A stretch of 34,341 nucleotides of DNA from the IMG/VR virus record IMGVR_UViG_3300025316_000046, positions 1 through 34,341 of that record. One strand, given 5' to 3'. The DNA comes from a virus. Under the pieces are notes generated by a model. It saw only the letters and a list, made by a program, of their open reading frames with translations, was not told the origin of the DNA and searched no databases. A program made the translations under genes and the position numbers. This document shows, in pieces, positions 1 to 34,341 of this stretch; positions within the stretch are counted from its first letter, which is position 1, and each line of letters starts with the position of its first letter.

Positions 1-820
1 GAGTACCGACAACATCCAATAATGATCTAGGGGAAGTCGTACCAACACCGATGCGTTTTAAGTAATCAATGTTCAGCGCCGTCTCATTGTTGACCTGAAA
101 CTTCAAAGCCAAAGTCGCTGTCGGTTGATACAATGTACTTTCATTTGCAGTGAATATAAGTGGCTTCTGATTCGTTTGGTCAGACATTCCAACAAATGAA
201 GCCCCTGTAGGATTTTCGATCAGTGAGAAGTATTGATTCGGTACGGAAACAGCATCCCTCGACAATCGCAGTTCAGGACTATTATTTAACTGAAGGGCTG
301 TCACCGGATTTTCCATTCCAATTCCAACTCTTCCGTTTGCACCGACGTAGAATGCTGTGGTAGTTCCAGTCCCATTTGTAGAGGAAGCAATGGCAAATAA
401 TGGCGTACTATCATTGGAAGTTGATTGGATAGACATCTTGGCATATGGCGTCGTCGTCCCAATCCCGACGTTGCCATTAAAGTTATTGACCACCAGCTTG
501 TTCGTGCCTACGGTAAGACCGCCTGCTATGGTGGAGGTGGCGGTGGTGGAGGTGGCTGTGATGTAGCCGACGGTGGGGGAGGAGGTAGCTCCTACAGTCG
601 TATCAGATGTCCAGTAGGTAAGTGTGTTAGGAGAGCCGCCGGAGAGGGAGGCACCGCCTGAGATGCCGAGGGAGGAGGTGGCGACCGCTCTATATGCTCC
701 AGTCGTTGTGGAAAGTAAAACATAATTAGCGCCAGGAGCTGCAGGTACAGTAATGTTAATAGCCCATACTGTAGTGGGGATAAGCGCTATTAAACCGAGG
801 ATATATAAGGATTTTTTCAT
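1..820 (-). CDS. Secreted fibre-like protein, N-terminal part (runs off left edge)
   Basis: The frame is open from the ATG at 820 to the window edge, giving the first 273 residues of a longer protein. Residues 1-20 (MKKSLYILGLIALIPTTVWA) look like a signal peptide with a signal peptidase I site. A Ser/Thr/Gly-rich stretch follows, then repeat units of the form GNVGIGTTTPYAKMSI, GRVGIGMENP and RIGVGTTSPRSLLDV. Such repeats are common in cell-surface and fibre-type proteins, especially in Patescibacteria. A signal peptide is odd for a phage fibre; it could be a host-surface protein made during infection or a fibre that copies a host protein. It is the last minus-strand gene in the window and probably has its own promoter at 827-835. 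Fibre-like nature is fairly sure; its role is inferred. Confidence 0.75.
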   Translation of the reverse strand, partial: MKKSLYILGLIALIPTTVWAINITVPAAPGANYVLLSTTTGAYRAVATSSLGISGGASLSGGSPNTLTYWTSDTTVGATSSPTVGYITATSTTATSTIAGGLTVGTNKLVVNNFNGNVGIGTTTPYAKMSIQSTSNDSTPLFAIASSTNGTGTTTAFYVGANGRVGIGMENPVTALQLNNSPELRLSRDAVSVPNQYFSLIENPTGASFVGMSDQTNQKPLIFTANESTLYQPTATLALKFQVNNETALNIDYLKRIGVGTTSPRSLLDVVGT

Positions 821-826
821 AATTAT

Positions 827-835
827 ATTATAACA
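827..835 (-). promoter_or_regulatory. Extended -10 promoter for the left-edge fibre gene
   Basis: On the minus strand this reads TGTTATAAT, a perfect -10 hexamer with the TGn extension. The ATG of the fibre gene is 6 nt downstream, so a transcript starting there would have almost no leader. There is no good -35. A second overlapping TATAAT lies at 822-827. AT-richness could produce this by chance. Confidence 0.4.
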
Positions 836-1183
836 TTATTTGAATCCCCAGATTGCCGACTGAGGGGGGATAACCATTGTAACAGTATCGACACCGTTCC
901 ACGTCCATTGGGTCACACCATTGTTATCGGTAGCCTGATACCATGCGCCATCCGAGACGACATAGGTAGGTTTTTCGGAAGTCGTGAAAGAGATGTTTGA
1001 ACCATTTACTGCTCCTGTGAAAGTAAGGGGAGTTAATCCTGCCGTACCTACCAATTGTATAAGAAGTCGATGAGTCACTGGGTCAGCCCAGACAACTACG
1101 GGAGTCTCACCGTCCGCAGAGGATACGGCTAGGAGCGAAGGTACGCTGTTCTCATCTCGTTGTGCGATATTTGGTCTGGTCAT
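836..1183 (-). CDS. Small virion or tail protein with an N-terminal RDENxVP module
   Basis: 115 aa, no signal peptide or membrane segment. Residues 7-45 (QRDENSVPSLLAVSS...ADPVTHRLLI) match the complete 43 aa protein at 10871-11002 almost residue for residue, and a shorter form is found in the protein at 11004-11540. The rest is Thr/Gly/Trp-rich and probably beta-structured. The ATG overlaps the stop of the upstream gene by 4 nt, so translation is coupled. The position between an ejection-type protein and a fibre suggests a virion or tail part. I do not recognise a specific family for the C-terminal half. Confidence 0.65.
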   Translation of the reverse strand: MTRPNIAQRDENSVPSLLAVSSADGETPVVVWADPVTHRLLIQLVGTAGLTPLTFTGAVNGSNISFTTSEKPTYVVSDGAWYQATDNNGVTQWTWNGVDTVTMVIPPQSAIWGFK

Positions 1184-3027
1184 CTTATTGTGGGTAAGTT
1201 AGCGTACATCTTAGCCTCCTTACTTTTAGGTTTCTTTCCCATCTTGATAGTAGGAAGCATGGCGTACGGAGTATATGGTTCGTATTCCTCCTTGGGTTTT
1301 CCAGGGGGATTTAAGATACCCTCTTTCTTCTTTTGGTATTCGGCTCTCTTGGCATCCTTTTCTCTCCGTTTAATCTCTTCCTGCATCTGTTTGGCATGTT
1401 CTTGAACATACTCCATTATCCTTGCTCTCAAGATTTTGGCCAATTTTGGACTCTTGCCAGAAAGTGTTTCAATAGCCTTCTTTATTGAAGGAGACTCAAG
1501 AAGAGTCCGACCTATCTTCTTATCAATTGACTTGCTTAAAGTCTCTCCGACATAAGCACCGACAATAGCTCCGAAAGGACCACCAATCTTATTTCCAATA
1601 GATATAGCGGCCCAGTCAGACATCTTATGAAGGGCTGTGTGCACAAGACCATGTCGACGGTGAGCTGTTTTGCCATGAAGCTTCGCTAGAACCTTTCTAC
1701 CATTTATGAGCTTCTGCTCTTCCAGCATCGCCTTATTAAACAATTCTTGGTTGTCCGTATGTCTTTCGATTGTCTTTCGGAATCCCATAGAGATGGCTTT
1801 CATGGCAGATCGTTGGGCAGAGACGGGATGTTTCTTCCAATCTCCTGCCGCAGTCCCCATCTCTGATTTGCCCCTCATCATGTGTCCGAGACCCATATTC
1901 CCTTTCTCATCAGCAAAGTTTTTATAGTTATTCATCTCGTGGATTATATGCTGTTCGGCATCTGCTTGTTCGTGCATAGGAGTGTGCATTCTCATATTCT
2001 CAATAGCAGCCTGAGCAACCTCATCCAAGTTTCCTTCCTTTCCTTCGGCATCAAGAACTCCTGCCATACCATTGTGCAATTCAGATACCATACTCTTACT
2101 CCTATTAACAGCATCCAAACTGTTGAAGGAAAGAGACCCGTTCGGTCCTTCTTCAACGGAAGGAGATAACCCATACAAGGAATTAGCGGCCATGCCCATC
2201 TGACCTTCGGGAGAAGATGCAAGAACACGGCCTGTTTGAGTTCCAGAAAGGGCATCAGCTAGTCCCTTGTATAGAGCTTCTGTTGCCTTAGGTGGAGTGG
2301 TATCCGTAGGAGTATTTACTGGCAAAGGAGCTTTATTCATACCAAGTAACCCTTCAACACCTTGTATCCCTTTCTCAGCGGCATAACCTTTAGCGGCAGT
2401 AGTAGCAAGTTTTCCTGCTCCGCCCAAAAATCGGGACATCAAACTAGGAACGGCACTTGAAATTGCTTCACCTGCCCCGGCTTCGGCTAGTCCCTCGCCT
2501 CCAAGTATCGCAGTATCAATAGCGGCAGTCTCAGGAAGATCAGCACCCCCCGTGAAGAAGGCACCCCCTATTCCAAGAGCAGTTGTTAGCCCCACAAGAC
2601 CATATTTCTCCCATGAAGGCATACCAGCCGAAGGTTGGCTAGTAGGAGCAAGTTGAACAGGGGCCGATCCTGTCTTACCAGCCCAAGGCCCTTCATATCC
2701 TTCATTATCTGCTATAGCACGGGCGAAATCGTCTATCCTAGGTTGGAGTTGACCTATCGGGGTATCAGGATTAACGCCAAGTTTATTGGCTAGATTTGCA
2801 GCATATTGGAGAGGTTGATTATCGTCCGAAGCAGGTGCCCAGGTCTTAGCAAAGTCTGTAAGAGAGCTATTCCCTGTAAGACCCGTAGCTGTGTTCCCAG
2901 TCATCTTCCCTTCTAAGTCATTGTACAAAGCAGCCTGACCTTCTATCGGGCTAGAGAACACCTTAAAGGTTCCCGTGGCAGGGTCTTTGATGTCGCCGGG
3001 ATTATTATCAGAAGTTGGTATATTCAT
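1180..3027 (-). CDS. Large virion protein with N-terminal lysozyme-like domain (ejection-type)
   Basis: 615 aa. Residues 1-115 (NNPGDIKDPATGTFKVFSSPIEGQAALYNDLEG... then FAKTWAPASDDNQPLQYAANLANKLGVNPDTPIGQL...IADNEGY) have the layout of the lysozyme-like domain found in 'structural protein P5'-type virion proteins, where it cuts peptidoglycan during entry. Two Gly/Ala-rich segments, about 145-195 and 480-505, could insert in membranes. The C-terminus (about 540-615) is strongly basic and helical and holds two short copies of a motif, YAMLPTIKMGKKPK and YANLPTIR. The start overlaps the upstream gene by 20 nt. I infer an internal or ejected protein that helps the genome cross the envelope. The enzymatic domain is likely but was judged by eye. 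Confidence 0.65.
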   Translation of the reverse strand: MNIPTSDNNPGDIKDPATGTFKVFSSPIEGQAALYNDLEGKMTGNTATGLTGNSSLTDFAKTWAPASDDNQPLQYAANLANKLGVNPDTPIGQLQPRIDDFARAIADNEGYEGPWAGKTGSAPVQLAPTSQPSAGMPSWEKYGLVGLTTALGIGGAFFTGGADLPETAAIDTAILGGEGLAEAGAGEAISSAVPSLMSRFLGGAGKLATTAAKGYAAEKGIQGVEGLLGMNKAPLPVNTPTDTTPPKATEALYKGLADALSGTQTGRVLASSPEGQMGMAANSLYGLSPSVEEGPNGSLSFNSLDAVNRSKSMVSELHNGMAGVLDAEGKEGNLDEVAQAAIENMRMHTPMHEQADAEQHIIHEMNNYKNFADEKGNMGLGHMMRGKSEMGTAAGDWKKHPVSAQRSAMKAISMGFRKTIERHTDNQELFNKAMLEEQKLINGRKVLAKLHGKTAHRRHGLVHTALHKMSDWAAISIGNKIGGPFGAIVGAYVGETLSKSIDKKIGRTLLESPSIKKAIETLSGKSPKLAKILRARIMEYVQEHAKQMQEEIKRREKDAKRAEYQKKKEGILNPPGKPKEEYEPYTPYAMLPTIKMGKKPKSKEAKMYANLPTIR

Positions 3028-4615
3028 GCTTTTGAGCTTGAACCCACAAACCTTGAGCGTTCCTTACAAGCGCACCACCTGCCGCAGTATTCTGAGAAGT
3101 CCCACCAGCCTGAGGAGCTTGAGTAGTCCCAGGTGATTCAAAGGCACCTAATTTACCCTTCATTTGAATATCGAACTGCTGGATGGCTCCTGCTAGGGTG
3201 TTCGAGTTTATACCATCGGGCACAAGAGTGTTCACATAGTCAGTGTAAGCTGATGGGTTCTGATTGTTTGCCACGCCAAGAGCGTTTGCCATAGCGGTAC
3301 GAGCATCAACAATAGCAGAACGGACCGCCTGAGTCCCCTCAGTACCCCCTGCTCCTACTCCTGTAAGGCTAGAAGCAAGTCTAGTGAACTTATCTAAAAC
3401 AGGAATACCTGTATTGGTGTACCAAGGAGCAGTCTTTAGTGTCTGATCCAGATTTTTTAACATGCTAGTAGCGTTCTGAGCGGCTGGGGCAAGTAATCCT
3501 TGAGTCTGTATATTCTGCTGAGCCTGATTCCAGTTAAAATCAGGATGTTTGTCCTTCATTGCCTGTTGGAGGAAAGCGTCTCCTGCACTACCAGCGTAGC
3601 CTAGAGCGGCTTTACCATCTTGCGGACTCATCTTTCCTGTATATATCTGGTCTGCAATCTGAGCGGCATAAGTCTGCGGATCAAGATTACTACCACCTTG
3701 TTGACCCATCTGATAGAACGTCTGACCATACTGACCAAGTTGAGGGGCGATTCCAGGAGCACCAGCAACATTCTGAAGAGCTGTAATACCCTGTTGTTGA
3801 CCTTGCTGAGCAAGATTACCAGCTTGTTGAGCGGCACCAACCTGTTGTTGTTCACCTTGGACTGCCGCACTATAAGCAGTACCCAACCCCTGAGCCGTCT
3901 GAGCAAGTTGATTAGAAACGATAGAACCACGGCCAGAGCCCACCCTAGGGTCCATAGCAAGTGCCGCTTGATTAGCACCAATCCCCGGTTCAGTCTTAGT
4001 AATAAAGTCTTGGTAAGCCTTTCCAGCTTGCTGGACTTCAGGAGTTTGATTTTGAGATATATTCATCAATCGTGATATCTCAGGATTAACTGCTTGCTGA
4101 CCACCACCTAATCCGAGCCCTAATTGCTGTTGTATTGCAGTCTGAAAAGCCCCAGCTGTTCCTGGTTGAACTTGATTTGAATAATTCGGAGCAGTAGCAG
4201 TTCCACCAGGGTTCACCGCAGGCTGATATGAGGGTTGAACAGGTGCTGCTGGGGGAGGTTCTGTCTGTACAGGAGGAGTCGGGGTAGCAGGAGGAACATA
4301 CGAACTCATACCCTGTTGAGGAGCAGAGGGAACCGCTCCAGTTTGGGCGTTTCCAAACTGAGGATTATTCGCCATAAAGTTCTGATTGTACTGATCCACA
4401 CTCGGGAGTTGCTTTTGTGGTTTGACAGTTGGAGTTTGAGCAGGAGCAGAAGTTTGAGCCTGTGCTGGCTGAGAACTGAAAGCCGAAATAATAGGAGCAG
4501 TTGCTTTCTTGCTCACGTCGCTCCAAGAAAGGTTTTGTGTTCCACCTACATTACTTACGGCATTCTTGACCGTATTATTGAGATTCCCTAACCAATTGGT
4601 AATATATCCTGCCAT
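3008..4615 (-). CDS. Large Gln/Ala/Pro-rich virion protein, likely internal or ejected
   Basis: 535 aa of low complexity. The N-terminus (about 1-30, MAGYITNWLGNLNNTVKNAV) could form an amphipathic helix. Residues 45-160 are Pro/Gln/Thr-rich and probably disordered; 160-300 are Gln/Ala/Gly-rich with helical potential (AQQAGNLAQQGQQQGI). The region after about 320 is more ordinary and helical. Together with the downstream lysozyme-domain protein this resembles the pair of large internal proteins that podoviruses encode after their tail genes. No enzymatic motif was found. The function is inferred from size, composition and position only. Confidence 0.6.
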   Translation of the reverse strand: MAGYITNWLGNLNNTVKNAVSNVGGTQNLSWSDVSKKATAPIISAFSSQPAQAQTSAPAQTPTVKPQKQLPSVDQYNQNFMANNPQFGNAQTGAVPSAPQQGMSSYVPPATPTPPVQTEPPPAAPVQPSYQPAVNPGGTATAPNYSNQVQPGTAGAFQTAIQQQLGLGLGGGQQAVNPEISRLMNISQNQTPEVQQAGKAYQDFITKTEPGIGANQAALAMDPRVGSGRGSIVSNQLAQTAQGLGTAYSAAVQGEQQQVGAAQQAGNLAQQGQQQGITALQNVAGAPGIAPQLGQYGQTFYQMGQQGGSNLDPQTYAAQIADQIYTGKMSPQDGKAALGYAGSAGDAFLQQAMKDKHPDFNWNQAQQNIQTQGLLAPAAQNATSMLKNLDQTLKTAPWYTNTGIPVLDKFTRLASSLTGVGAGGTEGTQAVRSAIVDARTAMANALGVANNQNPSAYTDYVNTLVPDGINSNTLAGAIQQFDIQMKGKLGAFESPGTTQAPQAGGTSQNTAAGGALVRNAQGLWVQAQKHEYTNF

Positions 4616-4627
4616 AGTTTTTATAAA

Positions 4628-5785
4628 TTAAGGTTTATTTTGATAGATCATCAGATTCGGGTTCAACATCGGAGGTTCTTGCTCCAAATCCACAGTAACA
4701 GACTTCGTACCTGCGTAGTCCTCAAGTAGAGTCATGCGACGATTGTACATATCCTCGTAGAGTTTATATCGGTCGGGGTCTTTGACGATTGAATTGTAGT
4801 AGGTCATCAAGGCTCCATAAATTAACATATCGTGGAAGTCCTCTTGAAGGACTGGAACTTGTCCAATTGTATAAGTAGATGCCGCTGTGATATTTGGAGC
4901 ATTGACCACAGGCAAGAGAAGAGTTAGTGAGGTGTCGCTGTTGAATCTCTGAATCGGGTACCAAGTCCCGTCTCCATAAGGAGGATCGACTCTAAGCATG
5001 AGGTTCATCCATGATATATCTGTATTCAAAGGAAAACCTCCAGTAGAACTCCACGCAGTTGTTGCTCCTGTTACGTTATAACTTCCTGGGGTCATCCCAG
5101 TTATATTGCCCGTGGAGTAGTCTTGGAAGGTCAAATCTGGCACACGGGATTTGTAGTTGAAAGTCAGGACATTATTCGTGGTCGAAGGAATAGGCCAAAT
5201 CCCGATGGTCCCATTCCAAATAAAGAAGTAATTGGGTATATCTGAAGTATAAGGAAGCGTGTTAATCATATCCCACTCTTGACGACTCTGAGTTGGAAAC
5301 GGTTGGAAGACGAGTTGTCCAACTGTAACAGTATCATTCTTAATCTTGGAGACATTGGCTGGGATAGGATAGTCTCTAAGACCCACGGTTGAGATCGAAG
5401 CTGTGGCCGTCTTCGACAGTCCCACATCCCAAGAAAGAGCTGTCGAACCGTTTGTGAATCTAGTCATTCTCTGGTCGCCAGAGGAAAAGTTCACAAACTG
5501 CTGACAAGTAGCATATGTCCACGCCGAGTTTAGGACCGCAGAAGACGCTCCCATGTTTAATGTTGTTGTGAGAGTGAGGTTCTGCGCCCCTAAAGTCGGC
5601 ACGGCGAAAGAACGCTCGTTGTCGAAGTAACGCTGAATAAGATATCTATGCTGGTCGTTTACTAGAGCCTGTGCCACTGACACAGCCGCAGGAGAATTAT
5701 TGTTCGCAAGGGTGGTTATAGAACCTCCATACTTTACGTTGGAGTTACTAGCGGTCGATCCTGTTATTTCTGTAAAAGTTTTCAT
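4628..5785 (-). CDS. Head-tail adaptor (SU10 adaptor-like / tail tubular A-like)
   Basis: 385 aa from the ATG at 5785 (391 aa from an in-frame ATG at 5803). The protein has the hallmarks of the adaptor that sits under the portal in SU10/phiEco32-type podoviruses: an N-terminal helical part (VAQALVNDQHRYLIQRYFDNERSF), a middle FIWNGTIGIWPIPSTTNNVLTFNYKSRVPDL segment, and a helical C-terminus (DMLIYGALMTYYNSIVKDPDRYKLYEDMYNRRMTLLEDYAG). About residues 72-132 are an inserted small beta domain that also occurs in the nozzle-like protein. I chose 5785 because the 5803 ATG lies in the loop of a hairpin, and the portal operon has the same order: hairpin, U-rich stretch, TATGAAAA. The 5803 start has a GGGAGG Shine-Dalgarno, so it remains possible. 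Confidence 0.75.
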   Translation of the reverse strand: MKTFTEITGSTASNSNVKYGGSITTLANNNSPAAVSVAQALVNDQHRYLIQRYFDNERSFAVPTLGAQNLTLTTTLNMGASSAVLNSAWTYATCQQFVNFSSGDQRMTRFTNGSTALSWDVGLSKTATASISTVGLRDYPIPANVSKIKNDTVTVGQLVFQPFPTQSRQEWDMINTLPYTSDIPNYFFIWNGTIGIWPIPSTTNNVLTFNYKSRVPDLTFQDYSTGNITGMTPGSYNVTGATTAWSSTGGFPLNTDISWMNLMLRVDPPYGDGTWYPIQRFNSDTSLTLLLPVVNAPNITAASTYTIGQVPVLQEDFHDMLIYGALMTYYNSIVKDPDRYKLYEDMYNRRMTLLEDYAGTKSVTVDLEQEPPMLNPNLMIYQNKP

Positions 5786-5791
5786 AGATAA

Positions 5792-5815
5792 AAGGGAGGT
5801 CATGCAACCTCCCTT
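5792..5815 (-). promoter_or_regulatory. Leader hairpin of the adaptor operon
   Basis: A perfect 9-bp stem (AAGGGAGGT / ACCTCCCTT) closes a 6-nt loop, followed on the minus strand by TTATCTATG. It hides a strong Shine-Dalgarno (GGGAGG) and the 5803 ATG. It can be read as an RNA switch over the ribosome site or as an attenuator-like hairpin; two comparable leader hairpins lie at 16674-16697 and 19230-19245. Confidence 0.55.
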
Positions 5816-5832
5816 GCGTTAGGATTAAATGA

Positions 5833-5861
5833 ATTGTACGACGACTAATAATAAAACGCAA
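5833..5861 (-). promoter_or_regulatory. Promoter for the adaptor operon
   Basis: Minus-strand TTGCGT (5856-5861), 17-bp spacer, TACAAT (5833-5838). It sits in the short gap after the 194 aa gene. Predicted start near 5826, about 10 nt before the hairpin. The -35 matches consensus at only three positions. Confidence 0.45.
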
Positions 5862-5862
5862 G

Positions 5863-6447
5863 CTATTCCACTATCCACAATCCCGAAATAGTCCAATTTG
5901 GTAACAAAACTATAACTTTCACCGTTACAAACGAAGCGTTAACATCAGTAACGTCGGCTACTGCGACCAGAGTCCCCGAAGGATATTCAGCATATACAAT
6001 ATGACCTTGGCTATTCTTTAGAAAGGACGTTCCTCCACCGCCGCCTCCTGAACCGTCTATCATCGTTATAGAACCGGAACCTTGAATAATATTCTCCACA
6101 ATGGAACCTGCGATAACAGAGGTCGTGGTACTTGGCTGGAATCGTACGTTAGCTCCAAATATAGCTGTCCCAACAATAAAGGCATGAACACCAGCACTTA
6201 CGTTAAGAGCTCCTCCATAAAAAGTCACCCTAGTTGGGGCTAGTCCTTTATTCGTGAGATTCAAGGTATAGGTTGTTTGATGAGACATGTCTACGCTTCC
6301 TAAAACAGGAGTGGGTATAATGATGCTCGGTTCAGGGATCTTAATATTGTCCACACCATTGTGCCTATGAGGTGGAATCTTAGGAAGTTGAAAGAGCTTC
6401 TTCCGTATCTCCTCATCCACGATTTTTCTTACCTGTTGTTCATTCAT
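5863..6447 (-). CDS. Tail-associated protein with N-terminal helix and HRHNGVD motif
   Basis: 194 aa. Residues 1-20 (NEQQVRKIVDEEIRKKLFQL) form a short helix, followed by PPHRHNGVDNIKIPEPSI, a His-rich segment often seen near the N-terminus of phage tail and fibre proteins. The rest is beta-rich; residues 132-139 are a Gly run (GSGGGGGG) and may be a hinge. The ATG overlaps the stop of the nozzle-like gene (TAATG), so translation is coupled. A structural role in the tail is likely; the exact part is unknown. Confidence 0.65.
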   Translation of the reverse strand: MNEQQVRKIVDEEIRKKLFQLPKIPPHRHNGVDNIKIPEPSIIIPTPVLGSVDMSHQTTYTLNLTNKGLAPTRVTFYGGALNVSAGVHAFIVGTAIFGANVRFQPSTTTSVIAGSIVENIIQGSGSITMIDGSGGGGGGTSFLKNSQGHIVYAEYPSGTLVAVADVTDVNASFVTVKVIVLLPNWTISGLWIVE

Positions 6448-8840
6448 TATGATTCAGGATTATATTGAACCCTTATTTCCCTCAAAGGAATGAAACTAGA
6501 ACCAGAGGCCGCACACTTGAACTGGACTTTGAATTGTATCCACTGGGATTGGGCAAGATTGGAAGGGTAGGCATCCCCAATATTAGTAGTCGTAGTTGTT
6601 CCAACCAAGGTATAAGAGTCAGAAAGTGAGGCACGGGCATAGACTCGTATCTGATCCCCCGTTGCCATAGGTCTATCGAGCTTGAATTGTATCTGACCGA
6701 GAGTGCCTTTCTTCAAAAATGTCCCAACGTGGATGATATCTGTCTCTATAGTAGGCTCGAAGTTCTGCCAGAGAGAGGTATCGTTGTAATCTACACCTCC
6801 CAGAGCTGACCCGTTGGACCATGCGCTATAATAACTATCTCTGCCATCCGAAGAGGGTTCATTGTCGATAAGAAGTCCTGCTCCAGTGGCTCCTGGATTT
6901 GGCGCAAGTCCGTAAGAGTTCTGTGCTTCCATTACAAGACCGCTAGCGGTCTCCCCGAGGAGCTGTGGAGAGGTTATTATAGAGAATATACCTGCGAGGA
7001 TGTTCGTTCCCGAAGTAGTCTGGGCCAAAGCTTGGAAGAAAATGCGTGAACGATGGGTTATTACCCCTCCATAAGTCCAAACCGGATCGAATACTCCTGC
7101 AATATAGTCAGGAAGCTTCAACAAAAGCTGTACATAGTTACCATTTGACACATAAAGATTTCCTTTCTGTCCTGCAAAAATATAGATTTGGTTCAAAAGA
7201 TTCCACGATCTGTGGATATATTCTCCAACCGGCACAGGAGCCGAGGCGGAGTTAGAGATATAGTCCCAAGTATAGACATCTCTCTTGCCTGAAACAATCA
7301 TATTTGACTGCAAGTCAACCATATCAGTCACATAGTCAGAGTCTCGATTCTCTGCGACTGGCAAAAGGAAGAACTCATTAGAGACAGTGGGTTCATTACC
7401 AGTAGTAAATCCAATAGCGGGGTTATAGTTTAGGTTTGCATTGATGACTTGAATGGAGCCGACTCCTGGTCCATTAGCAAAGTACACGTTTCCATCTACC
7501 TTAGAATTGTAAGGTCGGTAATCCGTGACAGTAGGAACTAGTAGTTCGATAGTCCAAGAACCACCCTGACCAGTATAATTCAGAGGAACCGCAAAATTAA
7601 CAGTAGGAGAACCATTAACAAGTAGTACAGATACTTTCTGCCCATTACCCATCACTAGATTGTAATTTCCTGTTGCCCCCTTCCACATTCCAGTTACGGT
7701 TGCCCCCGTCGGATCAACATAAGAACCATAGACACTTGAACCAGGATCAAAAGTTGCTGTCGTCCAAGAGGAACTGCTCGGAAAATATAGAACTACTGAA
7801 GTACAATTTCCGAAAGGAACTACCCTGGCTACATCTGTAATGGTATGTGTACCCGTCCCATCACTTGTAAACTCTATAGCGATTTGCAATGCGTCGCTTA
7901 CAGTATCAGTAAGACCGACACTCCAAGACATAGAGGCTGAACCATTAGTCAGAACTACATCTCTATATTCTCCGTCAGAAAAGAACACAGCGTACGTTCC
8001 TGTTATACCGTCCCAATTAGTAATCAAAGTTGCACTGGTGGCCCCTGAGGAAATACCAGCGGAAGCGTGTTGTATCGTGTCCTTTTGTCGGTAGGCAACA
8101 GCAAACCGGTTGATACTTCGTATCGAAGAGTTTACTACTAGATAATAAGTTGTTCCAGCGACCAAGGGAGCAGGAAGAGTAACAGTAGAAGAGAAAGTCA
8201 CAGGATCACCGTTCTGGAATAGAGCCAGACCATTGGTAAGAGGCGAAGCCGGGATTATTGCATAAGGAATACTAGCAAAGGATGTCGTAAAAGTATCATG
8301 GTCCAATTGGGTATTTGATGCGTTGATGTTCCAATTTCCAGAAATAATCCCAGCATCGCCTGATCCATCTCCACACCACTCGATTAGACCATCACCAAAG
8401 ACGGCTATATAATTATTGAAATAAACTATTCCTGAGGCTCCATTACCGTAGCGGCCAGCATCTCCTAAAAGATTGAAAGTTGTGGAATTAACTGCCGACT
8501 GCTTCCAGATCTGTCCTGAGTCCTCAAGGATATAAATGAGACCCACTGGAGAAACAGCTTTTTGGATAGGATTTGACATAATAGCTCCCCCAGGAGATGC
8601 AACGAAAATCCAACCCGTATTGTCAGAAACATCCGTGCTGTGTGAGCCTGCATACCACCATGTTCCAGATTCAGTGAAAGTGCAGGGCCTCCGACGATAG
8701 TTATTGTAGGCCACGCCAGAATAGTAAGTAGTATTCAGATTGCGGATATTGGAGATACCTTGGTAAGGACTTGGGGCTATGCCCTTTTCAAATCCGTCTA
8801 TCACCAGTTCGCTAGATGCCTTGTCATATCGGAAACTCAT
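6447..8840 (-). CDS. Tail nozzle-like / tail tubular B-like protein
   Basis: 797 aa, rich in beta-strands and aromatic residues. The N-terminus (DGFEKGIAPSPYQGISNIRNLNT) and repeated blade-like segments (VGLIYILEDSGQIWKQ; GIVYFNNYIAVFGDGLIEW; NQIYIFAGQKGNLYVSNGNYVQLLLKLPD) fit the beta-propeller nozzle proteins that follow the adaptor in SU10/phiEco32-like tails. About residues 260-322 hold an inserted module (GATSATLITNWDGITGTYAV...VVLTNGSASMSWSVGL) that is also found in the adaptor. The stop overlaps the next start (TAATG) and the start overlaps the upstream stop (ATGA). A degenerate copy of the first 15 codons lies at 10818-10865. The assignment rests on position and fold-type patterns. 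Confidence 0.65.
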   Translation of the reverse strand: MSFRYDKASSELVIDGFEKGIAPSPYQGISNIRNLNTTYYSGVAYNNYRRRPCTFTESGTWWYAGSHSTDVSDNTGWIFVASPGGAIMSNPIQKAVSPVGLIYILEDSGQIWKQSAVNSTTFNLLGDAGRYGNGASGIVYFNNYIAVFGDGLIEWCGDGSGDAGIISGNWNINASNTQLDHDTFTTSFASIPYAIIPASPLTNGLALFQNGDPVTFSSTVTLPAPLVAGTTYYLVVNSSIRSINRFAVAYRQKDTIQHASAGISSGATSATLITNWDGITGTYAVFFSDGEYRDVVLTNGSASMSWSVGLTDTVSDALQIAIEFTSDGTGTHTITDVARVVPFGNCTSVVLYFPSSSSWTTATFDPGSSVYGSYVDPTGATVTGMWKGATGNYNLVMGNGQKVSVLLVNGSPTVNFAVPLNYTGQGGSWTIELLVPTVTDYRPYNSKVDGNVYFANGPGVGSIQVINANLNYNPAIGFTTGNEPTVSNEFFLLPVAENRDSDYVTDMVDLQSNMIVSGKRDVYTWDYISNSASAPVPVGEYIHRSWNLLNQIYIFAGQKGNLYVSNGNYVQLLLKLPDYIAGVFDPVWTYGGVITHRSRIFFQALAQTTSGTNILAGIFSIITSPQLLGETASGLVMEAQNSYGLAPNPGATGAGLLIDNEPSSDGRDSYYSAWSNGSALGGVDYNDTSLWQNFEPTIETDIIHVGTFLKKGTLGQIQFKLDRPMATGDQIRVYARASLSDSYTLVGTTTTTNIGDAYPSNLAQSQWIQFKVQFKCAASGSSFIPLREIRVQYNPES
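8798..8813. repeat. Left copy of direct repeat flanking the inserted fibre block
   Basis: The 16 bases here are identical to 10823-10838, and the similarity continues imperfectly for about 27 more bases. The copy lies in codons 10-15 of the nozzle-like gene; the other copy is a relic of the same gene start. Confidence 0.75.
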
Positions 8841-10588
8841 GAGACGTGTGAATCTTGTATTGATAAGTAATCACAGCTTACGACTCCAGCTGGATTTTTA
8901 ACTAGATACCAAAGACTGCCTGCCGATGTGCTCTGAAGTGTCATAAGATTACCCGCTGTTCCATTCACTGTAAAAGTATTCAATGTCTGGGTGCTCCCTG
9001 CTGTGAATTGAATTGTATGAGGTGGCGTATCACATTTGAAGTCGTTGAAGGTGTTGTTACCTTGAATTACGAAAACTCCTGTGCCGTTGTTTGTTAAATA
9101 AATATTATTATATGCGGCTCCTCCTCCTGCAAATATTTTTGACGATGATGTGGCTGAATATTCAGATAAAGTCAATGTCGAAGTTCCTGCATTTATAGTG
9201 CCTGTATTACTCCATACTGTGCCTATTCCATAAAGTCTAACACCGTATGAACTTAAATTAAATGTACCAGCATTGGATATGCTATAGACTTCTATTCCTG
9301 CTCCTAGCGTTACCGTTCCGTTCGTTATAGTTAAGGATTTTCCAAATCCAATGTTTGTATAATCCTGTAAAGTCCAAGCACCCCCGATACCATTAAATGT
9401 AACGGAGCATTCTAGTTGGCTTCCATTCGTCGTAATAGTCTTTCCTGATGAGGTTGAATTAAATGTAAGTGTTCCAGTATTTACCAATGTTGAACTAGTG
9501 CCAATGGTCAAATTGCCGCCCAAGGTAATGTTTCCTGCATGTGAGATAATGCCTCCAGTAATTACAGTCAAATCACCTGCAATCGTGATTGTTTGACCTG
9601 TATTTACATATAGTTCTATACCTGAACCCAATATAAAATTACCTGCACATGTTACGGATGTTCCTACAAGTAAAGTCGTAATAGTAGAACCCGTCATATC
9701 AATATTGATGACTGACTGCGAGGCCGTTGTCGTGACTACACCACTTCCACTGTTTAAGTCAAAGAACACCGAATTAACAGTCGTAGGTACTGATGCACCG
9801 CCTGTTCCGCCTGAAGTTGCTGACCAGTGAGTTGTGGTAGAAGCGTCCCAGTTTCCTGTGCCACCTACCCAATATCGAGGCCCAACAGATAAATACGTAA
9901 TCACAATGAGGCCTTGAGAGCCAAGACCTGGAGTATATCCTGAAATATTGTTTCCAGAGCCGCCACCGCCTCCAGCACCATACAAGCCAGCATTACCACT
10001 CGGCCCATAAGGATTTGCACCTCCTCCACCGCCGCCTCCTGAACCGACTGTAGTATATTCAGTTCCGTTTCCACCAGCAGAAGCATTGGCACCACCAGCT
10101 CCACCTGACCCATTATCGCCAGCACCACCAACAGTATTTATTTGGGCTAATTGTCCATTACCGTTAAGACCAGCAGCTCCGCCTCCACCACCACCTACGG
10201 TACTACCTGTAATCCAATATCCATCACCCCCAGAATAGTTGACAGTTCCTTTTCCAGCAGCGCCTATTCCCTTAGCCAAACCTGTACCGTTCGTACCTCC
10301 ATGAGCAGCAACAGGAGCCGCCGCATAAGAGGCTCCATTCCAGTAGGTATCACCCGCTGACCCATGATTGGCTATTGTGTATGAAATTGATGCACCTGGG
10401 GTTAAAGTTTGATTTGTTATCTTTCCATAGCCCCCTCCGCCACCTCCTCCTGCACCTGCATTGAATCCACCAGTTCCACCATCACCTCCAGCTCCAATAA
10501 CCTCTATCGAGTTAGCGGCATTATTCCAATCTACTGGAACTGTCCAGTTATTAGTACCTGTGGCTGTGAGAATGATTTTGGTACTCAT
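8837..10588 (-). CDS. Glycine-rich tail fibre or adhesin
   Basis: 583 aa in two parts. Residues 1-235 are a glycine-rich domain with runs such as GAGGGGGGGYGK and VGSGGGGGGGANP, the pattern of phage adhesins with stacked polyglycine helices. Residues 235-583 begin with YWVGGTGNWDASTTTHWSA...NSVFFD, an opening common in surface beta-solenoid proteins, and continue with many short strands rich in Thr, Gly and Asn (TLLVGTSVTCAGNFILGSGIEL). The gene lies inside a block bounded by copies of the start of the nozzle-like gene, so it may be a later insertion. Host recognition is the likely role. The family type is clear; the receptor is unknown. Confidence 0.7.
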   Translation of the reverse strand: MSTKIILTATGTNNWTVPVDWNNAANSIEVIGAGGDGGTGGFNAGAGGGGGGGYGKITNQTLTPGASISYTIANHGSAGDTYWNGASYAAAPVAAHGGTNGTGLAKGIGAAGKGTVNYSGGDGYWITGSTVGGGGGGAAGLNGNGQLAQINTVGGAGDNGSGGAGGANASAGGNGTEYTTVGSGGGGGGGANPYGPSGNAGLYGAGGGGGSGNNISGYTPGLGSQGLIVITYLSVGPRYWVGGTGNWDASTTTHWSATSGGTGGASVPTTVNSVFFDLNSGSGVVTTTASQSVINIDMTGSTITTLLVGTSVTCAGNFILGSGIELYVNTGQTITIAGDLTVITGGIISHAGNITLGGNLTIGTSSTLVNTGTLTFNSTSSGKTITTNGSQLECSVTFNGIGGAWTLQDYTNIGFGKSLTITNGTVTLGAGIEVYSISNAGTFNLSSYGVRLYGIGTVWSNTGTINAGTSTLTLSEYSATSSSKIFAGGGAAYNNIYLTNNGTGVFVIQGNNTFNDFKCDTPPHTIQFTAGSTQTLNTFTVNGTAGNLMTLQSTSAGSLWYLVKNPAGVVSCDYLSIQDSHVS

Positions 10589-10603
10589 GGATTGAGAGTA
10601 ACT

Positions 10604-10810
10604 TTACTTGTAAATTATTGTAAGATCTTCTGCCTGAGTTGCTACGACTACGAACAGCCCAGTAGCAAAGAATATATCGTAGACAAGGGTAACAGGCTGA
10701 GGAGAAGTTGAAACGGTTATCGTCGCCATTTTTGTTCCACTCGTGCTAAGACCATCGTAGAGAGTTATTGTCCCACCCGCAGTCGGAGTATTGATGGTCA
10801 ATCTATACAA
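10604..10810 (-). CDS. Small hypothetical protein, 68 aa
   Basis: Reads MYRLTINTPTAGGTITLYDG then a beta-rich remainder, about 68 aa from a TTG at 10810 (a second TTG three codons on is possible). An AAGGAG lies just upstream and an in-frame TAG lies 5 codons before the TTG, so the start cannot move far. The pattern 'TPTAGGTITLYDGLSTSGTKMATITV' is typical of small phage head or tail surface proteins. It lies within the block bounded by duplicated nozzle-gene starts, next to the glycine-rich fibre. Function unknown. Confidence 0.55.
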   Translation of the reverse strand: MYRLTINTPTAGGTITLYDGLSTSGTKMATITVSTSPQPVTLVYDIFFATGLFVVVATQAEDLTIIYK

Positions 10811-10817
10811 AGCTCCT

Positions 10818-10865
10818 TCACCCTATCACCAGTTCGCTTGAGTTTTTATCGTAGCGATATGACAC
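10818..10865 (-). pseudogene. Relic of the first 15 codons of the nozzle-like gene
   Basis: The minus strand reads VSYRYDKNSSELVIG then TGA, against MSFRYDKASSELVIDGF at the start of the intact gene at 8840. Sixteen bases (10823-10838 versus 8798-8813) are identical. It is too short to be a gene and is best read as a remnant left when the block between 8837 and 10810 came in, or by a recombination that duplicated the gene start. Confidence 0.7.
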
Positions 10866-10870
10866 AGTTT

Positions 10871-11002
10871 TTAGTTTTCGATAAGGAGGGCGTGGGTTAC
10901 AGGGTCGGCATATATAGGAACGGTGGTTTCCTCATCTACGTTAGATACACCGAGAAGACTCGGCACGTCGTTCTCATCTCTTTTGGCTTGATTTTCTGAC
11001 AT
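10871..11002 (-). CDS. 43 aa protein consisting only of the RDENxVP module
   Basis: Reads MSENQAKRDENDVPSLLGVS, continues to YADPVTHALLIEN and stops at 10871. It is a stand-alone copy of the module at the N-terminus of the 115 aa protein (836-1183). The start is 1 nt after the stop of the 178 aa gene. Proteins opening with this module occur in many environmental phages among structural genes; no function is known to me. It could also be an N-terminal stub left after the rest of the gene was replaced, since the nozzle relic follows within 6 nt. Confidence 0.55.
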   Translation of the reverse strand: MSENQAKRDENDVPSLLGVSNVDEETTVPIYADPVTHALLIEN

Positions 11003-11003
11003 A

Positions 11004-11540
11004 TTATACTGGGGTTACTATTCCATTGGAAGAGAGTGGAACCCAACCGCAATAGAAAGTTATCGCACCTGTGGTCGGATTGTCAGAAGTCGTATAAGTA
11101 TATTCTATATCAGTCTGTATACTACCAGTCTTTTGACCGACATGAAACTGTTGGAAATGAGGTAGTCCCGCAGAAGTCGTATTCTCATCGAATATCCCAG
11201 CCGCCGCAGTATCAAGATGAACAGCGACCGATGCTAAAGCATCTTTTTCTATTGCTGACCCAGCAGGCAATGTTGTTGCTGTCGAACCTGTTATCAATGT
11301 AAGTACTGTTCGTGTTGATTGGTCATACAAATCAAAATATACGGCAGTTTGATTTCCAAGTACCGTGGTTACGATTCCATATAAGGCGTTTATGAGGACT
11401 GATCCTGTTATATGGAATAAAGGCACATGGACTGTTCCTGTCGTGGAGAACGTAATGTCTTTTTTGGTCAAAAGACCATTCTGTACGATGGGAACTGCGT
11501 TTTCGTCTCTTGGGAAAGAGCCTCGTTGAGTAGGATTCAT
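11004..11540 (-). CDS. Virion protein, 178 aa, with short RDENxVP motif
   Basis: The N-terminus MNPTQRGSFPRDENAVPIVQNG carries the short RDENxVP motif shared with two other proteins here. The body is beta-rich and hydrophobic with many Thr and Ala residues (VHVPLFHITGSVLINALYGIVTTVLG; TGAITFYCGWVPLSS), like head-surface or tail-tube components. The start overlaps the coiled-coil gene's stop by 1 nt, within a tightly packed run of virion genes. No enzymatic motif is visible; a structural role is inferred. Confidence 0.6.
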   Translation of the reverse strand: MNPTQRGSFPRDENAVPIVQNGLLTKKDITFSTTGTVHVPLFHITGSVLINALYGIVTTVLGNQTAVYFDLYDQSTRTVLTLITGSTATTLPAGSAIEKDALASVAVHLDTAAAGIFDENTTSAGLPHFQQFHVGQKTGSIQTDIEYTYTTSDNPTTGAITFYCGWVPLSSNGIVTPV

Positions 11541-12253
11541 TATTTTTTGTTTTTCACCGCTTGCTCCGCTTTAAGAAGTGAGCGATATTTATCGTTTATA
11601 AAGCGTTCTCGCTTGACTAGCTCCTGAACCGACCGTCTAAGAGCTTCTTCACGCACTTCCAAGTCCATCTGCCAGGCCTTCCACTTGTCTTCTTGCTCTT
11701 TGAAGTTCTTGGTCTTGGCATCTATCTCGCTTTGGACTTGCGCCTCGTGGATTTTAGCCTGATTCAGACGCTCTTGGGCATCTCTTTCCTTGAAGGTCGC
11801 CTCTTTTAAGAGGTCATCGGAGCGTTTCTCTTGGTCAGCGGCTCGTGCCTCAGCATCCAAGATGTCTTTCTCCTTGAAACCGAAGTCAAACTCCTTCTTA
11901 GCAAGCTCACGCTCACGCCTTTCGGTATCATAGAGCTTTTCGTCAAGCTCGTTGAGGCGAGTCATCTTGACTAGCTCCCATTCTTCATCGAAAGGACGTT
12001 TCAAATCGAGGTTTTGCCTTTGGATGATGGCGTTCTCACGCTCAAGCTCGGCTTTCTTCTTCAAAAGGGAATCAATCTCGGCTTGGACGAGGCGCGTGGT
12101 TTCCCCGCGAAACTTCTCCAAGTCGTTCTTTTCCTTTTGGAGAGTAGATCGGACTTCATCTACCTTCTGGGCGATCTTCAAACCTTCGTCAAGCTCGGCT
12201 CGACGCTCATTTCCCTTCTTGGCGAACACCTCGTTTTGAGTCAGTATACGCAT
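11540..12253 (-). CDS. Long coiled-coil protein
   Basis: 237 aa, almost entirely charged helix. Heptad-like patterns run from about residue 15 to 230 (VDEVRSTLQKEKNDLEKFRGETTRLVQAEIDSLLKKKAELEREN...), with a short break near residues 85-95. There are no Cys, signal peptide or membrane segment. The stop and start overlap the neighbours by 1 nt. A coiled-coil rod in this position could be a tail or head-completion component or a small tape-measure-like part, but podoviruses need no tape measure, so the role is open. Confidence 0.65.
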   Translation of the reverse strand: MRILTQNEVFAKKGNERRAELDEGLKIAQKVDEVRSTLQKEKNDLEKFRGETTRLVQAEIDSLLKKKAELERENAIIQRQNLDLKRPFDEEWELVKMTRLNELDEKLYDTERRERELAKKEFDFGFKEKDILDAEARAADQEKRSDDLLKEATFKERDAQERLNQAKIHEAQVQSEIDAKTKNFKEQEDKWKAWQMDLEVREEALRRSVQELVKRERFINDKYRSLLKAEQAVKNKK

Positions 12254-12747
12254 TAGCCTTGTATTACGTCGCCCTTGCCTTGAACCAGAGTCTCTTCCTC
12301 GTCATCTCCTGATAACTTGGTCTTGACTATCTTGGTTACTTTAGCCTTTGGACGCTTCTCGCCCTCGGTTAGGACTTGTTCGGCCTTCATTTGACCAACT
12401 GGAAGCGGACTAAGAGCCTTTTGGATGAATGGGGTCAGGTCATTCTCGGTGTAAGTGACCGCACCTTGGAAATTAACCCCCTCATTCTTCTTATCGAGGT
12501 CTTTAATCTTCTTGCCTTGAAAGAACTCACGCTCGGCAAGCTCCTTAGCGAACTTCTTACGGATGCTCTGTATCTCCAAAGGGGAGAATGGCAGGAGCAT
12601 AGGGGTAGTCTTCAATGCTGGGAAAGTATATTCGATGCCTCCCCATTTAGCGGTGAAGTCCCTATCTGTCCAGTTTGTAAAACGGAACACTCCATCGTAA
12701 TCAGCGGGTAGCTGAGTCACAGGAGCATTAGCTTGGTTCGGATTCAT
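12253..12747 (-). CDS. Hypothetical virion-region protein, 164 aa
   Basis: Residues 12-55 (ADYDGVFRFTNWTDRDFTAKWGGIEYTFPALKTTPMLL) form an aromatic-rich beta segment; 58-90 are a charged helix; the C-terminal third (about 120-164) is rich in Lys and Glu and probably disordered. I recall similar N-terminal segments in uncultured-phage structural regions but cannot name a family. It is coupled to the downstream coiled-coil gene by a 1-nt overlap and may act with it. An unusually structured 110-bp gap lies upstream. Confidence 0.55.
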   Translation of the reverse strand: MNPNQANAPVTQLPADYDGVFRFTNWTDRDFTAKWGGIEYTFPALKTTPMLLPFSPLEIQSIRKKFAKELAEREFFQGKKIKDLDKKNEGVNFQGAVTYTENDLTPFIQKALSPLPVGQMKAEQVLTEGEKRPKAKVTKIVKTKLSGDDEEETLVQGKGDVIQG

Positions 12748-12749
12748 GC

Positions 12750-12857
12750 TTTTTTACGCCTCTCGGCGCGATTATGTCTCTATTCGAGACGATATAATGG
12801 GAGCTTTGCGTGCTCCTCCTTGCCCCCAAGTCGATAGCATTTGGGGACAAAAGGAAC
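12750..12857 (-). promoter_or_regulatory. Structured gap with three or four hairpins
   Basis: After the stop of the 301 aa gene the minus strand can form CCCCAA-N11-TTGGGG, then GGAGC-N7-GCTCC, then GTCTC-N4-GAGAC, then CGCC-GAGA-GGCG followed by TAAAAAAG and the ATG of the next gene. The first could end or slow transcription; the rest look like a folded leader. No coding frame of quality was found. Confidence 0.4.
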
Positions 12858-13763
12858 CTACAAGTTTAGGTAGACCATTCCACACTGAGCGGTTGTCTGC
12901 GTCTGCATGTTGTATGCAATCAGAGGAGCCGTAGTGAGAGTCTGAACGATGAGAGCACCAGCAGTCGTGGAGATACCAAGACCGTAACCACAAGTTGTGG
13001 TCGAAGTGATAGTACCTACGCATGGGCCGTGGGTCTGAATCATTCCGTACTGAGCTACACCATTAGCGGTAAGAGCACCTGACGTACCGTCGTAAGTGGC
13101 GGCGGTTGAAGCGGCCAAAGCATACGTTGCGATACCGATAGGAGAACCAGTCTGAGTAGAACCCGAAGCGACGGCAATGACGCTACCAATGTAAGGATTC
13201 GCAATAAGCGAAACCACAGAGGTCGCATCAAGGGTGGTCTGAATCGGGTCTTCAAGGGTCACTGTTATCTTACCAGTCGTGGCGACGGCGGCAGTATGTG
13301 AAGCAATCTTCAACATCTGACCGATACCTGTCCCAGCGGCGACAATCAAGTAACCTTGGGCGAACTGGTTTACATTGAGTTTGGTCGCTCCATTGGTAAC
13401 ATACACTTGGTATGTACCAGCGGTTGCGGGATAGGCGGTCGGAACCGTCATAGCGAGCTTCTCGAAGGCTGTAACTTCGGCAGGTGACTGCATCGCCGAG
13501 GCCGCAGCGACTGCGACTGCTCCGTTCTGAATCAGGACGAACTCCCGACCATCAGAAGTATCGAACTTCTGGCCCACATAAGTGGCGAAGGAAGAATCGT
13601 AGAATCCAGTACCAGACGCAGGCTGCGGGCCTGTGGCAGGAATCGCTCCATACGCCTGATTTCCACCAGGAGGGGTAGCTGTACCTGTGTAGTTAGAAGT
13701 ACCAGTCGCAGCGTACCACGGACTGAGTGCTCCAACAGAAGGTTTTTGTGTTATACGAGACAT
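12858..13763 (-). CDS. Capsid decoration-like virion protein, 301 aa
   Basis: The core (about 65-210) has the pattern of a protein often found directly after the capsid gene in environmental phages: GREFVLIQNGAVAVAAASAMQSPAEV, then VTNGATKLNVNQFAQGYLIVAAGTGIGQMLKIASH and TGKITVTLEDPIQTTLDATSVVSLIANPY. The last 90 residues contain IQTHGPCVGTI and end GMVYLNL. The ending resembles those of the 177 aa (IVYVNL) and 93 aa (IVYVIY) proteins next to it. Such proteins probably coat or stabilise the head. The start is preceded by TAACTAAATG with no Shine-Dalgarno. Structural role likely; exact site unproven. Confidence 0.65.
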   Translation of the reverse strand: MSRITQKPSVGALSPWYAATGTSNYTGTATPPGGNQAYGAIPATGPQPASGTGFYDSSFATYVGQKFDTSDGREFVLIQNGAVAVAAASAMQSPAEVTAFEKLAMTVPTAYPATAGTYQVYVTNGATKLNVNQFAQGYLIVAAGTGIGQMLKIASHTAAVATTGKITVTLEDPIQTTLDATSVVSLIANPYIGSVIAVASGSTQTGSPIGIATYALAASTAATYDGTSGALTANGVAQYGMIQTHGPCVGTITSTTTCGYGLGISTTAGALIVQTLTTAPLIAYNMQTQTTAQCGMVYLNL

Positions 13764-13798
13764 TTAGTTATTTTTAAGTTATTAAGTTGATAAGCTAA

Positions 13799-14332
13799 TT
13801 AAAGATTCACATACACGATTTTCAACGAACAAGTGGCGGTTGACGTTGCGTTGAAGTTCAACGTCAAGTAGGTATTGACAGGCCATACATTGAAAGCAAA
13901 GTTTCCATTGACAGTCGATGAGGCGACCCATCCAGCAATTATACCTGACTGTGTTGACGTGCCTATGGTATCAAGTGCGACATAATTTGCATTGCCTTGC
14001 AATCCAGTATTAGCTACCGAAGTAGTAGCGACGGTTACTGTCCATGAAGCCAATGTTGCTCCTGTCGCATAAGTCTGAACCAATCCTACAGGGGTACAAT
14101 AAATATTCGAAGAAGAGACTGCTCTATCAGACGCTCCTGTGTTTAATATCGATGTTGAAGTCGATGTTAAAGGAGCGAACACTGTAGTGACTGAATCTAC
14201 GCTATTAAAGTACGCGCCAGAAGATGAACTTGCCCCAGCAAGCATGGTCGTCTTTGGATACATATATCCGCCTACGATAGCTACCACGACTACGACACCA
14301 GCTAACAATTTGAAGAAAGTTGATGTTTTCAT
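13799..14332 (-). CDS. Virion-region protein with N-terminal membrane anchor, 177 aa
   Basis: Residues 7-25 (FKLLAGVVVVVAIVGGYMY) form one clear membrane helix after a Lys-containing start, then a Ser/Thr/Ala-rich beta domain with Cys at about 79 and 168. It is either a secreted and anchored protein or a virion protein with an uncleaved signal. Ser/Thr-rich anchored proteins of this kind are frequent in Patescibacteria. It ends with IVYVNL, similar to the ends of its two neighbours. A membrane anchor inside the capsid gene cluster is unusual. Confidence 0.6.
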   Translation of the reverse strand: MKTSTFFKLLAGVVVVVAIVGGYMYPKTTMLAGASSSSGAYFNSVDSVTTVFAPLTSTSTSILNTGASDRAVSSSNIYCTPVGLVQTYATGATLASWTVTVATTSVANTGLQGNANYVALDTIGTSTQSGIIAGWVASSTVNGNFAFNVWPVNTYLTLNFNATSTATCSLKIVYVNL

Positions 14333-14333
14333 C

Positions 14334-14615
14334 TTAGTATATTACATATACTATTGGTAAGGCTGACGACTCCGAACTTGATGACGTGATAACACACTGT
14401 CCTTGAGTAATTGCATACGCCCATTGGCCTGCTTGTGGTGTAGCTCCTGTTACCCAAATATCTACCTGTGAATTCGTATGAATATACTCGTCCTGAATAG
14501 TCAGAGTATTTCCACCCGCACCCCAAGTTCCTGTATTAACCACTTTTAATGCAAGTGGTGGTAAGGAACTCTGAGGACTTTGGTGACCAAAATTGGTCTG
14601 TGAAGGTGCTGCCAT
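14334..14615 (-). CDS. Small head-surface-like protein, 93 aa
   Basis: Soluble, no signal, beta-rich: ALKVVNTGTWGAGGNTLTIQDEYIHTNSQVDIWVTGATPQAGQWAYAI...IVYVIY. It follows the major capsid gene, where decoration proteins or head fibres are usually encoded. The stop is 1 nt before the start of the membrane-anchored 177 aa gene. No named family recognised. Confidence 0.55.
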   Translation of the reverse strand: MAAPSQTNFGHQSPQSSLPPLALKVVNTGTWGAGGNTLTIQDEYIHTNSQVDIWVTGATPQAGQWAYAITQGQCVITSSSSESSALPIVYVIY

Positions 14616-14700
14616 TTTGTTTTAGGTGCCGTGAGATTTTTAGAACACCTCCCTACTAAGTTGGTTATTCTGTATTCCTTTTACGGTACAAATTAGTCTA

Positions 14701-15753
14701 CTAAACTCCGGCAATTCCGGTGATTACTGCGTTACGGAACGGATCGGTACAGATTAGTTGACCGCCCAAAATCACGAAGCCATTGACGGCTCCCATGTTG
14801 TAGGCGCGAATCCAACCTGTCCATGTGAACGCACCAGGAGGCGAGTACATGGCATCTTCGTATACGTTACCTTCGATGTCGCTTGTCTTCTGCGAAATCG
14901 AGGTTCCTTCCCACCACTTGAGAGCATGGAACTTCAAAAAGTCCGTGTTCAAGAGATAGAAGTTTCCAGTGACGACTTTCTTATCTCGGAAGATAGTCAT
15001 GCCATCCCATACGAGGTCGGCATAACCAGAGGCAGAGGCAGTCTGTGGAGACTTCATCTTCGATGCCTCGAAAGAGGTAATCATATTCCGCTGGAACGGA
15101 GTTAAGAGCTGTTCAAAGTAAGCCCAAGTGGTGTAATCAGTGAGCAACATATCGGGACGAATTGGGCCATCTGAGATGTTGTTCCAAGCAGTACGGACTT
15201 TCAAAAGAGAAATCGTACCTCCCGAAGCGGAGACATAAGCGTTCAGACCTGCATAGGTTGCGCGCGAAAGTCCACCGTAAGAAGCCAAGTCAGAACCGTT
15301 GTCTACGATTCCAGCCAAGCCCATCGGGGCCTTGCCGTTTCCAGCCGTACCATCGCCTTGGAAGTAGTTACCGATATCATCGGCAGCATCTTGAGCGCGA
15401 GCCTTCATGGTCTGTTCCATGAGATCAAGTACCTTTAATGCGCCGTTACCCTCGGCCCTGTTCTGTGAGATATCCGAACCAGCAAGAGCGATATTTGTCG
15501 CGACGAAGGTTGGATAAAAGAACATATTGACCGTGGTAGGAATCTGCGTGATAGGCAGAACATCGAATCCGTTGAACGGGACTGATGCAACTCCCTTTTG
15601 GTACTTGATAGGGAATAGCATCTGCGAACCCTTCCAACGCTCTACCTTGGAAAGAATCTTTCCGAAGAAGAGGTTATCGCGAAGAACCTGATCTACCCAT
15701 GCAGGAGCTAGATACTGGTTGGTCGTTGTTTGGATTAAGTTTGAAGGAGGCAA
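14701..15753 (-). CDS. Major capsid protein (HK97-fold type)
   Basis: 350 aa. Follows the scaffold gene and has the features of podovirus-type major capsid proteins: N-terminal NQYLAPAWVDQVLRDNLFFGKILSKVERWKGSQMLFPIKY, the long helix about 105-130 (ALKVLDLMEQTMKARAQDAADDIGNYFQGDGTAG), a PDMLLTDYTTWAYFEQLLTPFQRN segment, and a C-terminal GFVILGGQLICTDPFRNAVITGI. It should form the shell around the scaffold. The start must be TTG: the frame has an upstream TAA only five codons away and no ATG before about residue 45. A TTG start for the most abundant phage protein is odd; the TTACTAAT just before it resembles the leader of other genes here. Confidence 0.85.
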   Translation of the reverse strand: MPPSNLIQTTTNQYLAPAWVDQVLRDNLFFGKILSKVERWKGSQMLFPIKYQKGVASVPFNGFDVLPITQIPTTVNMFFYPTFVATNIALAGSDISQNRAEGNGALKVLDLMEQTMKARAQDAADDIGNYFQGDGTAGNGKAPMGLAGIVDNGSDLASYGGLSRATYAGLNAYVSASGGTISLLKVRTAWNNISDGPIRPDMLLTDYTTWAYFEQLLTPFQRNMITSFEASKMKSPQTASASGYADLVWDGMTIFRDKKVVTGNFYLLNTDFLKFHALKWWEGTSISQKTSDIEGNVYEDAMYSPPGAFTWTGWIRAYNMGAVNGFVILGGQLICTDPFRNAVITGIAGV

Positions 15754-15776
15754 ATTAGTAATAGATTAGCTAATAA

Positions 15777-16583
15777 TTATAAGTTACCCTTCTGCTGTTG
15801 GTCATAGAGATTATCTATATACCTGCGCGCCATATTGAAGTTCACTGGCCCTTTCGGTGCTTGTGATGGCTGGCGTTGACCTCCCGAAGCCATGCTGCGG
15901 TCGGCTAAAGCCTTCTGCCTTTCGGAAACTTCTCGTGGTTTGCCTTTTTCAGCGAGCTTTCTGTATACATCGAACGAAGACTCAAAGTCGGCATACTCGA
16001 CTATCTCACCATTCTTGTCTTTCGGAGAAATTGTGGTAAGGAAGTCGATGAAACCGTTACGAAGAGCGGCTGATTCCTTAGTATCGCCCGATAAATCGAC
16101 GTTGTATTCGTCTTCTACAGACGAAAAACCATCGTCTATCTCACGGGAATCTTGGGCGGAAACCTCCTCAAGACGCTCATTTTCGGCTTTAATCTCCCCT
16201 AAAGCACGCTTATAGGCATTTTCCTCAGTCTCGGAGAACTTCTTAGAGAACAATTCCTGGGCTAATTTACCTTCGGGAGTGTCTCCAAAGAGCCTTACGA
16301 GGTCTGGATCGATGCTTTTAGTGTCTGCGGCCTTCTCTTTTAGCTCGGATTGGACTCTCAACCGCTCGTTTAGAGCGATATTAGCCTCTTTTTCCGCTTG
16401 GAGCTTAGCCATAAGACGCTTTTCACGTCGATTACGGGGGGAATCGTCATCCTTTCCGTCACCTTCGGGCTTTTCAGCGGGGGGAACGGCAGGTTTGACT
16501 GCTTCCATGAACTGCGAGTCATCATTTAACTTGATATCGTCGCCTTTTAAGGACTCAAGGAACTCTTCTTGTGCGTTGGGCAT
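15777..16583 (-). CDS. Capsid scaffold protein
   Basis: 268 aa from the ATG at 16583 (a TTG 16 codons upstream is less likely). Charged and helical: acidic N-terminus (EEFLESLKGDDIKLNDD), Pro/Asp linker, coiled coil about 55-165 (RREKRLMAKLQAEKEANIALNERLRVQSELKE), acidic middle, and a basic C-terminus (PVNFNMARRYIDNLYDQQQKGNL) that would contact the capsid shell. This composition and the place just upstream of the major capsid gene, 23 nt away, are classic for scaffold proteins. No protease motif is seen, so scaffold removal would be by exit or by another enzyme. Confidence 0.8.
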   Translation of the reverse strand: MPNAQEEFLESLKGDDIKLNDDSQFMEAVKPAVPPAEKPEGDGKDDDSPRNRREKRLMAKLQAEKEANIALNERLRVQSELKEKAADTKSIDPDLVRLFGDTPEGKLAQELFSKKFSETEENAYKRALGEIKAENERLEEVSAQDSREIDDGFSSVEDEYNVDLSGDTKESAALRNGFIDFLTTISPKDKNGEIVEYADFESSFDVYRKLAEKGKPREVSERQKALADRSMASGGQRQPSQAPKGPVNFNMARRYIDNLYDQQQKGNL

Positions 16584-16673
16584 TTTAGTTTGATGCTTAA
16601 CCCATGTTGCAGGGCAGTTTTGATAATTCAAGTTTTATTTACGAGACTTTGGACTCGCGTTAACACGAAAACA

Positions 16674-16697
16674 GGCGCAACTTTGCTCAAGTGCGCC
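16674..16697 (-). promoter_or_regulatory. Leader hairpin of the capsid operon
   Basis: Stem GGCGC/GCGCC continued by ACTT/AAGT with one bulged base and a 5-nt loop. On the minus strand it is followed by TGTTTTCG, on the plus strand by CTTTTGTT, so it could stop transcription either way. It lies between the promoter (16730-16760) and the scaffold gene, hence an attenuator or RNA-processing element is possible. Confidence 0.55.
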
Positions 16698-16729
16698 CTT
16701 TTGTTAGGGTTTCCGTATGAATTGTCTCT

Positions 16730-16760
16730 AGTATAACACCGTACCCACACTATAAGTCAA
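16730..16760 (-). promoter_or_regulatory. Promoter for scaffold and capsid genes
   Basis: Minus-strand TTGACT (16755-16760), 19-bp spacer, TATACT (16730-16735). The -35 starts 2 nt after the stop of the 48 aa gene. Spacer longer than the usual 17 but both hexamers match at 5 of 6. Confidence 0.55.
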
Positions 16761-16762
16761 GT

Positions 16763-16909
16763 TTACTCACGCGAACCCTTTTTCTTGGAGTCTAAAACAT
16801 TTCCTTTGGACTTCTGAAACTTAACTTTCAAGGAAAGGGACTTCAAGGGAGCCTTTTTTTCCCCCTCACCCATCTCCTTCTTAATCATGTTACCAATAGC
16901 TTTGTGCAT
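16763..16909 (-). CDS. Small basic protein, 48 aa
   Basis: Starts MHKAIGNMIKKEMGEGEKKA and ends with LDSKKKGSRE; about 14 Lys or Arg. It is the last of three consecutive small basic reading frames between portal and scaffold. The ATG is 4 nt after the stop of the 56 aa frame. No known motif. It may be an internal head protein that neutralises DNA, but that is inferred from charge and position. Confidence 0.5.
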   Translation of the reverse strand: MHKAIGNMIKKEMGEGEKKAPLKSLSLKVKFQKSKGNVLDSKKKGSRE

Positions 16910-16913
16910 GATA

Positions 16914-17084
16914 TCAACGAATTACTTTGCTAACACCTGACTTTGCCTTTGGGGCATCGACCTTTGCCATCTTTAGGGCGGCGGCCTTGGCTGTCGGAGG
17001 CTTTCGGCGATCTTTCAGAGTCTTCTTATATTTCTCGGCGAAAGCATTGTAGTGGGAGCGACCTCCCGACGAATAGTTCTTCAT
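16914..17084 (-). CDS. Small basic protein, 56 aa
   Basis: Starts MKNYSSGGRSHYNAFAEKYK, then KKTLKDRRKPP and an Ala/Lys-rich tail (TAKAAALKMAKVDAPKAK). About 16 basic residues; histone-like composition without a recognisable domain. The ATG overlaps the stop of the 40 aa frame (TAATG), which argues that both are translated. Too short for routine gene callers. Confidence 0.55.
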   Translation of the reverse strand: MKNYSSGGRSHYNAFAEKYKKTLKDRRKPPTAKAAALKMAKVDAPKAKSGVSKVIR

Positions 17085-17206
17085 TATTTTACTTTCTTAG
17101 CTAATAAAGTCTTCTTTAAGGCCCGCTTCCTAGCTTGAGCACGACCTTTGCTCTCTCCAAGGAGGAGCTTTCTTTCAATTTTCTCAGGACGGTTGGAATT
17201 ATTCAT
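17084..17206 (-). CDS. Small very basic protein, 40 aa
   Basis: Starts MNNSNRPEKIERKLLLGESK and continues GRAQARKRALKKTLLAKKVK; about 15 of 40 residues are Lys or Arg, probably one amphipathic helix. It begins 3 nt after the portal stop, and its stop overlaps the next start. Possible roles are DNA binding within the head or portal assembly; nothing specific can be seen. Confidence 0.5.
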   Translation of the reverse strand: MNNSNRPEKIERKLLLGESKGRAQARKRALKKTLLAKKVK

Positions 17207-17209
17207 TTT

Positions 17210-19069
17210 TTATCCATTTAACGGAACGCTTGATAAATCTGGCTGAGCAGGTACTCCTCCTGCAACTGGTTGCGCTCCTTGAACTGGCGCAGGATTACCC
17301 CCACCTCCACCGACCGCAGGTACACCAGGTTGTTGTGGTGCTCCCATTGAGGCTTGGGCTAATTCAGGCCAATTCATTTGGAAGTACGCCTGAGGATTCA
17401 GCTTGAAGAGCATATACATACCAGCTGTTTCTTTCGGAGAAGGGAAGTTCAGGCGAGTTAGAAGAGTTAGAGGATCTATTGCTTGTGCCTCCCATAAAGA
17501 GAGCGCCTGATTCATCTCAGTTATCTCATCGTGCGGTTTCATAGAGTCTGGGGCCACTGAAACAACTAGTTTGGCGGTCAGATTCTGAATAGATAGCTCT
17601 ATATATTGAGTAGACTTGAGTTGCCCCATCACAGAAGCGTAGTGCTGTTCGTCGTAGTAAACATAGTAGAGTTGTACCCACCAGTTAAAGATACCCCGAG
17701 CAACCATTTCTATCTTGTCTCCGACTCCACCACCAATTCGGGAATTATCGTATTGCTGATTCAAGATCATTCCTCTAGCTGTCTGATCTTCATTGCCTTT
17801 TTGAGCAGTAATTCCTTGGGTACCAAAAATAGTACGGAGGTTACCCATATTGTTCGCTAAGTCTTCGAAGAACGCCCCTGGAATTGAAGGAGCTGGGAAG
17901 TCCTTAATAGCTTGGTCGATCGGTCCTCCTGAGGGGACAAGAATCGGGTGTCCTTTGGTCCATGCAGTAGCCGCCTGTTTGGCAGTTTCCTGATTAAAGT
18001 TATTCTCCGAGAAAACTGTAGAGTTATTCGAGCGAGAGAGGTTAAAATCTATCTGCTCTGTTCGTCGGGAAACCAACCTCTGGTTCGGGATGTTCTGTTC
18101 TATAAGTCCTGTCTCATCGTGAGGTTTCTGTTGGAGAGAGAAAACTGATAGGAAAGTATAGGGTTTGGCAGGCTTAGCAAAATGGTTCATGCCATTTATT
18201 AGAGCGGCTTGTCCCTCTACATCTGACTCCTCTCTATCATAATTAAAATGAGGATTCTTATGTTTGTCTAGTACGATATCTTTGAAAGTGTAGAAACAAT
18301 AATCATCGTTCCACCATTCTGTATATGTAACTTCAGTTCCCATCTTCCCATCAACCATCAAGGTAATATGGGCCTCCTTATTTGGGAACATATCTGTAAG
18401 TCTTTGAGCGGTGACAGTTATTCTTTCCCCAAGATAAGAGGTAAAATCTCCATATACATCAACATAGCCCGATGGGTCAAATATAAAGTTCTTGGCATCT
18501 CGAACCTCAGATTTGATCTCTTGAATATCATTGTCCCATCCGTGTTTGATTACTCCCAAAAAATCGAGTGACCACTTACGAACCATGAGAGTCATCTTAG
18601 AACGCAAACCCAATTGGTCAGCATGGTACTGGAGCATGGTCTTAACAGCCTCAGCTACGGCATTTCCTGTGGGAGAGTTATCAGACCAGACTACTGGCTC
18701 AGGATTACGAGACAAAGCGGCAGGCAAAAAAGTTTCCTCAGCTTCAAATAGCAGGTTAGCAGAGATAGCGGCGTTATCATCAACAGCAGCAGGAGTGGAG
18801 AGTTTCTGTCTTCCAAGGTAATAGGCTTCATTTAGTTGTTGTCGAGGACGGATTTTTGATTCATAGAGAGCATACTTCAGAGTCCACTTATCAGCCAAGT
18901 CAATCAAGTCTTGGTCCGACATTTTTAACTCGAGCTCATCTATCTTCTCACCTTGGACCCCCTCTTGGTCTTCAACAGCACCCTGTCCAGGGACTTTATT
19001 TAACTTACTCTCAATGAGGTTCGTGACACCTCGGATATTCATCGAAAAAGGATCACCTGTATTAGCCAT
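17210..19069 (-). CDS. Portal protein
   Basis: 619 aa from the ATG at 19069 (an ATG at 19093 would overlap the small basic frame that ends 1 nt before 19069). The layout is that of podovirus portals: N-terminal LADKWTLKYALYESKIRPRQQLNEAYYLGRQ, then NLLFEAEETFLPAALSRNPEPVVW, the KMTLMVRKWSLDFLGVIKHGWD segment and DAKNFIFDPSGYVDVYGDFTSYLGERITVTAQRL (clip/wing), a long helical stem and crown region, and a Pro/Gly/Gln-rich C-terminal tail (about 570-619). It should form the dodecameric DNA gate at the head vertex. It is the first large gene after its own leader hairpin and promoter. Confidence 0.85.
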   Translation of the reverse strand: MANTGDPFSMNIRGVTNLIESKLNKVPGQGAVEDQEGVQGEKIDELELKMSDQDLIDLADKWTLKYALYESKIRPRQQLNEAYYLGRQKLSTPAAVDDNAAISANLLFEAEETFLPAALSRNPEPVVWSDNSPTGNAVAEAVKTMLQYHADQLGLRSKMTLMVRKWSLDFLGVIKHGWDNDIQEIKSEVRDAKNFIFDPSGYVDVYGDFTSYLGERITVTAQRLTDMFPNKEAHITLMVDGKMGTEVTYTEWWNDDYCFYTFKDIVLDKHKNPHFNYDREESDVEGQAALINGMNHFAKPAKPYTFLSVFSLQQKPHDETGLIEQNIPNQRLVSRRTEQIDFNLSRSNNSTVFSENNFNQETAKQAATAWTKGHPILVPSGGPIDQAIKDFPAPSIPGAFFEDLANNMGNLRTIFGTQGITAQKGNEDQTARGMILNQQYDNSRIGGGVGDKIEMVARGIFNWWVQLYYVYYDEQHYASVMGQLKSTQYIELSIQNLTAKLVVSVAPDSMKPHDEITEMNQALSLWEAQAIDPLTLLTRLNFPSPKETAGMYMLFKLNPQAYFQMNWPELAQASMGAPQQPGVPAVGGGGGNPAPVQGAQPVAGGVPAQPDLSSVPLNG

Positions 19070-19070
19070 A

Positions 19071-19220
19071 TTATGAACCGAGCGCCCGAACATTCAGGCT
19101 ACTCAAATTAGGAGTCCCGCCTTCCGATTGAGATTTATGGACAGGCTTAGACCTTGAATAAGCGTTCCCTTGTATTTGCACTTTCTTATTTCTCAAACTT
19201 TTTTTCTTGGAGATTTTCAT
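19071..19220 (-). CDS. Small basic protein upstream of portal, 49 aa
   Basis: Starts MKISKKKSLRNKKVQIQGNA, ends with LNVRALGS and stops 1 nt before the portal ATG. The first 14 residues contain 8 Lys or Arg. It directly follows the U-rich side of a leader hairpin. With three more basic frames after the portal gene it makes a set of four. The tight packing supports translation; function unknown. Confidence 0.5.
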   Translation of the reverse strand: MKISKKKSLRNKKVQIQGNAYSRSKPVHKSQSEGGTPNLSSLNVRALGS

Positions 19221-19229
19221 ACAAAAATA

Positions 19230-19245
19230 GGACGCAAGAGCGTCC
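19230..19245 (-). promoter_or_regulatory. Leader hairpin of the portal operon
   Basis: GGACGC-TCTT-GCGTCC on the minus strand, then TATTTTTG: the shape of an intrinsic terminator placed about 20 nt after the -10 box and 10 nt before the next ATG. It could end the terminase transcript, and act as an attenuator for transcripts starting at 19258 or so. Confidence 0.6.
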
Positions 19246-19264
19246 CTTCATTGGGTTCGGTAGA

Positions 19265-19294
19265 AGTATACTACATACTCTTCAATACTGTAAA
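19265..19294 (-). promoter_or_regulatory. Promoter for the portal operon
   Basis: Minus-strand TTTACA (19289-19294), 18-bp spacer, TATACT (19265-19270). The -35 lies in the last codons of the 82 aa gene. Confidence 0.6.
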
Positions 19295-19530
19295 GGGGGG
19301 TTAAAATTGATTCCTTTGTATACTATATATCTAGTGGTTTCTATCTTCCTAACCATTCCATCCCTATCCTTATGAATGACAATCTGGGCGTCGCAGGTAT
19401 CGAATATCCCGGCTTGCTCCAAACGCTCTAAAAGATTGCGATGCTTTTGGAACAAGACAAAAGACTTTAGTTCCTTATCATCGAGATATATGGCTGTTTT
19501 TTCAGAAGTTGACGGCATTTGATATTCCAT
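19282..19530 (-). CDS. Hypothetical protein between terminase and portal, 82 aa
   Basis: Begins within the end of the terminase gene (ATG at 19530 or 19518). Reads EKTAIYLDDKELKSFVLFQKHRNLLERLEQAGIFDTCDAQIVIHKDRDGMVRKIETTRYIVY: a helix followed by strands with basic residues. Short genes between large terminase and portal are common in this phage type and usually have unknown function. No catalytic motif. The coding frame is consistent and the overlap with the terminase gene (29 nt) suggests coupling. Confidence 0.6.
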   Translation of the reverse strand: MEYQMPSTSEKTAIYLDDKELKSFVLFQKHRNLLERLEQAGIFDTCDAQIVIHKDRDGMVRKIETTRYIVYKGINFNPPLQY

Positions 19531-21067
19531 CGAACATATCTAAACCTACGACCTTTGCCTTTGTTTCCGAATAACGATCCAAACCCACACGCGCATATAT
19601 AGTAGCATGAACCCAATGGTCTGGCCCAGTTCTTGTCCACACAAATCCCCGCGACTTATCCACCTGACCCGAATCGTCATACTCCCACTCACGGTGGATA
19701 TTCATCCAGTGAACAATATAGTCGTGCCAATCGCCTTCGGTTCCATTGAACGTCACACGCTTATCTACCATCTCGTCAATGAACTGCTGAATCGCACGGT
19801 TTCTATCCACAATTACCTTGCCGTACTCCTCTCCTTCACCCCATTGGATTACTTTCATAGTCTTTCGATCGGCTCGATACCAAACTAGATAGACTCGGCC
19901 AGGATATTTGGCTTGGAGCTTTCGTATTCCGATTAGGTCGCCCCCTTGGTCGGCTATGATAATAGAGTTATTGAATCTTTTAAGAAGGGCCTCAAGCTCA
20001 TCGTAAGGGTCTTTGCCAGTCAGAGGATTAGAGCAAGTCCCATAGTGGAAGTATCCTTTTTTGTTCGCTAGAACGTAGTGAATCGGGAGTCCCGTATCTA
20101 CTCCGATTATGATACGCCCATCTTGGTCATTTATCTTTGGGGTCATGCACTTCTCAAGGGTCATGGCCGAGACTTTATTTCCCGACCCAGCGTAAGGAAG
20201 CCCAGCCACGAAGTTGTAGAAGTATTCGGCGTTCTTAGTCCTCTTATATTCTGCGATGTCCTTAGCGTTTTTCAGAGGATTTATCCAAAGAGGTATCCAA
20301 TAGCCAGACCACTCTCCTTTAGCGGTCTTGACCCACTCTCCCATGTGCCTTTCCTCGTCGGTTATTTCTTTTTTGCACTTTGGGCAACGGAATATCTTGG
20401 CTTCGTAGTCGATGCACGACTCATCGAATAATACTTTTTCCCCACACGAATGGTTAACATGCCAAATTTTTTGGTCGGACATACGCCAGAACTTATCCAC
20501 CCCAAAATCTGGGGAAGTCGGGTTCGAGAAAAGCCACTTATAACCATACTTTGAGTGCAGTAAACGGGAGTCGTAGGTTTCAAGGATGTTTTGCGGTGCT
20601 TTATCATATTCGTCGGCTACTATCATGTCGAGTGATAGCATGATTGGAGCGGTATCGGTCTGCGCTCCAAGATAATGAATAAAACTCTCTCCGATTTGTT
20701 TCTGCGTTATTGAATCCTTATCACGCATAAGAGAGGAAATGTAAGGGGACTGCTGTGCCATGCGGTTCACTTTGGAGCCGACGAACTTCTGCACCATCTC
20801 ATAGGTAGGAAGAACGTATCCCACGTCCATCTTGAACATCTGGGCCAACCAAATAGTCTTCAAAATAGCCATCGTCGAAAAACCTATCTGGGCGGCCTTC
20901 AAACACACTAAGTTTTTGGCAGAGTCGGCGTAGGGGTCGGCTAAGTATCGGTGGGTGATGAAGTCCAGCTCTTTGCCAGTCTCCGTCTTAATTCCCCGAT
21001 TCTCTATCCAATGTCTTATGTGCGCCCTCTCCGAGAGGGCGGCTATCTTGTCGCTTGTAATGTTCAT
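19502..21067 (-). CDS. terL: Terminase large subunit
   Basis: 521 aa DNA-packaging motor. The ATPase has a Walker A of the KAAQIGFST type (about residue 57-65), as in GpA-like large terminases, and Walker B followed by the catalytic acid in SLDMIVADEYDKAP. A zinc-binding insert follows (HSCGEKVLF...CIDYEAKIFRCPKCKKEI). The RNase H-like nuclease domain has the acidic pairs RIIIGVDTGLPIHY and SIIIADQGGDLIG, and a late Asp in WVHATIYARVGLDRY. It should cut and pump DNA into the head through the portal. The ATG lies 80 nt inside the end of the small-subunit gene, an unusually long overlap. Confidence 0.85.
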   Translation of the reverse strand: MNITSDKIAALSERAHIRHWIENRGIKTETGKELDFITHRYLADPYADSAKNLVCLKAAQIGFSTMAILKTIWLAQMFKMDVGYVLPTYEMVQKFVGSKVNRMAQQSPYISSLMRDKDSITQKQIGESFIHYLGAQTDTAPIMLSLDMIVADEYDKAPQNILETYDSRLLHSKYGYKWLFSNPTSPDFGVDKFWRMSDQKIWHVNHSCGEKVLFDESCIDYEAKIFRCPKCKKEITDEERHMGEWVKTAKGEWSGYWIPLWINPLKNAKDIAEYKRTKNAEYFYNFVAGLPYAGSGNKVSAMTLEKCMTPKINDQDGRIIIGVDTGLPIHYVLANKKGYFHYGTCSNPLTGKDPYDELEALLKRFNNSIIIADQGGDLIGIRKLQAKYPGRVYLVWYRADRKTMKVIQWGEGEEYGKVIVDRNRAIQQFIDEMVDKRVTFNGTEGDWHDYIVHWMNIHREWEYDDSGQVDKSRGFVWTRTGPDHWVHATIYARVGLDRYSETKAKVVGLDMFDGISNAVNF

Positions 21068-21446
21068 TGATTAGGTTATACAAATCTCCTAGACTCTGCG
21101 CCGCATTGTCTCCAAGTTCTTGAGTTATCTTCATACTCCCTTGCTGAACGGCAGTTCCGATGAGCCTATCAAGAGTATCTTTGTAGAAGAGGAAATTACC
21201 ATCTAAGGCTTTCGATACTCCTTGAGCTACGAGATATGCCTCTATCTCTTTATGATTCATCCCTCTCTCTTTTGCGATAGTCTTGCAAGCATCTCGGAAA
21301 AGAGTGACGTAGCTTTTAGTTCCAGGCGGCTTACCCTTTGGGTTCCCAGAACGACCAGGAAGAAATCCCTTCCTTCCTTTAATAACCGCAGGTTCATAGA
21401 TTTTGACTGCGGAGGCTGGTATGATTTCAACTTTAGGAATATCCAT
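20988..21446 (-). CDS. terS: Terminase small subunit-like protein
   Basis: 152 aa, upstream of and overlapping terL. Residues 23-45 read IKGRKGFLPGRSGNPKGKPPGTK, the N-terminal signature of the DUF5681 family often placed next to terminases, followed by helices (SYVTLFRDACKTIAKERGMNHKEIEAYL) that could be the DNA-recognition part and an oligomerisation part. It probably recognises the packaging site. Position makes the assignment likely; a helix-turn-helix is not clear by eye. Confidence 0.65.
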   Translation of the reverse strand: MDIPKVEIIPASAVKIYEPAVIKGRKGFLPGRSGNPKGKPPGTKSYVTLFRDACKTIAKERGMNHKEIEAYLVAQGVSKALDGNFLFYKDTLDRLIGTAVQQGSMKITQELGDNAAQSLGDLYNLINEHYKRQDSRPLGEGAHKTLDRESGN

Positions 21447-21463
21447 GCTGGGATTTTACAACA

Positions 21464-21622
21464 CTACATTGACTTAATCAACTTTTTTATTCCTCTCGTA
21501 CATTTCCAACACATCAAAGAGTGAGACGTGATTCTTGCATTTATCTTAGTATGGAATAAGTATCTCTTTCGTATAAGAAATCTCCACTTATGACATACTT
21601 CACATTTAGCACAAAGTTTCAT
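21464..21622 (-). CDS. Small zinc-ribbon protein, 52 aa
   Basis: Starts MKLCAKCEVCHKWRFLIRKR; CAKC at residues 4-7 and CWKC at 38-41 form a plausible two-knuckle zinc site, in a very basic protein (about 14 Lys or Arg). It fills the gap between the chaperonin gene and terS: the start is 12 nt after the GroEL stop. Possible nucleic-acid binding; unknown role. Confidence 0.55.
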   Translation of the reverse strand: MKLCAKCEVCHKWRFLIRKRYLFHTKINARITSHSLMCWKCTRGIKKLIKSM

Positions 21623-21634
21623 AGATAGTATCCA

Positions 21635-23095
21635 TTATTGTTGTGCGCGGCTCATCACCTGACGGGCCGCTCGTTTATATTCTTCGGGAATAGTAATGAC
21701 ACCCTTGGTTGTTAAGATTATCCCAGCCAAAGATATCGCAGTAGAGATAGCATTCTTAACTACCAAAGCGGGATCGTATACTAAGGCACCTGGCAAAAGT
21801 TTGGCAGGCTCCTGTAAAGCCACTCTCATTATCTTTGACTTTAGGTTCTTTGAAGACATAAGAATAGCAATGCCTGCTCCCTTCACTACTCCATCTACTA
21901 GAGCCAACTGAGAAGCATGGGCGGCATCCATAGTCTTCTTTATCTTCCAAGTCAATTCGGATTCCGTATTGGCTCCGACCTTTAGAATGGCAACCTTGGT
22001 ATTCAACCAACCGAGGCGAATCGGGTCTTTTATATTAAATCGGTATTCAGTGATATCTTTCGTACCATTCAAAACTGATTCCTCTTTCGTTGCCTTCCAA
22101 CTTCCACAAGAACCAAGTTCCTTTAGGCTGAACATTTGGAAAGTAAATCCCTTGGTTGAATCAATAGGCGTTGCGCCAGTCATCGCACAGACATCTTCAT
22201 AGATAAGGTCTTTGAAAAGAACTGGTGCTTTGATTATAAGAGTCTTAATCCGATTCGGTTCTCCCTGAATGGACTTCACAGTATTTTGAGCCAATCTAGA
22301 AACTACACCCATCTCGATATCCTCACAGAAAAGAACGACCTCCCATACTCTCTCTTGAATAAGTTTGGCATATATAGGTTCAAGCTGAGAAACAGAAATT
22401 ATCTTATCCTTGCAAACAATTATCCTGGGCTTCTCAACGGAACAGATATCTGGGGCAGTCTGCCAACCAGCGAACATCTTGGCTCCGTGAAGTCGCATTC
22501 CTTCGACGATATCGTAGTAGGTGTCAGGAACAGAAGAGCTCTCGACTTCGATTATCCCTTCCCTTCCAATCTTCGGATAAATCTCCCCGATAAGGTCGCC
22601 GATCTCTTTCGACTCGGAAGCAATCGTAGCGATCTCCCCGACCCTACTTAGTTCGATATCCTTCTTTCCTTTATCTATCTCTTTTAAGATACGTGGAAGT
22701 GCTCCATCCAGTTCCTCTTTAAGAAGAAGCGGAGCTTTCTTAGATTTCAGTCCCTCATTCAGAATAGCGGCAGTTAGGATTATCGTGGTCTTCCTGCCGT
22801 CCCCACATTCTTTCTCTTGCTTGTCGCAGGCCTCTTTGAGGAGGTTGGCTCCAATCTGTTCCGCAGGGTCTCCAAGAATAATAGAGTCTGTAATAACTTT
22901 ACCATCGTTAACAACTCGGTGCCCAGGATAGAGATTTGATTCAATGACAACATTACCACCTTTTGGTCCATAGGTTGGTTTGATGACTTCGCAGACTTTG
23001 TTGATGCCCGAGATGAGCTTGGCTTTGGATGTTTCATAATTTTGGAGGTTATCGGATTGAGCGGGTTGAGCGGATTGAGCGGATTGAGAGGTCAT
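21635..23095 (-). CDS. groL: Phage GroEL-like chaperonin
   Basis: 486 aa, against about 545 for bacterial GroEL. Equatorial domain: VCEVIKPTYGPKGGNVVIE and ECGDGRKTTIILTAAI, equivalent to GroEL 'TLGPKGRNVV' and 'AGDGTTTATVL' with the catalytic Asp kept but TTT changed to RKTT. Apical domain: GREGIIEVESSS...YDIVEGMRLHGAKMFAGW...IIKAPVLFKDLIYEDVCAMTGATPID. C-terminal equatorial part: KKTMDAAHASQLALVDGVVKGAGIAIL, with the Asp equivalent to GroEL D398. The GGM-repeat tail is missing. It presumably folds virion proteins in the cytoplasm. It overlaps the 75 aa gene by 4 nt and lies directly before the terminase genes. A GroES-like gene is about 1 kb away. Confidence 0.9.
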   Translation of the reverse strand: MTSQSAQSAQPAQSDNLQNYETSKAKLISGINKVCEVIKPTYGPKGGNVVIESNLYPGHRVVNDGKVITDSIILGDPAEQIGANLLKEACDKQEKECGDGRKTTIILTAAILNEGLKSKKAPLLLKEELDGALPRILKEIDKGKKDIELSRVGEIATIASESKEIGDLIGEIYPKIGREGIIEVESSSVPDTYYDIVEGMRLHGAKMFAGWQTAPDICSVEKPRIIVCKDKIISVSQLEPIYAKLIQERVWEVVLFCEDIEMGVVSRLAQNTVKSIQGEPNRIKTLIIKAPVLFKDLIYEDVCAMTGATPIDSTKGFTFQMFSLKELGSCGSWKATKEESVLNGTKDITEYRFNIKDPIRLGWLNTKVAILKVGANTESELTWKIKKTMDAAHASQLALVDGVVKGAGIAILMSSKNLKSKIMRVALQEPAKLLPGALVYDPALVVKNAISTAISLAGIILTTKGVITIPEEYKRAARQVMSRAQQ

Positions 23096-23319
23096 TTTGA
23101 GTACTCTATATTATATTCTGGTAAATTAGGTTGGAGAGCCATTCGGATGTGATAGGACAAATATACATCATTCGGAACGTTGTGTCTAAAGAAAACTGTG
23201 GATAAGCATCTGTCACATCTCTCCTCTACGCCATCACGCATTTCCCGCACGATACGGAAATCGTGGAGCCAATAGGTATTTTTACATTTGCTATGTTGCC
23301 ACATGGTTTGTTTCAGCAT
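23092..23319 (-). CDS. Small protein with CDRC motif, 75 aa
   Basis: Starts MLKQTMWQHSKCKNTYWLHD (a second ATG at 23304 is equally possible), then VEERCDRCLSTVFFRHNVPNDVYLSYHIRMALQ and an acidic-aromatic end. Cys at 12, then CDRC near residues 35-38 could bind one metal ion with a His. Overlaps its neighbours on both sides (ATGA with groL, 28 nt with the regulator), which supports a single operon. Function unknown. Confidence 0.6.
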   Translation of the reverse strand: MLKQTMWQHSKCKNTYWLHDFRIVREMRDGVEERCDRCLSTVFFRHNVPNDVYLSYHIRMALQPNLPEYNIEYSK

Positions 23320-23668
23320 GGTTTCTCGGGGAAAGAAACTCCTTCAACTCCTTCATTCGAGGGTCTTCGGATTCAAAGCAGAGAGTCTCCCGATTAAAAG
23401 GTTTCTGAGGATTCTGAATGATCACATCCCAGTTTCCGTTCTGGGCATCCCAAGTCTGGTCACGCCAAAGGTACCCATTGAACTTAGCGAACTCGTACTC
23501 TTCTTCTGGGTCAGATACAAGAACTCTGTCGGTCTTTTCAGCCATTCGTAATGCGTAGCGTATCGCTTCTACGTCAGACTTTGCCCCATACTTAGTTTTG
23601 ATTCTATCAATCAACCTAATATCTTCCTCTGTGAATCGGAACGCTTTTGCTTTTAATGGTGTCTTCAT
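23291..23668 (-). CDS. Ribbon-helix-helix DNA-binding regulator
   Basis: 125 aa from the ATG at 23668. Residues 5-45 (LKAKAFRFTEEDIRLIDRIKTKYGAKSDVEAIRYALRMAEKT) match the Arc/CopG/MetJ-type ribbon-helix-helix: one strand (AKAFRF), helix, turn, helix. The C-terminal part (FAKFNGYLWRDQTWDAQNGNWDVIIQNPQKPFNRETLCFE) is of unknown type and could sense a ligand or bind a partner. An upstream extension of 20 codons is in frame but is made from the TGCAATAC repeats, so the ATG at 23668 is chosen. The promoter sits among these repeats, which points to autoregulation. The same boxes lie at the divergent promoter region, so it may govern the early/late switch. Confidence 0.75.
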   Translation of the reverse strand: MKTPLKAKAFRFTEEDIRLIDRIKTKYGAKSDVEAIRYALRMAEKTDRVLVSDPEEEYEFAKFNGYLWRDQTWDAQNGNWDVIIQNPQKPFNRETLCFESEDPRMKELKEFLSPRNHAETNHVAT

Positions 23669-23731
23669 GTATTGCATGATACCACTTATGCAATACAGGT
23701 GCAATACAGATGCAATACAAAAATGCAATAC
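23669..23731. promoter_or_regulatory. Operator array: five TGCAATAC boxes
   Basis: Boxes at 23669-23676 (inverted), 23689-23696, 23700-23707, 23711-23718 and 23724-23731. The last four are direct, spaced 11, 11 and 13 bp, about one helical turn, suiting a cooperative ribbon-helix-helix protein. They cover the regulator's promoter. Confidence 0.7.
23676..23704 (-). promoter_or_regulatory. Promoter of the ribbon-helix-helix gene
   Basis: Minus-strand TTGCAC (23699-23704), 17-bp spacer, TATCAT (23676-23681). The ATG is 7 nt after the -10, so the mRNA would be leaderless. Two operator boxes overlap the hexamers. Confidence 0.55.
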
Positions 23732-23857
23732 GAACCTAGGGTAGTTATTGAATATGGGACCCTAATTCACTTAGAAAATGACTGTTATTCCGTAAAAAAT
23801 GGGAGGTGGTGGTATGATTCCCTGCCCTCTATAGCACCTTTTCGGTTTCGTTTTTTT

Positions 23858-23893
23858 ATGACATAGGTCATGACATAGGCCATGACATAGGCC
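23858..23893. repeat. Three tandem 12-bp repeats, ATGACATAGGYC
   Basis: ATGACATAGG occurs at 23858, 23870 and 23882, exactly 12 bp apart. The first unit also forms the palindrome ATGAC-N4-GTCAT. The period near one helical turn suggests protein binding. Confidence 0.65.
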
Positions 23894-23911
23894 ATGCCTA
23901 GCCTATCATAC

Positions 23912-23931
23912 TATGGCTCTACTAAGCCGTA
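23912..23931. repeat. Hairpin twin A (TATGGCT-N6-AGCCGTA)
   Basis: Nearly the same as the perfect hairpin at 24926-24945, including most of the loop. It overlaps a TATAAT at 23930-23935. The two copies lie on either side of the three-gene GroES cassette. Confidence 0.55.
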
Positions 23932-24051
23932 TAATCTATGTCGTACAATAAGCATTGTAGGACGTAGGACGCTGTACTACAAACAACTACAGGTGACTAC
24001 ATACCAGATATAAGGGAATGGAAACGGATGGGGATACAACAATTATTACCT

Positions 24052-24085
24052 ACAACTATTACAACTATTACACTACAACTATTAC
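24052..24085. repeat. Three ACAACTATTAC direct repeats
   Basis: Copies start at 24052, 24061 and 24075; looser versions continue to about 24107. AT-rich direct repeats of this kind can be iterons for a replication initiator, but low complexity is an equal explanation. Confidence 0.45.
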
Positions 24086-24168
24086 ACTACAAACGACATT
24101 ACAAATGACTCTACACTATCAGTACTCCTCATAGGGCTTCGCCTTGCCGCGCGGCCAGGTGCCATAAC

Positions 24169-24438
24169 CTAAGCCCGTAGTATGCCTAGAATATACTCGG
24201 GGGCGATCTTCACCACATAGCGGCGCTTACCTTCATATTCAGGGAGTTCAAAGAACCCATGCGGCCGGAAAAAGATTATATCCCCTGTATGTAAGTCATG
24301 CACATTGGCTGCGCTCATATTAGCTGGGGATATTCCAACGATCCGGGCCGCTTCTATCTTCTCAAAGCCGCCTGCTATAACGCTAGGCGCTTCTATAGGC
24401 TCAACTTCTACACAATCATAAAAAGGCTCGAATATCAT
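24169..24438 (-). CDS. groS: GroES-like co-chaperonin
   Basis: 89 aa, close to GroES (97). The N-terminus FEPFYDCVEVEPIE parallels GroES 'IRPLHDRVIVKRKE'; then a shorter mobile-loop region (APSVIAGGFEKIEAA), ARIVGISPAN like 'GEVLAVGNG', HTGDIIFFRPHGFFELP like 'VGDIVIFNDGYG', and YVVKIAPEYILGIL like 'EVLIMSESDILAIV'. It should cap the phage GroEL-like ring. The ATG overlaps the stop of the small membrane protein (ATGA). It is the last gene of a three-gene unit, more than 1 kb from the GroEL-like gene and on the other side of the regulator, so the two may be timed differently. Identification is by pattern. Confidence 0.7.
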   Translation of the reverse strand: MIFEPFYDCVEVEPIEAPSVIAGGFEKIEAARIVGISPANMSAANVHDLHTGDIIFFRPHGFFELPEYEGKRRYVVKIAPEYILGILRA

Positions 24439-24605
24439 AATTCCTTGAATGGATTAGACATGTTAATAATAGTAGCGGGGCGCTTCGCCGTTGCAGCTGT
24501 AATGATATCCACGGCATGCAAAATCTTTCTCCGAGAAACTACCATAGCCAACAAACACACTATAGATAATAGAACCCCTACAATAACGCCAAGCGCAAAC
24601 ATCAT
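24435..24605 (-). CDS. Small single-pass membrane protein, 56 aa
   Basis: Starts MMFALGVIVGVLLSIVCLLA: residues 2-23 are one membrane helix with a GxxxG-like start, followed by basic SRRKILH, so the C-terminus should be cytoplasmic. The start overlaps the upstream stop and the stop overlaps the GroES start, so all three are coupled. It could be a holin-like or membrane-attachment protein; charge and length fit but prove nothing. Too short for usual gene callers. Confidence 0.6.
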   Translation of the reverse strand: MMFALGVIVGVLLSIVCLLAMVVSRRKILHAVDIITAATAKRPATIINMSNPFKEL

Positions 24606-24811
24606 AGTATTGATGGATCGCTCGGAACAGGTAGGCTTTTTTTATCCACGGGCTGAATAAAAGCGCTGACGTTAAATCCGTGTTGGCCGCTAGGAACAAA
24701 CTGCGGCGCAGCCATCAACTCAACACCATGTTTCAAACATAACGCTTCATACTCTTTCACAAATGCGGCTATACGATCATCGCTTGCTTTTTTTGACCAG
24801 GAATTGCTCAT
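24602..24811 (-). CDS. Hypothetical protein, 69 aa
   Basis: From the ATG at 24811 (a GTG 8 codons earlier is less likely). Helical N-terminal half MSNSWSKKASDDRIAAFVKE, EYEALCLKHGVELMAAPQFVPSGQHGFNVSAFIQPVDKK follows. This 'helix, then LxxKHGVELxAxPxF' pattern is seen in small phage proteins of unknown function. First gene of the cassette with the membrane protein and GroES-like protein. Confidence 0.6.
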   Translation of the reverse strand: MSNSWSKKASDDRIAAFVKEYEALCLKHGVELMAAPQFVPSGQHGFNVSAFIQPVDKKSLPVPSDPSIL

Positions 24812-24846
24812 AGGGTTGATATTACAATAAATCACTTACAATTGCA

Positions 24847-24961
24847 CTGTGGATAGCCTTGTCGTTATCTATTTATTTATGTATTGCAATACACCATGAA
24901 AGAAATGGAATGTAAATAGCATTAGTATGGCTCTACACAGCCATATATTGGCTATCCACAG
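24847..24961. promoter_or_regulatory. Divergent control region with nested palindromes; candidate origin
   Basis: A perfect 12-bp inverted repeat (CTGTGGATAGCC at 24847, GGCTATCCACAG at 24950) encloses an AT-rich stretch with the perfect palindrome GTATTGCAATAC (24881-24892) and the hairpin at 24926-24945. CTATCCACA differs from the DnaA box TTATCCACA at one position. The gene direction switches here. Origin or lysis-decision switch are both possible. Confidence 0.5.
24926..24945. repeat. Hairpin twin B (TATGGCT-CTACAC-AGCCATA)
   Basis: Perfect 7-bp stem with a 6-nt loop. Near copy at 23912-23931. Confidence 0.6.
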
Positions 24962-24983
24962 CATATCCCTATATTGGTCTATG

Positions 24984-25006
24984 GTATTGTATTGCATTAT
25001 GTATTG
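24984..25006. promoter_or_regulatory. Operator-like GTATTGCA cluster at the early promoter
   Basis: One full GTATTGCA at 24989-24996 flanked by partial GTATTG at 24984 and 25001, the same box as in the regulator promoter. It lies just upstream of the -35 at 25020. Confidence 0.5.
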
Positions 25007-25019
25007 TCTTATGATACGA

Positions 25020-25050
25020 TTGACATAGACAAGGATAGAGCATTGATAAT
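25020..25050 (+). promoter_or_regulatory. Main rightward (early) promoter
   Basis: TTGACA (25020-25025), 19-bp spacer, GATAAT (25045-25050). Perfect -35; long spacer. The first gene starts about 60 nt downstream, after one arm of a 28-bp inverted repeat. Confidence 0.5.
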
Positions 25051-25063
25051 CGAATACAGGAAA

Positions 25064-25091
25064 GGGCCGCCGATATAGTGTGTATACGCTT
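25064..25091. repeat. Left arm of inverted repeat around the 92 aa gene
   Basis: Matches the reverse complement of 25405-25432 at 23 of 28 positions, including a perfect 14-bp core GGCCGCCGATATAG. The arms bracket exactly one gene. Confidence 0.65.
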
Positions 25092-25118
25092 TAATAATCG
25101 CCGCAAGGCATAATAACC

Positions 25119-25397
25119 ATGACAAAAGCTACATATTCAATAGGATCAAACAATGAGACGAAAAAGCTAGAAGCCAAAAAGGCGCTGGCCATTCTCAATA
25201 AGTATTTTGAAGGTCTAACCGCCTTCGAGGTTAACGGAGTTTGGAAGGGCACGCCAGAAAAAACGTTAAGAGTAGAAGTAATAACAGATAAAAGCCGCAA
25301 AAGCTTGCGCCAGATAGCGCATGAGGTTGCGCAGGAATTGAAACAAGAAGCCGTGCTATTAGAGTTCAGCACGCCAGTAATGGAGTTTATAAAATAA
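25119..25397 (+). CDS. Hypothetical early protein, 92 aa
   Basis: Reads TKATYSIGSNNETKKLEAKKALAILNKYFEGLTAFEVNGVWKGTPEKTLRVEVIT, then a helix and a strand: an alternating alpha/beta layout with a Ser-Asn-Asn turn after the first strand. Soluble; no membrane segment or Cys. Similar small proteins opening with 'YSIGSNNxTKKLE' occur in phages and plasmids but I cannot name a function. First rightward gene, so probably expressed earliest. It is bracketed by inverted repeats at 25064-25091 and 25405-25432. Confidence 0.65.
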   Translation: MTKATYSIGSNNETKKLEAKKALAILNKYFEGLTAFEVNGVWKGTPEKTLRVEVITDKSRKSLRQIAHEVAQELKQEAVLLEFSTPVMEFIK

Positions 25398-25404
25398 GCC
25401 GGAC

Positions 25405-25432
25405 AAGCGTATGTGCGCTATATCGGCGGCCT
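25405..25432. repeat. Right arm of inverted repeat around the 92 aa gene
   Basis: See 25064-25091. It starts 7 nt after the stop codon; it could fold with the left arm in the mRNA or work as a separate protein site. Confidence 0.65.
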
Positions 25433-25450
25433 ATAACTAACATCAATTAT

Positions 25451-25666
25451 ATGGAAAATATAAGAAATAGTAAGGAATACAAAGAAATGAGCAGCTATGT
25501 CGCTTGCGAGATCGCCGAAGGGTTCGGCGGTGGAAAAGAGGCTACATTAGCCGAAACGCTCGCCGCATGGCAATACCTGCACGATACCAAGCAAGCCTAC
25601 AGCCTACAAGGTTGGTATGGCCGGACAGCGCAGTCACTCATAGAACAGGGCGCTATATTAGCTTAA
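25451..25666 (+). CDS. Hypothetical early protein, 71 aa
   Basis: Small helical protein: SYVACEIAEGFGGGKEATLAETLAAWQYLHDTKQAYSLQGWYGRTAQSLIEQGAI. The 'AAWQYLHDTxxAYxLQGWYGRTAxxLIEQG' pattern is one I associate with small phage proteins of unknown role. No Shine-Dalgarno; the leader is TAACTAACATCAATTAT. Second gene from the rightward promoter. Confidence 0.65.
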   Translation: MENIRNSKEYKEMSSYVACEIAEGFGGGKEATLAETLAAWQYLHDTKQAYSLQGWYGRTAQSLIEQGAILA

Positions 25667-25676
25667 CAAGGTGGAC

Positions 25677-25720
25677 AAGGATAGGGCGGTTATGCCGTCC
25701 AGCTTGGCCGCCCTATCCTT
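25677..25720 (+). terminator. Strong hairpin after the 71 aa gene
   Basis: A perfect 13-bp stem (AAGGATAGGGCGG and its complement) with an 18-nt loop, 10 nt after the stop codon. There is no clear U-run after it (ACTTAATAAA), so it may be a weak terminator, an mRNA end protector or an operator. Confidence 0.5.
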
Positions 25721-25738
25721 ACTTAATAAACAACTAAC

Positions 25739-26020
25739 ATGAGAATCATCACACAAAAAATAGCTTCTGCTTTCCTTAATAAGTATAGCCGGAAGATCTC
25801 TAACACTTACACAGACGGAAACGCTATCTTCCTACACGATAATAAAATCGCTGAATGGCGGGACGGTGCCCTGTGGATCACCAATGCTGGCTGGTCTACA
25901 GTGACAACTAAGGAGCGATTGAACGGCCTCCCAAACGTCAGAATCACTCAACGTAACTACGAATGGTTTCTAAACAAAATCCCGTGGAATGGAGAATGGA
26001 TACAAGTATCACACGCCTAA
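25739..26020 (+). CDS. Hypothetical early protein, 93 aa
   Basis: Residues 10-93 read AFLNKYSRKISNTYTDGNAIFLHDNKIAEWRDGALWITNAGWSTVTTKERLNGLPNVRITQRNYEWFLNKIPWNGEWI. The core 'GWxTVTTKERLNGLPxVxIxQRxxxWxLNxxPWxG' is a recurrent small phage protein pattern found in many tailed phages, function unknown to me. Aromatic-rich with alternating strands; probably a small beta-fold. Leader TAAACAACTAACATG without Shine-Dalgarno. Confidence 0.7.
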   Translation: MRIITQKIASAFLNKYSRKISNTYTDGNAIFLHDNKIAEWRDGALWITNAGWSTVTTKERLNGLPNVRITQRNYEWFLNKIPWNGEWIQVSHA

Positions 26021-26112
26021 TTAACAAACCTGTATTCGGTTACCAGTGCTTTGCAATCAACCCTAACGGCGTTGCACAACTGGGATCAATAGGAACTTTG
26101 CTAACTAATTAA
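25996..26112 (+). CDS. Possible small protein, 38 aa
   Basis: Starts MDTSITRLINKPVFGYQCFA and ends with LGSIGTLLTN. It begins 25 nt inside the end of the 93 aa gene and stops 5 nt before the transglycosylase ATG; this packing is the main support. GGAATGGAG lies upstream. No motif. Confidence 0.4.
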   Translation: MDTSITRLINKPVFGYQCFAINPNGVAQLGSIGTLLTN

Positions 26113-26117
26113 CTAAT

Positions 26118-26606
26118 ATGACCAAAATTATGACCAAAACATATATAGGTAAGAGTGGGAAGATCGTAACCAAAACACAGGCAATTGTCGAGTGGACGGG
26201 CCGAACCTTATTCAAGTCAATGATAGTCAGCGGGGTGATATCAATATCCGGATGGTTGCTACTGGGAGGCTATTACTATGCTAAGAGCAATATAGCTCCT
26301 GTAACAGTCTACGCCGAGAAGATCACGGAAGTACCTATCACCACATGGCCGCCGATCCTTACTAGGATATGCAGGGCTGAAAGCGGATTGCATCAGTTCA
26401 AAGCCAACGGGGACGTAATTCGAGGCAGGATAGAGCCATCAGACATAGGTTATTGCCAGATCAATGAGACGATATGGAATGATAAAGCCCGCAAATTAGG
26501 CTTCGATATCTTCACAGAGCAGGGCAATAAAGACATGGCTATGTACCTCTTCAACAATTATGGAACAGAGCCGTGGAATAGCAGCCGAAGTATTTGGAGC
26601 AAATAG
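26118..26606 (+). CDS. Membrane-anchored lytic transglycosylase (lysozyme-like)
   Basis: 162 aa. One membrane helix at about 33-54 (KSMIVSGVISISGWLLLGGYYYA) after a basic start, so the enzyme faces outside or waits in the membrane. The catalytic domain (78-162) has ILTRICRAESGLHQF with the catalytic Glu in AESG (about 88), then DIGYCQINETIW, which matches the 'GxxQIN' motif, ARKLGFDIFTEQGNKDMAMYLFNNYGTEPWNSS. This layout (AESG, GYCQIN, GNxxxAxYLxxxxGxxPW) is that of Slt/lysozyme-fold enzymes, with a short form common in Patescibacteria and their phages. It cuts peptidoglycan for lysis, likely as a signal-anchor-release endolysin. No holin lies next to it. Confidence 0.8.
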   Translation: MTKIMTKTYIGKSGKIVTKTQAIVEWTGRTLFKSMIVSGVISISGWLLLGGYYYAKSNIAPVTVYAEKITEVPITTWPPILTRICRAESGLHQFKANGDVIRGRIEPSDIGYCQINETIWNDKARKLGFDIFTEQGNKDMAMYLFNNYGTEPWNSSRSIWSK

Positions 26607-26631
26607 GTAATTTCATTCGAGAATGGGACCA

Positions 26632-26657
26632 CGTATGTATTAGGTCGAATACATACG
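26632..26657 (+). repeat. Perfect 10-bp palindrome hairpin after the lysis gene
   Basis: CGTATGTATT-AGGTCG-AATACATACG. AT-rich stem without a U-run, so a protein site or weak mRNA-end hairpin is more likely than an intrinsic terminator. Confidence 0.55.
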
Positions 26658-26700
26658 GAATCCTGTATCGCATTATAAATGCACACTTATCACCACAACC

Positions 26701-26862
26701 ATGACCAAAGAAAAAATAGCCGTAGCGCTCTATGAGATGAAGCGCCGAGGCTTCGAGCAAATAGAGATACTAGGCGAGCTGTTCAGCACTGATGAGCTTC
26801 TAACGATGTTCTACGGCCGCCGGATTTTACCTAGCGAGGGGCAGGATTTTATTACTAAATAA
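26701..26862 (+). CDS. Small acidic/basic helical protein, 53 aa
   Basis: Starts MTKEKIAVALYEMKRRGFEQ, then IEILGELFSTDELLTMFYGRRILPSEGQDFITK. Mostly helical with a possible helix-turn-helix (IEILGELFSTDELLTMFYG), though short. Stop 27 nt before the amidoligase ATG; a palindrome lies in between. Function unknown. Missed by 60-residue cut-offs. Confidence 0.55.
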   Translation: MTKEKIAVALYEMKRRGFEQIEILGELFSTDELLTMFYGRRILPSEGQDFITK

Positions 26863-26865
26863 CTA

Positions 26866-26882
26866 AGTTTCCCCGGGAAACT
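26866..26882. promoter_or_regulatory. Palindrome AGTTTCCC-C-GGGAAACT before the amidation cassette
   Basis: Perfect 8-bp arms around one base, directly upstream of the first amidoligase gene. A related palindrome (ATTTCTC-G-GAGAAAT) lies directly after the fourth gene of the cassette at 31325. Could be an operator. Confidence 0.5.
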
Positions 26883-26889
26883 AACTACC

Positions 26890-27825
26890 ATGCCATATAT
26901 AAATAGAGATTGGAAGAGATCACCAGACCTTATAGACACCACACAGGGCGTTATTATGAAATCAACTAGAGCTTTTGGAGTAGAGGTGGAATGTCAATAC
27001 AGTGATGATAGACAGATAGAAGCGTTAGACGAGAATATTGATGAAAATATCGGTATTGGAAGTGATGGTTCTATAAATGGCATAGGCGTTGAAATAAGAA
27101 CACCTCCTGCTTCTGGTAAGAATGGAGAGAACATGATCCGGACGCTTTGTGTGAATCTTAACCGCTATGATTTTGCTGTGGATAATTCTTGCGGCCTCCA
27201 TGTTCATATAGACGCTTCTGATATGAAGATGAAAGTTAATGAGCAGGACGGCTACAAGCTAGCACAAAACTATTGGCTGTTCTATATCGTTATGGACGAT
27301 GTGATTCGCTCCTTCCTCCCACCTTCGAGACGTAAGAATCATTACTGTAAGCCATGCGAGAGCGTCTACAACGCTGTTCACAGTGCCACGTCATTACACG
27401 ATTTGATGAACATATACGAAAGCACCGATCCCACATTACTAGACCCAACATCAATAATAAAATACAAAGACCCGACAAGGTACCGTGGTATCAACCTAAT
27501 ATCTTTATGGAAGGAGTGGCACGCCGAAATCCGCTATCACAACGGCACATTACAAGGCGAGAGAATACTACACTGGGCATACTTGCATTGCTTGATTATG
27601 GATAAAATCATGGACGGAACCATAACCCTTGCATGGATAGAGAGTATGCGAGCCACAAAGGGACTATCAGTTAAAAGCAAGGCTCTATATGCCATATTAG
27701 GAATGAATAAGCCTACAGAGATATACCTCAAGGCTCGTCAAATCAAGTTTAGTACCATAATTTCAAAGCTGCTTTCAACCGAGGTGATCGAAAACCTCCA
27801 ACTATTACAAGATAACTCTAACTAA
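26890..27825 (+). CDS. Amidoligase, first copy (COOH-NH2 ligase family, PF12224-like)
   Basis: 311 aa. The amidoligase fold is a glutamine-synthetase relative that uses ATP to join a carboxylate and an amine. Visible motifs: FGVEVEC at 29-35 (metal-binding Glu pair), SDGSING at 58-64, VEIRTPPASG at 67-76, the family hallmark CGLHVHI at 101-107, FLPPSRR at 142-148, RYRGIN at 197-202 and AEIRYHNGT at 212-220 (Glu and Arg of the active site). No zinc region, in contrast to the second copy. The gene is 1 nt from the amidotransferase gene, so the two probably form a complex: glutamine gives ammonia, which is attached to an unknown acid. Substrate unknown. Start at 26890 lacks a Shine-Dalgarno but has the common CTAACTACC leader; M23 is an alternative. 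Confidence 0.8.
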   Translation: MPYINRDWKRSPDLIDTTQGVIMKSTRAFGVEVECQYSDDRQIEALDENIDENIGIGSDGSINGIGVEIRTPPASGKNGENMIRTLCVNLNRYDFAVDNSCGLHVHIDASDMKMKVNEQDGYKLAQNYWLFYIVMDDVIRSFLPPSRRKNHYCKPCESVYNAVHSATSLHDLMNIYESTDPTLLDPTSIIKYKDPTRYRGINLISLWKEWHAEIRYHNGTLQGERILHWAYLHCLIMDKIMDGTITLAWIESMRATKGLSVKSKALYAILGMNKPTEIYLKARQIKFSTIISKLLSTEVIENLQLLQDNSN

Positions 27826-27826
27826 T

Positions 27827-28816
27827 ATGTGCGGAATCATATCAATCAAACGCCTTGACGGACACGCACCGCACAAGATGTTACATAAGAGATACCAGAT
27901 GCAAAAGAGCCGTGGAACAGAGGGGTTCGGCTTTGTAATGCTCAAGGGCAGCAAGATAGTGGCCTATGAACGAGCTGAAACCGAGGCCGACATCATGGAC
28001 AGGCTAGACCAGCTTCAAGGCGATGAAGTTATCTTCCACCACCGCTTTCCTACTTCAACGGAAAACCTCATGGAGGCGGCACACCCCATTAAGGTATCGC
28101 ATGAGAGCCTCAAACATGACTACTACCTCATACATAACGGGATTATCCGAAATCCCGAGGCGTGGAAGGATATACATGAAAAAGAAGGCTTCACCTATAA
28201 CACTCGGATCGCCGTTGAAAAGAGAACATGGCATCGCTCCATATTCATAAGCGATGAGTTCAATGACAGCGAGGCGCTTGCCATCGAGCTTGCGAAAGAT
28301 CTCGATAAACAAGGCAATGGAATCAATGTGTCCGGCTCCATAGCCTTCGTCATGCTTCAAGCCGACAAGGAAGGCAATGCTACACGCCTATTCTGGGGTA
28401 GGAATGACGGCTACCCACTCAAAATCAACGAGTTGAAAAAAGTGTTTCGCACCATAGCTTCAGAAGGGAACGGCATACTTGTGCCCGAGAATAAGCTTTA
28501 TGAGTTCGACTACACCCGAAAGACAGTCTCATGCCGAGATTATGCAGTGGGGGTACATACCCCAATGGGTTTCACTAACTATCAAAGTTATAACAGTTAT
28601 ACCGATTCAACAGACCTAGTGAACGAAACGGATAACATCAAATACTTTCAATTGCTAGAAAAATACGACAACTTGAGAAGGTCTTACGAAGATTTACTAC
28701 TACAGGGCGTGGACGACCAAAAGATTCTAGCTGATCTCGATGATGTAGAAGCTTTGATAGCCGATATGGAAGCCGAGTTCGACGATACCAAATTAGCAAT
28801 CGTAAATACCAAATAA
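27827..28816 (+). CDS. Class II glutamine amidotransferase, first copy
   Basis: 329 aa. N-terminal Cys nucleophile (MCGIIS, Cys exposed after Met removal). The glutaminase motifs are in the usual order: RGTEGFGF at 29-36, HHRFPTST at 71-78 (like 'HTRWATHG' of GlmS), HPI at 86-88, HNG at 103-105 (oxyanion), NDSEA at 146-150 (like 'SDTEV', binding the Gln amine). After about 260 comes an acidic coiled coil (IKYFQLLEKYDNLRRSYEDLLL...ILADLDDVEALIADMEAEFDD) that may bind its partner. There is no synthase domain of its own (no isomerase, AsnB or PRPP part); ammonia must go to another protein, most likely the amidoligase 1 nt upstream. Acts in the cytoplasm. Confidence 0.85.
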   Translation: MCGIISIKRLDGHAPHKMLHKRYQMQKSRGTEGFGFVMLKGSKIVAYERAETEADIMDRLDQLQGDEVIFHHRFPTSTENLMEAAHPIKVSHESLKHDYYLIHNGIIRNPEAWKDIHEKEGFTYNTRIAVEKRTWHRSIFISDEFNDSEALAIELAKDLDKQGNGINVSGSIAFVMLQADKEGNATRLFWGRNDGYPLKINELKKVFRTIASEGNGILVPENKLYEFDYTRKTVSCRDYAVGVHTPMGFTNYQSYNSYTDSTDLVNETDNIKYFQLLEKYDNLRRSYEDLLLQGVDDQKILADLDDVEALIADMEAEFDDTKLAIVNTK

Positions 28817-28817
28817 C

Positions 28818-30236
28818 ATGCCATCACCAATATTCTATGAGGACAGTGATAATTTACCGATCAGCTTAAATCCGGTAGAACCCGTATCACACTTTGAAAG
28901 TGTACAAATCCCTGGGGGGATATCCATCTCCAATATTCACCAATCCTTTGAAAACTATCTGAATGTAAACTCTCCAACCTCCCAACAAAGAGGGCCTATT
29001 AACTTAGATTGCTATAGTTGTGGGGATCCGATGGTTGAACCTTCCGATTTCAGCTTTTGCGTAGGGAGATTGTGGTGTAGCCAATGTTCTGAAAGAACCC
29101 TTAGAGAATGTCCGGAATGTCACGAGATAAGACTAAACACTGATATCCGGGACGTGTATAACAGCGAGGGCTCGATGTGTATTTATTGTGCCCGTGTAGA
29201 AGAACTTGAACGATGCAGAGACTGCGGCATTTTTTCACAGGATGAACAATACTGCCCGAATTGCAGGGAAGGAAGAGAGGAAGGAGGAATTGAACTTCGT
29301 CCCTACAATCCGCTACCTGAGTTCGTGGAAGATGTACAAGGAGGAAAAACCTTGATTTCAGCTCGACCAATAGGGGTTGAAATGGAAGTGCAATATCCAA
29401 CTCGCAAGAAACTCAACGAGGCCATACATGAATTGCCTGAATATGTGGGCGTAGGCACTGATTCATCAATCTCTGGGAACGGGGTTGAAATACGCCTACC
29501 TCCAGCAAGCGGGGTAGTGGCTGAGAATATGACGAAAAACGTATGCGATACGCTCAAAAAGCATGGATTCAAAACCGATTCATCCTGTGGACTACATATC
29601 CACTTTGAAATGAAGGATATAGACGATTTAACAGCTAGTAACCAACTGGTAGCTATCCAAAGCCTTTGGATGTTATATCTGAGCTTCGAGGATGTTATCC
29701 TATCTTTTTTGCCGCCTTCACGACGATCTTCGAGGTATTGTAAGGTCTTTCGATCTGAATACCGTCTAGACGAGATAGACAACTGTAAGAATATGGACCA
29801 AATAGAGCGAACGTGGTATCGAGCAGAGAATATGCACCAAATTGTGTCCGCCAAGTCTGATAGCCACCATGAAAGCCGCTACCGAGGTATAAACTTACAT
29901 CCTTTGTTTTCAGCAAGGCACATGGAGGTCCGCTACCACACTGGAACAATACAGGCCAACAAAATACTACAATGGGCCAACCTACATACGAGAATGATAG
30001 ACATGTCCATAAATGGAGAGTTACTTTGTAACGATATTGAATGGTATAAAACACAATTGAACGACACGGACCTAAATCGAAAAACGAACAGGCTGTTTTC
30101 TCTTCTAAAACTGTCTAATAAAACCCGAGGATACTTCCTAGCGAGACAAGCCGCTTTCTTCGCTGCGCCTAAGTTTACCAAAAATGCTGACTTCGAGTCG
30201 GGAGTCGCTGAGCTTAATGCTGAAAAGGAAATCTAA
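28818..30236 (+). CDS. Amidoligase, second copy, with N-terminal zinc-ribbon region
   Basis: 472 aa. Residues 1-60 are unstructured. Residues 63-150 carry at least six Cys pairs: CYSC (65-68), CSQC (87-90), CPEC (98-101), CIYC (121-124), CRDC (133-136), CPNC (146-149), as tandem zinc ribbons or a RING-like cluster that could hold a nucleic acid or protein substrate. The amidoligase follows: IGVEMEV (185-191), TDSSISGNGVEIRLPPASG (about 214-232), CGLHIHF (257-263), FLPPSRR (297-303), RYRGIN and MEVRYHTGTIQ. Clearly a paralogue of the first copy over about 280 residues. It is 1 nt from the preceding gene and overlaps the next (TAATG). Zinc-ribbon fusion suggests a different target for this pair. 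Confidence 0.8.
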   Translation: MPSPIFYEDSDNLPISLNPVEPVSHFESVQIPGGISISNIHQSFENYLNVNSPTSQQRGPINLDCYSCGDPMVEPSDFSFCVGRLWCSQCSERTLRECPECHEIRLNTDIRDVYNSEGSMCIYCARVEELERCRDCGIFSQDEQYCPNCREGREEGGIELRPYNPLPEFVEDVQGGKTLISARPIGVEMEVQYPTRKKLNEAIHELPEYVGVGTDSSISGNGVEIRLPPASGVVAENMTKNVCDTLKKHGFKTDSSCGLHIHFEMKDIDDLTASNQLVAIQSLWMLYLSFEDVILSFLPPSRRSSRYCKVFRSEYRLDEIDNCKNMDQIERTWYRAENMHQIVSAKSDSHHESRYRGINLHPLFSARHMEVRYHTGTIQANKILQWANLHTRMIDMSINGELLCNDIEWYKTQLNDTDLNRKTNRLFSLLKLSNKTRGYFLARQAAFFAAPKFTKNADFESGVAELNAEKEI

Positions 30237-31321
30237 TGTGCGGAATAATCTCAGTAAACAGGTACGATACCCTTCCAGCACGGAAGATGGTCACAAGGCT
30301 GTATCGAAAACAAAAAACGAGAGGCCAAGAGGGATTTGGCTTCGTGTCATTTCGGGCGGGCCAGCTCGAGGAGTTTCGCAAAAGCGAAGAAGAGGGACCG
30401 ATATTAGAGGAATTGAAAAAGACAGTAGGAAACGAAATCCTTTTCCATCATCGCAACCCAACTTCGACGCCAAACTTCTGGGAGACTGCTCACCCCATAC
30501 ATGTTAGCCATGAGAGTTTGAAACATGATTACTACGTTGTCCACAATGGCTCCATCAATGATATAGATAATAAGAAATACCACGATGAACATGTTAAGGC
30601 GGGATTCATATATTCAACCCTAGTCAAAAATCAATGGACTACTTCAAAGGGAAGCGTCTACACGATGGAAAGCAAATGGAATGATAGCGAGATGTTCGCT
30701 ATAGAACTGGCGAAGGACTTAGACAAGGGACAGGCCGGGATTCGACACGTGTGGGGCAAAATAGCTTTCGTATGTATTCAAACCACAAAGGAGGGAGCTC
30801 CTGTTTCAAAGTTCTGGGGCCGGAACTGCGGATCGCCATTAAAAACTTTCTACCACACGAACTTCACATCTGTGACTTCGGAAGGAAAAGGAACCGAGGT
30901 TCCTGTAGATACCTTGTATATCCATGACTACACATCCAATAAGATAACTTCAAAATCTTATTTTGTAGGATATCATTATGAGTACAAGGGGAACTACGAC
31001 CACAATGAAGCGGAATGGGACAAAGATACAAAAACATGGACTACTAAAAAGAAACCGGCCTTAATTGAACAACACGGCAACGGTGTCCTTGATGAAATGT
31101 TCGCCTCCCACTTACCGATTGACCAAGTGGCGATTGAAAAAGAGGAAGCTGATATCAAAAGATTCACCGAGATCGCCGACCAACTTCACGAGGTGAAAAA
31201 GCAACTTGAGGAAGATATAGACGTTGAGGAACGAGGCTACCTTCTCAACCACGCCGCCAACCTTGAAATGATTTTGGATGAAATATCTGCGAGATACCCG
31301 ACCATAAAAGCCTTAGGCTAG
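30236..31321 (+). CDS. Class II glutamine amidotransferase, second copy
   Basis: 361 aa, paralogue of the one at 27827. Motifs: MCGIIS (Cys2), RGQEGFGF at 29-36, HHRNPTST at 71-78, HPI at 86-88, HNG at 103-105, NDSEM at 149-153. A C-terminal coiled coil (about 300-361; VAIEKEEADIKRFTEIADQLHEVKKQLEEDIDVEERGYLLNHAANLEMILDEI) parallels that of the first copy. In the middle an extra segment of about 25 residues (YHYEYKGNYDHNEAEWDKDTKTWTTKKKP) is not in copy one. The start overlaps the amidoligase stop by 1 nt, so both are made together. All key residues are present in both copies, so both should be active. Confidence 0.85.
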   Translation: MCGIISVNRYDTLPARKMVTRLYRKQKTRGQEGFGFVSFRAGQLEEFRKSEEEGPILEELKKTVGNEILFHHRNPTSTPNFWETAHPIHVSHESLKHDYYVVHNGSINDIDNKKYHDEHVKAGFIYSTLVKNQWTTSKGSVYTMESKWNDSEMFAIELAKDLDKGQAGIRHVWGKIAFVCIQTTKEGAPVSKFWGRNCGSPLKTFYHTNFTSVTSEGKGTEVPVDTLYIHDYTSNKITSKSYFVGYHYEYKGNYDHNEAEWDKDTKTWTTKKKPALIEQHGNGVLDEMFASHLPIDQVAIEKEEADIKRFTEIADQLHEVKKQLEEDIDVEERGYLLNHAANLEMILDEISARYPTIKALG

Positions 31322-31324
31322 GCC

Positions 31325-31339
31325 ATTTCTCGGAGAAAT
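31325..31339. promoter_or_regulatory. Palindrome ATTTCTC-G-GAGAAAT after the amidation cassette
   Basis: Perfect 7-bp arms around one base, 3 nt after the stop of the last cassette gene, followed by TTATCCACA (31339-31347), an exact DnaA-box sequence. May be an operator at the cassette edge. Confidence 0.45.
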
Positions 31340-31368
31340 TATCCACATGATACTAACATCTTATCCCC

Positions 31369-31397
31369 TTGATAAAGACAATACTTTATGCTATACT
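31369..31397 (+). promoter_or_regulatory. Promoter for the helix-turn-helix/SSB operon
   Basis: TTGATA (31369-31374), 17-bp spacer, TATACT (31392-31397). Good hexamers and ideal spacing; start about 31404, 23 nt before the ATG. Confidence 0.7.
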
Positions 31398-31426
31398 TAA
31401 TTCGATTACCAGAATAACAAACACAA

Positions 31427-31612
31427 ATGTCGCATTACTTAACAGAAAAAGAGGCGAGAGAAATACCGGAACTAGTTAAAACTCTGACCATTAAGGAAAT
31501 CGCTTCCCACTTCGGTGTCCATGAGCGCTCCATCAACCGATGGATTCAAGTCCTTCGAGCGAAGGGGATCGAAGTTAAAACCAGAGTAGGTCGTCCGCCA
31601 ATACTAAAATGA
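31427..31612 (+). CDS. Small helix-turn-helix protein, 61 aa
   Basis: Residues 13-50 (IPELVKTLTIKEIASHFGVHERSINRWIQVLRAKGIEV) form a homeodomain-like helix-turn-helix of the resolvase/transposase type (TIKEIASHFGVHERSINRWI), followed by a basic RVGRPP AT-hook-like tail. Too short for an enzyme, so a DNA-binding regulator or initiator helper is likely. First gene behind the strong promoter at 31369. Overlaps the next gene by 4 nt. Confidence 0.7.
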   Translation: MSHYLTEKEAREIPELVKTLTIKEIASHFGVHERSINRWIQVLRAKGIEVKTRVGRPPILK

Positions 31613-31839
31613 ATCAATATAAAATTATTGTCGCAAGCTCTGTAGTGGTGGAAGCTTCCACGCCAGACGAAGCTAGGAGGGAGTTCGAGGCCACTCAAGA
31701 GGTTGCAAAGGATGCCGAGCTAGGAGAGGGAATCGTCATGGACTTACTACTTAACAGCGAGATTGTGGCCGTAACTGACTTCAAGATGGAGCATGACGAG
31801 TACGACCAGATATCTCAAGATCCACCTCAACCACTATGA
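31609..31839 (+). CDS. Hypothetical protein, 76 aa
   Basis: Reads NQYKIIVASSVVVEASTPDEARREFEATQEVAKDAELGEGIVMDLLLNSEIVAV: strand, helix, strand layout with an acidic end. The 'VxVEASTPDEARREFE' part resembles small phage proteins of the same layout, function unknown. Coupled to the helix-turn-helix gene by ATGA overlap and to the next gene likewise. Confidence 0.65.
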   Translation: MNQYKIIVASSVVVEASTPDEARREFEATQEVAKDAELGEGIVMDLLLNSEIVAVTDFKMEHDEYDQISQDPPQPL

Positions 31840-32000
31840 ATAAAAAACTCTACTACCAGTGCATGTGTGAGGGAACGTGGAAACACAAGTACAACGAGGC
31901 CATGAACGAAAGGATCGCTAACGAGAACGGATTATCCAACGATAGAACCGCCTACGATGTGGGAGAGGAGCCGAGTAAAACAAACTTCGACCATGACTGA
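31836..32000 (+). CDS. Small protein, 54 aa
   Basis: Starts MNKKLYYQCMCEGTWKHKYN, continues EAMNERIANENGLSNDRTAYDVGEEPSK. Cys 9 and 11 and Trp 15; not enough for a full zinc site. Overlaps the genes on both sides (ATGA at the start, 8 nt at the end), which supports its being translated. Function unknown. Confidence 0.5.
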   Translation: MNKKLYYQCMCEGTWKHKYNEAMNERIANENGLSNDRTAYDVGEEPSKTNFDHD

Positions 32001-32130
32001 ACTACTTAAACCAAATGAGACTGTGTGCGACTATTGCCGAGAGATTATCGAAGAAGAGGAGGCACACGAAATCCATGCAGGAGATGAGAGCGTTACCATG
32101 TGTGAAACGTGCTACGACCATTATCACTAA
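31993..32130 (+). CDS. Small zinc-binding protein, 45 aa
   Basis: Starts MTELLKPNETVCDYCREIIE. CDYC at 12-15 and CETC at 37-40 form a four-Cys zinc knuckle around an acidic helix (EEEEAHEIHAGDES). Overlaps the preceding gene by 8 nt and is 11 nt from the SSB ATG. Small four-Cys proteins next to replication genes often bind nucleic acids; not shown here. Confidence 0.55.
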   Translation: MTELLKPNETVCDYCREIIEEEEAHEIHAGDESVTMCETCYDHYH

Positions 32131-32141
32131 TCATAATTAAC

Positions 32142-32723
32142 ATGCCATTCCTACCAAAGGATTTTTCCGTGCCGTCTACCAGTAACTACATGAAACTGGT
32201 CGAGGGCAAAAATAAGTTCCGTGTCCTATCAGATGCCATCACTGGATGGGAATACTGGACGGTGGACAAGAAGCCGATCAGCTCACGAACCGAGTTTGAG
32301 GAGATGCCGAACAACAACGGCAAGCCGCCCAAGTTCTTCATCGCCTTCGTCGTGTGGAATTACCAAGACGAGAGGGTGCAGATACTGGAAATCACCCAAA
32401 AGACCATCATCACCGCCCTCCAAGTTATGAATGAGGACAGTGATTGGGGCGAGCCTTCCAAGTACGATATCACCGTCAATCGGACGGGTACGACTATGGA
32501 GAATACCGAGTATACCGTTACTCCAAAGGATGCCGAACTTGCACAAGCCATCGGGGAAGCTTACAAAAAGACTTCTATTAACTTGGAAGCCCTGTATGAT
32601 GGGAAAGACCCATTCTCTACAGAAGTACAACCCAACACTGATAAGAATACCCCGGCTTTCTCGGGGAAAAACTACCCAAAGAACGAGAACGAAACTATTA
32701 ACCCATTAGACGTACCTTTTTAA
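32142..32723 (+). CDS. Single-stranded DNA-binding protein, gp32-like
   Basis: 193 aa from the ATG at 32142 (an upstream extension of 11 codons is less likely). Reads MPFLPKDFSVPSTSNYMKLV, then EGKNKFRVLSDAITGWEYWTVDKKPISSRT; the 'YMKLxEGxNKFRVLSxxIxGWEYW' opening is typical of phage SSB-like proteins. Core of strands (FFIAFVVWNYQDERVQILEITQKTIITALQVM) as in an OB fold. C-terminal tail is disordered and ends NPLDVPF, like the acidic/hydrophobic tail tips of SSBs. It should coat ssDNA during replication or recombination. No polymerase or helicase lies in this window. Confidence 0.7.
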   Translation: MPFLPKDFSVPSTSNYMKLVEGKNKFRVLSDAITGWEYWTVDKKPISSRTEFEEMPNNNGKPPKFFIAFVVWNYQDERVQILEITQKTIITALQVMNEDSDWGEPSKYDITVNRTGTTMENTEYTVTPKDAELAQAIGEAYKKTSINLEALYDGKDPFSTEVQPNTDKNTPAFSGKNYPKNENETINPLDVPF

Positions 32724-32732
32724 CAACCTTAC

Positions 32733-32806
32733 TGGGCCGTTCGCAAAGTATGACCTTAGAGACCATACCAACGGCGGTCTGGTTCGGTCCCGAAAGGGAT
32801 AATTAT
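32733..32806 (+). promoter_or_regulatory. Structured leader before the small membrane protein
   Basis: CCGTT...AACGG encloses GTATG...CATAC; alternatively AGACC pairs with GGTCT further on, and the two pairings exclude each other. A CCC-GAAA-GGG tetraloop hairpin follows at about 32789-32798, then AATTATAACTACCATG. Could be a regulatory RNA; it matches no class I know. Confidence 0.3.
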
Positions 32807-32875
32807 AACTACCATGAAAGACTTTTTTGCATCTATGATCGCTATGGCGATAATCGGATTCTTGTTACTGATTGA
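32750..32875 (+). CDS. Possible 41 aa frame overlapping the leader
   Basis: Starts MTLETIPTAVWFGPERDNYN and ends with RILVTD. It is in another frame from the membrane protein that starts at 32814, so at most one of the two is a main gene, unless they overlap. The composition is normal for a real protein. Kept as low confidence. Confidence 0.25.
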   Translation: MTLETIPTAVWFGPERDNYNYHERLFCIYDRYGDNRILVTD

Positions 32876-32951
32876 CGCACCTATCGGTGTGTTCGTTGCG
32901 GTGATGTTTATTGGTTATGGAGCGAGTATAGCGTTATCAAAAAGGGGATAA
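32814..32951 (+). CDS. Small membrane protein, 45 aa (holin-like)
   Basis: Starts MKDFFASMIAMAIIGFLLLI; two hydrophobic stretches (about 7-21 and 24-40) joined by DAPIG and ended by KRG, a pattern of small class II or III holins. Leader AATTATAACTACC, the same type as other plus-strand genes. The lysis enzyme is 6 kb away, so the holin call is only a possibility. Confidence 0.5.
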   Translation: MKDFFASMIAMAIIGFLLLIDAPIGVFVAVMFIGYGASIALSKRG

Positions 32952-32955
32952 AAAC

Positions 32956-33030
32956 ATGAAATACCTCTCATTATTCTCTGGCATCGGAGGGTTGACAGGT
33001 ATAGGTGGATTTGCTAGAATTGAAGCATGA
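32956..33030 (+). pseudogene. 5' fragment of a C5-cytosine methyltransferase gene
   Basis: Reads MKYLSLFSGIGGLTGIGGFA and stops 4 residues later at TGA. It duplicates the start of the intact gene at 33407 (MKYLDLFSGIGGF, motif I) and then repeats the GIGGF part, as if two copies were joined. The stop overlaps the ATG of the HNH gene. It is best explained as the piece left when the HNH gene came in. Confidence 0.75.
32992..33020 (+). promoter_or_regulatory. Promoter inside the methyltransferase fragment, driving the HNH gene
   Basis: TTGACA (32992-32997), 17-bp spacer, TAGAAT (33015-33020), close to ideal. The HNH ATG lies 6 nt downstream, so the transcript would be leaderless. Confidence 0.6.
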
Positions 33031-33410
33031 TAAAAAAAGCTATACAATTATACGAGAAAGGAATGACCCAATCAGAGGTTGCGGCTAAACTTGAAACTAC
33101 GCAAAAAGTTATCTGGAGATTATTCAAAAATGCTGGGTACAAATGTCGAGTGGCTAAAAAGAGAAATCAATTTGGTGAGAATAATTCCTCATGGAAAGGG
33201 GACAGGGCTGGATATAAGGCACTCCATTATCGTTTATATAAAGCAAGGGGTCGTCCTCAAAAATGCGAAGTGTGTGGGTGTTCCAAAAGAAATCGTAGAT
33301 ACCAGTGGGCAAATTTAACAGGAAAATTATCAGACTTAAATGACTACAAGCGAATGTGTGAATCGTGTCACGCCAAGTACGATAAAAAGATTAAAAATAT
33401 AACAAAATGA
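33027..33410 (+). CDS. HNH homing endonuclease
   Basis: 127 aa. N-terminal helix-turn-helix (residues 1-40: ALQLYEKGMTQSEVAAKLETTQKVIWRLFKNAG style, TQSEVAAKLETT as helix-turn-helix), then a linker, then the HNH domain with KCEVCGC (about 79-85), RYQWANLTGKLSDLNDYKRMCESCHAKYD, where CEVC and CESC hold a zinc and the central Asn and His form the nuclease site. The 'YxWANLTG' pattern is that of phage HNH enzymes that spread into neighbouring genes. It sits between a broken start and the intact start of the same methyltransferase and overlaps both (ATGA each). Mobile DNA is the likely interpretation. Confidence 0.8.
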   Translation: MIKKAIQLYEKGMTQSEVAAKLETTQKVIWRLFKNAGYKCRVAKKRNQFGENNSSWKGDRAGYKALHYRLYKARGRPQKCEVCGCSKRNRRYQWANLTGKLSDLNDYKRMCESCHAKYDKKIKNITK

Positions 33411-34341
33411 AGTATCTCGATTTATTTTCAGGAATAGGTGGCTTCACTTTAGGGATACAACAAGCATATGACATGGCTAATCGACACAAAGAACAGGGGC
33501 AAGCCGAGGTGGTACTGGGAACAAAGCATCAGCTTACAGGCGAGTTTATACAAGGAACCCCCACTTGTATTGGTTACTCCGAAATCGACAAGTACGCAAC
33601 ACAAATTTATCAAAAGCACTTCCCCTCATATCACAACTATGGAGACATCACCAAAATCAAAGCCGAAGACCTACCAGAATTTGACCTTATTGTCGGAGGC
33701 TTTCCGTGCCAGAGCTTTTCAATCGCAGGAAAGCGGGGAGGTTTCGCAGATACTAGGGGAACTCTTTTCTTCGACATCGCCAGAATCATTAAAGCTAAAC
33801 AACCTCGCTTACTACTCCTTGAAAACGTCAAAGGGCTTCTATCTCACGACAAAGGCGACACATTCAGAACTATCATCGCAACCCTTGATGAATTGGGGTA
33901 TGACCTCCAATGGCAAGTGCTTAACAGCAAGAATTTCGGCGTCCCCCAGAATCGGGAAAGAGTGTTCATTGTCGGACATCTTAGAGGAACACCCAGACCA
34001 AAAGTATTTCCTATCGGACAGGGTGATAAAGTCGATGATCAGGTTCGAGAAGTCGAAGATAAAGAAGGGGCAAGGTCATCGTGTCTTAATACACGATACA
34101 GCCAGCGATGGACGGACGAGACCTATATCAGAGTGCCAGAAGCCACCAAGAAAGGTTACGCCGAAGCGACCGTCGGCCAATCGATAAATCTGTCAGTCCC
34201 CAATAGCAAGACGAAACGAGGACGAGTAAGCGATGTCGCACAAACAATTGATACTGGTATGCAACAACACACCTTAACAAAAGACATGAAGATTCGCCGC
34301 CTAACTCCTCTTGAATGTGAACGCTTACAAGGTTTTCCCGA
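33407..34341 (+). CDS. DNA C5-cytosine methyltransferase (runs off right edge)
   Basis: 311 residues visible, open at the window edge. Motif I DLFSGIGGF (5-13); motif II-like IGYSEIDKYATQIY; motif IV VGGFPCQSFS with the catalytic Cys; ENVKGLL (motif VI); NSKNFGVPQNRERVFIVG (motif VIII); then a target-recognition region with SQRWTDETYIRVPEATKK and, at the very end, RRLTPLECERLQGFP (motif IX). About 30 extra residues (DMANRHKEQGQAEVVLGTKHQL...) lie between motif I and motif II. It should methylate cytosine in phage or host DNA, probably to avoid restriction; no partner restriction gene is visible. The ATG overlaps the HNH stop. Confidence 0.9.
   Translation, partial: MKYLDLFSGIGGFTLGIQQAYDMANRHKEQGQAEVVLGTKHQLTGEFIQGTPTCIGYSEIDKYATQIYQKHFPSYHNYGDITKIKAEDLPEFDLIVGGFPCQSFSIAGKRGGFADTRGTLFFDIARIIKAKQPRLLLLENVKGLLSHDKGDTFRTIIATLDELGYDLQWQVLNSKNFGVPQNRERVFIVGHLRGTPRPKVFPIGQGDKVDDQVREVEDKEGARSSCLNTRYSQRWTDETYIRVPEATKKGYAEATVGQSINLSVPNSKTKRGRVSDVAQTIDTGMQQHTLTKDMKIRRLTPLECERLQGFP

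Follow-up and report, generated by a model that had tools for sequence, protein, structure and literature searches.

Two amidoligase genes (AL) and two class II glutamine amidotransferase genes (GAT) stand in the order AL1-GAT1-AL2-GAT2 in the window analysed here, the whole of a 34,341-base virus record that is possibly a fragment. An adjacent AL and GAT pair is common in phages and the kit is known from several of them, while the doubled form, found in the window and in a second record (L003), is new. The account that we favour, and hold tentatively, is that of a doubled glutamine-dependent amidation kit which would act soon after infection on two substrates or sites, peptidoglycan precursors being the most plausible.

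Layout of the quartet and its neighbours

All four open reading frames are present in the ORF list, and the quartet occupies 26890-31321. The genes are butt-joined as the first-pass annotation had described, with 1 nt between AL1 and GAT1, 1 nt between GAT1 and AL2, and a 1-nt overlap of AL2 and GAT2. The quartet and its neighbours are as follows:

26118..26606, plus strand: probable membrane-anchored SLT-like protein, a neighbour and not a proven part of the system (Paceibacterota-phylum relatives, alignment)
26701..26862, plus strand: 53-aa ORF, possible fifth component as partner, regulator or peptide substrate (conservation in L003)
26890..27825, plus strand: AL1, PF12224 amidoligase, 311 aa (PF12224 3e-19, 70 bits)
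27827..28816, plus strand: GAT1, class II (Ntn) glutamine amidotransferase with N-terminal Cys2 (partial NCBIfam GlmS/PurF matches, conserved residues)
28818..30236, plus strand: AL2, PF12224 amidoligase, 472 aa, with a Cys-rich N-terminal module (PF12224 6.5e-24, fold model)
30236..31321, plus strand: GAT2, class II (Ntn) glutamine amidotransferase with a predicted C-terminal helical hairpin (AlphaFold2 model)
31427..31612, plus strand: 61-aa helix-turn-helix protein, neighbour 3' of GAT2 (conservation in L003, HTH_28)

On the minus strand are the late genes of the window, among them those for the major head protein, the portal and the large terminase; a phage GroEL gene comes next, at 21635-23095. 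Early-type genes occupy the plus strand from about 25119, and the quartet sits near the head of this strand, opposite the late genes, a layout which suggests that it is expressed early in infection. Promoter-like sites were no more frequent than in shuffled sequences, and none of the four quartet proteins matched the PADLOC models (2023 library) at E 0.01. A C5 cytosine methyltransferase-like gene was read by eye at 33407.

The neighbourhood had been described as free of any cell-wall enzyme or substrate peptide, which is wrong on both counts, since the SLT-like gene lies just upstream and a candidate peptide, the 53-aa ORF, ends 27 nt before AL1. The SLT-like ORF has an apparent N-terminal membrane segment and matches, at 39-45%, proteins in 4 of 287 genomes from the phylum of the Paceibacterota locus L062; in the phylum of L060, 0 of 299 genomes matched. 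Two of the Paceibacterota-phylum relatives and the related phage lyZ1 gave SLT-type Pfam matches below the cut-off, and alignment of the ORF with its relatives revealed a shared E88 and GxxQI. The ORF itself had no Pfam match and drew nothing useful from a sequence search of solved structures. The product is therefore probably a transglycosylase-like wall enzyme. A Patescibacteria host for the window phage is a lead provided by this one gene. No SLT-like gene was seen beside the L003 cassette.

The 53-aa ORF is conserved at the same place in L003 (blastp 33% over 57 aa, E 1e-7), with a local score of 81, where 2000 shuffles reached 51 at most. It was absent from the other loci searched, being confined to the two quartet phages, and matched no Pfam or PHROG family. 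On the other side of the quartet, the 61-aa ORF is conserved in L003 (14466-14663, 60% over 55 aa) and matches HTH_28 at 30 bits (cut-off 25). As a candidate peptide substrate this ORF was ruled out by that match, which marks it as a helix-turn-helix protein.

Folds and conserved residues of the ligases and amidotransferases

A profile check upheld the amidoligase identity proposed for both ligases: PF12224 (Amidoligase_2) scores AL1 at 70 bits and AL2 at 86 bits, against a cut-off of 22. A model of AL2 was obtained from a 14-row alignment (pLDDT 77), and its residues 176-472 resemble the YbdK family (VIA Z 13.7-14.2), followed by glutamine synthetase, glutamate-cysteine ligase and Dop at VIA Z about 11-13 (Dop at Z 11.6), with PafA also matched in Foldseek. 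AL2 is modelled, in other words, with a glutamine-synthetase/gamma-glutamyl-ligase fold, while a sequence search of solved structures with AL2 gave nothing useful. Within the core, D215, E224, H260, H262, R302, E370 and R372 (AL2 numbering) are invariant in 14 ALs, among which the E.E motif (E188, E190) is >90% conserved. Ahead of the core, AL2 carries a Cys-rich (zinc-type) N-terminal module of 6 CxxC, which is also present in L003 AL2 and in several single-pair relatives and of which neither AL1 has any; Cys-rich modules occur in the ALs of most single-pair relatives. AL1 and AL2 are putative ATP-dependent carboxylate-amine ligases.

GATase_6 (PF13522), to which phage GATs are usually assigned in Pfam, gives GAT1 and GAT2 13 and 12.8 bits, below its 27-bit cut-off. 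In NCBIfam both GATs weakly match the N-termini of GlmS and PurF (GAT1 at 1e-7 to 2e-6), again below cut-off. Class II membership therefore rests on fold and residues. The AlphaFold2 model of GAT2 (13-row alignment, pLDDT 82) matches PurF across 210 residues (Z 24.4, 2.2 A), and its other neighbours are GlmS (Z 23.1), EgtC (19.9) and AsnB (18.7). A sequence search of solved structures with GAT1 returned weak PurF matches only. In the 13 GATs compared, the MCG start with Cys2, Arg73 and the PTS, HNG and NDSE motifs do not vary. That GAT1 and GAT2 are class II (Ntn) glutamine amidotransferases is settled by fold as modelled for GAT2, with which GAT1 shares 47% identity. An observation that runs against reading the GATs as amide donors is that the GAT2 fold resembles EgtC almost as closely as it resembles the amide donors.

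These results agree with what had been stated of the proteins in the first-pass annotation. The N-terminal Cys glutaminase of the GATs is seen in the invariant Cys2 and in the PurF match of the GAT2 model, and the catalytic residues kept in both pairs are invariant or nearly so across the 13 GATs and 14 ALs, Glu included. The C-terminal helical element appears as a hairpin predicted at residues 295-353 of GAT2, the one GAT modelled.

Duplication history and related phage cassettes

The second quartet was found by an IMG/VR scan with a GAT1/GAT2 alignment in L003, a record of 50,978 bases, where the four genes stand in identical order; its recurrence there indicates that the arrangement is not due to chance. 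Across the two records the quartet proteins are 34-49% identical overall, and identity to the L003 counterpart is 48-49% for AL1, 44% for GAT1 and 48% for GAT2. Besides the cassette, a phmmer comparison matched GroEL, an SSB-like protein, a methyltransferase and two left-end window proteins, with terminase and portal not matched, and apart from the shared genes the two phages are distant. Relatives surfaced only with wider alignments: IMG/VR scans with the single proteins GAT1 and AL2 and with a two-row AL1/AL2 alignment gave no matches, nor did tblastn of GAT1 and GAT2 against 50,697 annotated phages.

The claim that the pair had doubled and diverged is sustained by the trees and the L003 quartet, and the identities of 34% (ALs) and 47% (GATs) between copies indicate that the AL-GAT pair really is doubled. 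Chance similarity between the two pairs was ruled out by E-values and the L003 quartet. In the AL tree the AL1s pair with support of 100/99 and the AL2s with 98/97, all four grouping together at 90/88; in the GAT tree the GAT2s stand together at 96/89 and the whole set of four at 83/80, and pairing of the GAT1s was not rejected (p 0.29). One whole-pair duplication, predating the split of the window phage and L003, is the simplest history. Since the 6 CxxC are found in both AL2s and in several single-pair relatives, with none in the AL1s, loss from AL1 is the simpler reading.

The neighbourhoods across phages, which had been put forward as a check, showed both paired and doubled copies. Wider scans and local profiles recovered 63 GAT clusters at 90% identity, 45 of which adjoin a detected AL, a count that mixes loci fetched with the AL and with the GAT and is not an unbiased frequency. 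Besides L003, a doubled arrangement is present in L011 (AL-GAT...AL-GAT, 3.2 kb between), while L076 has two GATs and one AL. The full phiEco32-type set is carried by L009, whose GAT is 36-38% identical to the window GATs. PF14395 and ATP-grasp recur in related cassettes, and an ATP-grasp profile built from L009 and L010 found many AL-GAT phages and nothing in the window or L054-L056.

Other partners are GGACT (PF06094), in 20 of 43 related records, and Peptidase_C26 (PF07722), in 3 of 40 and in each case close to an AL or GAT (confirmed by hmmscan in L076 and L094). The two never occur in one record, a pattern which, with three Peptidase_C26 records and an estimated chance of about 0.14, is suggestive only. 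Both families act on gamma-glutamyl bonds, and their presence in related cassettes is a hint of gamma-glutamyl chemistry. GGACT, Peptidase_C26, PF14395 and ATP-grasp were all undetected in the window and the L003 record, both possibly incomplete, so that the hint comes from relatives only.

Published accounts of LUZ24-like phages, tf, RIO-1-like phages and marine OM43 phages describe adjacent amidoligase and class II amidotransferase genes, and the UFV-P2 gene table contains both (PMC3890496). In the papers concerned, phiEco32-type cassettes are attributed to Iyer et al. 2009 (PMC10580990, PMC5498523), and the proposal of a role in the cell wall or superinfection is credited to the same work by the OM43 phage paper and PMC11318856. 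The label of an undescribed system can therefore not be kept for the adjacent pair as such. Cassettes of the phiEco32/LUZ24/RIO-1 type likewise place a PF12224 amidoligase near a class II GAT in a non-structural gene block, but they have one GAT together with a PF14395 ligase, an ATP-grasp protein and a gamma-glutamyl cyclotransferase, whereas the window has two adjacent AL-GAT pairs with PF14395, ATP-grasp and GGACT undetected in a possibly incomplete record. Two amidoligase ORFs close together in one phage are also listed for the Clostridium clostridioforme LM41 phi13 prophage (PMC11318856); unlike the window, the accessible part of that listing contains a gamma-glutamyl cyclotransferase and no paired GATs.

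Proposed chemistry and targets

As regards the class of chemistry, each AL-GAT pair is likely to work as a glutamine-dependent amidoligase made of two subunits. The GAT, an Ntn glutaminase with Cys2 as nucleophile, would free ammonia from glutamine, while the AL, with its glutamine-synthetase-like fold, would use ATP to turn a carboxylate into an acyl-phosphate and couple this with the ammonia or another amine. A single duplication of the pair, older than the split between the window phage and L003, was followed by divergence of the copies, in which AL2 kept the Cys-rich module and AL1 probably lost it, and two carboxylate substrates or sites of the host would then be modified early in infection. 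Two different targets would be consistent with an old duplication and the loss of the module from AL1. In peptidoglycan precursors these might be, for example, D-Glu at its alpha-carboxyl and diaminopimelate at its free carboxyl, and their modification might change the envelope against competing phages or lytic enzymes. Ammonia transfer between subunits, the two substrates and the cell-wall target are what we infer from these comparisons. The wall is the most plausible target given the gamma-glutamyl enzymes of related cassettes, the SLT-like gene upstream and the published cell-wall proposal, and an envelope carboxylate, taken on its own, is a doubtful assignment. Since neither the ALs nor the GATs were noticed to carry an export signal, any target in the wall would have to be reached as a precursor in the cytosol.

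MurT/GatD and AsnB/LtsA also amidate carboxylates of the wall in a glutamine-dependent manner. In the former a class I GAT is the partner of a Mur ligase, and in the latter a class II GAT is fused to an asparagine-synthetase domain; neither is known to use a ligase of the glutamine-synthetase fold. In comparison with MurT/GatD, the ligase of the window is PF12224 and its GAT is class II by fold.

The Cys-rich module could also be accommodated by a protein or peptide target, which we regard as unlikely: the 53-aa product or, in the early phase of infection, a protein of the host would be amidated or conjugated at a side-chain or C-terminal carboxyl, with the AL2 module recognising the protein. 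The position of the 53-aa ORF directly before AL1 and its conservation only in the two quartet phages favour this, as do the matches of AL2 to Dop and PafA, which are enzymes of the same fold that act on protein, and the Cys-rich modules on the ALs of most single-pair relatives. However, beyond a general resemblance no modification motif common to the two 53-aa products was noticed, the short ORF might instead encode a regulator, and single-pair cassettes occur without it. A five-gene amidation system in which the 53-aa product is the ribosomal substrate or carrier and the two pairs make successive, different carboxylate modifications is a long shot. Ergothioneine synthesis offers another comparison, since EgtA, a gamma-glutamyl ligase whose fold is related to that of AL, has in EgtC a class II GAT-fold partner, which hydrolyses a gamma-glutamyl bond. 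It is quite unlikely that the AL acts here as a gamma-glutamyl ligase like glutamate-cysteine ligase and the GAT as a gamma-glutamyl hydrolase, a group being added and later removed. The best fold neighbours of the AL2 model are YbdK gamma-glutamyl ligase relatives, EgtC resembles the GAT2 model, and gamma-glutamyl-bond enzymes occur in related cassettes, but PurF and GlmS fit GAT2 better (Z 23-24), the NCBIfam matches are to GlmS and PurF, and a second remover of gamma-glutamyl groups would be redundant in cassettes bearing GGACT.

Retention of all conserved catalytic residues in both copies would also be expected if both pairs acted on one substrate for reasons of dosage or regulation. The low identity of the copies (34% and 47%) and a copy-specific architecture that is the same in two distant phages make this improbable. 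Even less is to be said for amidation of a carboxylated base, giving a modified nucleotide that protects phage DNA; the early-type position and the methyltransferase-like gene at 33407 are compatible with it, yet among the window genes none was recognised as base-carboxylating or nucleotide-hypermodifying, and the partners that recur in related cassettes are of the gamma-glutamyl and ATP-grasp kinds, so that we consider it highly improbable.

Amidation of two carboxylates by the two pairs, most plausibly in wall precursors, is thus the reading retained. The proposal that phage AL-GAT cassettes change the cell wall of the host is years old, and in the literature consulted no demonstrated substrate or activity of such pairs was found. 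Peptidase_C26 recurs in cassettes that lack GGACT, which makes gamma-glutamyl chemistry the place to look. The quartet presents the kit in a stripped form, AL and GAT twice over with PF14395, ATP-grasp and gamma-glutamyl cyclotransferase undetected, and its chemistry can therefore be tested two proteins at a time and the two pairs compared for their choice of substrate.

GroEL and doubled cassettes

It can be observed that GroEL (PF00118) occurs in 5 of a set of 20 records carrying amidoligase (AL) and glutamine amidotransferase (GAT) genes, including all three of the set with two AL-GAT pairs (the window, L003 and L011). The relevant features are:
Window 21635-23095, phage-encoded GroEL
L011 9080-16417, second doubled AL-GAT, arranged separately, with 3.2 kb between pairs

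Related loci

Peptidase_C26, the gamma-glutamyl hydrolase family, adjoins AL-GAT-type genes in three records, all without gamma-glutamyl cyclotransferase:
L076 6785-7618
L094 4850-5704
L101

A Porphyromonas phage (PP754931.1, L058) encodes an amidoligase at 5626-6573 with no GAT annotated, located past the portal region amid structural genes. AL-GAT or GAT loci also lie on MAG contigs named Paceibacterota and Aenigmatarchaeota (L062, L061), which may represent prophage or misbinned phage.

Window genes outside the quartet

25119-25397, S-adenosylmethionine lyase-like (weak, sub-cut-off similarity)
26118-26606, transglycosylase-like protein
26701-26862, 53-aa ORF immediately 5' of AL1
33027, HNH-like ORF, preceding the next gene
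33407-34339, C5 cytosine methyltransferase-like, incomplete, cut by the record end

The lyase-like gene, possibly an early anti-restriction gene, has relatives in L009 and L011. Among the loci searched, the 53-aa ORF is conserved solely in the two phages with the quartet (the window phage and L003), and matches no known family in Pfam or PHROG. The nearest matches found for the transglycosylase-like protein belong to Patescibacteria-type genomes, a similarity that provides a lead towards a putative Patescibacteria host for the window phage.
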